64,000 nt of DNA from Chryseobacterium endalhagicum (GTDB lineage Bacteria; Bacteroidota; Bacteroidia; Flavobacteriales; Weeksellaceae), in contig NZ_JAELVM010000001.1 in the NCBI RefSeq assembly GCF_016745235.1, positions 137,856 through 201,855 of the forward strand, given 5' to 3'. A program made the position numbers and the translations under genes. Below the pieces are notes generated by a model. The model saw nothing but the letters and a program-made list of their open reading frames with translations, made no database searches and was not told where the DNA came from. The first letter of the stretch is position 1. Each line of letters starts with the position of its first letter. This document shows, piece by piece, positions 1-64,000 of this stretch.

Positions 1-192
1 GTTCATCAGGTTCCGGGCAAATATCTGTCTATCCTTCCGGTTCACTCCCAGCACAGGGGAAGACTGTTCCTGCCTTTTGCCGATGATGACCCGAAGTCTG
101 CAGAAGTAATGTCTAAAGTATTATTACTGGCAAAAGACGATGAAATACAGGACCCAACCATTCTTACGCAGATCAAAAGAGAATTTGTTTAA
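1..192 (+). CDS. C-terminal part of an unrecognised protein (cut by the window edge)
   Basis: A frame enters from the left edge and runs 63 residues to a TAA stop at 190-192. The visible part is a mixed hydrophobic and charged, probably soluble segment containing SILPVHSQHRGRLFLPFADD and ending KREFV. There is no membrane segment and no motif I can place, so I do not assign a family. A hairpin with a T-tract lies just downstream (215-250), consistent with this being the true gene end. Confidence 0.6.
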   Translation, partial: VHQVPGKYLSILPVHSQHRGRLFLPFADDDPKSAEVMSKVLLLAKDDEIQDPTILTQIKREFV

Positions 193-214
193 CGTATAAT
201 AATGATCCTCCTAT

Positions 215-250
215 AAAGAGTATATTTCTTGGAAAGTATACTCTTTTTTT
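215..250 (+). terminator. Rho-independent terminator
   Basis: A 10-base perfect inverted repeat, AAAGAGTATA at 215-224 with TATACTCTTT at 237-246, has a 12-base loop and is followed by T's to 250. It closes the rightward gene at the left edge. Confidence 0.75.
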
Positions 251-322
251 ATACCAATTCTAAAGAATATCCCTTTAAATACATTATACTTTTTACATCA
301 TACTTTGTACAAAAAAAGCCAC

Positions 323-348
323 AAAAAAAGCACCTTTTTCAGATGCTT
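323..348 (-). terminator. Terminator of the PUR-domain gene
   Basis: On the minus strand AAGCATC pairs with GGTGCTT (one G-U pair) and is followed by a run of T's. It sits about 20 bases after the stop of the leftward gene at 369-704. Confidence 0.55.
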
Positions 349-368
349 GTGTTTTTAGATATTCTTTT

Positions 369-704
369 TTAAACTTCGTCGTCAGAATCAATTGTGAATG
401 ATTTGCTTTTGAAATCTTTGTCGTGTTTTTCTGATATTACATCCTCACCCTTTTCGTTAATGATGAAATCTGTGGATTCATTAAACATCTCCTGAAAACT
501 CTTAAAATCCTCTTTGTAAAGATAAATTTTGTGCTTCTCGAATGTAGCTTCCCCATTCTCCCCGAAGTTCTTTTTACTTTCGGTAATCGTAAGATAATAA
601 TCTCCTGCTTTCGTCTCGCGCACATCAAAGAAATAAGTTCTTCTCCCTGCTTTTAACACCTTAGTGAAAATTTCATTTTCATGGCGTTCCTTGTATTCAC
701 TCAT
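369..704 (-). CDS. PUR family DNA/RNA-binding protein (DUF3276)
   Basis: This 111-residue protein matches the Bacteroidota DUF3276 family, a bacterial version of the PUR-alpha nucleic-acid-binding fold. Visible features are the TYFFDVRETKAGDYYLTITE beta core at about residues 23-42, the second strand-helix block (HKIYLYKEDF) and an acidic tail ending DSDDEV. PUR proteins bind single-stranded DNA or RNA; the bacterial role is not well defined. It is transcribed alone, from a clear -7 box TATATTTG at 734-741 with a TTG about 18 bases further upstream, and ends in a hairpin at 323-348. Length is normal for the family. Confidence 0.85.
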   Translation of the reverse strand: MSEYKERHENEIFTKVLKAGRRTYFFDVRETKAGDYYLTITESKKNFGENGEATFEKHKIYLYKEDFKSFQEMFNESTDFIINEKGEDVISEKHDKDFKSKSFTIDSDDEV

Positions 705-733
705 TGTTAGATATTTTTTAATCTTGTTAAGAA

Positions 734-741
734 CAAATATA
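734..741 (-). promoter_or_regulatory. Promoter -7 box of the PUR gene
   Basis: TATATTTG on the minus strand, 30 bases upstream of the ATG, preceded by TTG at the expected -33 distance. This is the textbook Bacteroidota promoter form. Confidence 0.65.
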
Positions 742-803
742 AAAGAATTCTTTTAATCACAAAATTTTTTTTATGATTTATTTAACAATTGAGAACGAAA
801 CGG

Positions 804-2465
804 CTAAGCAGTTACAGAATTGGCAATTTCAGTCAGGTTGATGATTTTATCCGCTTTTTGAGCGCTAGACTCTCTGTGTGTGATAATTATGGATGTGGCA
901 TTGCTGATTTTTCTATCGATATTTTCGAGAATATTCTGCTCGGTTTCCGTGTCCAGAGCAGACAGAGAATCATCAAAAATAATGATATTCGGGTCCTTAA
1001 TTAAGGCTCTCGCGATGCATATTCTTTGTTTCTGACCCCCTGAAAGCATCACGCCGCGTTCACCTACCAGTGTTTTATACTGCTCTTTAAATTCAACAAT
1101 ATTTTTATCGACGTCTGCAATTTTTGCATATTCCACGACTTTCTCATGAGACGGATGATCAATGGCAAAACCGATATTATTTTCAATGGAATCCGAGAAT
1201 AAATAGCTTTCCTGAGGAATATAGCCAATGAAATTCCTGTAATTCGTGAGGTTATGATCTTTCAGGTTTTTACCATCAATTAAGATCTCGCCTTCCGTAG
1301 GATCAATCAGCCTGCAGAGAAGTAAGGCAATCGTAGATTTTCCGCTTCCCGTTTTGCCCATGATCGCTAAGGATTCTCCTGCTTTTATGGTGAAACTCAG
1401 GTTATCCAGCGCTCTGATTCCCGTATTGGGATAGACGTAGGAAACATTTCTGAATTCAATATCCCCTTTAATAGGATAGGTCTCAAAGTTCGTATTAATG
1501 ACCTCTGATTTTTTATCCAGGAATTCATTAATCCTTTGCATTGAAGCCTCGGCTCTCTGGTTCACGGAAGTTACCCAGCCCACCATGGAGAACGGCCAGA
1601 TCAGGATATTGATGTACATGAAGAAATCTGCAATTTTACCCACACTCAGCTCTCCTGCAATATATTTCTGACCACCGATTAAAATCACCGCCACATTCAA
1701 TAATCCGATTACGAATAAAATAATAGTAAAGAAGTACGCTTCAGTTTTTGCTAAATCCAAAGCTTTGTCCTGATAGTCAGTTACTTTTATCCCATAGTTC
1801 TTTTTGATATAGTTCTCCTTAGCGAAAAACTTCACTACCCGGATTCCTGAGAAACTGTCCTGTACAAAAGTAGAGATCGCAGACTGGCTCTTCTGCATGA
1901 TCTTCGATTTCTTATTGATAATCGAACTTACCTTAAATATAATATAGGATAAAACAGGAAGCGGGAGAAGCGTCCATAAAGTCATGGATGCATCTGTTTT
2001 CACCATATAAATACTGGTAATCAAAAGCAGGATCACCAAATTCACCACATACATCACGCCCGGGCCAAGATACATTCTTACCGCCACAACATCTTCACTC
2101 AGCCTGTTCATCAGATCTCCAATGGTCGTCTGCTTATAATCGGTAAGGGATAATTCCTGATAATGTCTGTAAATTTTATTTTTCAGTTCGTATTCTATCC
2201 TTCTTGAGGCCACAATAATCGTCTGCCGCATCATAAAGGTAAAAAATCCGGTAAGGAGGGATGAGCCCACAATAATGGCCACATAGATCAGAACCTGCTT
2301 GTTAAAACCTAAATGTCCGCCTTTGGTAAGCTCGTCCACAGATTTTCCTACAAACTGAACTTTATATATATTAAAGAAATTACTGGCAATGATAAATAAC
2401 AACCCCCAAAACAAGAGTATTTTGTGCTTCCAAAAATAAGGGTTTAAGGTTTTTAGCGCTTTCAT
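804..2465 (-). CDS. ABC exporter half-transporter (permease fused to ATPase)
   Basis: A 553-residue MsbA/MdlB-type fusion. The N-terminal membrane domain (about residues 1-310) has several hydrophobic helices; the ATPase domain follows. Visible motifs are Walker A GKTGSGKST (about 368-377), signature LSGGQKQR (about 472), Walker B IIIFDD (about 492-497) and the H-loop THRESS. The residue after Walker B is Asp rather than the usual catalytic Glu, and the protein stops soon after the H-loop (NLTEIANSVTA), so it is slightly shorter than typical exporters. The substrate is unknown; such proteins export lipids, drugs or peptides as dimers. No partner half-transporter is adjacent. Its -7 box (2475-2482) lies only about 10 bases from the ATG. 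Confidence 0.85.
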   Translation of the reverse strand: MKALKTLNPYFWKHKILLFWGLLFIIASNFFNIYKVQFVGKSVDELTKGGHLGFNKQVLIYVAIIVGSSLLTGFFTFMMRQTIIVASRRIEYELKNKIYRHYQELSLTDYKQTTIGDLMNRLSEDVVAVRMYLGPGVMYVVNLVILLLITSIYMVKTDASMTLWTLLPLPVLSYIIFKVSSIINKKSKIMQKSQSAISTFVQDSFSGIRVVKFFAKENYIKKNYGIKVTDYQDKALDLAKTEAYFFTIILFVIGLLNVAVILIGGQKYIAGELSVGKIADFFMYINILIWPFSMVGWVTSVNQRAEASMQRINEFLDKKSEVINTNFETYPIKGDIEFRNVSYVYPNTGIRALDNLSFTIKAGESLAIMGKTGSGKSTIALLLCRLIDPTEGEILIDGKNLKDHNLTNYRNFIGYIPQESYLFSDSIENNIGFAIDHPSHEKVVEYAKIADVDKNIVEFKEQYKTLVGERGVMLSGGQKQRICIARALIKDPNIIIFDDSLSALDTETEQNILENIDRKISNATSIIITHRESSAQKADKIINLTEIANSVTA

Positions 2466-2474
2466 AAAGTTTTA

Positions 2475-2482
2475 CAAATTTA
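2475..2482 (-). promoter_or_regulatory. Promoter -7 box of the ABC exporter gene
   Basis: TAAATTTG on the minus strand, 9 bases before the ATG at 2465, which implies a very short or absent 5' leader. Confidence 0.5.
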
Positions 2483-2526
2483 CAAAAATGTAGACACACT
2501 ACGAATTTCATCAATTTTAATTTTTG

Positions 2527-2534
2527 TATCTTTG
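2527..2534 (+). promoter_or_regulatory. Promoter -7 box of the nusB operon
   Basis: TATCTTTG, 21 bases upstream of the nusB ATG, fits the Bacteroidota consensus TAnnTTTG. It is divergent from the ABC exporter promoter. Confidence 0.6.
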
Positions 2535-2555
2535 CACCCATAAAAAGCTCTTTGA

Positions 2556-3461
2556 ATGTTAGGAAGACGACAAATCCGTGAAAAAATAGTGCAAACAGTG
2601 TATTCATACTACCAGAATCCTGTAAAATTTGATGTTTTAGAGAAAAATATGTTCTCAGGAATAGAGAAAATCTATAATCTCTATATCTATCAGATTAACT
2701 TTTTGGTGGCTCTGAAAGAATTGGCAGAGACCCAGATCGAGATCGGAAAAAATAAATACATTAAAACCGATGCTGATATCAATCCTAATCAAAAATTCAT
2801 CAATAATCAGGTATTGATCAAACTGGAAGAAAATCCCGAGAGATTGTTTTTCACAGGTCAGCACAAACAGCTGAAATGGGATATGCATGATGATGTACTG
2901 GTGAAAACTTTTCAAAGAATTACCGCAGGAAAACGTTATCAGGATTTTATGAAAGAAGACGGATACTCTTTTGAAGATGATCAGAAGTTTATCGGGAAGT
3001 TATTTTTAAGATACATCGCTGAAAATGATGATTTCCAGGAATATCTTAGTGATAAGGAACTTTCATGGTATGATGATATTCATATTGCCAACTCTATGGT
3101 GCAGAAAACAATTGGTTTCCTGAAAGAAGATGAAGAAAGCAGAACTTTAATTAAAATGATTAAAGATGAAGAGGATAAAGCTTTTGCCGGAAAACTTCTC
3201 AGAGATACCCTGAACAATTGGGAAGCTAATGAGAAAAAGCTGAGTGAAAGACTTGAAAACTGGGATCTGGAAAGAGTTTCCCTGATGGATAAAGTAATTC
3301 TGGCTACCGCTATTTCAGAACTGGATAATTTTCCTTTTACCCCTTCAAGAGTTATTATCAATGAATATATTGAAATTGCAAAAGTATTTGCAACAGACCG
3401 TTCCAATATCTTCATTAACGGAATTTTGGATAAATATTGTAAAGATCAAAATAGAATTTAA
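2556..3461 (+). CDS. nusB: Transcription antitermination factor NusB
   Basis: 301 residues, about twice the E. coli length, as is usual in Bacteroidota where a long insertion precedes the RNA-binding core. The start MLGRRQIREKIVQTVYSYYQ is typical, and the C-terminal block (SLMDKVILATAISEL, then SRVIINEYIEIAKVF and GILDKY) is the diagnostic NusB helix bundle. NusB works with NusE (S10) on boxA RNA to prevent early termination in rRNA operons. It starts the rightward operon nusB / DUF1573 lipoprotein / yajC, a common Bacteroidota grouping; the next ATG begins one base after its stop. Confidence 0.93.
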   Translation: MLGRRQIREKIVQTVYSYYQNPVKFDVLEKNMFSGIEKIYNLYIYQINFLVALKELAETQIEIGKNKYIKTDADINPNQKFINNQVLIKLEENPERLFFTGQHKQLKWDMHDDVLVKTFQRITAGKRYQDFMKEDGYSFEDDQKFIGKLFLRYIAENDDFQEYLSDKELSWYDDIHIANSMVQKTIGFLKEDEESRTLIKMIKDEEDKAFAGKLLRDTLNNWEANEKKLSERLENWDLERVSLMDKVILATAISELDNFPFTPSRVIINEYIEIAKVFATDRSNIFINGILDKYCKDQNRI

Positions 3462-3462
3462 C

Positions 3463-3981
3463 ATGAAAAAGACGTTATCAATTATCGCTTTGTCTATTAT
3501 AGGCCTTGGTTTAGTTTCTTGTAAAAAAGAAAACCAGCAAGCTGCAGCAGGTGCGGAAGCTGCTAATATCACAGATTCTACAGCGGGTGCCACGAATTTA
3601 GCGCCTACTACCGATTCAGCGGCAGTTCCGGCAGCCAATACAACAGCAGCGCCTGTTTCAAACCAGCCGTTAACATCTGTTGCATTATCTGAAAGCAACT
3701 TCGATTTTGGAAACATCAAAAAAGGAGATAAAGTAGAGCACATCTACGAAATTACCAATACAGGGAAAAATCCTTTAGTGATCTCTGAAGTAAAGCCTGG
3801 ATGCGGATGTACAGCTCCTGATTTTACAAAAGATCCTATCCTTCCTGGTAAAAAAGGAAAAATTACTTTGCATTTTGATTCTTCAAGCTTCGACGGAAAC
3901 GTTCAGAAGTATGCAGATGTATTTGCCAACGTGGATAAAGCTCCTATTAAATTAACGTTCACAGCGAACATCCAACCATAA
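3463..3981 (+). CDS. DUF1573 lipoprotein
   Basis: 172 residues from the ATG at 3463. An upstream in-frame ATG at 3361 lies inside nusB and is rejected. A lipoprotein signal peptide ends in GLVSC, then comes a low-complexity Ala/Thr-rich linker (about residues 25-70) and a DUF1573 domain with the family pattern NFDFGNIKKGDKVEHIYEIT, then VKPGCGCTAPDF and an Ig-like ending. DUF1573 domains resemble ASH/MSP-type beta sandwiches. The specific role is unknown. It sits between nusB and yajC, with the stop of nusB one base upstream, so it is co-transcribed. Confidence 0.88.
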   Translation: MKKTLSIIALSIIGLGLVSCKKENQQAAAGAEAANITDSTAGATNLAPTTDSAAVPAANTTAAPVSNQPLTSVALSESNFDFGNIKKGDKVEHIYEITNTGKNPLVISEVKPGCGCTAPDFTKDPILPGKKGKITLHFDSSSFDGNVQKYADVFANVDKAPIKLTFTANIQP

Positions 3982-3985
3982 AATA

Positions 3986-4360
3986 ATGAATACATTATCA
4001 ATCTTTTTACAGGCAGCAGCTCAGGGAGGAAACTCTTCTATGATGTTGATCATGATGGGGGTCATGTTTGTCGGGTTTTATTTTCTGATGATCAGACCAC
4101 AGATGAGAAAACAGAAGCAGGAAAAAACCTTCCAGGAAACTTTAAAAGTAGGAACCAGAGTAGTCCTTACTTCAGGTCTTCACGGAAGAATTGCTCAGGT
4201 TCAGGATGATGGATTTGTGATTGAAACTTTATCCGGAAAACTGAAATTCGAAAAAGCGGCCGTTTCAAGAGAATTTACTGAAGCCCGTTTTGGAGATAAA
4301 GCAAAAGCAGCTGCTGATAAAACAGCAGAGAAAAAAGAAATTGATACTGAAAAGAAATAA
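3986..4360 (+). CDS. yajC: Preprotein translocase accessory subunit YajC
   Basis: 124 residues with one N-terminal membrane helix (MMLIMMGVMFVGFYFLMIRP) followed by the YajC signature RPQMRKQKQEK and a small beta domain (LKVGTRVVLTSGLHGRIAQV). The tail is Lys/Ala/Glu rich. YajC associates with SecDF at the Sec translocon. It is the last gene of the nusB operon, four bases after the lipoprotein stop, and a strong terminator follows at 4381-4420. Confidence 0.93.
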   Translation: MNTLSIFLQAAAQGGNSSMMLIMMGVMFVGFYFLMIRPQMRKQKQEKTFQETLKVGTRVVLTSGLHGRIAQVQDDGFVIETLSGKLKFEKAAVSREFTEARFGDKAKAAADKTAEKKEIDTEKK

Positions 4361-4380
4361 TTTTTCAGTTTGAAAATATC

Positions 4381-4420
4381 AATCGGCGCGGTGAACGAAG
4401 TTCACCGCGCCGATTTTTTA
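4381..4420 (+). terminator. Strong terminator after yajC
   Basis: A perfect 16-base inverted repeat (4381-4396 with 4400-4415; core CGGCGCGGTGAAC) with a three-base loop GAA, followed by T's. It is unusually long and GC-rich for this AT-rich neighbourhood. Confidence 0.8.
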
Positions 4421-4460
4421 TAGAGATCAGGAAGTGAGATTTTAGACATCAGACTTTCTT

Positions 4461-4497
4461 AGGTTAAGACTAAGATTGAGGCTAAGAAAGGTCAATG
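4461..4497. repeat. Degenerate AGGTTAAGACTAAGATTGAGG tract
   Basis: A short purine-rich tract of variants of (G)AGG(C/T)T(A/G)AG. A similar, longer tract occurs at 52862-52945 upstream of hutI. No coding capacity. Confidence 0.35.
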
Positions 4498-4512
4498 GTC
4501 AATTTTACTGCG

Positions 4513-4555
4513 CAAATATCTGGTGGCGGAGGTTCCCGAAGCCACCAGATATTTG
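4513..4555. repeat. REP-like extragenic palindrome
   Basis: A perfect 15-base inverted repeat, CAAATATCTGGTGGC at 4513-4527 with its complement at 4541-4555, separated by 13 bases. It lacks a following T-tract, so it is less like a terminator than the hairpin at 4381. The stretch 4361-4939 contains no convincing gene; its only longer frame (4476-4667) runs through this palindrome and looks non-coding. Confidence 0.55.
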
Positions 4556-4735
4556 TCATTTACCCAATATTTTTCGGATTTACACTTTTCAACCCTGCCT
4601 CCAACACGCAACTCACACCCAGCAACTAATAACTCTCAACCTTCCAACCCTGAAATCCACATCATAAAAACATCCGCTTAATCAGTGGCGAAGCCACATC
4701 TCTTTGCTCATCTCAAAACTATTACATATTATTTT

Positions 4736-4894
4736 AAAACTTTGCGTCAAAAAAATCTCCCACAGATCCCACCGATTGCACAGATTTTTTCAGCCAAATC
4801 AAGTTGTTGCTTCTATAAAATACGTGTTTTAAAATAAGTTTAGGCGTTCAAATTAGTGCTATCCGTGAATTCATTCGTGAAATTTGTGTTTAAA
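4736..4894 (+). repeat. Dispersed intergenic repeat, copy 1
   Basis: The segment shares blocks with 49447-49561: a TTTTGCG/CTTTGCG start, then AAATCTCCC(A/G)CAGATC, GCACAGATTTTTT versus GACACAGATTTTTT, TTAGTG(C/T)TATCCGTGAATT, and GTGAAATTTGTGTTT. This copy carries about 50 extra bases in the middle. It ends about 35 bases before the -7 box of the SDR gene. Confidence 0.6.
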
Positions 4895-4927
4895 AGCATT
4901 TTCAATCAAAATTAAAATCAAATAAAA

Positions 4928-4935
4928 TATCTTTG
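4928..4935 (+). promoter_or_regulatory. Promoter -7 box of the SDR gene
   Basis: TATCTTTG ends four bases before the ATG at 4940. With normal Bacteroidota spacing, transcription would begin at or next to the start codon, suggesting a leaderless mRNA. Confidence 0.55.
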
Positions 4936-4939
4936 CGCG

Positions 4940-5674
4940 ATGAATCAAAACACAGGAAAAACCGTTCTCATTTTAGGAGCTAATTCAGATGTCGCCAAGC
5001 AATGCATCAGGCAGTATCTTGAAAAAGGATATGCTGTAATAGCTGCTTCTCGGGATACCGCATCTCTTGAAAAATTTGTTCAGGACAACCATCTTGATCC
5101 TTCAAGGGTAACCATTCTTTATTTCGATGCCGTAGATTTTGATTCCCACCAGAAATTTTATGATGAACTTTCTGTAAAGCCACATATTGCAGTATATGCC
5201 GCAGGCTTTCTGGTTGATAATGAAAAAGCACTGAGGGATTTTAAAGGGACACACCAGATGATGCAGGTGAATTATATGGGAGCAGTTTCCATTTTGAACA
5301 TTATTGCAATGGACCCCAATAATACTAATCTTGAAAGAATTATAGGACTTTCATCTCTTTCCGGAGTGAGAGGGCGGAAAAGTAATTTTGTCTATGGAAG
5401 TACAAAAGCCGCATTTACGCAATATCTGGCTGGTCTTCGACAGGAACTGGCTTCAAGAAATATAAAGGTGAATGCTTTAGTCATCGGTTATATAAGAACC
5501 AAGATCAATGCAGGGCTGGAACTTAATGAATCTCTTATCATGGAGCCGGATTATGTGGCAAAACATATCGTTAATGCCGGAAATTCCTTCACGATCGTTC
5601 CGAATTTTAAGTGGAAGATTATTTATTTGATTTTGAAAGTGCTGCCGGAAAGTTTAGTGGCAAAGCTTCCTTAA
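4940..5674 (+). CDS. SDR-family oxidoreductase (DprE2-like)
   Basis: 244-residue short-chain dehydrogenase. The N-terminal nucleotide-binding turn is TVLILGANSDVAKQCIRQYL, the catalytic Ser lies in GLSSLSG and the catalytic Tyr/Lys pair in YGSTKAA. The GANSDVA form of the glycine motif and the C-terminal hydrophobic segment (WKIIYLILKVLPESL) resemble the subgroup containing DprE2, the second half of decaprenyl-phospho-ribose epimerisation. The FAD-dependent partner is not adjacent, so the substrate is uncertain. Its stop overlaps the convergent gene on the other strand by four bases. Confidence 0.8.
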   Translation: MNQNTGKTVLILGANSDVAKQCIRQYLEKGYAVIAASRDTASLEKFVQDNHLDPSRVTILYFDAVDFDSHQKFYDELSVKPHIAVYAAGFLVDNEKALRDFKGTHQMMQVNYMGAVSILNIIAMDPNNTNLERIIGLSSLSGVRGRKSNFVYGSTKAAFTQYLAGLRQELASRNIKVNALVIGYIRTKINAGLELNESLIMEPDYVAKHIVNAGNSFTIVPNFKWKIIYLILKVLPESLVAKLP

Positions 5675-6210
5675 TTTTGTTGTTTTGAATACTTTTGAAG
5701 ATAGTTTAATATGATCTCAAATTCATCATTTTTAAATTCAGATTTTTGAATAATAAAAGATAAATTATTGATTGGATTGATGATAACAGTGTCATTTGAT
5801 CTTACGTAAAAAACCTTTTCCCAAACGGAACAGATAGTATTGAATACATTTTTAAATTCAATGCTGTGGTCATTTAAAATAATGAAAGAAGTTTCGTTCT
5901 TAGCTTTTAACTCAGCAATAATCTCTTCTGTTTCTTTTTTAAATTTCTTTCTGGAAACAAAATAGTGATTGAATAAAATGAAGCAATATCCGCAGAAAAA
6001 AACGCCGCCATATTTAAATATATAATGAATTAAATTTTTATCAAAATTTTCTATGGGATAGAATCCTAAAAATAAAAAGACTAAAGTAAAAAGTACAATT
6101 TTCCACCAGTTTTTTAGTGCTTTACCCCATACATATTTAAAATAAAAATTTTGGTTTTGCCTTTCAAATGTTTCATTAAAAGGAATTTCGATCTTAATAA
6201 TTTCATTCAT
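5671..6210 (-). CDS. Two-helix membrane protein with a YcxB-like domain
   Basis: 179 residues. Two membrane helices (about WWKIVLFTLVFLFLGFYPI and YGGVFFCGYCFILF) are followed by a cytoplasmic region containing NETSFIILNDHSIEFKN and SVWEKVFYVRSNDTVIINP, a layout similar to the YcxB-like family of small membrane proteins. The family assignment is tentative and the function unknown. It is convergent with the SDR gene (four-base overlap) and stands alone. Confidence 0.6.
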   Translation of the reverse strand: MNEIIKIEIPFNETFERQNQNFYFKYVWGKALKNWWKIVLFTLVFLFLGFYPIENFDKNLIHYIFKYGGVFFCGYCFILFNHYFVSRKKFKKETEEIIAELKAKNETSFIILNDHSIEFKNVFNTICSVWEKVFYVRSNDTVIINPINNLSFIIQKSEFKNDEFEIILNYLQKYSKQQN

Positions 6211-6257
6211 GGCTATCAGTGGTTATGATCATTTTTGACCGTTCCAAAAATAGAATT

Positions 6258-8129
6258 TTAATCACCATGCTGCAATAGCTCCAACGCCTTCATCATATCA
6301 ATTCCCTTTCCAAGAACAGGTTTAAATAAATCTCCCTTTTCCTTGATTATTTCCAACGCATTATCAATCGTAAAATCCGTCGGCTTCAAACCTGGCTTTA
6401 CTTCATCCCACTCCAGAGGCATAGAAACGGAAGCTCCTTCTTTAGGCCTTAAACTGTAAGCACTTGCCAAGGTCTGTCCGGTTCTGTTTTGAAGATAATC
6501 AAGATAGATTTTTTTATCATCCCTTTTCTGTAAACTTCTTTCCAAAGTAGTAATTTTAGGAAGCTTTTCATTCACCTGTTTCATCAGGATATGGGCAAAA
6601 TCCTTTACCTGGTCGAAATCATATTTTCCACCCATCGGAATATAGATGTGAATTCCCGTACTTCCCGAAGTTTTGCAGTATCCTTTAATTTTAACCGAGT
6701 TTAAAACCTCATTCACCTGAAGGGCAGTTTCAATCACATCATCAAATGAATTTTTCTTGGACGGATCGAGATCCAGTACCAGATAATCAGGATGTTCAAG
6801 GTCCGGCAGGGCACTGTTCCACGGGTTTAAATCGATGCAGCCCAGATTATTCAGATAAGCCAAAGTTGCTTTATCATTACAGTACACATAATCTATATAT
6901 TTATCGTTGGATTCAGAATAAACCTTTGTTGTTTTAATCCAGTCCGGCATATGGTCTCCCGCATCTTTCTGGTAAAAGCCCTGTTCTTCAATTCCGTTGG
7001 GGAAACGGTTCAGAGATAAAGGTCTGTTTTTCAGGTAAGGCAGTATATAAGAAGCAACGGACTGATAATATTCAATCACATCACCCTTCGTAATTTCATC
7101 TTTTGGAAAATAAATTTTATCCTGATTCGTGAGTTTTACCTTGTGCTTATCCAGTGTTATTTCCTTCTCTTTTTCGGTGTTCTCAGTTTTTTTTGACGAA
7201 GTTTTCGATTTCATTTCTTTAGATTTTACGTTGATTGGACTGATGGTAATTTCTTCAGGTTCTTTATCTTCCCGGATGGCCACAAAAACAGGGTGGCGGT
7301 AAATGCCATCTTTTGTAATCTCCGAATATTTGATCTCGCAGACCAGTTCAGGTTTCGTCCAGGTTACAGGCATATTGGTTTTCGGAACCGTTTCAAAAGG
7401 CGACGTTTTTATGATCAGCTTTTGAAGCCTTCCGTAAAGCTGCTGCAAAGATTCATTATTAAATCCCGTTCCTGTGTGTCCGCAGTAGATCAGCTGCCCG
7501 TCAATATATTTCCCCAGAATAAGTGCTCCGAAACTTTTTCTCGAGCCTCTGGGTTCCGTAAATCCACAGATAATGGCTTCATCCGTATTGGTGAATTTTA
7601 TTTTGAGCCAGTCCGGACTTCTGTGGTTTTCTATATATAAACTGTCTGCTTTCTTGGCGATCATTCCTTCCAGTTTCATCTTTTTCATTTGATTGAAGAA
7701 AGCCAGGCCGTTTTCGAGAATGTGGTCGCAGTATTTAATGATGTCTGTTTCTGTTAAAGCTTCCTTTAAAAGTTCTTTCCGCTGGAGAAGAGAAAGATCT
7801 TCTGTAGAATGGCCGTTCAGCCAGAGGAGATCAAAGACCTGATAAGTTAAAGCCAGGTCAGGATTATCACCAATTTGCTGTAAAAGCTGGAAATTAGGTT
7901 TTCCATGTTCATCGTAGGCGACAATTTCTCCGTCAAGAACCATTTTATGCTGCTGCTGTTCAAGATCTTTGGTGACCTTTTCAAATTTCGATAAAAATGA
8001 AATTCCGTTCCGGGAATAGAATAGGGGATGGGTATGGCTGAGATCTGCAATGGCCCGGTAGCCGTCCCATTTTATTTCAAAAACCCAGTCTTCATCATCA
8101 AATGCTTTTTCAGAAGATTTGGCCAGCAT
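6258..8129 (-). CDS. ligD: LigD ligase and polymerase domains (downstream frame)
   Basis: 623 residues from the first ATG in this frame, though the protein sequence really continues about 36 codons upstream to the A9 slip site. The ATP-dependent ligase domain has the nucleotidyl Lys in FEIKWDGYRAI (residue 20), motif IV EGMIAKK, motif V WLKIKF and an OB fold to about residue 290. A Lys/Ser/Glu-rich linker (about 300-330) leads to a primase-polymerase domain with LDLDPS, the SGSTGIHIYIP block and KIYLDYLQN. LigD seals double-strand breaks with Ku. All catalytic residues appear intact, so decay is limited to the frameshift. Initiation at 8129 would remove the upstream lead-in to the ligase fold. 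Confidence 0.8.
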   Translation of the reverse strand: MLAKSSEKAFDDEDWVFEIKWDGYRAIADLSHTHPLFYSRNGISFLSKFEKVTKDLEQQQHKMVLDGEIVAYDEHGKPNFQLLQQIGDNPDLALTYQVFDLLWLNGHSTEDLSLLQRKELLKEALTETDIIKYCDHILENGLAFFNQMKKMKLEGMIAKKADSLYIENHRSPDWLKIKFTNTDEAIICGFTEPRGSRKSFGALILGKYIDGQLIYCGHTGTGFNNESLQQLYGRLQKLIIKTSPFETVPKTNMPVTWTKPELVCEIKYSEITKDGIYRHPVFVAIREDKEPEEITISPINVKSKEMKSKTSSKKTENTEKEKEITLDKHKVKLTNQDKIYFPKDEITKGDVIEYYQSVASYILPYLKNRPLSLNRFPNGIEEQGFYQKDAGDHMPDWIKTTKVYSESNDKYIDYVYCNDKATLAYLNNLGCIDLNPWNSALPDLEHPDYLVLDLDPSKKNSFDDVIETALQVNEVLNSVKIKGYCKTSGSTGIHIYIPMGGKYDFDQVKDFAHILMKQVNEKLPKITTLERSLQKRDDKKIYLDYLQNRTGQTLASAYSLRPKEGASVSMPLEWDEVKPGLKPTDFTIDNALEIIKEKGDLFKPVLGKGIDMMKALELLQHGD

Positions 8130-8200
8130 CGGCCTGATAAATGAGGTAAGCTTCTTTTCATTCGTTAGAGAATTGAAATTTCTGAATCTCTTTTCCGAAG

Positions 8201-8803
8201 TTATGACTTCTTTTCTGCCTTTATTTTTAGGCTTTTTTTTTCCTCTAAAAATTTCGTTACCAAAGATTTTGGTGATGTGTTTTCTTCAGCATCATAGGGA
8301 CTTTCTGCAAAATCATCTTTATGTTTAATGAGCAGCCACGCATTGTCTTCGCTGTTTTTCATTTTAACAAGAGCGAATTCCCCTTTCAGTTTTTTTCCAT
8401 GTAAAATGAATTTTAATGAACCGGCATGAAGTTCTTTTAAAAGCTCTTTTTCGGGGGGTATTTTGGTTTCCTCCAGCGGTTCGTAGGTTCCGCTGTCCCA
8501 GACTTCCACCTGTCCGGCTCCGTAATTGCCTTCCGGAATGTTTCCTTCAAAATCTTTATAATCATAAGGGTGATCCTCTACCATCATGGCCAGACGTTTG
8601 TCTTTGGGATCAAGAGAAGGACCTTTCGGAACGGCCCAGCTTTTCAGAACACCATCCATTTCCAGCCGGAAATCATAATGAAGCCTGGACGCCGCATGCC
8701 TCTGAATCACAAAAATAAGTTTGTCCTTACTTTTTTTCGTTTTCCCTTCAGGTTCTGTAGTTTCATTGAACTTCCGTTTTTCGTTATAATCTTTCAGAGC
8801 CAT
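8201..8803 (-). CDS. ligD: LigD 3'-phosphoesterase domain (upstream frame)
   Basis: 200 residues forming the phosphoesterase (PE) domain that usually starts Bacteroidota LigD. Visible family residues are RHAASRLHYDFRLEMDG (metal and phosphate ligands His, His, Asp, Arg), VEDHPYDYKDFEG and GNYGAGQVEVWD. PE trims 3' phosphates and ribonucleotides before sealing. The last residues, after the slip site at 8233-8241, are frame-specific (SLKIKAEKKS) and probably not native. The ATG overlaps the Ku stop codon by one base (TAATG), so Ku and LigD are translationally coupled. Confidence 0.82.
   Translation of the reverse strand: MALKDYNEKRKFNETTEPEGKTKKSKDKLIFVIQRHAASRLHYDFRLEMDGVLKSWAVPKGPSLDPKDKRLAMMVEDHPYDYKDFEGNIPEGNYGAGQVEVWDSGTYEPLEETKIPPEKELLKELHAGSLKFILHGKKLKGEFALVKMKNSEDNAWLLIKHKDDFAESPYDAEENTSPKSLVTKFLEEKKSLKIKAEKKS
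8233..8241 (-). other. A9 homopolymer slip site in ligD
   Basis: Nine A's on the coding strand, read as GAA AAA AAA AGC in the phosphoesterase frame, which contains the slippery heptamer A-AAA-AAA. A -1 shift here leads directly into the ligase frame, whereas the zero frame ends ten codons after the run at 8201. Confidence 0.7.
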
Positions 8804-9588
8804 TATGATGCAGATTTAGATTTTGAATTTTGTAAACTGGCTTTTAACTGAGCCATAAGATCAATCACTTTACCCTCTTTGGCAGGTTCTGCTTTTTTAG
8901 CTTTAATATTCTTACCTTTTGCTTTCTGTTTGATGATTTTCATGAGGGCATCAGAATACGTGTCTTTATACATTACCGGGTCAAAATCCTGGGAAAGCTG
9001 TTTGATAAGACTTACCGCCATTTTTACTTCTGCCGGTTTCGGGGCTTTCTTAGCCGGGATCTTTAAATCTTTATAATCTCTGATCTCCTGATCAAAACGG
9101 AGCCTGTTAAGGACCAGGATCTCATCATTATAAGGTCTGATCATCCCGATGGCTTCACTTTCACGGAGTACAAATGTGCCTATTCCTGCCATTTGTGTTT
9201 CCTGCAAGGCTTTAAGCAGAAGTCTGTAGGCATTTTCACCATTTTTCTGAGGCTCCAGATAATAGGGATTTTCAAAATACACACTGTCTACTTCAGCTTC
9301 TTTTACAAATTGGTCTATGGAAAGTATTTTTGTTTTTTCGGGGCTTGCCGCTTCATAATCCTCTTTATCAAGAACGATGTATTTATCGTCCATGAGATAT
9401 CCTTTCACAATGTTTTCCCATTTCACTTCTTTTCCCGTGCTCTCGTTGACTCTTTTAAATTTAATATTAGAAAAATCAGATTTGTCGAGCATATCGAGAT
9501 CCAGTTTTGTAGTTTCTGTGGCGGAGTAGATTTTTACGGGGATATTGACTAAACCGAATCCAATGGCGCCATTCCAAATTGCTTTCAT
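8803..9588 (-). CDS. ku: Ku protein, non-homologous end joining
   Basis: 261 residues, the normal size of bacterial Ku. The beta-barrel start MKAIWNGAIGFGLVNIPVKI is diagnostic; further family blocks are LDMLDK, VDSVYFENPYYLEP and the core QMAGIGTFVLRESEAIGMIR. The C-terminal tail is Lys/Ala-rich (GKNIKAKKAEPAKEGK), as in Ku proteins that contact DNA and LigD. Ku binds DNA ends as a homodimer and recruits LigD. It is the first gene of a two-gene leftward operon, Ku / LigD, and faces the Crp-like gene across a 144-base divergent intergenic region. Confidence 0.93.
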   Translation of the reverse strand: MKAIWNGAIGFGLVNIPVKIYSATETTKLDLDMLDKSDFSNIKFKRVNESTGKEVKWENIVKGYLMDDKYIVLDKEDYEAASPEKTKILSIDQFVKEAEVDSVYFENPYYLEPQKNGENAYRLLLKALQETQMAGIGTFVLRESEAIGMIRPYNDEILVLNRLRFDQEIRDYKDLKIPAKKAPKPAEVKMAVSLIKQLSQDFDPVMYKDTYSDALMKIIKQKAKGKNIKAKKAEPAKEGKVIDLMAQLKASLQNSKSKSAS

Positions 9589-9660
9589 TGTCTTACGTTT
9601 TTAAAAATCAATCAATTAACATGCCGCCAAATGATTATGTGGTATATTTTAGAGGCTTTG

Positions 9661-9674
9661 TTGCCAAATGGCAA
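9661..9674. promoter_or_regulatory. Operator-like palindrome upstream of the Crp-family gene
   Basis: TTGCCAAATGGCAA, a perfect TTGCCA-AA-TGGCAA palindrome, starts exactly 36 bases before a -7-like box (TACCTTTA at 9697). The same element with one mismatch occurs at the same distance upstream of purA. The spacing puts its centre near -43, where class II Crp activators bind. Confidence 0.6.
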
Positions 9675-9696
9675 TGGGTTTTTCATTCCGTTTTTC

Positions 9697-9704
9697 TACC
9701 TTTA
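9697..9704 (+). promoter_or_regulatory. Probable -7 box of the Crp-family gene
   Basis: TACCTTTA followed by TAT, matching TAnnTTTG except for the last base. No TTG is present at the usual -33 position, as expected for an activator-dependent promoter. Confidence 0.45.
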
Positions 9705-9732
9705 TATTTCCCCGCTTACGGACGAAAATCAT

Positions 9733-10302
9733 ATGGAAGAACTTTTTAATTACATCCGGAAATTTGGAATACTCAACCCTGAGGAACGGCTGCTGATTGC
9801 CGATGGGCTGCAGGAAATCACTATTGAGAAGGGTGAACATTTTATAGAAGCAGGAAAGGTAAGCCGGAAAATTGCTTTTGTAAAGGAAGGAGTGTTCCGG
9901 TCTCTGTATTACAATAAGCAGGGAGATGATTTTACCCGTTATTTTATCTATGAAGGAAGATTCATCGGGGATTTTTACGGTTTTGCGGATCAGATGCCTT
10001 CGCTGGAGTATATTGAAGCGGTCACCGACGGAACAGTATTGGCCATTGACCTTGAACACTTCAAAAAACTGGAAAAGGAAATTACCATCTGGCCTGTACT
10101 ATTCGCGAAACTCCATGCTTTTGTCGCAGAGAATAAACTGAAGGTAGCAAGCACCATGCTGAATCTGGATGCCAAATCAAGGTATATTCATTTTTTAAAC
10201 CATTATCCGGGGCTGGCCAACCGTGTTCCCCAGTCTATGCTGGCTTCTTATCTGGGAATAACACCTTCTTCTTTAAGCCGTATCAGAAGGAATATTGTAT
10301 AA
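9733..10302 (+). CDS. Crp/Fnr family transcriptional regulator
   Basis: 189 residues from the ATG at 9733; an in-frame upstream start at 9631 would precede the likely promoter and is rejected. The first about 120 residues form a cyclic-nucleotide-binding-type beta barrel (FVKEGVFRSLYYNKQGDDFT, FYGFADQMPS), but the phosphate-binding Arg motif of true cAMP sensors is not evident, so the ligand is unknown. The C-terminus is a helix-turn-helix, QSMLASYLGITPSSLSRIRR, and the protein ends right after the recognition helix, as in many Bacteroidota members. It lies between Ku (divergent) and purA (downstream), with a shared palindrome at its own and the purA promoter, suggesting autoregulation and control of purA. 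Confidence 0.85.
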   Translation: MEELFNYIRKFGILNPEERLLIADGLQEITIEKGEHFIEAGKVSRKIAFVKEGVFRSLYYNKQGDDFTRYFIYEGRFIGDFYGFADQMPSLEYIEAVTDGTVLAIDLEHFKKLEKEITIWPVLFAKLHAFVAENKLKVASTMLNLDAKSRYIHFLNHYPGLANRVPQSMLASYLGITPSSLSRIRRNIV

Positions 10303-10313
10303 AATATCAATAG

Positions 10314-10333
10314 AAACGGGCTTTAGCCCGTTT
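10314..10333 (+). terminator. Hairpin after the Crp-family gene
   Basis: AAACGGGCT and AGCCCGTTT form a nine-base perfect stem with a tight loop, ending in T's. A second, similar GGCTTTAGCC hairpin follows at 10357-10368, a small tandem pair. Confidence 0.55.
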
Positions 10334-10356
10334 TAAAATAAAAGCAGAATCTCCAC

Positions 10357-10368
10357 CGGCTTTAGCCG
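10357..10368. repeat. Second CGGCTTTAGCCG palindrome
   Basis: CGGCT-TT-AGCCG repeats the core of the hairpin 35 bases upstream. It lies just before the operator-like site of purA. Confidence 0.4.
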
Positions 10369-10396
10369 AAACTGAATAAAAGTATATCCTCTCTTT

Positions 10397-10410
10397 TTGC
10401 CAAATGACAA
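10397..10410. promoter_or_regulatory. Operator-like palindrome upstream of purA
   Basis: TTGCCAAATGACAA differs by one base from the perfect palindrome at 9661; the following TGG is also shared. It begins exactly 36 bases before TAGCTTTG, identical to the spacing at the Crp-family gene. Confidence 0.6.
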
Positions 10411-10432
10411 TGGCCTCATTTTCAAACGGTCA

Positions 10433-10440
10433 TAGCTTTG
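10433..10440 (+). promoter_or_regulatory. Promoter -7 box of purA
   Basis: TAGCTTTG, a perfect TAnnTTTG, 20 bases upstream of the purA ATG. Confidence 0.6.
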
Positions 10441-10459
10441 TATCATAAAATTTAAATAT

Positions 10460-11731
10460 ATGGACATTGTTTTAGGCCTGCAGTGGGGCGATGAAGGAAA
10501 AGGAAAATTTATTGATCTGATCAGTGAGGATTATGATATCACGGCCCGTTTTAACGGCGGTGCGAATGCAGGGCACAGTATAGAACGCAACGGAAAGAGA
10601 ATTACACTTAAATCTCTTCCTTCGGGAATTTTTATGAAAGATGTTCAGAACGTCATCGGAACAGGAACTGTGCTGGATCCTGTGAGTTTCAGAAACGAGA
10701 TTTTAAATTTACAGAAGTTTGACGGAAGCCTTGAACCGGAAAAAAATCTTGTGATTTCACAAAAAGCCCATCTTGTCCTTCCAACGCACAGACTTCTGGA
10801 TGTTTTTATGGAAGAAAACCCGGATTATACTACGATAGGAACCACTAAGAACGGTATTGCACAGGCTTATTCCAATAAAATTTTAAGACAGAATCTAAGG
10901 GTGGGAGATATAGAATCCCCGGATTTTAAAAACAGGGTCATTCATATCTTAGAAAGAGGTTACAGATTTCTTGCGGGAGGAGACAGGGTTCTTCCATCTC
11001 TTGAAGAGATCAGCAGTGAGTTTTTTGAAGCGATAGATTTTCTGAAGACATTCAAACGTACAGAAACGGAAATATTTTTAAATAAAGCCTTATCAGAGGG
11101 AAAAAAGGTATTGGCAGAAGGATCACAGGCTGCGATGCTGGACATCGATCACGGAACGTATCCTTATGTAACCTCTTCATCGACTACGGCTGCCGGAGCG
11201 AGCAGTGGTCTGGGGATTTCTCCTAAAAAAGTCGGTGAAATATTCGGGATTGCGAAAGCGTATTGTACAAGAGTAGGAAACGGAATATTCCCGACTGAGC
11301 TTTTTGATCAGGCAGGTGAAGAAATCAGAGATAAAGGACACGAATTTGGCTCAAATACCGGACGCCCGAGAAGAATTGGCTGGCTGGATCTTCCGGCTTT
11401 AAGATATGCCATTATGATCAACGGTGTTACCCAGGTTATCCTGACCAAAGCAGATATTTTAAGCGGAATGAAATCTGTGGCTGTCTGTACCCATTATGAG
11501 CTGGAAGACGGAACACTTGAAATGACTGCCGGAACGCTTCCTGAAAACGCCCGCCCGGTTCTGAAAACACTGGAAGGCTGGGAAGGAGATATTTCAACGC
11601 TTAAAAACGCATTTGAACTCCCTGAAAAATTAAAAGATTTTCTTTTCTTTCTGAATAATGAGCTGGGTGTTCCCGTGACTTATCTTTCTACAGGGCCGGG
11701 AAGACAGCAGATTTTGAAATTAAACAGTTAA
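10460..11731 (+). CDS. purA: Adenylosuccinate synthetase, divergent
   Basis: 423 residues, normal PurA length. The enzyme makes adenylosuccinate from IMP, aspartate and GTP, the first step to AMP. The GTP/IMP loop QWGDEGKGK with catalytic Asp, NAGH with catalytic His, GTYPYVTSSSTTAAGAS and TGRPRRIGWLD are present. Several normally invariant positions differ: the usual GIGPAY loop reads GIAQAY, EGAQG reads EGSQA and NNAGHT reads ANAGHS. The Asp in the first loop argues against the 2-aminoadenylate enzyme PurZ. It may be a specialised paralogue. It follows a Crp-family gene and carries the same operator-like element. A 13-base hairpin terminates it. Confidence 0.85.
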   Translation: MDIVLGLQWGDEGKGKFIDLISEDYDITARFNGGANAGHSIERNGKRITLKSLPSGIFMKDVQNVIGTGTVLDPVSFRNEILNLQKFDGSLEPEKNLVISQKAHLVLPTHRLLDVFMEENPDYTTIGTTKNGIAQAYSNKILRQNLRVGDIESPDFKNRVIHILERGYRFLAGGDRVLPSLEEISSEFFEAIDFLKTFKRTETEIFLNKALSEGKKVLAEGSQAAMLDIDHGTYPYVTSSSTTAAGASSGLGISPKKVGEIFGIAKAYCTRVGNGIFPTELFDQAGEEIRDKGHEFGSNTGRPRRIGWLDLPALRYAIMINGVTQVILTKADILSGMKSVAVCTHYELEDGTLEMTAGTLPENARPVLKTLEGWEGDISTLKNAFELPEKLKDFLFFLNNELGVPVTYLSTGPGRQQILKLNS

Positions 11732-11753
11732 TAAAATAAGTTTATAATATACA

Positions 11754-11790
11754 AAAGAGGTTAGGAAATTGATATCCTAACCTCTTTATA
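11754..11790. terminator. Shared terminator between purA and the astacin gene
   Basis: A perfect 13-base stem, AAAGAGGTTAGGA at 11754-11766 with its complement at 11775-11787, and an eight-base loop, with A's before and T's within. It lies between two convergent genes and can serve both strands. Confidence 0.75.
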
Positions 11791-11810
11791 TTTGAATTGA
11801 AAAGTTTAAG

Positions 11811-13142
11811 TTAATTAACTTTTGTAAGTTTAAAACGCTGTTTGGTAGATGCCTGAACCGTTTGATCCGTGGTGCCGATCACAATAGGCGTAAGATTAGC
11901 GGTTAAACCACTTTTTACTTCTAATCTCAGGGATGGTGCATTTTTAGGCGCGAATCCAAATCCATTATTTCCAAGATTGAACAATAACCATTTCTGGGCA
12001 TCTGTACTGGAATTGGTTCTTAGCTCTACCGCTGTACCATTCACTGTACCGCTGCTTTTTACGGTTAATACTTTTGTAGGATCCAATAAAGATTTGATGA
12101 TGTAATACCCGTGATCTGATTTAGTGAAAGTAAATCTCTGGTTATTTCCTGTAGAGGCTGAATTCAGTACTAGGCTGGTGCCATCTGTAGCGGTGGTTCC
12201 TGAGATACCTAAATTTTTATCCGTTGCCAGAGCGGTTGTCAGTGTATACGTTCCGTTGATGGTAGAAGTAGCATTAACAGGTCCGTACAGATGATTGATC
12301 CCGGCATAGTCACCGGCAGATAATCCTGTTCTTTGCTTGGTGAAAGTAGAACCGTCCAGTTTCGTCATGACAGGCTGGCTTGAGTTGATAGCAAAATCTG
12401 TGGATTGATACATCATGACTGAACCGAAATCAAATGCCCCATGTCCTCCATAATCATTATAAAGATTGAAATTATGATGAGTTCCTGCCTGTGCCTTGGT
12501 GACGTCTACAATAATGTATTGATCTCTGTCCGGACGGCACTGCTCGTGCATGATTCCCATAGAGTGCATCACTTCGTGGGCAATAATGGCCGGATAGGTA
12601 ATATTATAAATTTTAATGCCATTTACTCTGTTTTTTACCCATCCGAGCGGAGAACTGTTGCCTGTAGAATAGGTAAAAGTGATATATTCTGTTTGGTTCG
12701 TACGCTGAACAAACTGCATACTGGTTTGAGAAGAAATCATATCAAACGCTTTGTTGATATTGGTAAGGAATGTATTGTAGTTCTGAGTGCTCAGGGTTCC
12801 CTGGCTCGGCAATGTATAATAAACAGTTGCATTGGGCCATGTCTTAATGAAGGAACTTACAATGGTACTCTTCTCAGATGTTGACAATTCAGAATTGGCC
12901 TGCATCTTTAATTTGTTAAACTGTTCCGCTGAAATAGTAATATCCTCTGCGTAAAAATATTCGCCGTTTACTTCATTAACATACGTGTAAACCCCATCAA
13001 TCAATAATTTGTGAATCGTTGTATTATCCAGCTTAGTGGTTGAATAATCAGTAGAATCAGCCTGGGTGTTTTCAATGTCCGATCTGCACGAATTCAGGGC
13101 CAGAACAAGGCATCCTGATAATAGTAATAGTTTGCTTTTCAT
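11811..13142 (-). CDS. Secreted astacin-type metalloprotease (flavastacin-like) with a lectin-like tail
   Basis: 443 residues. A lipoprotein-type signal ends at LNSC (about residue 19). A pro-region leads to an M12A catalytic domain with HEVMHSMGIMHEQCRPDRD starting near residue 189, the full HExxHxxGxxHEQxRxDRD zinc site. The Met-turn reads SVMMY instead of SxMHY, keeping Met and the Tyr ligand. From about residue 295 a ricin-type beta-trefoil-like segment follows, with QRFTFTK and QKWLLFN repeats. Flavastacin of the related genus Elizabethkingia is the obvious relative. It probably degrades extracellular protein or glycoprotein. There is no T9SS tail. Confidence 0.88.
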   Translation of the reverse strand: MKSKLLLLSGCLVLALNSCRSDIENTQADSTDYSTTKLDNTTIHKLLIDGVYTYVNEVNGEYFYAEDITISAEQFNKLKMQANSELSTSEKSTIVSSFIKTWPNATVYYTLPSQGTLSTQNYNTFLTNINKAFDMISSQTSMQFVQRTNQTEYITFTYSTGNSSPLGWVKNRVNGIKIYNITYPAIIAHEVMHSMGIMHEQCRPDRDQYIIVDVTKAQAGTHHNFNLYNDYGGHGAFDFGSVMMYQSTDFAINSSQPVMTKLDGSTFTKQRTGLSAGDYAGINHLYGPVNATSTINGTYTLTTALATDKNLGISGTTATDGTSLVLNSASTGNNQRFTFTKSDHGYYIIKSLLDPTKVLTVKSSGTVNGTAVELRTNSSTDAQKWLLFNLGNNGFGFAPKNAPSLRLEVKSGLTANLTPIVIGTTDQTVQASTKQRFKLTKVN

Positions 13143-13483
13143 ATCATTTAAATATTGGTGTATTGGTAATGTTTTTCAAATATGAATAGTGGTATTATCA
13201 ACATATTTGCATTTGAATTATAAATATACTAATAAAACCTGTATTTAAACGTAACATAATATAATAGTTGTTTTACTATTTATTTCATTGAATAACGTAT
13301 TTCTTTCGTTAATAAATTTATTTTATGTGATTTTATTCTATCAAATTAAAATTTTAATTATTTCACAAATATTTGACATAAGAATTAAGGAGCCCCCAAT
13401 TATTAATGAGTACAGAGTTAAATTGAACATTGTTGTGGTTTTGGACAAAAAAAGACGAATATTTTTCTTCGTTTTGGTAGGTA
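13143..13483. other. AT-rich intergenic region, no convincing gene
   Basis: The region holds the promoter side of the astacin gene (a -7-like CATATTTG on the minus strand near 13178-13185) and, near 13445-13476, an imperfect hairpin with a T-tract on the minus strand that probably ends the amidase gene. A 67-codon rightward frame (13288-13491) is low-complexity and AT-driven, and I do not accept it as a gene. Confidence 0.5.
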
Positions 13484-14215
13484 TTAGTTGATATGAATTT
13501 TTTCGATCCGGTCATTATCAGTGTCTAAAATCAGAATTCCTTCATCCTCTCCATTGAGCTGCCCCAGTAAACTTCCTGTTTTACTCCATATGGAAGATTT
13601 TCCGGCGCATTCATAACCTCCGGATTCTCCAACAAAATTGGCCATCAAAACATGCATGTGAAATTTTTCTGCGATGCTGGATAGTTTAATAATGTCATCA
13701 TCAATTCCATTGACTGAATTGAGAACACTTGCCGTGTAAATAGTTGCCCTTGTGTGATAAGCTTCCTGCGAATGGGCAGGATCAGATAAATCATAACAGA
13801 TGGCCAGTGATATTTTATTCTGCAGCAATTCCAGCTGGCAAAAGCTTTCTCCACTTGAAAAAATATTGATTTCTGTTGGGAAAAGATGACGTTTTGAATA
13901 AACCCCTCTCTTTTTTCCCGGCTCGAATATAATGCTGCTTATCAATAGCTGATCACCGGACTTTGTCGGCATTCCAATAACGATGCTCATGGTATGGCCA
14001 TCTGCCATTTTTTGAAAAACATCTAAAACCTGATCTTCATAATCTATGGAGAGCTTTTCTGCCAGTTCAGGTTCGTAGCCGGTAATCGAAAGTTCAGGAA
14101 AAATAATCATATCCACATTTTCAGTTGCTGCTTCTTTGATTATTATTTTGTGCTTTTCAATATTTTTCAGAATATCTCCCTTGATAGGATTGATTTGTGC
14201 TGCTGCAATTTTCAT
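13484..14215 (-). CDS. Carbon-nitrogen hydrolase (nitrilase superfamily)
   Basis: 243 residues. The catalytic triad is visible: Glu in IIFPELSITGYE (about residue 41), Lys in YSKRHLFP (about 108) and Cys in LAICYDLSDP (about 140). The fold start MKIAAAQINPIKGDI is typical. Members hydrolyse amides or nitriles such as deaminated glutathione, carbamoyl-putrescine or formamide; the substrate here cannot be told from sequence. It lies 44 bases after aspS on the same strand, but a terminator at 14226-14255 separates them. Confidence 0.87.
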   Translation of the reverse strand: MKIAAAQINPIKGDILKNIEKHKIIIKEAATENVDMIIFPELSITGYEPELAEKLSIDYEDQVLDVFQKMADGHTMSIVIGMPTKSGDQLLISSIIFEPGKKRGVYSKRHLFPTEINIFSSGESFCQLELLQNKISLAICYDLSDPAHSQEAYHTRATIYTASVLNSVNGIDDDIIKLSSIAEKFHMHVLMANFVGESGGYECAGKSSIWSKTGSLLGQLNGEDEGILILDTDNDRIEKIHIN

Positions 14216-14225
14216 AGGATGTCAA

Positions 14226-14255
14226 ATAAAAAAGCGGAGAAAAAATCTCCGCTTT
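14226..14255 (-). terminator. Terminator after aspS
   Basis: AAAGCGGAGA and TCTCCGCTTT form a 10-base perfect stem around five A's; read leftward it ends in a T-tract immediately after the aspS stop. Confidence 0.75.
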
Positions 14256-14259
14256 CAGT

Positions 14260-16014
14260 TTATGCTTTTAAGTTCAATTGTATTTCCAGTTCATCCAGCT
14301 GTGCTTCAGCGATGGATGCCGGCGCGTCGATCATTACATCACGCCCCGAATTGTTTTTAGGGAATGCGATATAATCCCTGATCACTTCGTTTCCGTCAAG
14401 AATAGCCACCAGACGGTCAAATCCGAACGCTAATCCACCGTGAGGCGGTGCTCCGTATTTAAAGGCATTCATCAGGAATCCGAATTGAGCTTCTGCTTCC
14501 TCTTTGGTAAATCCTAAAAGATCGAACATTTTAGATTGAAGATCTTTGTCAAAAATTCTGATAGATCCGCCGCCGATCTCGTTTCCGTTAAGAACCATAT
14601 CATAAGCATTAGCTCTTGCTTTCCCCGGATCTGTTTCCAGTAAGTGAATATCTTCAGGCTTGGGAGACGTGAAAGGGTGGTGCATCGCGTGATAACGTCC
14701 GCTTTCTTCATCAAATTCCAATAACGGGAAGTCTACAACCCAAAGCGGAGCAAATACATCGCCTTTTCTTAGTCCCAAACGGTTTCCAAGTTCCATTCTC
14801 AAGGCAGAAAGCTGGGCTCTTACCTTGTTTTCGTTTCCGGATAAGATCAGCATTAAATCACCTTCTTTTGCTCCGAATTTTTCAATGATCTTCGCCAGGT
14901 CTTCTTCGTTGTAGAATTTGTTGACCGATGAGGTTTTCACACCGTCATTCTGGAATTTAGCCCAAACCATTCCGGATGCCCCGATCTGTGGACGTTTTAC
15001 CCAGTCAACCAATTCATCAATCTGCTTTCTTGTATAATCAGCACATCCTTCCACATTGATGCCGACAACCAGTTCAGCATCATCAAATATTTTAAAGTCT
15101 TTTCCTTTTACCAGTTCATTAAGTTCCACGAATTCCATTCCGAAACGGATATCCGGTTTGTCGTTTCCGTATTTTTTCATCGCATCTGCAAACGTCATTC
15201 TCGGGAAAGCTCCGAATTCCTGACCTGTAATATCTTTGATCAGTGTTTTGGTCATTCCTTCAAAAACATTCATAATGTCTTCCTGCTCTACGAAAGCCAT
15301 TTCACAGTCGATTTGGGTAAATTCCGGCTGTCTGTCCGCTCTTAAGTCTTCATCACGGAAACATTTCACGATCTGGAAATATTTATCCATTCCACCTACC
15401 ATCAGAAGCTGCTTGAACGTCTGCGGCGATTGGGGAAGGGCATAAAACTGTCCCGGGTTCATTCTGCTTGGAACCACGAAGTCTCTTGCGCCTTCAGGAG
15501 TAGATTTAATTAAAACAGGAGTTTCCACTTCAATAAATCCTTCATCTGAAAGGTAATTTCTAACCTTCTGGGCCATTTTATGACGGAAGATCAGCTTTTC
15601 TTTTACAGGATTTCTTCTGATATCCAGGTAGCGGTATTTCATTCTTAATTCCTCACCGCCGTCCGTTTCATCTTCAATGGTGAAAGGTGGAAGCTGGGAT
15701 TCATTAAGAACCGTTAGTTTCTCAACTAAAATTTCAATTTCTCCGGTTGGAATATTCGGGTTTTTGCTTACTCTTTCAATTACTTTTCCGGTAACCTGAA
15801 TGACGAATTCACGACCCAGTTTTTTAGCCTCTTCCATCAGCTGGGCTGAAGAACGGTCCTGATCGAAAACCAACTGAGTAATTCCGTAACGATCCCGAAG
15901 ATCTATCCAAATCATAAATCCTTTATCACGGATAGTCTGTACCCATCCGGAAAGTGTAACTACTTCATTAAGATTTTTCAGAGATAATTCTCCGTTCGTG
16001 TGTGATCGAAACAT
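14260..16014 (-). CDS. aspS: Aspartyl-tRNA synthetase
   Basis: 584 residues from the ATG at 16014 ([12 protein letters not shown]). A longer reading to 16128 is rejected because the -7 box TATCTTTG at 16096-16103 lies inside it. An N-terminal OB anticodon-binding domain ([20 protein letters not shown]) is followed by the class II core: motif 2 region [18 protein letters not shown], a GAD insertion domain (about 290-410) and motif 3 [13 protein letters not shown]. It charges tRNA-Asp. Length is normal for bacterial AspRS. Confidence 0.96.
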
Positions 16015-16095
16015 AATTATTTGTTTAAGGTTCAATGTATAAGATATAGGACTGAGCTTTTTGATCATTAAATTTTCAATCCTAAATTCCGGATG

Positions 16096-16103
16096 CAAAG
16101 ATA
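16096..16103 (-). promoter_or_regulatory. Promoter -7 box of aspS
   Basis: TATCTTTG on the minus strand, about 80 bases upstream of the ATG at 16014; it decides the start choice. Confidence 0.6.
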
Positions 16104-16126
16104 GGATTTTTGAAGGTTTTATAAAC

Positions 16127-16149
16127 AAAAAAAACTTCCTTTCGGAAGT
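16127..16149 (-). terminator. Terminator after the ankyrin gene
   Basis: On the minus strand ACTTCC-GAAA-GGAAGT, a six-base stem with a stable GAAA tetraloop, is followed by eight T's. Confidence 0.7.
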
Positions 16150-16172
16150 CTTTGTATATTATTGATGGGCTT

Positions 16173-16541
16173 TTAATTATTTACAGCACCTTTTTGTATC
16201 AATAGTTGTGCGGTTTGTTCTTTATTCCCTAATTTAGCTAATGAAAGAGGAGTTTTACCGTTACATTCCTTATTGACATCTGCCTGATTGTCTAATAAAA
16301 ATTTCACAATATTATTTCTGCCATACAATGAGCTGAAGCCTAATGCACTGAAAGTTTCATTTTTAAGCGGAAAACATTTATTGTAATCTGCTTTTGAAAA
16401 ATTCTTTTTAAATACAGCAACGTCATCAGACTGAATAGCCTGCATCTGGCTTTTGCTAAGCGATTGAGCAGACAGCATATTGGCAGATACTGAAATGACA
16501 AGTAGAAAGGCAGTAGAGATTATTTTTTTCATAAGATTCAT
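16173..16541 (-). CDS. Small secreted ankyrin-repeat protein
   Basis: 122 residues from the ATG at 16541; MKKII at 16532 is also possible. A TTG start at 16556 is rejected because it overlaps the -7 box. A cleavable signal peptide (KKIISTAFLLVISVSANMLSAQ) is followed by two ankyrin-like repeats: FSALGFSSLYGRNNIVKFLL, then DNQADVNKECNGKTPLSLAK and a partial third. Ankyrin repeats mediate protein binding; the partner is unknown. It is probably periplasmic and transcribed alone. Confidence 0.8.
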   Translation of the reverse strand: MNLMKKIISTAFLLVISVSANMLSAQSLSKSQMQAIQSDDVAVFKKNFSKADYNKCFPLKNETFSALGFSSLYGRNNIVKFLLDNQADVNKECNGKTPLSLAKLGNKEQTAQLLIQKGAVNN

Positions 16542-16553
16542 TTTAACAATATA

Positions 16554-16561
16554 CAAATCTA
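16554..16561 (-). promoter_or_regulatory. Promoter -7 box of the ankyrin gene
   Basis: TAGATTTG on the minus strand, 12 bases before the chosen ATG. Confidence 0.55.
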
Positions 16562-16609
16562 ATTAATTTTTTGATATAGGTAACTTATTTTTTATAGGAA
16601 TTGAATTTG

Positions 16610-16617
16610 TATTTTTG
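16610..16617 (+). promoter_or_regulatory. Promoter -7 box of the MATE gene
   Basis: TATTTTTG, 26 bases before the ATG at 16644, divergent from the ankyrin promoter. Confidence 0.5.
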
Positions 16618-16643
16618 AGAATCAGATAATTATTGATTAGAAA

Positions 16644-18038
16644 ATGGCTAGATATATAGATTTTTTGAAAAAGGCATTCAGCGGCGAAGAGGTCGATTAT
16701 ACCAAAATAACGATAAGAAGCGCCGTACTTCTCCTTGCCATTCCTATGATGCTGGAAATGGCTATGGAATCTGTTTTTGCATTGGTGGACCTGTATTTTG
16801 TAGGTCACCTGAAAGATAGCGGATACGCCATCCAGACGGTGGGCTTAACGGAATCTGTGCTTTCCGTGATGTATTCTATCGCGATTGGAATGAGTATGGC
16901 TGCTACCGCATTGGTGGCACGGAGAATCGGGGAGAAAAATCCGGAGCAGGCTTCCAGAAGTGCTGCGCAGGTTTTGCTGGTATCATTTACCATTACAATC
17001 ATTCTGAGTTTATTCGGTGTTATTTATGCTGAGGAAATCCTGATTCTGATGGGTTCAAAGCCTGAAGCAGCAGCCTATGGAAAAGACTTTACCAGGATTA
17101 TGATGGGAAGCAGCGTGATCATTATGCTTTTATTTTTGATCAACGGAATTTTCAGAGGAGCAGGAAATGCAGCCATTGCCATGAAATCTTTATGGATCGC
17201 CAATATTGTGAATATCATCCTCTGTCCGGTTCTGATTAAAGGTTTCGGACCGGTTCCTGCGATGGGACTTACCGGAGCTGCTTTAGCTACAACAATCGGG
17301 CGCAGTATCGGAGTCGTTTACCAGCTGTATCATCTTCTGGTGGCAGATACCCAGATCCGTATTGCGCTTCCTTATTTTACCCCAGATTTTAAACAGATAA
17401 AAAGTATTGTCAAAATTGCAACACCCGGTATCTTCCAGTTTGTGATTGCTTCCTGCAGCTGGATCTTTCTGGCACAGCTGGTTGCCACTACGGGAGGAGA
17501 GAATGCTTCTGCGGGTTACCAGACCGCTTTGAGGCTGATGATGTTCTTTATGCTTCCTGCATGGGGGCTGAGCAATGCCGCGTCTACGCTGGTAGGACAG
17601 AATATGGGAGCCAATGAAATGCTGAGAGCAGAACAGTCTGTCATGAAGACGGTAAAATATAATGTGATCTTTATGCTGGCGGTAAGCCTGATATTTTTCC
17701 TGCTGGGAGATTTTCTCGTAGGCTTTTTTACCCAGGAAACGGAAATCAAAGATTTTGCTAAAAATGCCCTGCACATCATGTGTACCGGATTTATTTTCTA
17801 CGGAATCGGGATGGTGCTGATCAATGCTTTTAATGGAGCAGGTGATACCTGGACGCCAACCTGGGTGAATTTTTTCGGATTCTGGCTGTTTCAGATCCCG
17901 CTGGCGTATTTTCTTTCAAAACATTTTGGAATGGGACCGAAAGGGGTTTTCATCTCTATTCCCGCAGCAGAAACCTTGATTACCATCGTTGCTTTTATTC
18001 TGTTTAAGAAAGGAAAGTGGAAGACGGTGAAAGTGTGA
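16644..18038 (+). CDS. MATE family multidrug exporter
   Basis: 464 residues with about 12 membrane helices in two related halves, the MATE layout. Characteristic blocks include the first helix region AIPMMLEMAMESVFALVDLYFVG, the short cytoplasmic turn AARRIGEKNPEQAS and, in the second half, AGYQTALRLMMFFMLPAWGLSNAASTLVGQNMGA. These are cation-coupled antiporters exporting drugs or metabolites; the substrate is not predictable. It is transcribed alone from TATTTTTG at 16610. Confidence 0.9.
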   Translation: MARYIDFLKKAFSGEEVDYTKITIRSAVLLLAIPMMLEMAMESVFALVDLYFVGHLKDSGYAIQTVGLTESVLSVMYSIAIGMSMAATALVARRIGEKNPEQASRSAAQVLLVSFTITIILSLFGVIYAEEILILMGSKPEAAAYGKDFTRIMMGSSVIIMLLFLINGIFRGAGNAAIAMKSLWIANIVNIILCPVLIKGFGPVPAMGLTGAALATTIGRSIGVVYQLYHLLVADTQIRIALPYFTPDFKQIKSIVKIATPGIFQFVIASCSWIFLAQLVATTGGENASAGYQTALRLMMFFMLPAWGLSNAASTLVGQNMGANEMLRAEQSVMKTVKYNVIFMLAVSLIFFLLGDFLVGFFTQETEIKDFAKNALHIMCTGFIFYGIGMVLINAFNGAGDTWTPTWVNFFGFWLFQIPLAYFLSKHFGMGPKGVFISIPAAETLITIVAFILFKKGKWKTVKV

Positions 18039-18226
18039 GGGGAAAGGAAGAGGGAGGATGAAGGATGGAAGTTACTGGAAGGGCTTGTAATGGCTGGTGG
18101 TTGGTTAAATTTGATGAAAGGAATCTTTAAAGAGGAATATGAATAGTTAAAATTGGGCGAAGGTTATTTTTTTGTGCTGAATAACTTCCCTCTTCCAGCT
18201 TCAGACTTCCCTTCTTTATTTATTTT
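18039..18226. repeat. GA-rich imperfect inverted repeat
   Basis: After the MATE stop, a purine-rich tract (GGAAGAGGGAGGATGAAGGA and TGGAAGTTACTGGAAGGG) is roughly complementary to a pyrimidine-rich tract near 18185-18215 (CTTCCCTCTTCCAGCTTC, ACTTCCCTTC). It could fold into a long imperfect stem. There is no gene here. Confidence 0.4.
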
Positions 18227-18308
18227 TATAAAAATTTTAACAGCCTGGATTTTTTGATGTAATGCATATTTTTTAATTTAGTGATAACCAATAAAAATAA
18301 GTATAACT

Positions 18309-18428
18309 ATGGGAAAAGGAGACAAAAAATCAAGAAGAGGAAAGATCAATTCAGGAAGCTATGGTAAAAGAAGACCGAGAAAATCTTCCAAGTCAACAGG
18401 TTCATCCGAGACTAAAGCAAAGAGCTAA
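18309..18428 (+). CDS. Ribosomal protein THX (bTHX)
   Basis: A 39-residue, extremely basic protein starting MGKGDKKSRRGKINSGSYGK and continuing RRPRKSSKS. It matches the small THX protein bound to the head of the 30S subunit, which is common in Bacteroidota and Thermus and easily missed because of its size. The stop at 18426-18428 is followed at once by a hairpin terminator (18433-18464). Confidence 0.85.
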   Translation: MGKGDKKSRRGKINSGSYGKRRPRKSSKSTGSSETKAKS

Positions 18429-18432
18429 AAAT

Positions 18433-18464
18433 AAAAAGGCTGAAGATCACTCTTCAGCCTTTTT
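18433..18464. terminator. Bidirectional terminator between thx and the DUF937 gene
   Basis: AAAAAGGCTGAAG pairs with CTTCAGCCTTTTT around a six-base loop, with A's on one side and T's on the other; it serves the two convergent genes. Confidence 0.8.
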
Positions 18465-18480
18465 TATATACAAAATTAAA

Positions 18481-19140
18481 TTATTTACCTCCTAAAATAT
18501 TACCAAGGATGCTTCCTAATCCGCCTCCCTGCTGTTGTTGCTGGCCACCGCCGCCTCCAAGTACGCTTCCCAGAATATCGTTAAGCGGGTTTCCGCCAGC
18601 CTGTGACTGGCCGTTTCCTAAAACGCTTCCTAAAATATCATTCAATGGATTAGACTGCTGCTCCTGAGCCTGGTTGGATGCATTACCAAGAATTCCTCCT
18701 AAAAGATCTCCAAGGCCTCCTGCTCCTACATTGTTCTGTTGTTTTTCCTTACCGATATATCCCATGATTACCGGAGCCAGCATTGCTAAAATAGGCCCGA
18801 TTTTGTCAATAGAGATTCCTGTATTTTGAGAAAGCTGATTTTCAACGTTGCTTTTCTGACCTCCAAAAACGTGGTCAAGGATAGATCCTCCTTCTGCCTG
18901 TCTTGCTTCTGCCTGAGTTGCATCATCCAGAATGCTTCCGTCGTGGTCTTTATCCAAAGCGTTATTTAATGCTTCTGCTTCTTTAGCATCCTGAGACTTG
19001 TTTCTAAGGTAAGAAATAACGAGAGGGGCAGCTACTGCCAAAAGGGCAATAATCTGGTTTCTGCTGATTCCGAATTTGTTTTCAGCCTGTTCAGCAACCT
19101 GATTGCTGGTGTTACCTGTAAGTAGGTCAATTAAACTCAT
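18481..19140 (-). CDS. DUF937 family protein with a Gly/Gln-rich repetitive tail
   Basis: 219 residues. The N-terminal half matches DUF937: LLTGNTSNQVAEQAENKFGI, then helices IIALLAVAAPLVISYL and IGPILAMLAPVIMGYIG. The tail carries two close copies of NPLNDILGSVLG and a third variant (GLGSILGNILGGK), separated by Gln/Gly runs including QQQQQ. The function of DUF937 is unknown; the related YidB is also uncharacterised. It is transcribed alone, with promoter TAACTTTG at 19173-19180 and a shared terminator downstream. Confidence 0.82.
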   Translation of the reverse strand: MSLIDLLTGNTSNQVAEQAENKFGISRNQIIALLAVAAPLVISYLRNKSQDAKEAEALNNALDKDHDGSILDDATQAEARQAEGGSILDHVFGGQKSNVENQLSQNTGISIDKIGPILAMLAPVIMGYIGKEKQQNNVGAGGLGDLLGGILGNASNQAQEQQSNPLNDILGSVLGNGQSQAGGNPLNDILGSVLGGGGGQQQQQGGGLGSILGNILGGK

Positions 19141-19172
19141 AGTTTGTGTTTATTTTAAAGTATTAAGTAAAT

Positions 19173-19180
19173 CAAAGTTA
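19173..19180 (-). promoter_or_regulatory. Promoter -7 box of the DUF937 gene
   Basis: TAACTTTG on the minus strand, with TTG about 18-20 bases upstream. Confidence 0.55.
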
Positions 19181-19223
19181 TCAAAAAAAGTTATTCACAA
19201 TTTTTTTTATTTCACAATTATTG

Positions 19224-20483
19224 TTAAAGTTTTTTGATCTCCTCTTCGGTGTATCCTTTGCTTTTCTTCAGCTTTATATAATCGTTGGCACTGGTGATTA
19301 CCCAGTAAACGGGCTCAGTAGCGGTCTTTTTATCAATCGTAAATTCCAGGATTCCGGCGTTGTCATTCATCCAGGGAAGCATATAATAGTTCAGGCCTCC
19401 TTTATACTCTTTGAACGCATGAACTTCCTTTCCTTTTTCCGTAGACAAAGCAGCTTTATACACTGCCACATATCCGAGAGGAATAAGAAGGCATGCCCAC
19501 GAATATTTTTTAAGAAAAGTATATTTTGGAAGAGAAAGCGCATATCCTATGGACAGGGCAAAAATATTATTGAAAGGAAGGAAGAAAACATAATTATCCG
19601 AAACAGCATAAAATGTTGAAAACCCATAGACGCATACCGACCCGGCAAGAAAAACATAAAACATTTTTCTGTTAAATCCATACAGAAATACAGCACCGAT
19701 TACCCCGAAGAATGTAAACACATTGAAATTATAGATCAGGTAGGCAAATGACTGGAAAAAATCTTTGAGATACTGAACGGAAGTTTTCTTGAAAGAATCC
19801 TCTACCCAGTTACCACGGTCAGAGCTGTAAACGGAATTGACCGAATATCCCTGAGACATATTGAGAATAAACAGGGATACAAACAGGACACCGAAGATCA
19901 GCAACGAGCTGTACGCATGCTTCTTCTCATTTCTGAAGTAAAAAAGAAACACCAGAAAAGCCGGAATCAGAAGGATATTCTGAATGTGAACCCAAAGACT
20001 GATTCCTAAAAAAAGACCGGCTGCAAGAATATAATTTTTTTTATGGTCTGTAAAACTTTTAATAATGGAAAAGAAAAAAAGGCTTATCCAAAAGGAATTG
20101 TAGGTATACACTTCCACAATCTCCGCATTTCTCCAGAAAGAAAAACTAAACCCAAATACAAATGCTGCGGTAAGAGACGCCCATTCCGTTTTTGTAAGAG
20201 TCTTTACCGTGAGATAAATAACAGGAACTGTGGCCGCTCCCGAAAGAATAATAAGCACGCGGCTTGCTTCAATGGCATCAAGACCTGTGAGATTTTTAAT
20301 GAGAATAACCGTATTGATATAAAGAAAGTGGGTAGTCGCCGTAGCTGTCGAAATATATTCACCTTTTTCCGCTTCAAATACAAAACCGATACAGTCTGCA
20401 AAAGGAACTCTTGTAAAACTTCCGGCGAAATAAATCACCAGAAAAATCAGAAACAGAAAAACAGCCGATGCATATTTCTTCAT
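19224..20483 (-). CDS. DUF2723 membrane protein, O-mannosyltransferase-like
   Basis: 419 residues with roughly ten membrane helices. The N-terminus has the acidic first loop (FADCIGFVFEAEKGEYISTA), then TATTHFLYINTVILI and VLIILSGAATVPVIYLTVK, resembling the DUF2723 family related to GT-C protein mannosyltransferases. A soluble C-terminal stretch (from about residue 350) ends KKSKGYTEEEIKKL. GT-C enzymes take sugar from a lipid carrier and act on the outer face of the inner membrane; glycan transfer here is inference. It begins one base after the DUF2480 stop, so the two are co-transcribed. Confidence 0.7.
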   Translation of the reverse strand: MKKYASAVFLFLIFLVIYFAGSFTRVPFADCIGFVFEAEKGEYISTATATTHFLYINTVILIKNLTGLDAIEASRVLIILSGAATVPVIYLTVKTLTKTEWASLTAAFVFGFSFSFWRNAEIVEVYTYNSFWISLFFFSIIKSFTDHKKNYILAAGLFLGISLWVHIQNILLIPAFLVFLFYFRNEKKHAYSSLLIFGVLFVSLFILNMSQGYSVNSVYSSDRGNWVEDSFKKTSVQYLKDFFQSFAYLIYNFNVFTFFGVIGAVFLYGFNRKMFYVFLAGSVCVYGFSTFYAVSDNYVFFLPFNNIFALSIGYALSLPKYTFLKKYSWACLLIPLGYVAVYKAALSTEKGKEVHAFKEYKGGLNYYMLPWMNDNAGILEFTIDKKTATEPVYWVITSANDYIKLKKSKGYTEEEIKKL

Positions 20484-20484
20484 A

Positions 20485-20994
20485 TTAATTCTTTACAATA
20501 GGAACATTGGAACATGCTTCCCCGAACATTAATGATTTTACTAAGGGTTTCAGCTGTTCAACAAGTTCTATATAGGCATTTTCAGGGATTTCCTTATCTG
20601 AGCAGCCTTTTACCAGGACTCTTTTGCCTCTCATTTCTTCAAAATCATGGGTCTGAATGACGTTATGCATCAGAATCACTTCAAGATCCTCACGGTTTCC
20701 GAAGACGATTTTTTTAGCAACGTCTGTAAGTTTAGCGGTTAACACAAAATATGCCCACAGCGGAACAATAGTATCTACAGAATTATAAATATAGATGTAA
20801 GCGTCTTCATATTCGTGAACGTCTATTGCTTCTACCTTTTCTCTGAAATCTTTTTCCTTCAGGATCATTTCCTGGAAAAGAAAATCTTTAAGGTCAATAC
20901 CCTTTCTTACCCCTTTAGGAATCAGGGTAGAGAGGTCAAAATTCACCAGACCGCTTTCAGCAACTTTGTTTCGGATTTCAAATTCTTCTGACAT
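20485..20994 (-). CDS. DUF2480 family protein
   Basis: 169 residues from MSEEFEIRNKVAESGLVNFD; an ATG nine bases upstream (21003) is also possible but lies close to the predicted transcript start. The sequence fits DUF2480, a Bacteroidota family: soluble, acidic, with a conserved centre (DAYIYIYNSVDTIVPLWAYF) and a Cys-containing region VLVKGCSDKEIPENAYIELV. Function is unknown; conserved Cys residues suggest metal or Fe-S contact, unproven. It is the first gene of a two-gene operon with the GT-C-like protein. Confidence 0.78.
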   Translation of the reverse strand: MSEEFEIRNKVAESGLVNFDLSTLIPKGVRKGIDLKDFLFQEMILKEKDFREKVEAIDVHEYEDAYIYIYNSVDTIVPLWAYFVLTAKLTDVAKKIVFGNREDLEVILMHNVIQTHDFEEMRGKRVLVKGCSDKEIPENAYIELVEQLKPLVKSLMFGEACSNVPIVKN

Positions 20995-21013
20995 TTTTAT
21001 CATTATCTTTGGA

Positions 21014-21050
21014 CAAATTTACAAATTAAGATCAAGCAAACCTTAATTTG
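21014..21050 (-). promoter_or_regulatory. Promoter of the DUF2480 gene with adjacent inverted repeat
   Basis: TAAATTTG (21014-21021, minus strand) is preceded by TTG at -33 spacing. A perfect nine-base inverted repeat, CAAATTAAG at 21022-21030 with CTTAATTTG at 21042-21050, covers the -33 to -7 spacer and could be an operator. Confidence 0.5.
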
Positions 21051-21158
21051 TTCTCTATCCTTACCATAGAAACCTCCCATGATTCAAAATCATTCTGTCA
21101 TTGAGATCTGAGGAAGTGTTTATGGTGATTATAAACCAATAAAAAGATTTCGAAAGAA

Positions 21159-22262
21159 ATGAAATACTATATTATTGCAGGAGAAGCTTCCGGTGATCTG
21201 CATGGAAGCAATTTAATGAAAGCCCTTTTACAGAAAGATCCGCAGGCCGAAATAAGGTTCTGGGGCGGTGATCTGATGAATGCTCAGGGCGGAACACTGG
21301 TAAAACATTACCGGGACCTTGCTTTTATGGGATTCCTTGAAGTGGCAATGAACCTAAGGACAATTCTGAATAACATCAAGTTCTGTAAGGAAGATATTAA
21401 GAATCATAAGCCTGATATTCTCATCCTGATTGATTATCCGGGCTTCAACCTGAGAATTGCCAGATTTGCAAAAGAACTGGGCATCAAAGTGGTGTATTAT
21501 ATTTCTCCACAGCTGTGGGCCTGGAAAGAAGGCAGGGTAGAGATCATCAAAAAATATGTGGATGAAATGATGGTGATTCTTCCGTTTGAGGAAGATTTTT
21601 ACAAAGGTCATGGTGTACATTCCCATTTTGTGGGCCATCCGTTGCTGGATGCGATTTCCAGCCTGAAAGACATCAATATCGACGGATTTAAAAAAGAAAA
21701 CGGACTCAACGAAAAAGAGATCATCGCACTTCTGCCCGGTTCCAGAAAACAGGAAGTGGAGAAAATGCTGGAGATTATGCTTTCTGTGAGGCCTCATTTT
21801 AAAAACTATCAGTTTGTGATTGCCGGTGCACCAAGTCTTCCGAAAGAGTTTTACCAGAAATATGTAGATGACAATGTTCATTTTGTTTCGAACAGAACAT
21901 ATGATCTGCTGAGATGTTCAAAAGCGGCTTTGGTAACTTCAGGAACGGCAACCTTAGAAACAGCTTTGCTTAATATTCCGGAAGTGGTTTGTTACCGCGG
22001 AAGTAAAATTTCATATGCTATTGCCAAAAGACTGGTGAAAAACATCAAATACATTTCTCTGGTGAATCTCATCATGGACCGGGAAGTGGTGAAGGAGCTG
22101 ATCCAGACGGACCTGAATACCAAAAATCTTGTAGAAGAACTTCATAAAATCATTGACGGTGAAAAGAGAAGCCAGGTTTTGGAGGATTACAGCCTTTTAA
22201 GAGAAAAACTTGGTGGAAAAGGAGCAAGTGAGAAAGCTGCTGAGGTGATTTTAAATATGTAA
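21159..22262 (+). CDS. lpxB: Lipid-A-disaccharide synthase
   Basis: 367 residues, a GT19 enzyme that joins UDP-diacylglucosamine and lipid X to make the lipid A disaccharide on the cytoplasmic side of the inner membrane. The start MKYYIIAGEASGDLHGSNLM contains the GEASGD signature; PQLWAWKEGR, LPFEEDFY, GHPLLD, LPGSRKQEVE and SGTATLET are all present. Length is typical. A GH99 glycosidase starts 12 bases after its stop, an unusual neighbour. The usual surE partner is not next to it. Confidence 0.95.
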   Translation: MKYYIIAGEASGDLHGSNLMKALLQKDPQAEIRFWGGDLMNAQGGTLVKHYRDLAFMGFLEVAMNLRTILNNIKFCKEDIKNHKPDILILIDYPGFNLRIARFAKELGIKVVYYISPQLWAWKEGRVEIIKKYVDEMMVILPFEEDFYKGHGVHSHFVGHPLLDAISSLKDINIDGFKKENGLNEKEIIALLPGSRKQEVEKMLEIMLSVRPHFKNYQFVIAGAPSLPKEFYQKYVDDNVHFVSNRTYDLLRCSKAALVTSGTATLETALLNIPEVVCYRGSKISYAIAKRLVKNIKYISLVNLIMDREVVKELIQTDLNTKNLVEELHKIIDGEKRSQVLEDYSLLREKLGGKGASEKAAEVILNM

Positions 22263-22274
22263 TTTTTTTTAACC

Positions 22275-23360
22275 ATGAATTTTAAACGTTTACTGATCAT
22301 CATTGTACTCTTGGGTATCTCCGTGAAAAGCTTTGCCCAGAATAAATCACGGGACCAGGTTCAGATTTTCTATTACGGATGGTATGCCAATCCTGAAACA
22401 GATGGAAAATATGACCACTGGAACCATGATATTTTACCCCACTGGAACAATCCGAAGTGGAACAATCTGGGAAATCACCAGGGAGGAGATGATATCGGGG
22501 CTAATTTTTATCCCGCCCTGGGAAATTACAGCTCCAATGACCCTGAGATCATTAAAAAACACATGAAAATGATCAAAGATTCAGGAGTGGGAGTGGTGGT
22601 TTTAAGCTGGCTCGGGAAAGATTCCTTTGTAGATAAAAGTATTAACAAATACCTGGATATTGCGGATCAGTTTAATCTGAAAGTCACTTTTCATATTGAG
22701 CCTTTCTATAAAAATATAACAGAGCTTAAAGAACAGCTTTCTTATCTTGTGAAGACCTATTCCCATCATCATGCCTTTTACAAAAAAGATGGAAAACCGT
22801 TGTATTATGTATACGACAGTTATAAGATCTCTCCTGAAGAATGGTCAAAACTTCTTTCAAAAAACGGCGAAAATACGGTCCGGAATACAGAATTGGATGG
22901 ACTTTACATTGGATTGTGGGTAGAAAAAGAACACGCAGATTTTTTTAAAAATTCCGGCTTTGACGGCTTTTATACCTATTTTGCAAGTGAAGGCTTTGTT
23001 TTCGGAAGCACAACTTCCAACTGGAATGATCTTTCCCGGTATGCAAAAGAACATCATCTTGTTTTCATTCCGTGCGTAGGTCCCGGCTATTCGGATACCA
23101 GAATAAGACCGTGGAACGAAGCCAATTTTAAAAGCAGGGAGAATGGAAAATACTATGAAAGAATGTTTGATACGGCGGTAAAAGTCAATCCGGATTTCAT
23201 TGGAATCACTTCTTTTAATGAATGGCATGAAGGCACGCAGATAGAACCTGCGATCCCTAAAAAGGCCGGAGATTTCAAATATGAAGACTATGGAAAAGAT
23301 CCGTGGTTTTACATTAAAGAAACCAAAATGCTGACAGACCGGTTTTTAAAAAGCAAATAA
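22275..23360 (+). CDS. Secreted GH99-like endo-alpha-mannosidase
   Basis: 361 residues with a signal peptide (LLIIIVLLGISVKSFAQ). The catalytic region matches glycoside hydrolase family 99, known for endo-alpha-1,2-mannosidase/mannanase: YYGWYANPETDGKYDHWNHD, VVVLSWLG, FHIEPFY with its key Glu, DGLYIGLW and TSFNEWHEGTQIEPA. GH99 enzymes cut internal mannose linkages in N-glycans or yeast mannan. It follows lpxB by 12 bases, so the two are probably co-transcribed, and ends at a terminator near 23412-23441. The real substrate is unknown. Confidence 0.85.
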   Translation: MNFKRLLIIIVLLGISVKSFAQNKSRDQVQIFYYGWYANPETDGKYDHWNHDILPHWNNPKWNNLGNHQGGDDIGANFYPALGNYSSNDPEIIKKHMKMIKDSGVGVVVLSWLGKDSFVDKSINKYLDIADQFNLKVTFHIEPFYKNITELKEQLSYLVKTYSHHHAFYKKDGKPLYYVYDSYKISPEEWSKLLSKNGENTVRNTELDGLYIGLWVEKEHADFFKNSGFDGFYTYFASEGFVFGSTTSNWNDLSRYAKEHHLVFIPCVGPGYSDTRIRPWNEANFKSRENGKYYERMFDTAVKVNPDFIGITSFNEWHEGTQIEPAIPKKAGDFKYEDYGKDPWFYIKETKMLTDRFLKSK

Positions 23361-23411
23361 ACTGTACATTCAGAATAAAAATCTATTTTTCTGTTAATAA
23401 TTTTCAAATAT

Positions 23412-23441
23412 AAAGCTGTCTGTTGAGATGGCTTTTTTTTT
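23412..23441 (+). terminator. Terminator after the GH99 gene
   Basis: AAAGCTGTCT pairs with AGATGGCTTT (two G-U pairs) around the tetraloop GTTG, then a long T-run. Confidence 0.7.
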
Positions 23442-23579
23442 GTGTAAATAGAATTTTATAGGAAATAATCAGGTGCTTAATTATTCATTAAACTGAAGGA
23501 CATGGCTGCAATCCTGCAAAATCCGTGTTATTCAAAATTCAAATAAATTGATATTTTTTTGACCGTAAAATAATATCAG

Positions 23580-25349
23580 TTGAGCCAACAACCTCTTCTT
23601 ATTCTGGCTGTGTGCTTTATCCTCGGAATCTTTTGTGAGGACATGCTATTGTTGAATAAAACTTCGATTCATGTTGTAGCCGGGATCTGTCTGCTGATTA
23701 TTATTGCCTGTTTCTTTCATTCCTATTTTTTACATAAAACAAAAGCGGTTCTGCTGGGCCTGCTGTTTTTTGGAGCGGGAATAATCCTTCATTATTTTAA
23801 TACGTTTACTCCGGACAGCTTATCAGTTCCCCAAAATACAACAGTCACTTTTAAGATCTCGAAGAAATTAAATTCTACAGAGAAAAATAAAAAATATGAA
23901 GCTTTTGTCCAGACCGGAAAGGAAAGCTTCAATGTTGTTCTGTATCTTCCAAAAGATGAAAAAGAACTCGATTTCAGGCATTACTATAAAGGGGAAGCCT
24001 ATCTTTCCAAACCCAGATCCCCTGAATATGATTTTCAGTTCGATTATGCACGCTATCTGAGAAGGAAAAATATTGAATACCAGTGTTATATTTCCAGAGG
24101 AGTTTCTTCCGGAGAAAGAAGCGATCTGACTTTCAACGAACGGATTCAGCAGCACAGGTTTGGAATCCTGAAAAAGATCGATAACGCTGAGCTGTCCTCA
24201 AAAACCAGAGAGTTTTTAAAAGGAATTATTCTGGCAGACAGAACGGAAACCGATCCGGAAACCGTAGAGGATTTTAACAAATCAGGAATGGTGCATCTTC
24301 TGGCTATTTCGGGTACCCATATCGTTGTGATTTTCGGGATATTTTATTTCCTGCTTACCAGATTCAGTCCGTTGAGGTTTAGAAAATATGCAGTGGTTAC
24401 CAGCATTGTTTTTATCTGGCTGTTTGCCGCACTCATTGGTTTTGGAAGCTCAGTGATGAGGTCTTGTATCATGCTGACGGTGTATTTTGTCTATGTGCTT
24501 TTGCAGAGAAAGCCGGATTTGCTTCACTCTCTTTCATTGTCTGCCCTGATTATTCTGGTTGCAGATACCCAGCAGATTTTCGATATAGGTTTCCGGCTCA
24601 GTTTTCTTGCGGTTTTGGGGATTTTCTGGCTTAATCAGCCTCTTCTGAACTATTTTCCCAGGCAGAACGGTTATTTTAAAAAGCTGATCTTCAATGCGGT
24701 CACTATATCTATTGCGGCGCAGGCAGCGGCCCTTCCGCTGATTCTTTTTTATTTTCATCAGTTTTCACTCGTTTCCATTCCTGCCAATATTCTGATTGTT
24801 CCATTTTCAGAACTCATCATTGTATTTTCCTTCCTGATGGCCATTCTCATTTCGTTACAGATGGATTTCGGATGGATCAATGGGGTTTACGATATCTCAA
24901 TACAGATTTTACTGAAACTTATTCACTGGTTTGCAGAAGCAGACCTGTTGTTTTTTTCAGATATTCCGATGAATGGAGTGGAGGTATTTTCACTATTTGT
25001 GATTGTTTATTGGATGAGACCATTGCTTTTAAAGATTGATTTTAAAAATTCAATGAGATTATCGCTAGTGATCATCACTTTTTTTATGATTAAAACAGGA
25101 TTTAATATCTACGAAAACCGGAAAGATGAGATCATTTTTCATGATTTTAATAAGGCTAAAATAGTGTCTGTAAAGAAAGGAAATAGGGTGTGTTTCTGGA
25201 TCGCTGAAAATTCAGATAAAAAGAAGCTGCTCAGGTTTATAGCGGGTCCGTACTGCTCTTCGCGGCGTATCAGAATAATGGAAATAAAAACGCTTCCTGA
25301 AACGGCACAAAAAGTAGTTTATCATGGCCGGATTTATGATTTGAAATAA
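23580..25349 (+). CDS. comEC: ComEC/Rec2-family competence channel protein
   Basis: 589 residues read from a TTG codon at 23580; an in-frame stop lies a few codons upstream and the next Met is about 20 residues in, within the first membrane helix. There are several N-terminal helices, an OB-like periplasmic domain (TVTFKISKKLNSTEKNKKYE) and the Competence helix domain with GMVHLLAISGTHIVVIFGI. ComEC carries single-stranded DNA across the inner membrane in natural transformation. Like many Flavobacteriia versions it lacks the full C-terminal metallo-beta-lactamase domain and ends soon after the last helices. Confidence 0.85.
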   Translation: MSQQPLLILAVCFILGIFCEDMLLLNKTSIHVVAGICLLIIIACFFHSYFLHKTKAVLLGLLFFGAGIILHYFNTFTPDSLSVPQNTTVTFKISKKLNSTEKNKKYEAFVQTGKESFNVVLYLPKDEKELDFRHYYKGEAYLSKPRSPEYDFQFDYARYLRRKNIEYQCYISRGVSSGERSDLTFNERIQQHRFGILKKIDNAELSSKTREFLKGIILADRTETDPETVEDFNKSGMVHLLAISGTHIVVIFGIFYFLLTRFSPLRFRKYAVVTSIVFIWLFAALIGFGSSVMRSCIMLTVYFVYVLLQRKPDLLHSLSLSALIILVADTQQIFDIGFRLSFLAVLGIFWLNQPLLNYFPRQNGYFKKLIFNAVTISIAAQAAALPLILFYFHQFSLVSIPANILIVPFSELIIVFSFLMAILISLQMDFGWINGVYDISIQILLKLIHWFAEADLLFFSDIPMNGVEVFSLFVIVYWMRPLLLKIDFKNSMRLSLVIITFFMIKTGFNIYENRKDEIIFHDFNKAKIVSVKKGNRVCFWIAENSDKKKLLRFIAGPYCSSRRIRIMEIKTLPETAQKVVYHGRIYDLK

Positions 25350-25424
25350 ATAAAAAGGATTTACCATTTTTCCCGTAAATAATGTGCTGGATTCTTATTT
25401 AGAAAGATTACAAACTGGCTAATT

Positions 25425-25438
25425 GTGAGATTTCTCAC
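25425..25438. promoter_or_regulatory. Palindrome upstream of sdhCAB
   Basis: GTGAGATTTCTCAC (GTGAGA-TT-TCTCAC) is a perfect palindrome centred about 30 bases upstream of the -7 box at 25462, an expected position for a regulator site. No regulator is assigned. Confidence 0.45.
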
Positions 25439-25461
25439 TTTTCGATATTGTTAACATTTCT

Positions 25462-25469
25462 TAATTTTG
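25462..25469 (+). promoter_or_regulatory. Promoter -7 box of sdhCAB
   Basis: TAATTTTG, 25 bases before the sdhC ATG. Confidence 0.5.
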
Positions 25470-25493
25470 TGGGAAATTCAAATTTAAACTTAT

Positions 25494-26156
25494 ATGGCAG
25501 GTTTAACGAGTTCTACGATAGGTAGAAAATATGCGATGGCATTATCAGCTCTATTTTTGCTGATCTTTCTTATACTGCATTTGACGACCAATTTGTTATC
25601 AGTCCTGAACCGTGATGCATTCAACACCGCATCAGATTTTATGGGCTATAATCCTTTTGTGCAGTTCTTAATGCAGCCTGTTCTTGGTTTTGCAGTTCTG
25701 TTCCATTTCATTATGGGATTTGTACTTGAAATTAAGAACAATAAAGCGCGTCCGGTAAAGTACGCTTCAAACAACCCTTCCGTGAACTCTTCATGGATGT
25801 CCAGAAATATGATTATTTCCGGAGCTGTTGTTTTGGCTTTCCTTGCGCTTCACTTATATGATTTCTGGCTTCATGAAATCAATTACAAGTATGTAGAAGG
25901 AATTGCTCCTGACGCAGAACGTTTCTGGCCGGAGTTGCATGAGAAGTTTGCAGACCTTTGGAGAGTTGCTCTTTATGTGATCTCTTTTGTTTTGCTTGGA
26001 CTGCATCTGGCGCACGGTTTCCAGTCTTCATTCCAGTCTATCGGAGCGAGACACCCGAAATACACTCCGGTAATTAAAGCTTTTGGAAAATGGTATTCTA
26101 TCCTTATTCCTGCAGGTTTTATTTTCATTGCAATTTTTCACTTCGTAACTCAATAA
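25494..26156 (+). CDS. sdhC: Succinate dehydrogenase cytochrome b subunit
   Basis: 220 residues with five membrane helices, the type B single-subunit anchor that binds two b haems and quinone. The start ([20 protein letters not shown]) and haem-ligand His residues in helices ([45 protein letters not shown]) are typical of Bacteroidota SdhC/FrdC. It heads the operon sdhC / sdhA / sdhB; sdhA begins 16 bases after its stop. Confidence 0.92.
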
Positions 26157-26172
26157 TATCAATATACCAATT

Positions 26173-28185
26173 ATGAGTAAATTAGATTCAAAAATTCCGG
26201 CTGGTCCTTTAAAGGATAAATGGAAAAATCATAAAGACCATATGAACCTTGTTGCACCAAACAACAGAGATAAGATTGATATTATTGTTGTAGGTACAGG
26301 TTTGGCAGGAGGTTCTGCGGCAGCTACTCTGGCTGAGCAGGGATATAATGTAAAAGCATTCTGCTACCAGGATTCTCCAAGAAGAGCGCACTCTATTGCA
26401 GCTCAAGGGGGTATCAACGCCGCTAAAAATTATCAGGGTGACGGTGACTCTACCTACAGATTATTCTATGACACCATCAAAGGGGGTGATTACAGAGCGA
26501 GAGAGGCCAACGTTTACAGATTGGCTGAAGTTTCTGCCAATATTATCGACCAGTGCGTTTCACAGGGAGTTCCTTTCGGTAGAGATTACGGCGGCCAGTT
26601 AGATAACCGTTCATTTGGTGGGGTTCAGGTTAAAAGAACATTCTACGCAAAAGGACAGACAGGTCAGCAGTTATTATTAGGTGCCTATTCTTCAATGAGC
26701 CGTCAGATCGGTAAAGGAAGAATTAAAATGTACAACCGTCATGAAATGATGGAATTGGTAATTGTAGACGGAAAAGCAAGAGGAATTATCGCAAGAAACC
26801 TGGTAACAGGTGAGATTGAAAGACATTCTGCTCACGCTGTGGTTATTGCTTCAGGAGGTTACGGAAACGTATATTTCCTTTCTACCAACGCAATGGGATC
26901 CAACGTTTCTGCAGCCTGGAAAATCCACAAAAAAGGAGCGTATTTCGCAAATCCTTGTTATGTACAGATTCACCCGACTTGTATTCCGGTTCACGGAACA
27001 CAGCAGTCTAAACTTACTTTGATGTCTGAATCTCTTAGAAACTCCGGAAGAATCTGGGTTCCTAAGAAAATTGAAGATTCTGTAGCCATCAGAGAAGGTA
27101 AATTAAGACCTGAAAATATTAAAGAAGAAGATAGAGATTATTATTTGGAAAGAAGATATCCTGCATTCGGAAACCTTGTACCTAGAGACGTTGCGTCCAG
27201 AGCGGGTAAAGAAAGATGTGATGCCGGTTTCGGAATCGAGAATAATGATACCAAAGAAGGTGTTTACCTGGATTTCTCTACAGAGATTATCAAAAAAGGT
27301 AAAGAAGCTGCTATCGAAAAACATATTCACAATCCTACAGATCAGCAGATCTATGATTTAGGAAAAGCCTGGGTTGAGGAAAAATACGGTAACTTATTCG
27401 TTATGTACGAAAAAATTACAGCTGATGATCCTTACAAAACGCCAATGAAGATTTATCCTGCAGTACACTACACCATGGGTGGTGTTTGGGTGGATTACAA
27501 CTTACAGTCTACTATCCCGGGATGTTTCGTAATCGGTGAAGCTAACTTCTCAGATCACGGAGCTAACAGATTGGGAGCCTCTGCTTTGATGCAAGGTTTG
27601 GCAGACGGATATTTCGTTCTTCCTTACACGATTGCAGATTATCTTTCAGCAGATATCAGAACGGGAGCAATTCCTACAAATTCTGCAGATTTTGATCAGG
27701 CTGAAAAAGAAATTAAAGATAAAGTACAGTTCTTCTTAAATAATAAAGGAACGCATTCAGTAGATTATTTCCACAAAAAATTAGGACACATCATGTGGAA
27801 TAAAGTGGGGATGGGAAGAACTCCTGAAGGTTTGAGAGAAGCTATCGCTGAAATTGCTCAGGTGAAAAAAGAATTCTGGGCAGATGTGAAAGTTCCTGGA
27901 GATGCAGATGGAATGAATACTGAACTTGAAAAAGCTTTCAGAGTAGCGGATTTCATCGAACTAGGACAACTGATGGCGATCGATGCTTTACACAGAAACG
28001 AATCTTGTGGAGGACACTTCAGAGAAGACCATGCTACTCCGGAAGGGGAAGCAGAAAGAGATGATGTTAACTTCAAATATGTTGGAGCCTGGGAATATCA
28101 GAGTGATGATATCACCACAGAAGTTCTGCATAAAGAAGACCTGATCTACGAAAACATTGAAGTTAAAGCAAGAAGTTACAAATAA
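26173..28185 (+). CDS. sdhA: Succinate dehydrogenase / fumarate reductase flavoprotein
   Basis: 670 residues, the usual size of the Bacteroidota type B enzyme. The FAD loop is [20 protein letters not shown], the covalent FAD His is in [14 protein letters not shown], and the dicarboxylate site lies in HPTCIPVHG and the conserved [10 protein letters not shown] region. The C-terminal domain contains [20 protein letters not shown]. It oxidises succinate, linking the citric acid cycle to menaquinone, or runs in reverse. It is flanked by sdhC and sdhB in one transcript. Confidence 0.96.
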
Positions 28186-28209
28186 TCTCCAACCTATAAA
28201 TAAATAATT

Positions 28210-28977
28210 ATGAGTGCAAAAAAAGGCCTTCATCTTACCTTAAAAATTTGGAGACAAAAAAATAGCAAAACTAAAGGTCAGTTTGAGACCTACAAAATAT
28301 CAGATGTTTCTACAGATTCCTCATTCCTTGAAATGCTGGATATTCTGAACGAAAATATCATTAACGAAGGAAAAGAACCTATTGCTTTTGACCACGACTG
28401 TCGTGAAGGAATCTGCGGTATGTGTTCCCTTTACATCAACGGTAGAGCGCACGGTCCTGATACAGGTATTACTACTTGTCAGCTTCACATGAGAATGTTC
28501 AAAGACGGTGAAACCATCGTTATTGAACCATGGAGAAGTGCTGCTTTCCCGGTGATTAAAGACTTAATGGTAGACAGAAGCGCATTTGACAGAGTAATGG
28601 CTGCAGGTGGTTTCATCTCGGTAAACACTTCAGGAAATACGCTGGATGCCAATGCAATTCCGGTTCCTAAAGAAGATGCAGACAAAGCAATGGATGCTGC
28701 GGCTTGTATCGGATGTGGAGCTTGTGTGGCTACCTGTAAAAACGGTTCTGCAATGTTATTCGTTGGAGCTAAAGTTTCTCAGTATGCTCTTTTACCTCAA
28801 GGTAGAGTAGAAGCGAAGCGAAGAGTTCTGAACATGGTGAAAGCGATGGACGAAGAAGGATTCGGAAACTGTTCAAACACGGGTGCTTGTGAAGTAGAAT
28901 GTCCGAAAGGAATTTCTCTTGAAAACATCGCGAGAATGAACAGAGAATACATGGCAGCTCTTGCCGACAGAGGATAA
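28210..28977 (+). CDS. sdhB: Succinate dehydrogenase iron-sulfur subunit
   Basis: 255 residues with the three cluster motifs: [2Fe-2S] in CREGICGMC and its fourth Cys in ITTCQ, [4Fe-4S] in [11 protein letters not shown], and [3Fe-4S] in [15 protein letters not shown]. It passes electrons from the flavoprotein to the membrane anchor. It is the last gene of the operon, 24 bases after sdhA, and a hairpin terminator follows at 28998-29031. Confidence 0.96.
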
Positions 28978-28997
28978 AACCTATTATAAATACATAC

Positions 28998-29031
28998 AAA
29001 AATCGTCTTCATTATGGAGACGATTTTTTTA
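28998..29031 (+). terminator. Terminator of sdhCAB
   Basis: AAAAATCGTCT pairs with AGACGATTTTT around a nine-base loop, then T's. Confidence 0.8.
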
Positions 29032-29232
29032 TTTTGGCATTCGGTCTGTTAAATTTTGTTAAGGTATGAAAAAGATAGAGGGATCTTTTACCGAATAATT
29101 CTATATTTGATGAAATCAGTTTTTTTGGAAAGAAAAAATCTATGATCAGAAGGGCTCAAAATCCCTTTTCATAGGTTTTTATAAAATTTTCAAAAAAAAT
29201 AAATAGTGTTAATCAACAAGCCGTAAAAAACG

Positions 29233-29240
29233 TATTTTTG
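29233..29240 (+). promoter_or_regulatory. Promoter -7 box of the TlpA-like gene
   Basis: TATTTTTG, 20 bases before the ATG at 29260. Confidence 0.5.
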
Positions 29241-29259
29241 CGTAATATTAAAAATTGAA

Positions 29260-30786
29260 ATGAAAAAATATCTTTTATTGTTTATCATCACAGCTTTTGT
29301 GATGTCTTGTTCAAAAAAAGTTGAAGTTAAAGGAAAAATTACCGGAAGTTCACCACTTGAAAGAATTGAGTTTGTGGAAGCTTCGGGTGTAGCAACTCTT
29401 CCGCTTGCAAATATTGGTTTAGATAAAAACGGAAACTTTACAGGAAGCTTTGAAGCGCCTAAAGATGGAATGTATGTAATCAACTATGCAGGAAAACAAA
29501 ACCTTATTTACCTGGAAGGCGGACAGAAATTAAATATTTCCGGAAACTCAATGACCTTCCCTAATGAATTCGTGGTGACGGGAGATGCTAAGAAAAATAA
29601 CGATTTCCTTCAGGCCAGCCAAAAGTTTTTGGGTGAATACGGAAGTAAAATCAACATCCAGCAGCTAATGTCGGGTGATGAAAAAACATTCCTGAAAGGC
29701 GCTCAGAAAATTGAAGCTGATATCAACAAAAACGTAGAAGATGTTGCTCAGAAAAATAATCCTAGCAAAGGGATTCTGGAGTGGAAGAAGAATGATGTGA
29801 AAGTAACCATCCTGAACCTTCTTGCCAATTATGAAATGACTCAGCGTCAGATGTCGGGAAATCCTTCATTTAAAGTTTCCAAAGCTTTCAAGGATTACGA
29901 AACAAAGCTTGAAGAGAACAAAGATCTGATGGTAAAAACCATTCCATTATACAGACAGTATCTTCTTGTGAAACTGAGCCCTGATTTCCAGAAATTTGCA
30001 GAAGCAAAAACAAAAGGAAAAACAGATGTGATCACTTCTGAGATTTTTGCACAGTTCCTGAAAGATAAAAAAGATATTTCGCAGACCGCTAAAGATTACC
30101 TTTTGGCATTTGTAGTGGCTCAGGATATCCATCCGGGTGCTCCAGCGAAAAATACGGAGAAAGTTAAAAAAATCATTGATACAGATATTACAGATGCAGG
30201 GATCAAAGCTGATCTTGGAAAAATGCAGATCGCTGTAAACGGTCTTAAAGTAGGAGAAGCTGCTCCGGAAGCATCACTGGTAAAAGCAGACGGTAAATCT
30301 TACCAGCTTGCAGAAAATAAGGGTAAACCATACATGCTGTTCTTCTATGCATCATGGAATCCTTACATCAGCGAAGGAACAGTTCCGGTATTGAAAGAAG
30401 TGGTAAATTTCTACAAATCCAAAATGAACTTCGTTTTTGTAAACGTAGATGATACAAAAGATCAGTTTGTGAAAACAAGCAGTGCATTACTGAAAGGAAT
30501 TCCTGGAACGAATGTATATGCAGATAAAGGTCTGGATTCTGATATTGCTAAAAAATACGGAGTGTACGGATTCAAACTTCCTTGCTTTGTAATTGTGGAT
30601 AAAGACGGTAAAATTGCCAGCAGATCATTTGTAAACCTTGGCGAGCAGGAAGTAGTAACCATTCTGGATAAGCAGACAGGTCTTTCCGCTCCGAGAGTAC
30701 AGCCTAATCCTCAGATGATGCCGCCGGGAATCACTGTAGATCCTTCAGCCCAGCCTGCCAATCCGCAGCCTGCACCTACAAAATAA
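29260..30786 (+). CDS. TlpA-like lipoprotein with DUF4369 domain but no redox cysteines
   Basis: 508 residues. A lipoprotein signal ends at VMSC (residue 17). Residues about 20-110 fit the DUF4369 beta domain common before thioredoxin folds in Bacteroidota; a helical region follows, then a thioredoxin-like domain from about residue 330. Its active-site turn, normally WCxxC, reads FYASWNPYISEG, so both cysteines are missing. A single Cys sits at the cis-Pro loop (KLPCFVIVDKDG). The tail is Pro-rich (about the last 30 residues). It cannot act as an ordinary disulfide reductase; a binding or chaperone role is inference. It sits at the outer or inner membrane periplasmic face. Confidence 0.82.
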   Translation: MKKYLLLFIITAFVMSCSKKVEVKGKITGSSPLERIEFVEASGVATLPLANIGLDKNGNFTGSFEAPKDGMYVINYAGKQNLIYLEGGQKLNISGNSMTFPNEFVVTGDAKKNNDFLQASQKFLGEYGSKINIQQLMSGDEKTFLKGAQKIEADINKNVEDVAQKNNPSKGILEWKKNDVKVTILNLLANYEMTQRQMSGNPSFKVSKAFKDYETKLEENKDLMVKTIPLYRQYLLVKLSPDFQKFAEAKTKGKTDVITSEIFAQFLKDKKDISQTAKDYLLAFVVAQDIHPGAPAKNTEKVKKIIDTDITDAGIKADLGKMQIAVNGLKVGEAAPEASLVKADGKSYQLAENKGKPYMLFFYASWNPYISEGTVPVLKEVVNFYKSKMNFVFVNVDDTKDQFVKTSSALLKGIPGTNVYADKGLDSDIAKKYGVYGFKLPCFVIVDKDGKIASRSFVNLGEQEVVTILDKQTGLSAPRVQPNPQMMPPGITVDPSAQPANPQPAPTK

Positions 30787-30805
30787 TAAACTTTAATATA
30801 GAGGG

Positions 30806-30834
30806 AAACCTTATCTTCGGATAAGGTTTTTTTT
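30806..30834 (+). terminator. Terminator after the TlpA-like gene
   Basis: AAACCTTATC and GATAAGGTTT form a perfect 10-base stem closed by the stable UUCG tetraloop and followed by T's. Confidence 0.85.
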
Positions 30835-30838
30835 ATTG

Positions 30839-30846
30839 TATTTTTG
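30839..30846 (+). promoter_or_regulatory. Promoter -7 box of rlmD
   Basis: TATTTTTG immediately after the preceding terminator; the 5' leader to the chosen ATG (30953) would be about 100 bases. Confidence 0.5.
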
Positions 30847-30952
30847 CAGATTGAAACCGGATGCTTTCCGGCATATTAGAAAATAGAAAAAATAGAATTG
30901 GCGGATGAGACTGGAGAGTTTCATTCGTGTGTTAAAGAAATTGAGTTTACGG

Positions 30953-32359
30953 ATGAGAAAGAAGAAAGATATAATTCTTGAAAATATTAAGCTGTTCGGG
31001 GCAGGTGCAAAAGGCGTTGCCATAGGAAGAACGGAAGAAGGAAAAACGGTATTGATCTCCGGAGCTGTTCCGGGAGATGTGGTGAATGCCAGAGTAAAGA
31101 AATCCAAATCCAAATACTACGAAGCGGAAACCGTGGAAGTGGTTGAAAAGTCTCCATTCAGGGTAGAGCCTAAATGTGTTCATTTCGGGACCTGCGGCGG
31201 ATGCAAATGGCAGAACATGAGCTACGAAAAGCAGCTTGAATTCAAACAGGAAGAAGTATACAACAATATCAAAAGAATCGGTGGAATTGATGATTTTGAA
31301 ACCGTTCCTATTTTAGGGGCAGAAGAACAGTATTTCTACAGAAATAAAATGGAGTTTTCCTTTTCCAACGCGAGATGGCTTACCCAATACGAAATAAGCT
31401 CCGAAGAGAATTTCGGAAGCAAAGATGCTCTAGGATTCCATATTCCGGGAATGTGGAGCAAAATCCTGGATCTTAAAGAATGTTTCCTGCAGGAGGATCC
31501 TTCCAATGCCATTCGTCTGGCTGTGAAAAACTATGGTGTGGAACAGGGATTGGACTTCTTTGATGTAAGAAATCAGGAAGGCTTTTTAAGAACCCTGATG
31601 ATGAGACAGAACTCCAAAGGAGAGTGGATGGTATTATTCCAGCTTTACCGAGAAGAAAAAGAGAACAGAGAAAAGCTGTTCCAGTTTTTACTTGAAAAAT
31701 TCCCGCAGATCAAAACATTGGTGTATGCCATCAATCCAAAGCAGAATGACTCTATTTATGATCTGAATATCAATGTGTATTTCGGGGAAGGTTTCCTGAT
31801 GGAGGAAATGGACGGACTGAAATTCAAAATCGGCCCTAAATCATTCTTTCAGACCAATTATAAGCAGGCACTCGAATTATATAGAAAAACCCTTGAATTT
31901 GCAGATCTGAAAGGAGATGAAGTGGTATACGACCTTTACACCGGAACCGGAACCATTGCACAGTATGTAGCAAGAAATGCCAAGCAGGTAATTGGGATCG
32001 AATCTGTTCAGGAAGCAATCGATGCAGCCATTGAACATGCCGAATTGAACGGTCTTACCAATACCACATTCTACTGCGGAGATATGAAGAATGTCTTCAA
32101 TGATGAATTTCTGGAAAATCACCCGAAAGCAGATGTTCTGATTACCGATCCGCCAAGAGACGGGATGCACCAGAAAGTAGTGGAGCAGATCCTGAAGCTT
32201 GCCCCGGAAAAAGTAGTGTATGTAAGCTGTAATTCAGCGACGCAGGCGAGAGATCTTGCTTTGATGAAAGAACATTATACCTTAGTGAAAATCCTTCCGG
32301 TAGACATGTTCCCGCAAACTCACCACGTTGAGAACATTGCATTACTGATCAAAAAATAA
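30953..32359 (+). CDS. rlmD: 23S rRNA (uracil-C5) methyltransferase, RlmD/RumA type
   Basis: 468 residues from MRKKKDIILENIKL; an in-frame ATG at 30905 would add 16 residues not typical of the family. An N-terminal TRAM domain is followed by Fe-S cysteines (CVHFGTCGGCKW and a fourth in LKECFL), then the SAM-dependent domain: GPKSFFQTN, DLYTGTGTIAQYVA, TDPPRDGMHQKV, the catalytic Cys in VYVSCNSATQARDL, and the base Glu in HHVENIALL. The exact uridine modified (1939 or another) is not certain from sequence. It forms a rightward group with the protease and DUF6452/DUF6048 genes. Confidence 0.9.
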   Translation: MRKKKDIILENIKLFGAGAKGVAIGRTEEGKTVLISGAVPGDVVNARVKKSKSKYYEAETVEVVEKSPFRVEPKCVHFGTCGGCKWQNMSYEKQLEFKQEEVYNNIKRIGGIDDFETVPILGAEEQYFYRNKMEFSFSNARWLTQYEISSEENFGSKDALGFHIPGMWSKILDLKECFLQEDPSNAIRLAVKNYGVEQGLDFFDVRNQEGFLRTLMMRQNSKGEWMVLFQLYREEKENREKLFQFLLEKFPQIKTLVYAINPKQNDSIYDLNINVYFGEGFLMEEMDGLKFKIGPKSFFQTNYKQALELYRKTLEFADLKGDEVVYDLYTGTGTIAQYVARNAKQVIGIESVQEAIDAAIEHAELNGLTNTTFYCGDMKNVFNDEFLENHPKADVLITDPPRDGMHQKVVEQILKLAPEKVVYVSCNSATQARDLALMKEHYTLVKILPVDMFPQTHHVENIALLIKK

Positions 32360-32363
32360 TACC

Positions 32364-32371
32364 TAAATTTG
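32364..32371 (+). promoter_or_regulatory. Promoter -7 box of the DUF5117 protease gene
   Basis: TAAATTTG, 23 bases upstream of the ATG at 32395, just after rlmD. Confidence 0.5.
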
Positions 32372-32394
32372 AATATATTAATCTGAAAATTTAA

Positions 32395-34869
32395 ATGAAA
32401 AGAGTGAAAAACCTGGGTGCTGCATTCATTTTATTTGTTTTGACATTGAGTCAGAACCAATTGAAAGGGCAGGAAAAAGATTCTACAGCAGTAAAAACAG
32501 ATACAGCTAAAGTAAAAAAGGACGATCCTAAGAAAAAGCCTGCAATAAAACCTTACAAAGAGGTTATTACAGATAAAGCGGTTTCAGATCAGGGTGTTTT
32601 CACGGTTCATAAAATTGAAGATAAATATTATTTTGAGATTCCCGACAATATGTTGAAAAAGGAATTTCTTCTGGTAACAAGACTCACCAAGGCTGCTGCA
32701 GGCATGCGGTCCGGAAATACCGGTTATGCAGGAGACCAGATCGGGCAGCAGGTAGTTGCATTTGAGAAAGGTCCCAAAGATAAAATCCTTCTGAGATCTA
32801 TTTCTTTCGTAGATTATGCGAAAGATTCTACCTCAGATATGTACAATTCTGTGATCAGAAACAATGTGCAGCCTATTATTAAATCCTTTGATGTAAAAAC
32901 CTATGGATTGGCTAAAAAGTCCTCAGTAATTGATGTCACGGATCTTCTGAATTCCGATAACGAAACCGTTTCTTTCTCGGTAATGTATAAAGATGCCTTC
33001 AAAGTCGGAGCTTTTCAGAAAGATATGTCCTTTGTGAATTTTGTAAAATCATTCCCGGGGAATATTGAGATCAATACCACCAAAACATTTGCGCGCACAC
33101 TTGGGAGACCGCTTCCGGGAGCTACTCCTGCGAATACGCCTAAGATCAGCGGAAATTATACCGTAGAAATCAATTCCTCATTTGTGCTCCTTCCGGAAAA
33201 TAAAATGCAGGCGAGATACTTTGATCCGAGAGTTGGGTATTTTACCGTAGGATACACAGATTTTGATGTAGATCCTCAAGGGGTAAAAAGAATTTCTTTA
33301 GTGAAAAGATGGAGACTGGAGCCAAAGCCCCAGGATCTTGAAAGATATAAAAAAGGCGAACTGGTAGAACCGGCTAAACCAATTGTTTTTTACATAGATC
33401 CGGCCACCCCGAAAAAATGGGTGCCTTATTTGATCCAAGGTGTGAATGACTGGCAGAAAGCTTTTGAAAAGGCAGGCTTCAAAAATGCCATCTATGCCAA
33501 AGTTCCGGATTCAAAAGTGGATACGGAATGGAGTCTTGAAGATGCGAGGTTCTCGGCTATTGTCTATAAGCCTTCAGATGTTCCCAATGCATCAGGTCCT
33601 TCCATTTCAGATCCCAGAACAGGAGAAATCCTTGAAAGCCATATCAACTGGTATCATAATGTGATGATGCTTTTAAGAAACTGGTATTTCGTACAGGCCG
33701 CCCCTAACGATGAAAGAGCAAGAAAAGTTAAATTTGATGATAAACTGATGGGCGAACTGATCCGTTTTGTGTCTTCCCACGAAGTAGGACATACTTTAGG
33801 ATTAAGACATAACTTTGGTTCAAGCTCTACAGTGCCGGTTGAAAAACTGAGAGATAAAAAATGGCTTGAAAAAAATGGTCATACGCCTTCCATTATGGAT
33901 TATGCGAGATTCAACTATGTGGCACAGCCGGAAGACAAAATCGGTGACTCAGGAATTATGCCGAGAATCGGAGATTATGATGACTGGGCGATTGAATGGG
34001 GATATAAAAGATTCTACGACTATAAAACTCCAGATGCGGAAAAAGAATATCTGAATAAATGGGTCATTAAAAACCTTAAAAATGAAAGACTTTGGTTCGG
34101 AACAGAAACCAATCCTTTAGACCCGAGATCTCAGAGTGAGCAGGTAGGAGACAATGCCATGATTGCAAGTACCTACGGAATCAAAAATCTGAAAAGAATT
34201 GTAGATAACCTTTATCAATGGACAGAAACTCCAAACGAAGATTATGAAAATCTTGGAACAATGTATGACCAGGTGATCACACAGTTCAGAAGATATGCCG
34301 GACATGTTTCAAAATATATAGGCGGCCAGATGGAAACGCCCAAAACGGCTGAACAGTCCGGACCCGTATATGAAGCTGTTGCTAAAAAAGACCAGCAGGA
34401 AGCCATGAGATTTTTAGAAGAAAATATTTTTACAACGCCGCAATGGCTGATCAAAAAAGAGATCTTTGAGAAAACCGGAAAAACTCCGGTGAAAACAATT
34501 GAAGAAATTCAGAATGGTGTTCTTTCAAGAGTTTTAAGTCCTGTTGTTTTGCAGAATATGTATCAGATGGAAGCCGTGGAGCAGGATACTTATACTTTGG
34601 TGGATCTGTTCTCAGACCTGAACAATTCCATTATGAAAAAAGATAATCCTGATGTGTACGGAAGAGGCCTTCAGAGAAATTATGTAGATCAGATGATCAA
34701 ACTTGTCGATTCAAAAGCACCGGACAGATCAGATGTTTCTGCTATTGTAAGGGGAAATTTAAATGAAATCAAAAAAGACCTTTCTGTAAAAGCATCTTCT
34801 AATAAAGTGAATAAATACCATTATGAAGAGCTTATTTTTACCATAGAGAAAGCTTTGGATCCAAAATAA
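32395..34869 (+). CDS. Secreted zinc metalloprotease, DUF5117/DUF5118 family
   Basis: 824 residues. A signal peptide (FILFVLTLSQNQLKGQ) leads to a DUF5118-like block (KAVSDQGVFTVHKIEDKYYF) and the DUF5117 region, then a metzincin-type site HEVGHTLGLRHNF with SSS after it, and PSIMDYARFNYVAQPEDKI as the Met-turn region. The family is widespread in Bacteroidota, is thought to act in the periplasm or outside the cell, and is not well characterised. It is preceded by a promoter at 32364 and followed after six bases by the DUF6452 gene. Confidence 0.88.
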   Translation: MKRVKNLGAAFILFVLTLSQNQLKGQEKDSTAVKTDTAKVKKDDPKKKPAIKPYKEVITDKAVSDQGVFTVHKIEDKYYFEIPDNMLKKEFLLVTRLTKAAAGMRSGNTGYAGDQIGQQVVAFEKGPKDKILLRSISFVDYAKDSTSDMYNSVIRNNVQPIIKSFDVKTYGLAKKSSVIDVTDLLNSDNETVSFSVMYKDAFKVGAFQKDMSFVNFVKSFPGNIEINTTKTFARTLGRPLPGATPANTPKISGNYTVEINSSFVLLPENKMQARYFDPRVGYFTVGYTDFDVDPQGVKRISLVKRWRLEPKPQDLERYKKGELVEPAKPIVFYIDPATPKKWVPYLIQGVNDWQKAFEKAGFKNAIYAKVPDSKVDTEWSLEDARFSAIVYKPSDVPNASGPSISDPRTGEILESHINWYHNVMMLLRNWYFVQAAPNDERARKVKFDDKLMGELIRFVSSHEVGHTLGLRHNFGSSSTVPVEKLRDKKWLEKNGHTPSIMDYARFNYVAQPEDKIGDSGIMPRIGDYDDWAIEWGYKRFYDYKTPDAEKEYLNKWVIKNLKNERLWFGTETNPLDPRSQSEQVGDNAMIASTYGIKNLKRIVDNLYQWTETPNEDYENLGTMYDQVITQFRRYAGHVSKYIGGQMETPKTAEQSGPVYEAVAKKDQQEAMRFLEENIFTTPQWLIKKEIFEKTGKTPVKTIEEIQNGVLSRVLSPVVLQNMYQMEAVEQDTYTLVDLFSDLNNSIMKKDNPDVYGRGLQRNYVDQMIKLVDSKAPDRSDVSAIVRGNLNEIKKDLSVKASSNKVNKYHYEELIFTIEKALDPK

Positions 34870-34875
34870 AAAAAT

Positions 34876-35355
34876 ATGAAATATTATAAACATATTATAA
34901 TCGTACTCTGCAGCCTTTTTGTGATATGGTCCTGCGGCGGAGATGATGATATCTGTGAGAGCGGTGAAGGAACCCCAAGAATGAAGGTCGCATTCAAGTC
35001 TATGGCCTCCGGTAAAGAAACACCGGTCCCCTTGCTGTTTGCAGCAGTAGATTATGGTTCCGGAAAGGTACAGCTGGGTAAATATGAAAACATCAGCTCC
35101 ATATTGATTCCGCTCAGAGTAGATGATTCTCCCTATACAGATGTTTATTTCAGAATCCTGGAGACTGGGGTAGAATCTCATGTCAGAATCAATTATACCA
35201 CCAAGACCACCTATGTTTCTCCGGGATGCGGAATCAAGAAAACATACGAAAATTTAAATTCAGAATTAATACAATCCAATCCTGTGCTGAAATTAGAAGC
35301 AGGACAAAACCAGATAGAGAATGAAAACAAGACTAATCTTTTCCTTCTTTTTTAG
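34876..35355 (+). CDS. DUF6452 family lipoprotein
   Basis: 159 residues. The lipoprotein signal ends at VIWSC; then comes GGDDDICESGEGTPRMKV, the CxxGxxTPR form seen in DUF6452, and a beta-rich domain with a late Cys (VSPGCGIKKTYEN). Function unknown. It follows the protease by six bases, and its last 35 bases overlap the next gene in another frame, a strong sign of co-translation. Confidence 0.8.
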   Translation: MKYYKHIIIVLCSLFVIWSCGGDDDICESGEGTPRMKVAFKSMASGKETPVPLLFAAVDYGSGKVQLGKYENISSILIPLRVDDSPYTDVYFRILETGVESHVRINYTTKTTYVSPGCGIKKTYENLNSELIQSNPVLKLEAGQNQIENENKTNLFLLF

Positions 35356-35989
35356 CCTGATAGGAATCCTGGGGTTCACTCAGGAGAAAAAAGAAACGAA
35401 AGAAACTAAAAAAGTACACGAGAAATATGTGCCCAATTTTATGGTTGGTTTTGATGTGCTCAATGCCGGTGTTTCGTTTTTTTCAGACAGGGTGCTTTAC
35501 CAGGGTTTTATTTCATCTAAAATCAAAGGAAATATTCACGCCGTGGCAGAAGCCGGGTTTGAAAAAAATGTATACCAGAAGAATGGGTATGATGCAAAAG
35601 CGAGCGGGCCTTTTGTGAAACTTGGAGCATTTTATATGCTGGCTAAAGACCGCGAAAATGAATTCAACGGCTTTTATGTGGGCGGAAAAATAGGCGGTGC
35701 ATTTTATAATCAGGAATATATGGCTGTTCCGGTCCGTGGATTCGGAGGAAGTTCTTCTTCCGTAGCATTTCCATCTTCATCACAAACTTCCGCATGGCTG
35801 GAAGGAACATTGGGGGGAAGAGTGCAGCTTTTTGAATCTGATTTTTATATAGATGTTAACCTTCAGCCTAAATATCTGGTATATACTTCCAAGCAGGATG
35901 ATATTACCCCTATGATTGTCCCTGGATTCGGGAGAAGTTCCGGTAAATTCAATATGGGATTTGCATGGAATATTGCCTATAAGTTTTAA
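35321..35989 (+). CDS. DUF6048 family outer-membrane-like beta protein
   Basis: 222 residues with a signal peptide (RLIFSFFFSLIGILGFTQ) and alternating beta strands (MVGFDVLNAGVSFFSD, FVKLGAFYMLAK, FYVGGKIGGAFYN) that end in an aromatic residue (AWNIAYKF), as outer-membrane barrels do. It matches DUF6048, regularly found next to DUF6452. Its start overlaps the end of the DUF6452 gene by 35 bases. A barrel or lipoprotein-partner role is inference. A terminator follows at 36064-36096. Confidence 0.78.
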   Translation: MKTRLIFSFFFSLIGILGFTQEKKETKETKKVHEKYVPNFMVGFDVLNAGVSFFSDRVLYQGFISSKIKGNIHAVAEAGFEKNVYQKNGYDAKASGPFVKLGAFYMLAKDRENEFNGFYVGGKIGGAFYNQEYMAVPVRGFGGSSSSVAFPSSSQTSAWLEGTLGGRVQLFESDFYIDVNLQPKYLVYTSKQDDITPMIVPGFGRSSGKFNMGFAWNIAYKF

Positions 35990-36063
35990 TGAAAAATACA
36001 GCCAATTTGCAGGTAAGAATAAAATGTTTCTACCGAAAATAATAAAATATGTATACAATTCAT

Positions 36064-36096
36064 AAAAATCCTCAGATCCCCATCTGGGGATTTTTT
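36064..36096 (+). terminator. Terminator after the DUF6048 gene
   Basis: AAATCCTCAGAT and ATCTGGGGATTT pair (one G-U) around the loop CCCC, followed by six T's. Confidence 0.75.
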
Positions 36097-36186
36097 GTGA
36101 ACAATTGATAAATCTTAAAAATATTAATATAATTATTGTTTATTATTGAAGTTATAAAATTAGGCGTTTTATGTTAATGAAAATGT

Positions 36187-36194
36187 TATATTTG
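36187..36194 (+). promoter_or_regulatory. Orphan promoter -7 box
   Basis: TATATTTG with no established gene downstream for over 400 bases. It could drive the two short frames at 36252 and 36373, a small RNA, or a long leader. Confidence 0.4.
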
Positions 36195-36372
36195 TAGTGT
36201 TAATTTAATATTTCAATAATTGATTCAACTGATTCTTATACAGATCAAAACATGATTATGAAAGTAATGGTGGCTTATAAATATCAGCCTGAAAACGCAT
36301 TCAATAGTTTTATATACGTGAAATAGAGGATTATACGGTAAATAATATACTGAACCTTTCTAAAGATTTCAG

Positions 36373-36501
36373 ATGAAGCGCAGTGTAAAATTGATAATCC
36401 AGCCGGTCAGATGGCAGGAAGTGGGAAAACCAGCCACGGAACATCACGGTTTCATCCCTTGTGAGAAGGGATATGTAATTAGAGTTGATGAAAAGAAATG
36501 A
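36373..36501 (+). CDS. Possible 42-residue small protein
   Basis: A short frame starting MKRSVKLIIQPVRWQEVGKP and containing HHGFIPCEKGYVIRV. It has more balanced composition than the AT-rich surroundings and lies downstream of an orphan -7 box, but has no recognisable family. It may be a gene remnant. Confidence 0.25.
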   Translation: MKRSVKLIIQPVRWQEVGKPATEHHGFIPCEKGYVIRVDEKK

Positions 36502-36653
36502 CCAGTTCATATCCGGATTGATCCAAAAATAATCAAAAAATAAAATCCTCATATTTTTCGTAGTATTTTATATTTTAATGTATAAATGTGTAGTTATTAT
36601 AGAATTTTAACAAAAAAATATTTGAATGGATGTGATAGTAGTGAAAAAATTAT

Positions 36654-36661
36654 TAGATTTG
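36654..36661 (+). promoter_or_regulatory. Promoter -7 box of the first T9SS paralogue
   Basis: TAGATTTG followed by TGTAATTATAAA, a context also seen at the second and third paralogues (41439 and 46642). Confidence 0.55.
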
Positions 36662-36814
36662 TGTAATTATAAAAATATTAGCGTATGAATTAAAAACTAC
36701 TCTTTTCAATACAGTCTAGCTGTATAAAATGGTGTTTCAAAAAGTGTACTTGAACACCAACAATAATAGGAAACACTATACTTACTATCGTTATCATTTT
36801 AAATTTGAAAAAAT

Positions 36815-39800
36815 ATGAGTGTATTTTTACTCTGTAAGATGGGCAGGCCGTTCCGGATGCTCATTACATTGCTTTGTATGGTCTTCGGACTATTTGCACA
36901 GGCACAAACAGTTACTATTGGTGCCGGAACCAGTACTCAGAGGTATCCTTTGGGTGCTTATTTTGGGTTCCAGAGAGATGCATCACTTTACACTGCCACG
37001 GAAATCAACCTGCCTGCAGGTGGAAACGTTCAGACAGTGGCATGGAATGCAACCGTAGCAACAACCACAAACATTCCTGTAAAGATTTATTTAAAAACTG
37101 TTCCGGCAGGAACTACTACTTTAACAGCACAGAACTGGGCTACGGCCACTACCGGTGCTTCTCTGGTGTATTCCGGAAATTTAAGCGGTATACCTGTAGG
37201 ATGGAATACTTTCACACTGCAAAGTCCTTTTTACTATAATGGTACGGAGAACCTTGTTGTGCTGGTTGAAACCAACTACGGTGGAACCGGTACCGGCTCA
37301 ACAGCCGGTAATTCTTATACCTACTCGAATGCTGCATCCCAGCATATGTATATAGAGGATGACAATTCAGCACCTACGGGGACTGGTACAGTTAACTCTA
37401 ACAGACCGAATGTCCGACTGACTTTTGGGCCGCCTCCTACATGTATCCCTCCTTCCGGAGTAGCATCAGGTACGGTAACTCCAACAAGTGCAGTGATTAA
37501 CTGGGTTGCCCCTTCACCTGCACCGGCAGCAGGATATGATATCTATTACAGTACATCTCCTACAGCGCCAACGGCTGCAACTACACCTTCACAAACAGTG
37601 ACTACCGGAACAACGGTTACCCTTTCGCCTTTAGTTGCTAATACAACGTATTATGTCTGGGTGAGATCAAGATGTAGTGCAACAGATCAGAGTACGTGGT
37701 CAGGACCTGTTACGGTTTTAACGGCTTACTGTACTCCGACAGCAGGGAGTAGCTCATCAACGTATTACCTGAAAACGGTAACTACAACAGGGGGAATCTC
37801 CAACTTAAATTACACAGCCACTTCTTATGGGGCTTACGTAAATAATACAGCGACTGTATTTTCAGGACTTCCTACTAACACAATAACAGTGAATCTGGCT
37901 ACCAGTGGTACCAGTACTTATTATCACTATGTGTGGGTAGACTGGAATAATAATATGAGTTTCAATGATCCGGGAGAAACTATTCTGGCTACTACTACCT
38001 ATGCAGCAACCGGAACCGGAACTATTGTAATACCTGCAGCACAGCCGCCAGGAAACTACAGAGTAAGAACAGCAACGTCATTCTCAGGAAATATTACTTC
38101 TTGCGGACCGGCTCCTTGGGGGAATTATGTAGATTTCACATTGAATGTAATTGCTTTACAGCCATGTACTACTGCGCCGCCAACAGGTCTTACGGTTTCA
38201 AATATTACCCCTACAACGGCTCAGATCAACTGGATTCCTTCTACAGGAGCAACGTATGTACTTCAGTACAGAACACTGCCTGGAGGACCTTGGATTCCGG
38301 TGAATATCACAACGCCGCTTGCAAGTACGTATACAATAAACAACCTTACTGAACTTACACAGTACGAATTCCAGATAGCTACCATTTGCGGAGGCACGCA
38401 GGGACCTTTCTCTACGCCTACGCCGTTTACTACACCTGCTATCACCTATTGTAATTCAGGTTCTACCAGTACTACCATTGATGGTTTCATCAGTAAAGTA
38501 GCTGTGAATCCGAATGCTGCAACACCAATGACCAGCATTTCAGATTTCAGTAATTATACAGATTACAGTACAGATCCTACAAGACTTGTTACTTTGGTAA
38601 GAGGTTTAGGAAATAACACGATTACAATTGATAAGACATGGCCGGGAACTCAATGGTCATTCGGAACAGGAGTATGGATTGACTTTAACAGAAACGGAAT
38701 TTTTGAAACCTCCGAACAGGTATTAAATTCACCAAGTAACACAACCACTCCGGTAACCGCTACTTTTGCTGTGCCTAACGCAGCGGGAGGTGTTTATACA
38801 GGAAACTTAACGACTCGTATGCGTGTTGCATTAAGAGAAAGTGCTTCTCCTTCTGCTTGTGGAACTTACACCTGGGGAGAAACGGAAGATTATGCCGTGA
38901 AGCTTATTGATCAGCCGCCATGTACTACGGCTCCGCCTACGAATATTACGCTATCCAACCTTACAGCTACTACAGCTACTGTAAACTGGTGGGGAGCTGC
39001 CAATGCGATTTATACCATCAGATGGAAACTGGCATCAGCACCAACGTATACTATTCCACCTGTTACTTTAGGAGCTGGTGTAACAAGTTATACCATTCCG
39101 GGACTTAATGAGCAGACTCAATATCATGTACAGATTTCTACTACATGTGGAACAAGTACTGGAGCATATTCTACTGCGGTACCATTTACAACTCCACCAT
39201 TGACTTACTGTCCGATGACAGGAACAGGAACGAACGACCACATTGCGAATGTAACCGTTACTTCTTCAAATCCTGGAGTACCTGTAATGAGTAATACAAC
39301 CGTACAGACGAACTATACGAACTATACAACGCCTCAGACACTGATCACCCTTGATGCAGGTTCTTCAAATAACAAGATCTCTGTAGCAAAAGGATGGACT
39401 GGTGCAACGGCTAACGTTGCGGTATCTGCATGGATAGATTATAACAGAAACGGAGTTTTCGAAACTTCAGAACAGATTATAAACTCAGCAGCGAATACGG
39501 CTACTCCGGTTACCAATAACAATTTTGCAGTTCCGGCAAATGCTTATACAGGACCGTTTAATACAACAATGAGAGTTGTTGTGAAACGTACAAGTGCTCC
39601 GGTATTATGCCAGAATGCAGTGAACGGAGAAGTGGAAGATTATGCTGTGAAAATCAGACCATGTAGCAATGCTACTCCAAACCAGCCTAACATTACACCA
39701 ACGCATAATACAGCTACGGTGAACCTGACGGGAGCTGCAACGAATGTAACTTACCTTGTAAGATACAGAGCACAGACAACTCCTCCGGGAGCATGGATTG

Positions 39801-41209
39801 AAGTATATGCTTCTGCATTGCTGGGTAACCTTCCGCTTGTACTGACAGGTTTAACTCCGGCTACCATTTATGAACTGCAGGTGGCTGCGGTTTGTGGAGA
39901 TGTAATCGGAACATTTACACCGATCAAAACATTTGTAACAAGATGCGACCCTACACCTCCGAATGTTACCGTAAGTAATATTACAACCAACTCAGCACTG
40001 ATTACCTGGGCTCCGCTTGCTGCAAGCTCTACGTACACGCTGGAATGGAGAAAAGTAGGAGCGCCAACATGGACTCAGGTTCCGAACATTGCGCCTCCTA
40101 CCAACACACATCTGCTAACCAACTTGGATCCATATACAAAATATGAAGTAAGAGTTGCTAACAAATGCGTTGGAGAAACTGCTCTTAACCCGTATTCGAA
40201 TCCAAAAGTATTTACTACGGAAAGAACATGTGAACTTCCTCCTCCGGGATTAACGATCACTCAGCTTACTCCTACATCAGCAGAAGTTATCTGGGACGGT
40301 TTCCCTGGAGCTACTTATCTCCTTAGATACAGAAAAGTAGGTATTCCAAGTTGGACGAATGTTTCTTTAACAGCGCCTACTTATACCATTACAGGATTAA
40401 TAGAAGAAACGAAATATGAAATGCAGGTGGTGAATATCTGTAACGGTACGCCGGGAACATTCACGCCTCCGTACTATTTCACAACGCCTACGGTTATGCA
40501 TTGTGCAATGGGAGCTATCAATACATCGGTAGAGCATATTTCCAAAATAACTGTAGTTCCGAACGGAAGACCTAAAATGGAAAATACTTCAGGTCCTTCA
40601 AAATATACAGATTATACAGGAGTTCCGGATACATTCATTGAAATGGTTCAGGGATCTGCCGGAAATACCATTACGATTGAGAAAAAACTGAACGGAACCA
40701 ATGATCCTGTAGGTATTGCCGTATGGATTGATTTCAACAGAAACGGATATTTTGATATTGACGAAAGAGTGTTCACATCTCCTGCCAATACAACAACTCC
40801 TCTTACAGGAACTTTCAGTGTGCCTGTAGATGCTTACGTAAGTATGACTACTCATAAGTATGTAGTAATGAGAGTGGCATTGATGAGAGGTGGTGTTCCG
40901 GTAAACTGTATGAATTTTGATGATGGTGAAGTAGAAGATTACTCAATCAGAATCGCTAAGCCGGGAGTACCGAATTCTCTTAACCAGACGGATATCATGA
41001 TTTATCCTAACCCGGTAAGCTCAGTATTGTATGTGAAAAACATCAGCAAGAAAGCTAAGTACAAGATCTACAATTCTGCAGGACAGATTATCGGTGACGG
41101 TATCTTACTGAACAACCAGGTGAATGTAAGTAAATTGATCAACGGAGTTTACGTAATAGATATCGAAGACAACGGTATTACCGTTCAAAAGAAATTTATT
41201 AAAGAATAA
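36815..41209 (+). CDS. Giant T9SS-secreted protein 1: beta head, fibronectin-III and GEVED modules
   Basis: 1464 residues. Signal peptide to about residue 31; a beta-rich head (about 32-205); Fn3 (206-305); GEVED (305-446); Fn3 (449-543); GEVED (543-698); Fn3 (700-795); GEVED (795-948); three Fn3 (950-1045, 1043-1137, 1137-1229); GEVED (1229-1385); and a type IX secretion C-terminal domain (about 1391-1464, DIMIYPNPVSS to KKFIKE). GEVED modules show WIDFNRNG and GEVEDYAVK. T9SS cargo is exported across the outer membrane and attached or released; an adhesin or matrix role is likely but unproven. From the second Fn3 on, the module order equals that of the next gene. Confidence 0.88.
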   Translation: MSVFLLCKMGRPFRMLITLLCMVFGLFAQAQTVTIGAGTSTQRYPLGAYFGFQRDASLYTATEINLPAGGNVQTVAWNATVATTTNIPVKIYLKTVPAGTTTLTAQNWATATTGASLVYSGNLSGIPVGWNTFTLQSPFYYNGTENLVVLVETNYGGTGTGSTAGNSYTYSNAASQHMYIEDDNSAPTGTGTVNSNRPNVRLTFGPPPTCIPPSGVASGTVTPTSAVINWVAPSPAPAAGYDIYYSTSPTAPTAATTPSQTVTTGTTVTLSPLVANTTYYVWVRSRCSATDQSTWSGPVTVLTAYCTPTAGSSSSTYYLKTVTTTGGISNLNYTATSYGAYVNNTATVFSGLPTNTITVNLATSGTSTYYHYVWVDWNNNMSFNDPGETILATTTYAATGTGTIVIPAAQPPGNYRVRTATSFSGNITSCGPAPWGNYVDFTLNVIALQPCTTAPPTGLTVSNITPTTAQINWIPSTGATYVLQYRTLPGGPWIPVNITTPLASTYTINNLTELTQYEFQIATICGGTQGPFSTPTPFTTPAITYCNSGSTSTTIDGFISKVAVNPNAATPMTSISDFSNYTDYSTDPTRLVTLVRGLGNNTITIDKTWPGTQWSFGTGVWIDFNRNGIFETSEQVLNSPSNTTTPVTATFAVPNAAGGVYTGNLTTRMRVALRESASPSACGTYTWGETEDYAVKLIDQPPCTTAPPTNITLSNLTATTATVNWWGAANAIYTIRWKLASAPTYTIPPVTLGAGVTSYTIPGLNEQTQYHVQISTTCGTSTGAYSTAVPFTTPPLTYCPMTGTGTNDHIANVTVTSSNPGVPVMSNTTVQTNYTNYTTPQTLITLDAGSSNNKISVAKGWTGATANVAVSAWIDYNRNGVFETSEQIINSAANTATPVTNNNFAVPANAYTGPFNTTMRVVVKRTSAPVLCQNAVNGEVEDYAVKIRPCSNATPNQPNITPTHNTATVNLTGAATNVTYLVRYRAQTTPPGAWIEVYASALLGNLPLVLTGLTPATIYELQVAAVCGDVIGTFTPIKTFVTRCDPTPPNVTVSNITTNSALITWAPLAASSTYTLEWRKVGAPTWTQVPNIAPPTNTHLLTNLDPYTKYEVRVANKCVGETALNPYSNPKVFTTERTCELPPPGLTITQLTPTSAEVIWDGFPGATYLLRYRKVGIPSWTNVSLTAPTYTITGLIEETKYEMQVVNICNGTPGTFTPPYYFTTPTVMHCAMGAINTSVEHISKITVVPNGRPKMENTSGPSKYTDYTGVPDTFIEMVQGSAGNTITIEKKLNGTNDPVGIAVWIDFNRNGYFDIDERVFTSPANTTTPLTGTFSVPVDAYVSMTTHKYVVMRVALMRGGVPVNCMNFDDGEVEDYSIRIAKPGVPNSLNQTDIMIYPNPVSSVLYVKNISKKAKYKIYNSAGQIIGDGILLNNQVNVSKLINGVYVIDIEDNGITVQKKFIKE

Positions 41210-41236
41210 TCGTAAATTTTAAATTGATAAATAGAT

Positions 41237-41264
41237 AAAGCCCTCAGAAATGAGGGCTTTTTTT
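41237..41264 (+). terminator. Terminator of T9SS paralogue 1
   Basis: AAAGCCCTC-AGAAAT-GAGGGCTTT followed by T's; paralogue 2 ends with the same stem at 46475. Confidence 0.8.
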
Positions 41265-41438
41265 GTTAGGGGTAATTATTATTTAAGATTTTGTAGAATT
41301 TTTTTAATTAATAATTCAATATGTGTTGATATTTTATTAAGTAAATAGCTAATTAATTATTATTTTCAATATCGTGTAATTTTTTATTTAGTTCTCAATA
41401 AATTAATGCGTTTATATTCTTATTATTAAAAAATGTAT

Positions 41439-41446
41439 TAGATTTG
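41439..41446 (+). promoter_or_regulatory. Promoter -7 box of T9SS paralogue 2
   Basis: TAGATTTG; its last G is the first base of a GTG codon, so a GTG start there is impossible and the ATG at 41476 is used. Confidence 0.6.
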
Positions 41447-41475
41447 TGAAATTATTACAATATATCGAAAAAGTT

Positions 41476-44400
41476 ATGAAAAAAAAATCTATTTCTTTCT
41501 TTTTCCTTTGTTTGTTTGCAATGATCCATGCCCAATGGACACCTGCCGTGTTTAATGCAAAAGGAGTAGATGATGGCTCTAAAACCGACAGGTATTATTC
41601 CTTGGATATTTCACAGCTAAAGCTACAGCTGAGCAAAGCAGAGGAAACAGGTAAAAATGCAAAACCTGTTATTATTTCTCTTCCTACACATGATGGGAAG
41701 GTTGAGAAATTCGCAGTCTACAGCTTTCCTGTTGTAGTGAAAGAACTCGCAGACCAGTATCAGCTGGGCTCTTATGTTGGAGTAGGGATAGACGATCCTT
41801 CCAAATACTTAAGATTCAGTCTTGCGCCTAATGATTTTCAATCGATGATCATGCAGGATGGAGGCTATGAATTTATAGAACCGGCGAATGCCAGCAAAAC
41901 AATTTACAGGGTTCATCCGAAAAGCGGGAAAAACAAAACCGGTTTCGTATGTTCCACTGAAGAAAGTGAAAGTGCAAAGCATGAGATAGAAGGGCTTCAC
42001 CAGAAAGGAAAGGCTTTCTTTAATCAGCCAGGTGATTTTTCAAAAAACTCAGATAAGAAATACAGAACGCTGAGATTAGCACTTTCAGTCTGTGGTGAAT
42101 ATACCCAATACCATGGAGGTACGGTTGCCGGAGCATTAGCGGCCATGAATGCAACCATTACCAGAATCAACGGAGTGTATGAAAAAGATTTTGCTCTTCA
42201 CCTGAATCTGCAGAATTATCCGGGACTCATTTACACCAATGCAGCCACGGATCCTTATTCTGCTACCGAGAATGGAGTAGCTAACGGTATCACAGGCTGG
42301 AATTCCCAAGTACAGAATGTAATTACTGCAGGGGTAGGTAATGCCAACTATGATATAGGACATTTGTTTTCTCCTCCCGGAGCCGGTGGAAATGCCGGAT
42401 GTATAGGATGTATCTGTCGGGATAATACATCACCTACTTCCAATGATAAAGGTTCGGGATGGACCTCTCCCGGGGGCAATCCACCGGTGGGAGATAATTT
42501 TGATATAGATTATGTAGCCCATGAAATAGGACATCAGCTTGGCGGTGTTCATAGTTTTTCATACAGTGCCCCTCAATTGGGATCTCCTACAAGTGTAGAA
42601 CCCGGTTCAGGTTCAAGTATTATGGGATATGCGGGTATTACCGGACCTACTACAGATGTCCAGCCACACTCGGATCCTTATTTTAATGTGACGAATATTA
42701 CGGCTATTCAGGCCAACCTGATCAGCAAGACGTGTGATATAGAAACCACTATTACGAATACACCGCCTGTAATTGCACCCCTTACTACTTATAATATTCC
42801 TAAGGGAACAGCCTTCGTTCTTACAGCATCTGCTACGGACGCAGAAAATGATCCTATGACTTTTAACTGGGAAGAGGTGGATATCGCCAATGAAGTGATT
42901 AATAATGCTAATTTAGGAAACACGGCCACTGGTCCTTCTTTCAGATCTGTGGCGCCAACTGCGAGTCCTACCCGCTATTTTCCAAGACTGTCTTCCGTAC
43001 TGGCAGGTGTTTTAAATAATGCCAACAGCCTTTGGGAAGCCGTTTCTACCGTAGCAAGAACAACCAAATTCACAGTTACGGCAAGAGATAATAACCCCAA
43101 CGCGAATCAGCAGCAGACACAATCTGCCACACAGACGATTATCGTAGGAAATAACGGTCCTTTTATAGTAAACCCAACTACAGTTTATAATAATGGTCCT
43201 ACCAACGTCACATGGAATGTTGTCAATACCAATGCAGCGCCTTATAATGCAGCCAATGTAAAAATAGATTTCACCACGGATAACGGTGTCACATGGAATG
43301 TGGTAGCAGCTTCAACGCCTAATGACGGAAACCAGGCTGTGGATTTTACAGCTTTTCCTTTAACCGTAGGAGGTACAGCTAAGATCAGAGTAAGTGCTAT
43401 CAATAATGTATTCTATGCAATAGGTACTGCAAATATTGATACGCTTCCAATCTGTACAACCAATGCTCCTGGAGGAATTACGGTGACAGCCATTACACAG
43501 ACACAGGCAACCGTAACATGGAATGCATCATTTAATGCAACCTATGTTTTCCAATACCGTGTGGCCGGAACTACAGCATGGACTACAGTGAATCCGGCAC
43601 CGACGACCAATACCGTTACTCTTACAGGACTGGCGGCAGGAACTCATTATGAATTCCAGATCGCGAATGTATGTACAGGAACACAAGGTACTTTTTCACC
43701 TGTTTCAACTTTCGTAACGTTATATTGTGCGGCAACTTCTACCAGTACGGATAATGGATATATCTCCAATGTAACGGTAGCAGCTACCAACTCTTATACG
43801 ATGAGCAACAACTCGGCTGCTGCGAATTATACAGACTATTCTGCCGATGCTGCCAAACTGATCACACTGGTACGTGGATCTGTTAACAATAATTTTTCAA
43901 TCTCTAAATCCTGGCCGGCTGCTACATCAAGTAAAGCGGTAAGTGTATGGATCGATTTTAACAAAAACGGTACTTTTGAGACTACAGAAAGAATTTTAAA
44001 TGCAGGCAACAATACAGTAACTCCTGTAACGGCAACATTCACCGTACCGGCAACGGCTTATGCAGGACCTCTTACAACCCGTATGCGTGTTGTTCTTAGA
44101 GATACTTCGAACCCGGCTGCGTGTGGAAACTTTACGAATGGGGAAGTGGAAGATTATGCAGTGAAGCTGATTGATCAGCCTGCGTGTACAACGGCTGCAC
44201 CTTCCAATATTACTGTAACCAACCTTACACCGACTACCGCTACGGTTTCGTGGATTGCAGCAACCAATGCAACCTACGTTTTAAGATACAGAAAAACCGG
44301 AACTGCAGCCTGGACCACAGTAGATCCTGTGCCGGCTCCGGGAAATAACTACACGATTCCGAACTTAACGGAGCAGACTCAATATGATGTACAGGTAGCT

Positions 44401-46452
44401 ACAAAATGTAATGGAACTCAGGGAGGATTCTCACCTTCTACACAATTTACGACTCCGCCAATTACGTACTGCCAGATGACAGGTACAGGAACTAACGACC
44501 ACATTTCGAATGTAACTGTGACTTCCGTGAATCCTGCCCTTACACCAATGAGTAATAACTCTGCACAGAATAATTACACCAGCTATACCACACCGGCTAC
44601 CCTTATTACCCTGGAAATAGGTTCAGCAGGTAACCAGATTTCCGTAGCAAAAGGATGGACAGCTGCTACTGCCAGTGATGCAGTAAGTGCATGGATAGAT
44701 TTCAACAGAAACGGAACATTTGAAACATCGGAGCAGATCATGGCTTCAGCATCAAGCACCACAACACCGGTTACGGCTAATTTTGCTGTTCCTGCAGGCG
44801 CTTATAACGGACCATTGACTACGACAATGAGAGTGGTGCTGAGACGTTCCAGTGCTCCTGTGATGTGTCAGAATGCCATAAACGGTGAAGTGGAAGACTA
44901 TGTGGTAAAACTGAAACCATGCAGTACAGATACCCCAACGAATCCAACGATTGGAACAATAACCCATAATTCAGCGGTTATTAACTGGACAAGTGCAACG
45001 AATAATCTTACTTATCTGTTGCAATACAGAGTACAGGGAACTACAGCATGGACCTCTGTATACGTTACGGCTGTTCCGTATACATTAAATAACCTGACGC
45101 CTTACACTACCTACGAAGTGCAGATCGCGGCTAACTGTGGTACTTCTGTAGGAAACTTCACACCAATCAGAGTATTTATGACAAAATGCGACCCTACGCC
45201 TCCGGGGATTACAGTGACCAATATCACTACAAATTCAGGACTCGTGACATGGTCGCCACTGGTAGCAGGATCTTCTTATATCATGAGATGGAGAAAAGTA
45301 GGAGCAGCGGCATGGACTACTGTAAACTTACCGGCTCCGCCTGCCAACACCTATCCATTAACAAACCTGGATCCATATACTAAATATGAAGTACAGGTGG
45401 CCAGCCAGTGTACAGGAGAGCCTAACCCTAATCCGTATTCCAATCCTGTAGTATTTACCACCTTAAGAACATGCGAACTTGCTCCTCCGGGATTAACGAT
45501 CAACCAGCTTACTCCTACAACGGCTGAAGTAGTATGGGATGGCTTCCCTGGAGCAACGTATATCCTGAGATACAGAAAAGTAGGGATTCCAAGCTGGACT
45601 AACATTCCAGTGGCTGTGAATGCTCATACAATAACAGGATTAATAGAAGACACGAAATATGAAATGCAGGTGGTGAATATCTGTAACGGTACGCCGGGTA
45701 CTTACACCCCTCCGTATTATTTTACAACACCAACTGTGATCTACTGCCAGATGACTTCCGAGAGCTCAGCGAATGAGCATATCTCCAAAGTAACGGTTAT
45801 CCCGAACGGAAGACCTAAGATGGAGAACGCTTCCGGACCTTCAACGTATACAGATTATACAGGAGTTCAGGGAACATTCATTGAAATGGTTCAGGGTTCT
45901 GCAGGGAATACCATTACCATTGAGAAAAAATGGAACGGAACCAATCACGACGAAGGTATTGCGGTATGGATTGACTTCAACAGAAACGGTTATTTTGATC
46001 CTGAAGAAAGAGTACTGGCATCACCACCAAACACTACAAGTCCTGTAACGGGAACATTTACTGTGCCTAATGACGCTTTTGTAAGCATGACCAGTTACAA
46101 ATATGTAGTGATGAGAGTGGCTCTCATGAGAGGCGGAATTCCGGTGAATTGTATGAAGATTAAAGATGGAGAAGTAGAAGATTACTCTGTCAGAATTTCT
46201 AAGCCTGGAATTGCCAACCCGGTTAACCAGACGGATATTATGATTTATCCTAACCCGGTAAGTTCAGTGCTGTATGTGAAAAATATCAGCAAAAGAGCGA
46301 AGTACAAGATTTATAATGCGGCAGCGCAGATCATTGGTGAAGGTATTTTACTGAACAACCAGATCAATGTAAGTAAACTGATCAACGGGGTTTATGTCAT
46401 AGATATCGAAGACAATGGAAAATCGGTACAAAAGAAGTTTATTAAAGAATAA
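41476..46452 (+). CDS. Giant T9SS-secreted protein 2: M12B-type metalloprotease with Fn3 and GEVED modules
   Basis: 1658 residues from MKKKSISFFFLCLFAMIHAQ; an in-frame GTG at 41446 overlaps the promoter. Signal peptide, a pro-region (about 20-195), a reprolysin-like domain (196-425) with HEIGHQLGGVHSF near 351 and the Met-turn SSIMGYAG near 381; then a cadherin- or Ig-like part (about 426-655), Fn3, GEVED, Fn3, GEVED, three Fn3, GEVED (the last 1423-1570) and a T9SS C-terminal domain (about 1586-1658). From the first Fn3 to the end it is near-colinear with the gene before it. A secreted multidomain protease attached or released at the cell surface is the likely role. Confidence 0.9.
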   Translation: MKKKSISFFFLCLFAMIHAQWTPAVFNAKGVDDGSKTDRYYSLDISQLKLQLSKAEETGKNAKPVIISLPTHDGKVEKFAVYSFPVVVKELADQYQLGSYVGVGIDDPSKYLRFSLAPNDFQSMIMQDGGYEFIEPANASKTIYRVHPKSGKNKTGFVCSTEESESAKHEIEGLHQKGKAFFNQPGDFSKNSDKKYRTLRLALSVCGEYTQYHGGTVAGALAAMNATITRINGVYEKDFALHLNLQNYPGLIYTNAATDPYSATENGVANGITGWNSQVQNVITAGVGNANYDIGHLFSPPGAGGNAGCIGCICRDNTSPTSNDKGSGWTSPGGNPPVGDNFDIDYVAHEIGHQLGGVHSFSYSAPQLGSPTSVEPGSGSSIMGYAGITGPTTDVQPHSDPYFNVTNITAIQANLISKTCDIETTITNTPPVIAPLTTYNIPKGTAFVLTASATDAENDPMTFNWEEVDIANEVINNANLGNTATGPSFRSVAPTASPTRYFPRLSSVLAGVLNNANSLWEAVSTVARTTKFTVTARDNNPNANQQQTQSATQTIIVGNNGPFIVNPTTVYNNGPTNVTWNVVNTNAAPYNAANVKIDFTTDNGVTWNVVAASTPNDGNQAVDFTAFPLTVGGTAKIRVSAINNVFYAIGTANIDTLPICTTNAPGGITVTAITQTQATVTWNASFNATYVFQYRVAGTTAWTTVNPAPTTNTVTLTGLAAGTHYEFQIANVCTGTQGTFSPVSTFVTLYCAATSTSTDNGYISNVTVAATNSYTMSNNSAAANYTDYSADAAKLITLVRGSVNNNFSISKSWPAATSSKAVSVWIDFNKNGTFETTERILNAGNNTVTPVTATFTVPATAYAGPLTTRMRVVLRDTSNPAACGNFTNGEVEDYAVKLIDQPACTTAAPSNITVTNLTPTTATVSWIAATNATYVLRYRKTGTAAWTTVDPVPAPGNNYTIPNLTEQTQYDVQVATKCNGTQGGFSPSTQFTTPPITYCQMTGTGTNDHISNVTVTSVNPALTPMSNNSAQNNYTSYTTPATLITLEIGSAGNQISVAKGWTAATASDAVSAWIDFNRNGTFETSEQIMASASSTTTPVTANFAVPAGAYNGPLTTTMRVVLRRSSAPVMCQNAINGEVEDYVVKLKPCSTDTPTNPTIGTITHNSAVINWTSATNNLTYLLQYRVQGTTAWTSVYVTAVPYTLNNLTPYTTYEVQIAANCGTSVGNFTPIRVFMTKCDPTPPGITVTNITTNSGLVTWSPLVAGSSYIMRWRKVGAAAWTTVNLPAPPANTYPLTNLDPYTKYEVQVASQCTGEPNPNPYSNPVVFTTLRTCELAPPGLTINQLTPTTAEVVWDGFPGATYILRYRKVGIPSWTNIPVAVNAHTITGLIEDTKYEMQVVNICNGTPGTYTPPYYFTTPTVIYCQMTSESSANEHISKVTVIPNGRPKMENASGPSTYTDYTGVQGTFIEMVQGSAGNTITIEKKWNGTNHDEGIAVWIDFNRNGYFDPEERVLASPPNTTSPVTGTFTVPNDAFVSMTSYKYVVMRVALMRGGIPVNCMKIKDGEVEDYSVRISKPGIANPVNQTDIMIYPNPVSSVLYVKNISKRAKYKIYNAAAQIIGEGILLNNQINVSKLINGVYVIDIEDNGKSVQKKFIKE

Positions 46453-46474
46453 TATTTAAATTTCAAAAATAGAT

Positions 46475-46502
46475 AAAGCCCTCGTAATGAGGGCTTTTTT
46501 AA
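46475..46502 (+). terminator. Terminator of T9SS paralogue 2
   Basis: AAAGCCCTC-GTAAT-GAGGGCTTT followed by T's; nearly the same as the terminator of paralogue 1. Confidence 0.8.
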
Positions 46503-46641
46503 TTATGGGTTTTGTATGATTTTTTTTTCGCTTTAATTTATATTTTATGAATTTTTTTTAGTTATAATGTTTTTTTAAATTATATTTTTAATATTTAATA
46601 GTTTTTGTTATTTAATAATCATTTTATATGTGTGTTTTGTT

Positions 46642-46649
46642 TATATTTG
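46642..46649 (+). promoter_or_regulatory. Promoter -7 box of T9SS paralogue 3
   Basis: TATATTTG followed by TCAAATTATAAAC, matching the downstream context at paralogues 1 and 2. The ATG is about 230 bases further on, giving a long leader. Confidence 0.45.
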
Positions 46650-46877
46650 TCAAATTATAAACAGAAACGATGAGATTATTGCAAATCATCAAATGAATTT
46701 GAGAAGATTTTGTTATTTCACGTAATGTTGATGTTCAAAAATACATATGTTTGGTTAGAGAAAAGATAATGCTTTGGGAAATAGTATTTGATGGCTGATG
46801 GATAAGCAATGGGTTTGTCCGTATTCATAGATTAAAACAGGATCAGAAAATTTACAACATATAATATAGAAAAAGCT

Positions 46878-49298
46878 ATGACTAAAAACTACTCTTTATT
46901 AACCATGTTATTATACCTCTTTCTTATTGGTTTTATAACAGGTGCATGTATTCCTACAACCTCACCTTTTCCTTATAGCGAAAGTTTTACCGCGAGCAAT
47001 GGTAATTTTACTTTTGTGAATGGTACACAAACCAATAAATGGTTCTACGGCAGCGCATCGGGAAATCCACCTAATGCTATTTATATTTCCAATACAACAG
47101 CAACTGCCAATAATTACAATATAGCTGCTGCCAGTGTTGTTCATGCCCACAAAGATATCGTTATTCCTGCAGGAACCACAGTTTGCAGCGTATCTTTCGA
47201 TTGGAGGGCTGCAGGAGAGAATGCCCAGGACTACCTGAGAATATGGCTTGTTCCTGCCAATTATACACCTGCAGCAGGAGTACAGATTACCCCGGCGGCT
47301 GGAAGAATAAAAGTAGGGACCGATTATAACGGACAGGGTACCTGGCAGTCCTATCTCAATACCAATGTGAATATAAGTTCTTTTGCAGGTGCCAATATGC
47401 GTTTGGTATTTGAATGGACGAATAATGCCAGTGCGGGTACACAGCCGCCGGCTACTGTAGATAATATCCTGATTAACGCCTGTTTTCCACCAACCGGGCC
47501 TACCGCAACCGCAGTAACACCTACCACCGCAACCCTGAACTGGACAGCACCCGCTCAGGTACCGGCCAACGGATATGAATACTATCTTTCAACCGTAAAT
47601 AATGCGCCCAATAATGGTACAGCAGCAACAGGAACTTCAAATAATGTTTCTGTTAATGTAAATCAACTATCAGTAAACACTTCCTACTTTTGGTGGGTAC
47701 GTTCTGCATGCAGTGCAACAGATAAGAGTGCCTGGGTACCGGGACCCGGTTTTACAACAAAAATATGCAGTACAGCTACTTCTGTAGTATCAGTCAATGC
47801 AATTACCCATAATTCAGCTTCGGTAACCTGGCCTCTGAATAATGGAGCAGATTCTTATAAAGTAAGATACAGAGCCGTAGGAACAACAACATGGAATACT
47901 GTAAATCAACCCGTAGCATTCCCTCCGGCAGCCGGAAATGCTCTTAATTTAACGAATTTAATCCCGAATACTTTATACGAAGTAGAAGTAGCCTTGGTAT
48001 GTAATGATACGACAGGACCTTACTCTCATAATGAATTTACAACAAGATGTGATCCGTCTCCTCCGAATGTAACCGTAAATAATATTACAACCAATTCCGC
48101 ATCAATAGCATGGTCACCGGTAGCCGCAAACCTTACCTACAGACTGAGATGGAGAGAAGTGGGAACCATCCCATGGAATTTTGTCAATCTTCCGGTACCT
48201 CCTGCCAGTACCTATGTTCTTCCAGGCCTTGCTCCCAACAAAACGTATGAAGTTCAGGTAGCCAGCCAGTGCCCTCCTGAAACGTTCTCGAATTCGAAAG
48301 TATTTACTACGGAAAGAACGTGTGAATTGCCGCCTTCCGGGCTTACCATGCTTCAGCTTCTGCCTACAACAGCACAAATCACATGGGATCCTTTCCCTGG
48401 AGCCACTTATATTCTGAGATACAGAAAAGTGGGAATTCCGAGCTGGACAGAAATTCAGACGCCTAATAACACGTATACATTAACAGGGCTGATAGAGCTT
48501 ACCAAATATGAGCTTCAGGTTGCCAACATCTGTAACGGGACACCTGGCAGCTTTACACCTCCGTACTTTTTTACAACACCTACAGTACAGTACTGTGGTA
48601 TGGCGTCAGGAAGTTCAGCTGGAGAACATATTGCAAAAGTTACCGTAAAACCGGCCGGCAGACCTCTGATGGAAAATACATCAGCAGCATCAGTCTATAC
48701 GGATTATACACAAACTCCGAAGGCATTGATAGAGCTGGTTCAGGGTTCTACCGGTAATGAGATTACCATAGAGAAAAAATGGACAGGTACGAACTATAAT
48801 GAAGGAATTGCGGCGTGGATAGATTTCAACAGGGACGGAGAATTTGGTATTGATGAAAGAATAATGGCTTCTGGCCCTAACACGGTAACGCCTGTTAAAG
48901 TAACCTTTGATGTGCCGGCCAATGCTGTTGTAAGCATGACTGATGATAAATATGTGGTTATGAGAGTGGCAATGAGAAGAAATGATATTCCTGTAGCATG
49001 TACGAATTTTGCGGAAGGAGAAGTGGAAGATTATAAGGTCAGAATCTTTAAAAATGCAGTATTTAACCCGCTTAATCAGAATGACTTCTTATTCTATCCA
49101 AATCCGGTAAGCACAATTTTGAATGTTAAGAATATCAGCAGTAAAGCCAATTATAAGCTTTATCACGCTGGTAAGCTTGTGTCAAGCGGAGTATTGCTGA
49201 ATAATAAAATCGATGTGAGCCAGCTGGTGAGTGGAGTATATGTCATTGATATCCAGGATCAGGGGAATTCCATTCAGGGGAAATTCATCAAAAGATAA
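46878..49298 (+). CDS. Giant T9SS-secreted protein 3: adhesin-like head with Fn3 and GEVED modules
   Basis: 806 residues. Signal peptide (LLTMLLYLFLIGFITGACIP), an N-terminal domain of the cleaved-adhesin / choice-of-anchor J type (about 25-200: PFPYSESFTASNG, VCSVSFDWRAAGENAQDYL), four Fn3 (202-295, 295-389, 389-479, 479-571), one GEVED (571-720, ending GEVEDYKVRI), and a T9SS C-terminal domain (733-806, FLFYPNPVS to KFIKR). It is the short member of the tandem family; its last three Fn3, GEVED and tail correspond to the ends of paralogues 1 and 2. A surface or matrix role is likely. Confidence 0.87.
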   Translation: MTKNYSLLTMLLYLFLIGFITGACIPTTSPFPYSESFTASNGNFTFVNGTQTNKWFYGSASGNPPNAIYISNTTATANNYNIAAASVVHAHKDIVIPAGTTVCSVSFDWRAAGENAQDYLRIWLVPANYTPAAGVQITPAAGRIKVGTDYNGQGTWQSYLNTNVNISSFAGANMRLVFEWTNNASAGTQPPATVDNILINACFPPTGPTATAVTPTTATLNWTAPAQVPANGYEYYLSTVNNAPNNGTAATGTSNNVSVNVNQLSVNTSYFWWVRSACSATDKSAWVPGPGFTTKICSTATSVVSVNAITHNSASVTWPLNNGADSYKVRYRAVGTTTWNTVNQPVAFPPAAGNALNLTNLIPNTLYEVEVALVCNDTTGPYSHNEFTTRCDPSPPNVTVNNITTNSASIAWSPVAANLTYRLRWREVGTIPWNFVNLPVPPASTYVLPGLAPNKTYEVQVASQCPPETFSNSKVFTTERTCELPPSGLTMLQLLPTTAQITWDPFPGATYILRYRKVGIPSWTEIQTPNNTYTLTGLIELTKYELQVANICNGTPGSFTPPYFFTTPTVQYCGMASGSSAGEHIAKVTVKPAGRPLMENTSAASVYTDYTQTPKALIELVQGSTGNEITIEKKWTGTNYNEGIAAWIDFNRDGEFGIDERIMASGPNTVTPVKVTFDVPANAVVSMTDDKYVVMRVAMRRNDIPVACTNFAEGEVEDYKVRIFKNAVFNPLNQNDFLFYPNPVSTILNVKNISSKANYKLYHAGKLVSSGVLLNNKIDVSQLVSGVYVIDIQDQGNSIQGKFIKR

Positions 49299-49318
49299 AC
49301 CTTAAAATTTTAATAAAC

Positions 49319-49350
49319 GAAAAGACTGTTCTATAAGGACAGTCTTTTTT
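49319..49350 (+). terminator. Terminator of T9SS paralogue 3
   Basis: AAAGACTGT and ACAGTCTTT form a nine-base perfect stem followed by T's. Confidence 0.75.
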
Positions 49351-49446
49351 GTATATCAGAACTTTATGGGCGGATGTTTTATTTACGCTTAATCACTGAC
49401 GAAATCAGAATTCTTTGCTTCCCTTAAATCAAACATATATTCATAG

Positions 49447-49561
49447 AAATTTTGCGCTAAAATCTCCCGCAGATCACACGAATGACACAGATTTTTTTTG
49501 CTTATCAGATTAGTGTTATCCGTGAATTTATTGTGAAATTTGTGTTTGAAATATTTCATCT
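49447..49561 (+). repeat. Dispersed intergenic repeat, copy 2
   Basis: Partner of 4736-4894 (shared AAATCTCCC(A/G)CAGATC, ACAGATTTTTT, TTAGTG(T/C)TATCCGTGAATT and GTGAAATTTGTGTTT blocks). This copy is shorter, without the central extra bases. It lies between two convergent genes; the rest of 49299-49671 contains only terminators. Confidence 0.6.
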
Positions 49562-49634
49562 TTGCGTTAAATTCTTAATGTCTGCCTGATAGGAATTTGC
49601 ATTTTTATAAATTCGTAACCAACTCCGGGATTCT

Positions 49635-49668
49635 AAAAACCCCGTCAGAATTGTTTCCGGCGGGGTTT
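49635..49668 (-). terminator. Terminator of the ruvB-coaE operon
   Basis: AAACCCCG and CGGGGTTT form an eight-base stem with a 16-base loop; on the minus strand it ends in T's just after the coaE stop. Confidence 0.65.
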
Positions 49669-49671
49669 ATT

Positions 49672-50295
49672 TTATTCGATACTGAAGATGATCTGTTCGG
49701 TCTGTTCCTTAAGATCCTCCAGGTTAGTATTGTTGTGAATAATACAGTCTGCCAGCTTGATCTTATCTTTTTCCGGCATTTGCTTTTCCATGACGGCTTC
49801 TACTTCACGGTAGGTTTTTCCGTCCCTGTCCATCACTCTTTTCGCTCTGATATTATCTTCGGCAGTCACCAGAAGCGATTTGTAGCATTGCCTATTCAGC
49901 TTTAATTCAAATAATAAGGCTGTTTCCTTAAAGACTAAATATTTAGTCTGCTTGTTAAGCCATTCTTCAAAATCAATCCTTACCGCCGGATGAATAATTT
50001 CATTTAATTCATGAAGCTGTTCCTTATTGCTGAATACTTTTTCGGCGACAAATTTTCTGTCGTACAAACCATTTTCATCATAGGCCTTATCGCCCAGTAA
50101 TGCTTTGATTCTTACTTTTAAATCCTCGCTTTCGTTCACGATGGCTTTTGCCCGGTCATCGGAATAATAAACCGGGAATCCGAATTCCTCAATGAATCGG
50201 GCTACGGTTGTCTTTCCTGAACCAATTCCCCCGGTAAGTCCAATGATCTTGGGTTCCGGTTCTGCTTTCTGTGTTTCTGAATGTAATTCTTCCAT
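49672..50295 (-). CDS. coaE: Dephospho-CoA kinase
   Basis: 207 residues. It phosphorylates dephospho-CoA, the last step of coenzyme A synthesis. The P-loop is GLTGGIGSGKTTVARFIEEF (from about residue 19); further CoaE blocks are VYYSDDRAKAIV, IIHPAVRIDFEEWL and VFKETALLFE. The first 17 residues (MEELHSETQKAEPEP) are a short acidic extension. Last gene of the leftward operon ruvB / PaiB-like / MBL / coaE, nine bases after the MBL gene stop. Confidence 0.93.
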   Translation of the reverse strand: MEELHSETQKAEPEPKIIGLTGGIGSGKTTVARFIEEFGFPVYYSDDRAKAIVNESEDLKVRIKALLGDKAYDENGLYDRKFVAEKVFSNKEQLHELNEIIHPAVRIDFEEWLNKQTKYLVFKETALLFELKLNRQCYKSLLVTAEDNIRAKRVMDRDGKTYREVEAVMEKQMPEKDKIKLADCIIHNNTNLEDLKEQTEQIIFSIE

Positions 50296-50304
50296 AGTTC
50301 AAAA

Positions 50305-51171
50305 TTAATATCCAAAAACATCATTAAAGCTGTGGATCTCGTCCAGTCTTACCCCTTTTTCAGTCATTTTAAGACTCGCCAGTTCGTTGTGGGCATCGTG
50401 CTCAAAGAACAGTAAATATTCGTTATCTACGCACTGTTTCAGGAACTTTCCTTTCTCTTCCATAGTCAGGAGAGGTCTGGTATCATATCCCATCACGTAA
50501 ACCTGGTTGATGTGTCCCGCAGTAGGAATAAGATCCGCTGCAAACACAATTGTCTTTTCCTGGTACTGGATCACCGGAAGCATTTGTTTTTCCGTGTGTC
50601 CGTCTACGAAAATCACATCCATCTTCAGATCAGGAGCAAAACCATAATTTCCTGTGGTAGGAAGCGGCAGAAAGTTAAGCTGTCCGCTCTCCTGGATTGG
50701 AAGGATATTCTCTTTCAAAAAGCTTGCTTTCTCTCGTGGATTAGGTTCTGTAGCCCATTTCCAGTGGTTCTCATTCGTCCAGAACTGTGCATTTTTAAAA
50801 GCAGGTCTGTATCCGGTTCTGTCGTCATTCCATTCAATAGCGCCACCACAGTGGTCAAAGTGAAGGTGCGTAAAGAATACATCCGTAATATCTTCTCTTA
50901 CGAAGCCGAATTTCTTTAGATTTTTATCAAGACTGTCATCTCCCCAAAGCGAATAATGCCCGAAGAATTTATCATCTTGTTTATTGCCGAGACCGCAGTC
51001 CACAAGGATCAGCTTCTTGCCGTCTTCTATAAGCAGGGATCTGGTTCCCAGTTCAATCAGGTTTTTGTCGTCTGCAGGATTGGTTTTTTCCCACAGACTC
51101 TTTGGGACGACTCCAAACATGGCACCGCCGTCCAGTTTAAATTTTCCACATTGTATTGGATATAGCTTCAT
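50305..51171 (-). CDS. Metallo-beta-lactamase-fold hydrolase
   Basis: 288 residues. The zinc site is THLHFDHCGG (HxHxDH) near residue 104, with further ligands in VDGHTEKQM, AADLIPTAGH and FFEHDA. The start resembles quorum-lactonase and AHL-type MBL hydrolases (LIELGTRSLLIEDGKKLILVDCG), which is not enough to assign lactonase activity. It is co-transcribed with coaE, ruvB and the PaiB-like gene. Confidence 0.85.
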   Translation of the reverse strand: MKLYPIQCGKFKLDGGAMFGVVPKSLWEKTNPADDKNLIELGTRSLLIEDGKKLILVDCGLGNKQDDKFFGHYSLWGDDSLDKNLKKFGFVREDITDVFFTHLHFDHCGGAIEWNDDRTGYRPAFKNAQFWTNENHWKWATEPNPREKASFLKENILPIQESGQLNFLPLPTTGNYGFAPDLKMDVIFVDGHTEKQMLPVIQYQEKTIVFAADLIPTAGHINQVYVMGYDTRPLLTMEEKGKFLKQCVDNEYLLFFEHDAHNELASLKMTEKGVRLDEIHSFNDVFGY

Positions 51172-51185
51172 ATATATTTTGATTA

Positions 51186-51797
51186 TTATTTCTTTATTAA
51201 TTTCATTTTCTCCGCAACTTTTCTGCCGTTCTCATCGGATTGTTCAAGTTCTGAGATAATATTCAGATAATCATGTTCTTTCCTGTTCTGAGAAAGTTTC
51301 TGCTTGATGAATATTTCCGTCGGAAATATTTTCATTCCGAAAGCACCCTTCATTTCTTTTTCCACAAATTCTCTGCCCATATCTTTGACCATCATCGGAC
51401 ACTTCTGGAAATTTTCATATTTCGCAGTTAGTTTTTCCAGATGATTGTACAGTTCATCATGATTCATCAGCTGCACTTTTCCGTGGATCTGTACCGCTTC
51501 ATAATTCCATGTGGAAACATTGATATGATCATACCAGCTGCTCGAAATATAAGCATGAGCTCCCAGAAAATCACAGAGCACTTCATCTCCGTCCTTAATG
51601 GTCTTTGCCTGAGGATTGGCTCTGGAAATATGAGTTTCCACATAGATATTCTCAGGATCATCTTCATTAAGCATCATCATCGCATGAGTCGCTCTTATTT
51701 TTTCAACCGAAGAAATAAGTAAGGCAAATGCATTTTCCCTGATGATTTCTTTCATCAGTTCATCATCTTCACTTCTGTATAACTTTGGAACAAACAT
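51186..51797 (-). CDS. PaiB-like FMN-binding protein
   Basis: 203 residues matching the PaiB family of FMN-binding split barrels: MFVPKLYRSEDDELMKEIIR, FALLISS, THAMMML, VETHISRANPQAK, AYISSSWY and STWNYEAVQIHGKVQL. In Bacillus, PaiB affects protease and sporulation gene expression; the biochemical activity is unclear and may be a flavin-dependent reductase. It sits between ruvB and the MBL gene. Confidence 0.87.
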   Translation of the reverse strand: MFVPKLYRSEDDELMKEIIRENAFALLISSVEKIRATHAMMMLNEDDPENIYVETHISRANPQAKTIKDGDEVLCDFLGAHAYISSSWYDHINVSTWNYEAVQIHGKVQLMNHDELYNHLEKLTAKYENFQKCPMMVKDMGREFVEKEMKGAFGMKIFPTEIFIKQKLSQNRKEHDYLNIISELEQSDENGRKVAEKMKLIKK

Positions 51798-51803
51798 AGA
51801 TGG

Positions 51804-52826
51804 TTAAAATAATTCTCCAGGACTTTTCGGTCTGGTTATGTTTAAATGCTGATAAGCTTTGTCGGTCACTTCTCTTCCTCTCGGTGTTCTGATGATGAAT
51901 CCTTCCTGAATCAGAAACGGTTCGTAAACTTCTTCCAATGTTTCCGGATTTTCAGCAATGGAAGTCGCCAGCGCGGAAATTCCTACCGGTTTTCCTTTGA
52001 AGTTTTCAATCATGACACGCATGATTTTATTATCCATTTCATCCAAACCAAATTCATCCACATTAAGAGAATTCAATGCATATTTTGTGATGTTGATCTC
52101 AATTTCTCCGTTCCCTTTGATCTCAGCGAAATCACGTACCCTTCTTAGCAGAGCATTCGCAATTCTGGGAGTTCCACGGCTTCTTCTCGCAATTTCTATA
52201 GCGGCATCTTCATAAATCTTACATCCCAAAACCCTTGCACTTCTCTGAATAATCATCGATAAAAGCTCAACCGAATAATACTCAAGCCTGCTTTGAATTC
52301 CAAATCTGGCCAGCATCGGCTTTGTCAGCATTCCGCTTCTTGTGGTAGCACCTACCAAAGTAAAAGGATTCAGGCCGATCTGTACACTTCTCGCATTAGG
52401 GCCGGTTTCCAGCATAATGTCTATCTTATAATCCTCCATGGCAGAATACAGGTACTCTTCCACAATAGGCGACAGACGGTGGATTTCATCAATAAAAAGA
52501 ACATCATTTTCCTCCAGATTCGTTAGTAAACCCGCTAAACTTCCGGGTTTGTCCAAAACAGGACCGGAAGTAATCTTACAGCCTACTCCAAGTTCATTCG
52601 CGATAATATTGGCTAAAGTGGTTTTACCAAGACCCGGCGGACCATGAAGAAGAACATGATCAAGAGCACCCCCCCGTTTTTTGGCAGCACTGACAAAAAC
52701 TTCAAGGTTTTCCAAAGTTTTTCTCTGTCCCGCAAAGTCCTTAAAACTCTGGGGACGGATCTGCTCCTCCTGCATAAGCTCTTCATGCGAGTAGTTTTCC
52801 CTGTCTGGATGTAAAAAATCTGGCAT
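51804..52826 (-). CDS. ruvB: Holliday junction helicase RuvB
   Basis: 340 residues, normal length. The AAA+ motor drives branch migration with RuvA. Walker [17 protein letters not shown], Walker [11 protein letters not shown], sensor 1 VGATTRSG, the arginine-finger region [10 protein letters not shown] and sensor 2 [16 protein letters not shown] are present, and a C-terminal winged-helix domain contacts DNA ([24 protein letters not shown]). It heads the leftward operon with promoter boxes at 52846-52862. Confidence 0.96.
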
Positions 52827-52845
52827 TAATTCATTTCATTTACCT

Positions 52846-52862
52846 CAAAGATAACAAATTTA
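52846..52862 (-). promoter_or_regulatory. Overlapping promoter boxes of ruvB
   Basis: On the minus strand TATCTTTG (52846-52853) and TAAATTTG (52855-52862) lie side by side, so two start points are possible. Confidence 0.5.
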
Positions 52863-52945
52863 GACTAAGGTTGAGGTTTAGACTGAGAAAATTCAGGGAT
52901 TGAAAAGGCTGAGACAGAGGCTGAGGTTAAGGTAAAGGCTAACTT
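52862..52945. repeat. Degenerate GAGGCTGAGGTTAAGG tract
   Basis: A purine-rich run of variants of (A/G)G(A)CT(A/G)AGG, e.g. TAGACTAAGGTTGAGG and GAGGCTGAGGTTAAGG, similar to 4461-4497. It has no coding capacity. Confidence 0.4.
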
Positions 52946-52972
52946 GGATTTAGAGGATTAATATATTTTAAG

Positions 52973-52980
52973 TATTTTTG
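52973..52980 (+). promoter_or_regulatory. Promoter -7 box of hutI
   Basis: TATTTTTG, 40 bases upstream of the hutI ATG. Confidence 0.5.
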
Positions 52981-53019
52981 AGAGTAAATTAATTATAAAC
53001 AAGCGGTAGCTTAAGATCA

Positions 53020-54246
53020 ATGAAGTTAATAGGCCCTTTCAAGCAGATAATAACACTTGCCAATCTTCCTTTAAGAGGAAAACTTTCCGATGAACAGATA
53101 GATATTATTACAGACGGAGGAATTGTGGTGAATCACGGAGAAATTCAGGAAGTTGGAAATTTCGAAACCCTGAAATCTGAAAATCAAAATATAGAGACTG
53201 AAACCATTGAAGGAGAGCAGATTGTTCTTCCCGGGTTTGTAGATGCTCATACGCATATCTGTTTCGGGGGAAACCGTGCCAATGATTTTGCGATGCGTAA
53301 TGCAGGGAAAACCTATCTTGAAATTGCAGAAAGCGGCGGCGGAATCTGGAGTTCTGTACAGCATACGAGAAATGCTTCAGAAGCGGAATTGTTAAAAACA
53401 TTAGTGGAAAGAATCAATTTTCTGGTGTCACTGGGAATTACAACGATTGAAATAAAAAGCGGTTACGGTTTAGATGTGGAAAACGAGCTGAAAATGCTTA
53501 GAATAATTAAAAAAGCACAGGATCAGACGAAAGCTAAACTGGTTCCTACCTGTCTTTCCGCACACCTGAAGCCAAGAGATTTTGAAGGAAGCAATACAGA
53601 ATATTTAAATTACATCCTGACCGAAATTTTACCCAAAGTAAAAGAAGAAGGACTTGCCCAGCGTGTAGATATATTCATCGAAAAATCTGCATTCCAGCCA
53701 GAAGAAAGCAAAGATTTTCTTGTTAAAACTAAAGACTTAGGTTTCGATATTACGGTTCATGCCGACCAGTTTACTCCGGGAAGTTCAAGAATTGCCGTGG
53801 AAGTAGGAGCGAAATCTGCAGACCATCTGGAAGCAACCATTGACGAAGATATTGAGTTTTTAGCACAATCAGATACTGTAGCTACTGCACTTCCGGGAGC
53901 AAGCTTAGGATTGGGTGAAAAATTTACACCAGCCAGAAAATTACTGGATGCCGGAGCGATCGTAGCGATTGCCAGTGACTGGAATCCGGGATCTGCACCG
54001 ATGGGGAATTTAATTACCCAGGCTTCTATTTTGGCAACATTTGAAAAACTAACGACCGCTGAGGTATTGGCAGGAATGACTTTCCGTGCTGCCTATGCCT
54101 TAGGTCTTGAAGATATCGGAAAGCTGGAAAAAGGTAAAAAAGCAGATTTTGTGACTTTTAAAACCGATAATTTCCAGAATGTTCTGTACAATCAGGGAAG
54201 CCTGAATGCGGAACATGTGTATATTGGTGGAACTCAAATTCATTAG
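53020..54246 (+). CDS. hutI: Imidazolonepropionase
   Basis: 408 residues. The amidohydrolase metal site is VDAHTHICFGGNRANDF; further family blocks are SGGGIWSSVQHTR, EIKSGYGLD, TVHADQFTPGSS, DHLEATIDED and IASDWNPGSAPMGNL. It hydrolyses 4-imidazolone-5-propionate to formiminoglutamate in histidine degradation. It starts a rightward series of histidine-related genes (hutG follows later); hutH and hutU are not in the window. The DUF695 gene begins four bases after its stop. Confidence 0.95.
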   Translation: MKLIGPFKQIITLANLPLRGKLSDEQIDIITDGGIVVNHGEIQEVGNFETLKSENQNIETETIEGEQIVLPGFVDAHTHICFGGNRANDFAMRNAGKTYLEIAESGGGIWSSVQHTRNASEAELLKTLVERINFLVSLGITTIEIKSGYGLDVENELKMLRIIKKAQDQTKAKLVPTCLSAHLKPRDFEGSNTEYLNYILTEILPKVKEEGLAQRVDIFIEKSAFQPEESKDFLVKTKDLGFDITVHADQFTPGSSRIAVEVGAKSADHLEATIDEDIEFLAQSDTVATALPGASLGLGEKFTPARKLLDAGAIVAIASDWNPGSAPMGNLITQASILATFEKLTTAEVLAGMTFRAAYALGLEDIGKLEKGKKADFVTFKTDNFQNVLYNQGSLNAEHVYIGGTQIH

Positions 54247-54249
54247 AGT

Positions 54250-55344
54250 ATGGGGATTTTTGATAAGATTCTGGGTAAAAAACAGCCGGAAAAAGGAAGC
54301 AGAACCTACAAAGAATTCTGGGATTGGTTTTTGACCAAAGAGAAAGCCTTTTTTGAAGTGGTTAAAAACAGAGAACATATTGAAACGCAGTTTTTCGATA
54401 TCATGGCTCCTGAACTTTCAAAAGTAAATGAGGGATATTATTTCCTCTCAGGAATGTCTGACGACCATACCGCAGAGCTTATCATTACGGTAGAAGGTGA
54501 TGTTAAAAAGATTATTTTTGCAGAAGAACTTGTTGCCGCTGCTCCAAAGATGGACCACTGGAAGATAACCGCCCTCAAACCTGAAACAGATATTGAAAAC
54601 GTAGGCATCCGGATGAATGACTGCGAGTTCACAAAAGACAATATTTACTTTTACTCCAATGAAATAGAAGGCTATCCGGATGAGATAGATCTGGCATTCG
54701 TCTATAATGATCTGAACGAGGAAAACAGAGGTGCAGCCACAACAGGAATCTGTATTTTTCTGGATAATTTCCTCGGTGAACTGAATTTTGCCACTCAGAT
54801 TGATACTTTCAGTGTGATTGGTAAAAATGAAGCTGAACAGGAACTTATTCCGATAGAAAAGTTAAAAGAATTTCTTCTCTGGCGAGAAAGGGAATTTACA
54901 GAGAAGTATAAAGATATGAAGCTCGAAACGGAAGATCAGTTTTCCCTTCTTGAAGCTACTTTGGAAAACGGAATGCCGCTTATGGCCACTGTGAATGCTT
55001 CTTTGCTGAAGTACAATGCAAAAGCATCGTATCCATGGATTTCGGTGCTGAAGATTTCTTATGACGGAAGCAGGAATGATGGTTTTCCGGGAGAAAAAGA
55101 TTACAATGCAATGAATGATATTGAAGACCGGGCTGCCGAACTTCTTAGTCCGGAAGACGGGCATCTGTACATCGGAAGAGAAACGGCAGACAGTTCCAAA
55201 AGCATTTATTTTGCCAGCAAAGACTTCAGACAGCCTTCAAAAATTTTGGATCAGATCATCAAAAAAAATCCTCAGTATACAATTTCGCTTGAAATTTACA
55301 AGGATAAATACTGGCAGAGTTTTGAACGCTATAACGTCAATTAA
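54250..55344 (+). CDS. DUF695 domain protein
   Basis: 364 residues, no signal peptide. The N-terminal about 200 residues are acidic and unassigned (MGIFDKILGKKQPEKGSRTY, YYFLSGMSDDHTAELI); the C-terminal part fits DUF695 (SLLEATLENGMPLMATVNAS, YPWISVLKISYDG, MNDIEDRAAELLSPEDGHLY). The function is unknown, and the protein is probably cytoplasmic. Only three bases separate it from hutI, so a link to histidine use, or a chance neighbour, is possible. Confidence 0.75.
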   Translation: MGIFDKILGKKQPEKGSRTYKEFWDWFLTKEKAFFEVVKNREHIETQFFDIMAPELSKVNEGYYFLSGMSDDHTAELIITVEGDVKKIIFAEELVAAAPKMDHWKITALKPETDIENVGIRMNDCEFTKDNIYFYSNEIEGYPDEIDLAFVYNDLNEENRGAATTGICIFLDNFLGELNFATQIDTFSVIGKNEAEQELIPIEKLKEFLLWREREFTEKYKDMKLETEDQFSLLEATLENGMPLMATVNASLLKYNAKASYPWISVLKISYDGSRNDGFPGEKDYNAMNDIEDRAAELLSPEDGHLYIGRETADSSKSIYFASKDFRQPSKILDQIIKKNPQYTISLEIYKDKYWQSFERYNVN

Positions 55345-55359
55345 AGCAGATTTTTAGCG

Positions 55360-55404
55360 GGCTGGGACAGGCGGATGAGACCGATTCCCGGCCTTGATTT
55401 TTAT
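55360..55404 (+). terminator. Possible terminator after the DUF695 gene
   Basis: GGCTGGGA at 55360-55367 and TCCCGGCC at 55386-55393 pair with one G-U around an 18-base loop, followed by a T-rich run. Confidence is moderate because the loop is large. Confidence 0.4.
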
Positions 55405-55437
55405 TTTTTTATATAAGTTTCCTTATATTGTGCCCCC

Positions 55438-55469
55438 GTTACTGTTCAATCTTTGAAGAAAACAGTAAC
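55438..55469. repeat. Inverted repeat upstream of the BCCT gene
   Basis: GTTACTGTT at 55438-55446 and AACAGTAAC at 55461-55469, perfect nine-base arms with a 14-base gap, about 125-155 bases upstream of the transporter start. It may be a regulatory site or a weak attenuator. Confidence 0.35.
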
Positions 55470-55592
55470 TTTCTATAGTTCTTAAGTACACTCCTTGATA
55501 AGGAAAATAAAGCAGTCATATTATTCTTTGAGTACTTCAGCCAGGGCTATGCCAGGTGTCTGTCAATATTAAAATACGAAAAAATAAAGGTG

Positions 55593-57605
55593 ATGAATTT
55601 TAAAAATCTAAAGTCTACTTTCAATAAAGGTGTTACTGTTCCAAGTCTCATTTTTATTATCGGAACGTGTTTTCTTTCGGCTCTTTATCCCAAACCGACG
55701 GAAAATATCTTAAACGGGATTAAACAGTTTATATTTGTCAATCTGAATTGGGTGTATGTATGGGCAGTCACTTTATTTGTGGTCTTCCTGGTTTACCTGC
55801 TCTTCAGTAAATATGCAAACATAAAGCTGGGCGCTAACGACAGCAAACCGGAATATTCCTTTTTTTCCTGGATTTCAATGCTGTTTGCAGCAGGAATGGG
55901 AATCGGACTGATCTACTTCAGTGTAGCAGAACCAATGCAGCATTATTCCTCAGAAGTTTTTGCAGATAATCATTACGTAAGCAGAGCCAAGCAGGCACAG
56001 TTATATACCTTTTTTCACTGGGGAATTCATGCCTGGGCCATTTACGGAGTTGTCGGACTTTCATTATCATACTTTGCGTATCGTTACAGACTCCCGCTTT
56101 CCTTACGAAGCTGTTTTTATCCATTACTAAAAGATAAGATTAACGGCAAATGGGGAAACGCGATTGATGTATTTGCCTTATGCTGTACTTTCTTCGGACT
56201 GACCACGACTTTAGGATTTGGGGTGGTACAGATCAGTTCAGGATTAAATATCCTCCATATCACCGCGGAAAACAGTTTTACCAATCAGGTGATTATTGTG
56301 ATCAGCCTTATTGCACTTTCTGTTTTTTCAGCGATCAGCGGAGTAGATAAAGGTGTAAAGATTTTAAGCAATATCAATGTAATGAGTGTGATTGTCTTAT
56401 TGCTTTTTGTCCTGATATTAGGCCCGACGGTCTATCTGATAGGAAGTTTTACAGATGGATTGGGAAACTATATCAATAATTTTTTCAATCTTACTTTCAA
56501 TACCCATGTTTATGAAAAAAATGCCTTGCCATGGTTTTATGACTGGACTATTTTATACTGGGCGTGGTGGATTTCATGGTCGCCTTATGTAGGATTGTTT
56601 ATCGCAAGAATTTCAAAAGGACGTACCATCAGGGAATTTATTCTCGCAGTTTTAGTCCTTCCTACCTTATTCAATTTTATCTGGATGTCTGTGTTTGGAA
56701 ACAGTGCGATCTGGTTCGATTTAAATGTAGCCAACGGAAAATTAAGCCAGCTGGCATCCGATCCTGATGCACTGATGTTCCGGTTTTTAGAATATATGCC
56801 TTTATCAACCCTGACTGGGTTTTTCGTTATTGCCATCATTATTATTTTCTTTGTGACTTCCGCCGATTCGGGAATATTTGTCATGAACAGCATCGCTACT
56901 AAAAACTCCACTAAATCTCCGAAATGGCAGATCGTATTCTGGGGTATTTTACTTGCCGTGCTTTCCCTTTTATTGTTGAATGCAGGAGGGTTAAAAGCAC
57001 TTCAAAGCATGACTTTAATTACGGCATTGCCCTTTTCAATCATCGTCCTCTTATTTATCGTCAGCCTGATGAAGGGATTAATTATTGACCAGAAATATTA
57101 TGATACGAACTTTTCTGCTTCCACCGTTCCCTGGTCTGGGGAATTTTGGAAAGAGCGTTTAAAAAATATCGTCTCCTTTAAAGATAATTCCTCAGTAGAC
57201 CATTTTATTCAGGTTAAAACAAAAGAAGCCTTTACAGATCTGCAGCAGGAATTTGCAGCCAATGGAATTGAGGCGAAAATAAACCATTACGAAAGTCCTG
57301 TCAGAACAGAAATAGAAATCCACCAGGGAGTCGTTAATAATTTTATTTACGGTGTTGAAAACAGAGTAAAAACCGTTTCTGAATACATGATCAATGAAGA
57401 AAATCTTCCTGATCTGGATGATAAGAAAACCCACTATCCAAGATCCTATTTTGGGGATGGAAGAGAAGGGTATGATGTGCAGTATTTTACAAAGAACGAA
57501 CTGATTTCTGATGTCCTCAAGCATTATGAGCGGTTTCTGGAAATTGTTTCTGAAGAGCGCAATGAAATGTTCATCAGCAGTAATGCCAATCAGGGGAAAG
57601 AATAA
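55593..57605 (+). CDS. BCCT family betaine/choline-type transporter
   Basis: 670 residues from the ATG at 55593; a GTG one codon upstream is ignored. About 12 membrane helices carry BCCT signatures: SWISMLFAAGMGIGLIYFSV, FFHWGIHAWAIYG, ILYWAWWISWSPYVGLFIAR and KGRTIREFILAVLVLPTLF. A C-terminal cytoplasmic domain of about 160 residues (from about residue 510) follows, as in osmoregulated BetT-type proteins. Sodium- or proton-coupled uptake of betaines is the family role; placement between hutI and hutG makes a histidine-related betaine a possible substrate, but this is speculative. Confidence 0.9.
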   Translation: MNFKNLKSTFNKGVTVPSLIFIIGTCFLSALYPKPTENILNGIKQFIFVNLNWVYVWAVTLFVVFLVYLLFSKYANIKLGANDSKPEYSFFSWISMLFAAGMGIGLIYFSVAEPMQHYSSEVFADNHYVSRAKQAQLYTFFHWGIHAWAIYGVVGLSLSYFAYRYRLPLSLRSCFYPLLKDKINGKWGNAIDVFALCCTFFGLTTTLGFGVVQISSGLNILHITAENSFTNQVIIVISLIALSVFSAISGVDKGVKILSNINVMSVIVLLLFVLILGPTVYLIGSFTDGLGNYINNFFNLTFNTHVYEKNALPWFYDWTILYWAWWISWSPYVGLFIARISKGRTIREFILAVLVLPTLFNFIWMSVFGNSAIWFDLNVANGKLSQLASDPDALMFRFLEYMPLSTLTGFFVIAIIIIFFVTSADSGIFVMNSIATKNSTKSPKWQIVFWGILLAVLSLLLLNAGGLKALQSMTLITALPFSIIVLLFIVSLMKGLIIDQKYYDTNFSASTVPWSGEFWKERLKNIVSFKDNSSVDHFIQVKTKEAFTDLQQEFAANGIEAKINHYESPVRTEIEIHQGVVNNFIYGVENRVKTVSEYMINEENLPDLDDKKTHYPRSYFGDGREGYDVQYFTKNELISDVLKHYERFLEIVSEERNEMFISSNANQGKE

Positions 57606-57745
57606 CCTGAAAAAGCCCATTTTTAGAGAATGACGGATGTCATGGAATGCTGTTGAAATTGAATACAGGAGCGTTTTAATATGTTAACAATATTATTTAG
57701 ATTTACCATATAAAACCATGTCATTAAAAATTTAATTTAAATTCT

Positions 57746-58669
57746 ATGTTTCAGGACACTTGGAAAGGCAGATTAGACGGAGAAGAACTTCTTTTCCACA
57801 GAATATTTCAGAGAGTTAAAGAAGAACATCATTACGATAATATCAAGGCAGATGATTTTGTCCTGCACGGTTTTGCTGTGGATGAGGGCGTAAGAAGGAA
57901 TAAAGGCCGTCAGGGCGCTAAAGATGCCCCTGATGTGATCCGCAAAAATATGTCAAATTTCCCGGTCATCCGTCCTGATTTTTCCCTTTTGGATTTCGGA
58001 AATGTGACCTGCGAAGACGGTGATCTGGAAAGTACACAGAACAATCTTGCTAAAAAAGTATCAAAAGTACTTCTGAAAGGAGGAAAATCAATTGTTCTGG
58101 GCGGAGGTCATGAAGTGACTTATGCACATTATTTAGGCCTTAAAACAGCCTTTCCGGAACAGAAAATAGGGATCATTAATATCGATGCCCATTTTGACAA
58201 CAGACAGCCTGAAGAAGGAGTAGGGCCAAGCTCAGGAACCGGATTCTGGCAGATCGCACAGGAAGGACCGATCAATTCACTGCATGTCGGGATTCAGAGA
58301 AATTCAAATACCCTGAAACTCTTTGATATAGCCCATCAGTACGGGATGAAATATATCCTGGCAGATGAACTTTTTTTTGAAAATCTTCCTTCAATTTATC
58401 AGCGGATAGATGAACTGCTTGAGAGTGTGGATTTCGTCTATCTCACCATTTGTATGGATGTTTTCAATGCTTCAATTGCCCCGGGTGTTTCAGCTTCAGC
58501 ATACAACGGTATTTTTGCAGATACTCCTTTTATGCATTTTTACAGGCATATTTTAAAAAGTAAAAAGCTGATCGCGTTGGATGCAGCAGAAGTGAATCCT
58601 TCCCTTGATATTCAGGACAGGACGGCCAGGCTTGCTGCATGTCTTGTGAATGAATGGTTTATGATCTGA
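57746..58669 (+). CDS. hutG: Formimidoylglutamase
   Basis: 307 residues of the ureohydrolase (arginase) fold. Manganese ligands are visible in GGGHEVTYAHYLG, NIDAHFDNRQ and TICMDVFNASIAPGVSASAY. The Pro-Gly-Val-Ser form of the last motif matches formimidoylglutamase rather than arginase. It releases formamide from N-formimino-glutamate, the last step of histidine degradation after HutI. It is separated from hutI by the DUF695 and BCCT genes. Confidence 0.88.
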   Translation: MFQDTWKGRLDGEELLFHRIFQRVKEEHHYDNIKADDFVLHGFAVDEGVRRNKGRQGAKDAPDVIRKNMSNFPVIRPDFSLLDFGNVTCEDGDLESTQNNLAKKVSKVLLKGGKSIVLGGGHEVTYAHYLGLKTAFPEQKIGIINIDAHFDNRQPEEGVGPSSGTGFWQIAQEGPINSLHVGIQRNSNTLKLFDIAHQYGMKYILADELFFENLPSIYQRIDELLESVDFVYLTICMDVFNASIAPGVSASAYNGIFADTPFMHFYRHILKSKKLIALDAAEVNPSLDIQDRTARLAACLVNEWFMI

Positions 58670-59059
58670 GGATAGAATTATATTAACCCATCGGGCATTT
58701 TGAATTCTTGTATTTCGGAACTAAGTGAAACGCCTTTGTTTATCTTAGTTTAAAGAATTAAAATCAATTTTTGTCTTTCTTTGCGTTTTAATAATCGCAA
58801 GGCAAAACAAAGGCTTTTAAAAAAACAATTTAATAAAGATAAACAAAGGCATTTCATTTAAAAGAGTAAGACAAAAAGATACTGCTAGTTATCAGATAAT
58901 TAAAAATTACTTTCAAAATATACAGCGGGCTATATTATTTTGATAGAGAAAATCATTCTTTTATTTACCCTTTAAGGAACAAAATTTGTTACTTTCACGA
59001 TGCTTTTAGAATAAAGGCATTAATAAATTCATTTTTGAATTTAAAACAGAAATTATATT
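58670..59059 (+). other. 390-base intergenic region holding a long inverted repeat
   Basis: No gene is visible between hutG and the aldehyde dehydrogenase gene. The region carries the 58726-58856 inverted repeat and an AT-rich promoter side (59000-59059) for the next gene. Confidence 0.5.
58726..58856. repeat. Imperfect inverted repeat element
   Basis: Outer arms of 21 bases with one mismatch: TGAAACGCCTTTGTTTATCT-T at 58726-58746 and its near-complement at 58836-58856. A further AAACAAAGGC copy lies at 58805-58814, and an inner stem TTGCG/CGCAA is at 58781-58800. No coding capacity; it has the shape of a small non-autonomous element or an extragenic palindrome. Confidence 0.55.
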
Positions 59060-60352
59060 ATGGAACAGTTAATTGAAAATAAGCTTATTAAAGCAGATAA
59101 GACATTTTCAGAATGGAGAAAAGTACCGTTTGAAGAAAGACAGAAGCTGATTGCAAAAGCGGCAGAAATTTTAAAAAATAATTCAAAAAAATTCGGGAGG
59201 ATCATTACGGCAGAAATGAATAAACCTATTTCAGAGTCAATTGCTGAGGTAGAGAAATGTGCTTTAATGATGAATTATTATGCGGACGCTGAAAATATTT
59301 TAAAACCCGAAAAAATTGAATCTGAATTTTCTTATTCTGAAGTTCATTACGTTCCGAAAGGTGTGATTTTAGGAGTAATGCCATGGAATTTTCCTTTCTG
59401 GCAGGTTTTGAGATTTGCTGTTCCTGCGATTCTGGCTGGAAATACAGTAGTTCTGAAACATGCTTCCATCTGTTTCGGAAGTGGAAATGCTATCGTAGAG
59501 GTTCTTTTGGAGGCCGGTTTTCCGGAAGGTGTTTTCCAGAACCTGGAAGTGGGGCATAAAGCCGTAAAGGAAATTCTTGAGCACGATGCTGTAAAAGGAG
59601 TGAGTCTTACAGGCAGCGGAAAAGCGGGTGGAGAAGTAGCTTCCATCGCCGGTTTAAATATCAAAAAATCTTTACTGGAATTAGGCGGAAGTGATGCTTT
59701 CATCATTTTCGATGATGCGGATTTGGATGCAGCAGCAAAAGCAGGCGTAAAATCCAGACTTCAGAATTGCGGACAAACCTGTACTGCCGCTAAAAGATTT
59801 ATTATTGACGAAAAAATTGAAGATGAATTTTTACCGAAATTCATTGAAGAATATAAAACATACGAAATCGGAGATCCTTTGAATAAGGAAACCAAATTAG
59901 CAGGAATGGCAAGACCGGACCTGGCCGATGAGCTGGAAGCCCAGTTCAACCGTGCGTTGGAAAATGGGGCCGAAATTATTATTCCTCTGGAAAGAATTTC
60001 TGAAAATGAATTTAAACCTGGTTTAATCCGTGTTCAGGAAGGAAATCCTATTTTAAAAGAAGAACTTTTCGGACCTCTTGGCATGATCATGATTGCTAAA
60101 AATGATGAAGAAGCTTTACAAATGGCAAATGATATTCCTTTTGGACTTTCAAATTCCGTTTGGACGAAAAAAACAGACCGTCAGTTATTCTTCATCGAAA
60201 ACCTGGAATCAGGAACGGTTAATATCAACAGAATGACGAGTTCTGATCCGCGTTTTCCATTCGGTGGAAGCAAGGCTTCAGGATATGGAACGGAGCTGTC
60301 TTTATTGGCCTTAAAAGAGTTTGTGACGGCAAGAACGATTGTGGGGAACTAA
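59060..60352 (+). CDS. Aldehyde dehydrogenase (succinate-semialdehyde-type)
   Basis: 430 residues, a little shorter than the 450-480 of most members because the N-terminus is compact. NAD(P)-site blocks are GVMPWNFPFWQVLRFAVPAI and GSGKAGGEVA, the catalytic Glu is in ELGGSD and the catalytic Cys in NCGQTCTAAKR; substrate-side EELFGPLGMIM and PFGGSKASGYG follow. It oxidises an aldehyde to an acid; succinate semialdehyde is a reasonable guess from the family but is not proven. It is followed by a bidirectional terminator. Confidence 0.87.
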   Translation: MEQLIENKLIKADKTFSEWRKVPFEERQKLIAKAAEILKNNSKKFGRIITAEMNKPISESIAEVEKCALMMNYYADAENILKPEKIESEFSYSEVHYVPKGVILGVMPWNFPFWQVLRFAVPAILAGNTVVLKHASICFGSGNAIVEVLLEAGFPEGVFQNLEVGHKAVKEILEHDAVKGVSLTGSGKAGGEVASIAGLNIKKSLLELGGSDAFIIFDDADLDAAAKAGVKSRLQNCGQTCTAAKRFIIDEKIEDEFLPKFIEEYKTYEIGDPLNKETKLAGMARPDLADELEAQFNRALENGAEIIIPLERISENEFKPGLIRVQEGNPILKEELFGPLGMIMIAKNDEEALQMANDIPFGLSNSVWTKKTDRQLFFIENLESGTVNINRMTSSDPRFPFGGSKASGYGTELSLLALKEFVTARTIVGN

Positions 60353-60354
60353 GT

Positions 60355-60412
60355 TGTATGATGTACAATGTAAAATGTACAAAGTACAAAGTATAATGTA
60401 TTAATGTAATTT
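60355..60412. repeat. TGTACAA-type short direct repeats
   Basis: Imperfect copies of ATGTACAA / AAGTACAAAGTA / AATGTA run directly after the dehydrogenase stop. They look like decayed microsatellite material. Confidence 0.35.
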
Positions 60413-60425
60413 ACAGTTATTAAAT

Positions 60426-60464
60426 ATAAAAAATCCCGGAAATAGACATTTCCGGGATTTTTTT
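60426..60464. terminator. Bidirectional terminator after the aldehyde dehydrogenase gene
   Basis: A perfect 13-base stem, AAATCCCGGAAAT at 60431-60443 with ATTTCCGGGATTT at 60448-60460 and loop AGAC, with A's before and T's after. It separates two convergent genes and also lies downstream of pyk. Confidence 0.85.
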
Positions 60465-60488
60465 GTATGCTTGTCAAAAAGTAATTTT

Positions 60489-60557
60489 GCTTATTGCTTA
60501 TTGCTTATTGCTTATTGCTTATTGCTTATTGCTTATTGCTTATTGCTTATTGCTTAT
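60489..60557. repeat. Seven-base tandem repeat (GCTTATT) of about ten units
   Basis: Nine identical GCTTATT units and a tenth ending GCTTATA run from 60489 to 60557. The pyk stop codon (60554-60556, minus strand) lies in the last unit, so copy-number change would alter only the 3' untranslated region, not the protein. Confidence 0.9.
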
Positions 60558-61999
60558 ACTGTCGTCAGTCTCAGCGTATTCGTTTTCCCTCCTTCATAAG
60601 ACGGAGTCGCATTGATATTGATAACAAAATCTCCGCTTTCGATATACCCGTGATTGTGAGTCAGCATATTTACCTGAATGATCGTCTCATCTGTAGACTT
60701 TTTCATGTCATAATAATATGCGTGAACTCCCCAAAGAAGGTTCAGCATCGTGATTACTCTTCGGTTTCCACTGTATACGATGATGTGGGAATTCGGTCTG
60801 TGAGCGGCAAGCTGGAATGCTGTATATCCTGAATGCGTCAGAGTAACAATAGCAGAAACGTTGGTGGTTTTAGCAATTCTTACAGCGGCAAGACATACCC
60901 TGTTCGTAATGAACCTTTCATCGATGCAGTTATAATCTTTTTCGATCGGCTCATTTTTATGCTGATAAAAATGGGTCTTCTCGATATTTTGTACAATTTT
61001 CGCCATGTTTTCCACTACCTGAACCGGATATCTTCCTACAGAAGTTTCTCCTGAAAGCATCACAGCATCGGCGCCATCCAATACGGAGTTGGCAACGTCA
61101 TTTACTTCTGCTCTCGTTGGGGTAAGGCTGTTGATCATTGTTTCCATCATCTGGGTAGCAATAATCACCGGTTTTGAATAGAATCTTGCCTTTTCTACCA
61201 GATTTTTCTGGATAGCAGGAACTTCTTCCATCGGAACTTCCACACCAAGGTCACCACGGGCAACCATCAGTCCGTCACATTCCAATAGAATTTCGTCAAT
61301 ATTTTTAACGCCCTCAGGCTTTTCAATCTTAGCAATGATCGGTGTTTTGAATTTACCGTTCGGATGGCTGTCGATCAGTTTTTTCAGGTCAATAATGTCT
61401 TGTGCGTGACGCACGAAAGAAAGCGCGATCCAGTCTACCTCCATATCAAGCATGAAATTGGCATCCTGAACGTCTTTTTCGGTAAGAGCCGGAAGTGATA
61501 CATTGGTATTCGGCAGGTTGACCCCTTTCTTGGAACTTAGAGGTCCCCCTTGAATCGTCTTTGCTTTTACCGTATCTATTTCGTTGGTTTCAATAACTTC
61601 CAACATCAGTTTTCCGTCATCAATAAGGATTTTCTCACCAACTTTTACGTCCTGAGGAAACTGCTGGTAAGTCATGTAAACCTTGGTAGAATCTCCCTCT
61701 ATTTTCTCATTCGTAAAGGTAAGAACATCACCAGGGTTCAGGTAAGAACCTTCTTTTACAACACCCACTCTCAGTTTCGGGCCCTGAAGGTCTCCTAAGA
61801 TCCCCACAGAATAACCAAATTCCTGATTAAGCTCTCTGATAATTTCAATATTATTTCGAACTAAGTCGTAGTCTGCATGTGAAAAATTTATTCTGAAAAT
61901 ATCAACACCTGCTTTCATAAGTCCTAACATTACCTCCTTCGATGACGAAGCTGGCCCTAGTGTTGCGATAATTTTTGTCTTCTTTAAATACTTATTCAT
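60554..61999 (-). CDS. pyk: Pyruvate kinase
   Basis: 481 residues. The last step of glycolysis, making pyruvate and ATP from phosphoenolpyruvate. Visible blocks are KIIATLGPASSS, the PK active-site Lys region TPIIAKIEKPEG, DGLMVARGDLGVEVP and AVMLSGETSVGRYPVQVVEN. The C-terminal domain ends TNTLRLTTV, with the stop in the tandem repeat. It is the last gene of the leftward operon fabF / rnc / small protein / pyk and overlaps the end of the small-protein gene by eight bases. Confidence 0.96.
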   Translation of the reverse strand: MNKYLKKTKIIATLGPASSSKEVMLGLMKAGVDIFRINFSHADYDLVRNNIEIIRELNQEFGYSVGILGDLQGPKLRVGVVKEGSYLNPGDVLTFTNEKIEGDSTKVYMTYQQFPQDVKVGEKILIDDGKLMLEVIETNEIDTVKAKTIQGGPLSSKKGVNLPNTNVSLPALTEKDVQDANFMLDMEVDWIALSFVRHAQDIIDLKKLIDSHPNGKFKTPIIAKIEKPEGVKNIDEILLECDGLMVARGDLGVEVPMEEVPAIQKNLVEKARFYSKPVIIATQMMETMINSLTPTRAEVNDVANSVLDGADAVMLSGETSVGRYPVQVVENMAKIVQNIEKTHFYQHKNEPIEKDYNCIDERFITNRVCLAAVRIAKTTNVSAIVTLTHSGYTAFQLAAHRPNSHIIVYSGNRRVITMLNLLWGVHAYYYDMKKSTDETIIQVNMLTHNHGYIESGDFVININATPSYEGGKTNTLRLTTV

Positions 62000-62465
62000 A
62001 ATACTGGATAATTTGATAAAGTTCTTCTTCAGAACTCAGTGTGTAATCTTGTATCGGAAACACAAGATTTTCCGGGAGCAAAATTACGGAAAAATCAGGA
62101 ATTTGTTCCGATGTATGCAGAATATATTCCACATCTACCTGATTATTTAATAAAAATTTAATGTTTTCTTCTTCTGTGAAGAGCTCGGTCTGTAGTTTTT
62201 TTTGCTTACTTTCCGAAGATCTGTTGGAAATAAAGGTAAAACAGGTCTTGGTAGATTTGTGGTAGGCCTCAAATCTGGGAAAAAAATAATCATAATAAGC
62301 CCCGTGAATAATCACATCTTTCTTTCTGGAAAAGGCAAGGCCGTTGATTTGATTTATTTTGTAGAAAAACTCATGAGCGGGTACATCTTTTGCTAATCTT
62401 ACCAATCCTATGGCAATATCTTCAAATTCTATATCATCCGGATCATAAAGTTTTTGAATTTCCAA
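61992..62465 (-). CDS. Small conserved protein between rnc and pyk, possibly IPExxxVDY-family
   Basis: 157 residues, no signal peptide or membrane helix. It carries a divergent IPD-type motif near the C-terminus (HTSEQIPDFSVILLPENL). Many Bacteroidota encode an IPExxxVDY-family protein of this size between rnc and pyk; position and length fit, but the defining residues are not clearly present, so the family label is tentative. It overlaps the end of rnc by 23 bases and the start of pyk by eight, so the three are one transcript. Function unknown. Confidence 0.55.
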   Translation of the reverse strand: MEIQKLYDPDDIEFEDIAIGLVRLAKDVPAHEFFYKINQINGLAFSRKKDVIIHGAYYDYFFPRFEAYHKSTKTCFTFISNRSSESKQKKLQTELFTEEENIKFLLNNQVDVEYILHTSEQIPDFSVILLPENLVFPIQDYTLSSEEELYQIIQYYE

Positions 62466-63204
62466 GTATGTTTTCTTTTTTGTTTAAAATATAAAATGCC
62501 CGCTGTGCTGCTTTTTCTTCTGCCTTCTTTTTGGAAGTTTCCGTCGCGTTGGCGATCTTCTCTTCTCCCAGCCAGACATGGCACCTGAACACCACAGATT
62601 TATTGACCTGGACTTCTTCGCAGGTCTCGTATTTTATATTTACTTTTTTCTTCTGGCTCCATTCAAGCAGAAGACCTTTGTAGCTTACAATTTTATTTTC
62701 AAGCTTGTTAATTTCAGTAGGCGTAAGCAATCTTTCCAGAATGATCCTTTTGCAGGTATCATAATGAAAGTCCAGATAAACAGCACCAATAAGTGCCTCA
62801 AATAAATTTCCGGAAATGTTTTCACCCAATGCCGCAGATCCCTGCTTCTGCAAAAGATCGATAAGCTTCAGGTCTTCACCTAATTTATTAAGATTCTTCC
62901 TATTAACAATTTTAGATTTCATCTGCGTCAGATATCCTTCATTAGCCTGAGGATAGGTCTGGAACAGATGACAGGAAATAATTGTACCCAAAACAGAATC
63001 TCCCAAAAATTCAAGTCGTTCATAATTGCTGTCTTGATTTTTAGAAGAACTTTTTAAAGAAAAGGCTTCACGGTAAAGAGCGACATTCTGAACCTCTGCA
63101 CCGATGATTTTTTTCAATTCGGTACTCAGGAAGTAGTCTCTCTCCGTTAATTTTCTTTTTCTTTGTCTGAGAAGGAATTTAGAAAAGTATTTCTGTAACT
63201 CCAT
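62443..63204 (-). CDS. rnc: Ribonuclease III
   Basis: 253 residues. The RNase III signature is NYERLEFLGDSVLGTIISCH, with the second acidic pair in FEALIGAVYLD; a C-terminal double-stranded RNA-binding domain follows (SQKKKVNIKYETCEEVQVNK, KKKAEEKAAQRAF). It cuts double-stranded RNA in rRNA and mRNA maturation. It starts nine bases after the fabF stop, so the two are in one operon, as is usual in bacteria. Confidence 0.94.
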   Translation of the reverse strand: MELQKYFSKFLLRQRKRKLTERDYFLSTELKKIIGAEVQNVALYREAFSLKSSSKNQDSNYERLEFLGDSVLGTIISCHLFQTYPQANEGYLTQMKSKIVNRKNLNKLGEDLKLIDLLQKQGSAALGENISGNLFEALIGAVYLDFHYDTCKRIILERLLTPTEINKLENKIVSYKGLLLEWSQKKKVNIKYETCEEVQVNKSVVFRCHVWLGEEKIANATETSKKKAEEKAAQRAFYILNKKENILGNSKTL

Positions 63205-63213
63205 TCATTGAAT

Positions 63214-64000
63214 TTAGATTTTCTTAAATAGAACGCAGGCGTTGTGCCCGCCAAATCCAAAAGTATTGCTCATGGCTACTTTTACATCTTTCTTCACAGC
63301 GTCGTTGAATGTGAAATTCAGTCGGCTGTCAATGTTTTCATCATCAGTAAAATGGTTGATGGTAGGCGGAACGATACCATGAATAATAGTTCCTAATGCA
63401 GCGATAGCTTCAATAACTCCGGCAGCTCCCAGAAGGTGCCCGGTCATTGATTTTGTAGAATTGATCTGAATGTCAAAAGCGTGCTCGCCTAATAATTTCG
63501 AAATTGCGTTGGATTCTGCAATATCTCCTAATGGAGTAGAGGTACCATGCATGTTGATATGGTCTACTTCATCAGCAGTTAAGCCTGCATCTTCCAGACA
63601 GTTTTTCATTACCAGATAAGCGCCAAGGCCTTCAGGATGTGGGGCAGTCATATGGTGTGCATCTGCACTCATACCGCCACCCAGCAATTCTGCATAAATG
63701 GTAGCGCCACGTTTTACCGCGTGCTCGTATTCTTCAAGGATGATACACCCTGCTCCTTCGCCCAGTACAAAGCCATCTCTGTCTTTATCAAAAGGTCTTG
63801 AAGCGGTTTTAGGATCATCATTTCTTGTAGAAAGTGCCATCATCGCATTAAATCCACCGACACCACTTGCTGTAACGGCTGCTTCAGAGCCTCCGCATAC
63901 AATCACGTCAGCTTTTCCAAGCTGGATAATCATCTTAGAATCTATCAGAGCGTTGGCTGAAGAGGCACAGGCTGATACCGTAGTATAATTCGGCCCGTGG
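63214..64000 (-). CDS. fabF: 3-oxoacyl-ACP synthase II (C-terminal part)
   Basis: The coding frame continues off the right edge; 262 residues are visible. The active-site Cys is in HGPNYTTVSACASSANAL close to the edge, with the His residues in HGTSTPLGD and the Lys/His block STKSMTGHLLGAAG; the C-terminus is NTFGFGGHNACVLFKKI. It elongates acyl-ACP in fatty-acid synthesis. An internal Met (63933) is not the true start because the conserved Cys motif precedes it. It is the first visible gene of the fabF / rnc / small protein / pyk operon. Confidence 0.93.
   Translation of the reverse strand, partial: HGPNYTTVSACASSANALIDSKMIIQLGKADVIVCGGSEAAVTASGVGGFNAMMALSTRNDDPKTASRPFDKDRDGFVLGEGAGCIILEEYEHAVKRGATIYAELLGGGMSADAHHMTAPHPEGLGAYLVMKNCLEDAGLTADEVDHINMHGTSTPLGDIAESNAISKLLGEHAFDIQINSTKSMTGHLLGAAGVIEAIAALGTIIHGIVPPTINHFTDDENIDSRLNFTFNDAVKKDVKVAMSNTFGFGGHNACVLFKKI

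Follow-up and report, generated by a model that had tools for sequence, protein, structure and literature searches.

An A9 run at the phosphoesterase-ligase junction of Chryseobacterium ligD as a probable conserved site of programmed transcriptional slippage

The ligD gene of Chryseobacterium endalhagicum is spread over two reading frames that meet at a run of nine A's, and this run, situated in the linker that separates the phosphoesterase (PE) domain from the ligase domain, is probably a conserved site of programmed transcriptional slippage, yielding both a free PE and a full-length LigD. RNA polymerase at the run would sometimes add one A (or make an equivalent change), giving a mixed ligD mRNA, in which the unslipped message would encode a free phosphoesterase of 200 residues and the slipped message all of LigD (PE, ligase and polymerase), about 850 residues long. 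Since the run and the split were kept across the genus sample, while runs of nine or more A's (A9+) were avoided in other ORFs sampled from this genome, the arrangement represents more than chance.

Organization of the ligD locus

The stretch of DNA analysed (the window) comprised 64,000 nt of contig NZ_JAELVM010000001.1, and the features relevant to ligD, all on the minus strand, were as follows.

8803..9588, minus strand: ku, directly upstream of ligD (Pfam Ku, 5.2e-48)
8201..8803, minus strand: PE ORF, the LigD 3'-phosphoesterase domain, 200 aa, predicted unslipped product (Pfam LigD_N)
8204..8285, minus strand: stretch with no stop in either the PE or the ligase frame, containing the run (82-nt overlap, computed; locus L083)
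8230..8245, minus strand: conserved core GAGG-A9-GCC (alignment of 90 genes)
8233..8241, minus strand: A9 run, putative slip site (letters read directly; nine T's on the plus strand)
6258..8285, minus strand: ligase and primase-polymerase open frame, -1 relative to PE (Pfam domains, pN/pS)
6258..8129, minus strand: ligase ORF counted from its first ATG at 8129, 623 aa

The TAA of ku shared one base with the ATG of ligD (TAATG). The PE ORF matched Pfam LigD_N over residues 34-147 (7.3e-46), whereas DNA_ligase_A_M, DNA_ligase_A_C and LigD_Prim-Pol were matched in the ligase frame. Thus, the parts of a LigD of bacterial NHEJ, namely a PE, an ATP-dependent ligase and a primase-polymerase beside ku, were all present, spread over two frames. 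The 3' end of the PE frame reads GAG GAA AAA AAA AGC CTA AAA ATA AAG GCA GAA AAG AAG TCA TAA. An earlier reading made from the letters alone (the sequence-only reading) had described a PE frame that stops ten codons past the run and has A-AAA-AAA in the zero frame, and a ligase frame that stays open up to the run without a start codon in between; all of this was borne out. The ligase frame is open from 8285 to 6258, across the run, and its ATG at 8129 is not preceded by any ATG, GTG or TTG on the side towards the run. The sequence-only reading had also given a whole enzyme of about 860 residues; joining the PE and ligase frames does predict a full-length product, slightly smaller at about 850. 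The A9 falls about 40 residues past the LigD_N match, in the PE-ligase linker. Matching PE chains of solved structure include PDB 2lj6 and 3n9b (177 and 171 residues, respectively), and since the solved matches span 118-177 residues, a free PE of 200 residues can plausibly fold.

Conservation of the split within Chryseobacterium

The PE half was searched for in 98 genomes of the genus and matched in 82. With the eight lowest matches left out (intact second copies in G002, G009, G041 and G072; fragments in G009, G037 and G067), the junction table held 82 loci from 81 genomes, G001 supplying two. At 78 of the 82 junctions, ligD was split at A9 or A10 with the ligase at -1; in 71 this was an A9 in one codon phase, and the other seven had the same shift at an A9 or A10 differing in length, place or phase. 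Three junctions were intact and one, L131 (A8, in a genome 75% complete), was otherwise broken. Another collection, made up of 80 named loci, overlapped the genus sample; the same A9 split was present in 26 of its 28 Chryseobacterium-type loci (L003-L029 and L060), from species including C. oranimense, C. indologenes, C. gambrini and C. defluvii; the exceptions were L006 (intact) and L015 (A8).

Exact duplicates were removed ahead of all later counts. The Chryseobacterium-type set then consisted of 97 genes at at least 79% identity, 89 of which were split at A9 in one phase and three of which were intact. A phase-variable homopolymer would vary in length among close relatives, which is not the pattern of an A9 held in one phase in 89 of 97 genes. 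The sequence-only reading had named close relatives whose gene is intact with an A10 as a disproof of slippage. One gene fits that description (L150 in G013, intact through A10), and two further intact Chryseobacterium-type genes, L006 and L199, have kept A9 and are fused by another change, whereas 89 are split at A9.

In G002, G009, G041 and G072 the split gene was accompanied by another LigD-like gene, intact and about 909-929 residues long. Two truncated PE fragments of 80 codons, L165 (G067:C50) and L166 (G037:C1), end alike, in a TAA with a short A run after it, and are perhaps remnants of a second ligD.

Constraint on the run

Nine A's were invariant in all 90 non-duplicate Chryseobacterium-type genes, and G at -1, G at -2 and G right after the run each occurred in 99% of them; variable third codon positions start just upstream of the GAGG-A9-GCC core. 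Codon use was compared in 86 of the 90 genes, four with another PE length, the source gene among them, being left out. Across 66 conserved two-fold codon columns the commonest codon averaged 82%, and only four columns, which are consecutive, never varied in how they encoded the conserved residue: GAG GAA AAA AAA. The codon before GAA AAA AAA (8242-8245 region) was GAG in 85 of the 86 genes and AAG in L157, the G of codon 188 being invariant in all 86 although GAA is much the commoner codon in these genes (1426 GAA vs 192 GAG); the keeping of this G is odd and is not accounted for by the proposed slippage.

Split genes across the Bacteroidota

Samples from the family, the order and the phylum raised the number of loci read to 224, and 197 remained after 27 exact duplicates (over 550 nt) had been dropped: 150 split, 39 intact and eight with a PE but no ligase match. 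Sixty stretches from the wider samples were mostly split genes with some intact ones, so that split:intact proportions should not be taken as frequencies except in the genus sample, and because the genes are related, counts of this kind are not independent trials.

In 132 of the 150 split genes the ligase was at -1 and the junction run consisted of 9 or 10 A's. The run lay in phase 1 at 90 of these sites (89 A9, one A10), in phase 0 at 35 (31 A10, four A9) and in phase 2 at seven (four A10, three A9), and every one contained an in-phase A-AAA-AAA. Thus, as at known sites of transcriptional slippage, an A9+ run lies in an ORF overlap and the arrangement recurs in non-identical homologues. Among splits at at least 59% identity with the ligase at -1, 132 of 134 had 9 or 10 A's; between 59 and 79% identity, A9 or A10 occurred in 40 of 49 split genes, in other codon phases that all need the same shift. 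In the -1 frame, 25 of the 31 phase-0 A10 genes have a TAA that is completed by the run itself, and in 23 of these 25 the overlap is 25 nt, consisting of the run and the following 17 nt; the shift must therefore occur in the run or in the stretch just after it.

The 18 other splits (L015, L044, L049, L068, L069, L074, L196, L205-L208, L210-L216) were A8 or A12 cases plus distant genes with a short run or none. Six of them count against the proposed slippage in having the same offset with a shorter run, namely L074 (A8, 70% identity), L206 (A4, 61%), and L210, L212, L215 and L216 (48-51%); some of these six may be distinct genes that overlap, and certain of the 18 are perhaps truly separate ORFs. 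On a FastTree phylogeny of the PE with weak support (170 genes kept; duplicates, genes below 60% identity, genes with no ligase match and near-copies over 95% identical in the same state left out), parsimony placed 20 changes between split and intact.

Two loci outside the expected lineages were observed. L201 (G250:C1:687340-687930), from another family of the class, is a Chryseobacterium-like ligD with an A9 out-of-frame site in diverged flanks and looks like a horizontal transfer of ligD with its slip site. L071, in a gammaproteobacterial record (Candidatus Methylobacter favarea, NZ_CADCXN010000001.1), resembles the ligD of Bacteroidota and has its split at an A9 in phase 0.

Avoidance of A and T runs in other ORFs

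In mechanically called ORFs from 864 kb of the source genome (the window plus two 400-kb stretches), 10 A9+ runs were seen against 67 expected and one T9+ run against 17.5. The avoidance was gradual, with seen/expected ratios of 0.91 for A7, 0.57 for A8 and 0.17 for A9. In a second sample, the window and L003-L029, it was weaker (A7 51/84, A8 15/23, A9+ 5/15.5), and A9+ runs numbered 0 vs 9.0 expected in sister loci and 4 vs 14.1 in other Bacteroidota. The host thus avoids A9+ runs in its other coding sequence, less strongly so in the second sample, and homopolymer-run avoidance of this kind has been tied to slippage (PMC1088944).

The ligD run was the only A8+ or T8+ run joining two long frames in the 864 kb. 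No second slippage-joined gene was found there when a run of 8 or more A or T, an upstream frame of at least 100 codons ending within 40, and another frame of at least 100 were demanded. An A9 near an ORF end at about G000:C2:578873 was rejected, being placed five codons ahead of an ordinary stop without a long frame beyond. Separately, a reverse-transcriptase-like gene with a YADD motif in its translation (L250, G000:C2:1068635-1069708, minus strand) has three A9/A10 runs despite the avoidance elsewhere and is perhaps foreign.

Intact genes and the role of the free phosphoesterase

A run of A9 to A11 was also present in the linker of 26 of the 39 intact genes, and 17 of these 26 runs start at PE codon 189-195, the location of the run in split Chryseobacterium- and Epilithonimonas-type genes. 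Some intact genes (L032, L163 and L220) have a run that is one A longer or shorter than in their split sisters. KKK was written as nine A's in 17 of 27 intact-gene linker cases vs 4 of 56 in other ORFs of L003-L082 and the window (Fisher 1.3e-7); in the 864 kb of the source genome the figure was 3 of 89. Past the run in intact genes, the median distance to a stop is 6.5 codons in one shifted frame and 3.5 in the other, and the longer shifted frame has a median of 9 codons vs 18 at random codons, a value as low being obtained in 3 of 5000 draws. Because these frames close early, slippage in the intact genes would also yield a PE-only protein. The intact relatives with A9 to A11 would then have the reverse arrangement, in which the unslipped message gives the full-length enzyme and the slipped message the PE alone. 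It is tentatively proposed, as a possibility of real but limited weight, that Bacteroidota LigD is a 'frame-indifferent' two-product gene, in which selection retains the run and the nearby stops so that both proteins are made in either DNA frame, and lineages alternate between the arrangements of dnaX and of mxiE/tssM (see below), shifting only the ratio of the products.

Fused genes are rare in the Chryseobacterium-type set (three of 97) although one homopolymer indel suffices to make them, which argues for selection of the unfused state, and hence of the free PE or of LigD at a low dose; the free PE may act by itself. In the opposing neutral explanation, slippage rescues a tolerated frameshift, the run is kept just for full-length LigD, and the free PE is a by-product. 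It shares its mechanism with programmed slippage and disputes only whether the free PE has a job, so that the probabilities assigned to the two overlap and do not sum to one. The 20 parsimony changes, on their weakly supported tree, fit such a history, and the rescue of broken genes by slippage is known as well (PMC1088944). However, homopolymers easily gain and lose bases, which should often restore the frame, yet intact genes are so few in the Chryseobacterium-type set, and two thirds of the intact genes retain runs that they do not need, with stops close behind. A free PE that is purely a by-product is therefore considered unlikely, though it deserves some weight.

Polymerase slippage or ribosomal frameshifting

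The presence of 9-10 A's in all codon phases, the lack of a conserved structure, the lack of SD use and the avoidance of both A9+ and T9+ runs favour slippage by RNA polymerase. Of the two ways of joining the frames named in the sequence-only reading, transcript slippage has thus gained and a dnaX-like ribosomal -1 shift has been weakened, while the two products it had envisaged, a free PE and a full-length LigD, would be the likely outcome of the conserved slip site.

Programmed -1 ribosomal frameshifting of the dnaX/IS type on A-AAA-AAA within the run would also join the frames, and the heptamer is indeed in the zero frame, with GAGG conserved immediately 5' of the run and the direction uniformly -1 at 132 of 132 run sites. 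Since all of these sites need either one added A or a ribosomal -1 shift, they count against unbiased polymerase slippage, from which splits of the other sense would be expected; the only candidates for such splits are L044 (A12) and the A8 cases L049 and L196. The uniform direction would, however, also be expected if slippage mostly adds A's, as in tssM1. As to run length, 7 A's would suffice for the ribosome in phase 2 and 8 in phase 1, yet 9-10 are present everywhere, a comparison that includes only seven phase-2 sites and related genes. In E. coli dnaX an SD-like element sits 10-14 nt upstream of the slip site, whereas the GAGG of ligD abuts the run and is missing from sister A10 sites. 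The RNA of the source gene folds better than shuffles (z of -3.24, -2.15 and -1.11 for three stretches), but a common downstream structure was not found: in pseudoknot-free folding, RNAalifold on 18 genes gave 0 pairs, and single-gene folds of 12 relatives had z from -1.5 to +1.7 vs -3.24 in the source gene. Avoidance of T9+ runs along with A9+ runs is also not accounted for by a ribosomal shift. Finally, Bacteroidia ribosomes are reported not to recognise SD sites (PMC9976891). The ribosome as the agent that joins the frames is thus improbable, and the slip is more plausibly made by the polymerase, although the two could act together.

Two separate genes or an error in the run

A PE gene followed by a ligase-polymerase gene with its own internal start would need no slip, and some distant Bacteroidota do have a standalone PE ORF without a run (e.g. 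L050, L053, L211 and L213). The ligase frame is, however, under coding constraint upstream of its first ATG. In 89 genes (L111, without the anchor motif, left out of the 90), pN/pS over the 18 codons that precede the conserved Met was 0.24 in the ligase frame vs 1.75 and 1.17 in the others, comparable with 0.18 for the first 40 ligase codons and 0.16 for 50 PE codons. These values indicate translation of the linker in the ligase frame, ahead of the first ATG of that frame, and led to the rejection of separate translation of the ligase-polymerase as the principal reading. In addition, the interval from the run to the Met has no ATG, GTG or TTG in 68 of the 90 genes, the Met itself is embedded in the conserved motif FIKPMLAK, and two separate genes would leave the invariance of the run without explanation; this arrangement is very improbable. 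A reading error or fresh mutation, which the sequence-only reading had allowed for, or a phase-variable run has a negligible chance and is rejected for the gene set from the invariance of the run. Homopolymers are error-prone, and the A8 genomes L015/L131 and L196 may be such cases, but an identical A9 occurs in 89 non-duplicate genes, and phase variation predicts mixed lengths, whereas in the 97-gene set the unfused genes almost all have A9.

Implications and comparison with known systems

Full-text literature searches whose hits were judged by titles and abstracts, with supplements, preprints and most subscription papers outside them, found no report of slippage or frameshifting in LigD. Word searches found no 'LigD' in a survey of frame transitions (PMC3711429), where the one 'ligase' is a Mur ligase, no 'ligase' in the available part of a review (PMC5009743), and no 'frameshift' in an article on bacterial NHEJ (PMC7719229).

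If the proposed slippage is true, a DSB repair enzyme would be made whole only via a decoding slip in most sampled members of the genus and in other Bacteroidota, annotation may take their ligD genes as broken or as two genes, and cells are predicted to contain an end-trimming phosphoesterase in free form, its amount in a set ratio to that of the ligase. The repeated switches between fused and unfused genes would be a natural experiment on the origin and persistence of slippage sites.

The Pseudomonas LigD has the domain order PE-LIG-POL, and the domains and order of the ligD described here match it; the difference lies in the out-of-frame encoding. In E. coli dnaX, a -1 ribosomal frameshift takes place at six A's plus G with SD-like and hairpin stimulators, and ligD is alike in having an A-rich slippery site and two predicted products but unlike in that no conserved structure was found. 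In tssM1 of Citrobacter rodentium, an A11 run gives two length variants, with 10 to 15 A's arising from the A11 (PMC4256274). As proposed for ligD, the gene is interrupted out of frame by an A run and its long form is recovered by slippage; the short and long forms, as well as their ratio, are of importance. However, tssM1 is another gene in another pathway and was proved by mass spectrometry of RT-PCR products, whereas the case for ligD is comparative. Shigella mxiE is likewise an out-of-frame gene that slips to a long form (PMC1088944). The dnaX gene of Thermus thermophilus has an A9 at which transcriptional slippage gives the tau and gamma products (PMC1088944), and it resembles ligD in being a DNA-metabolism gene with A9 on the sense strand and with full and N-terminal products. 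The two differ in that T. thermophilus dnaX is an in-frame gene whose slippage produces the short form, whereas ligD of C. endalhagicum is out of frame and would slip to the long form, the in-frame arrangement of dnaX being found in some relatives of ligD.
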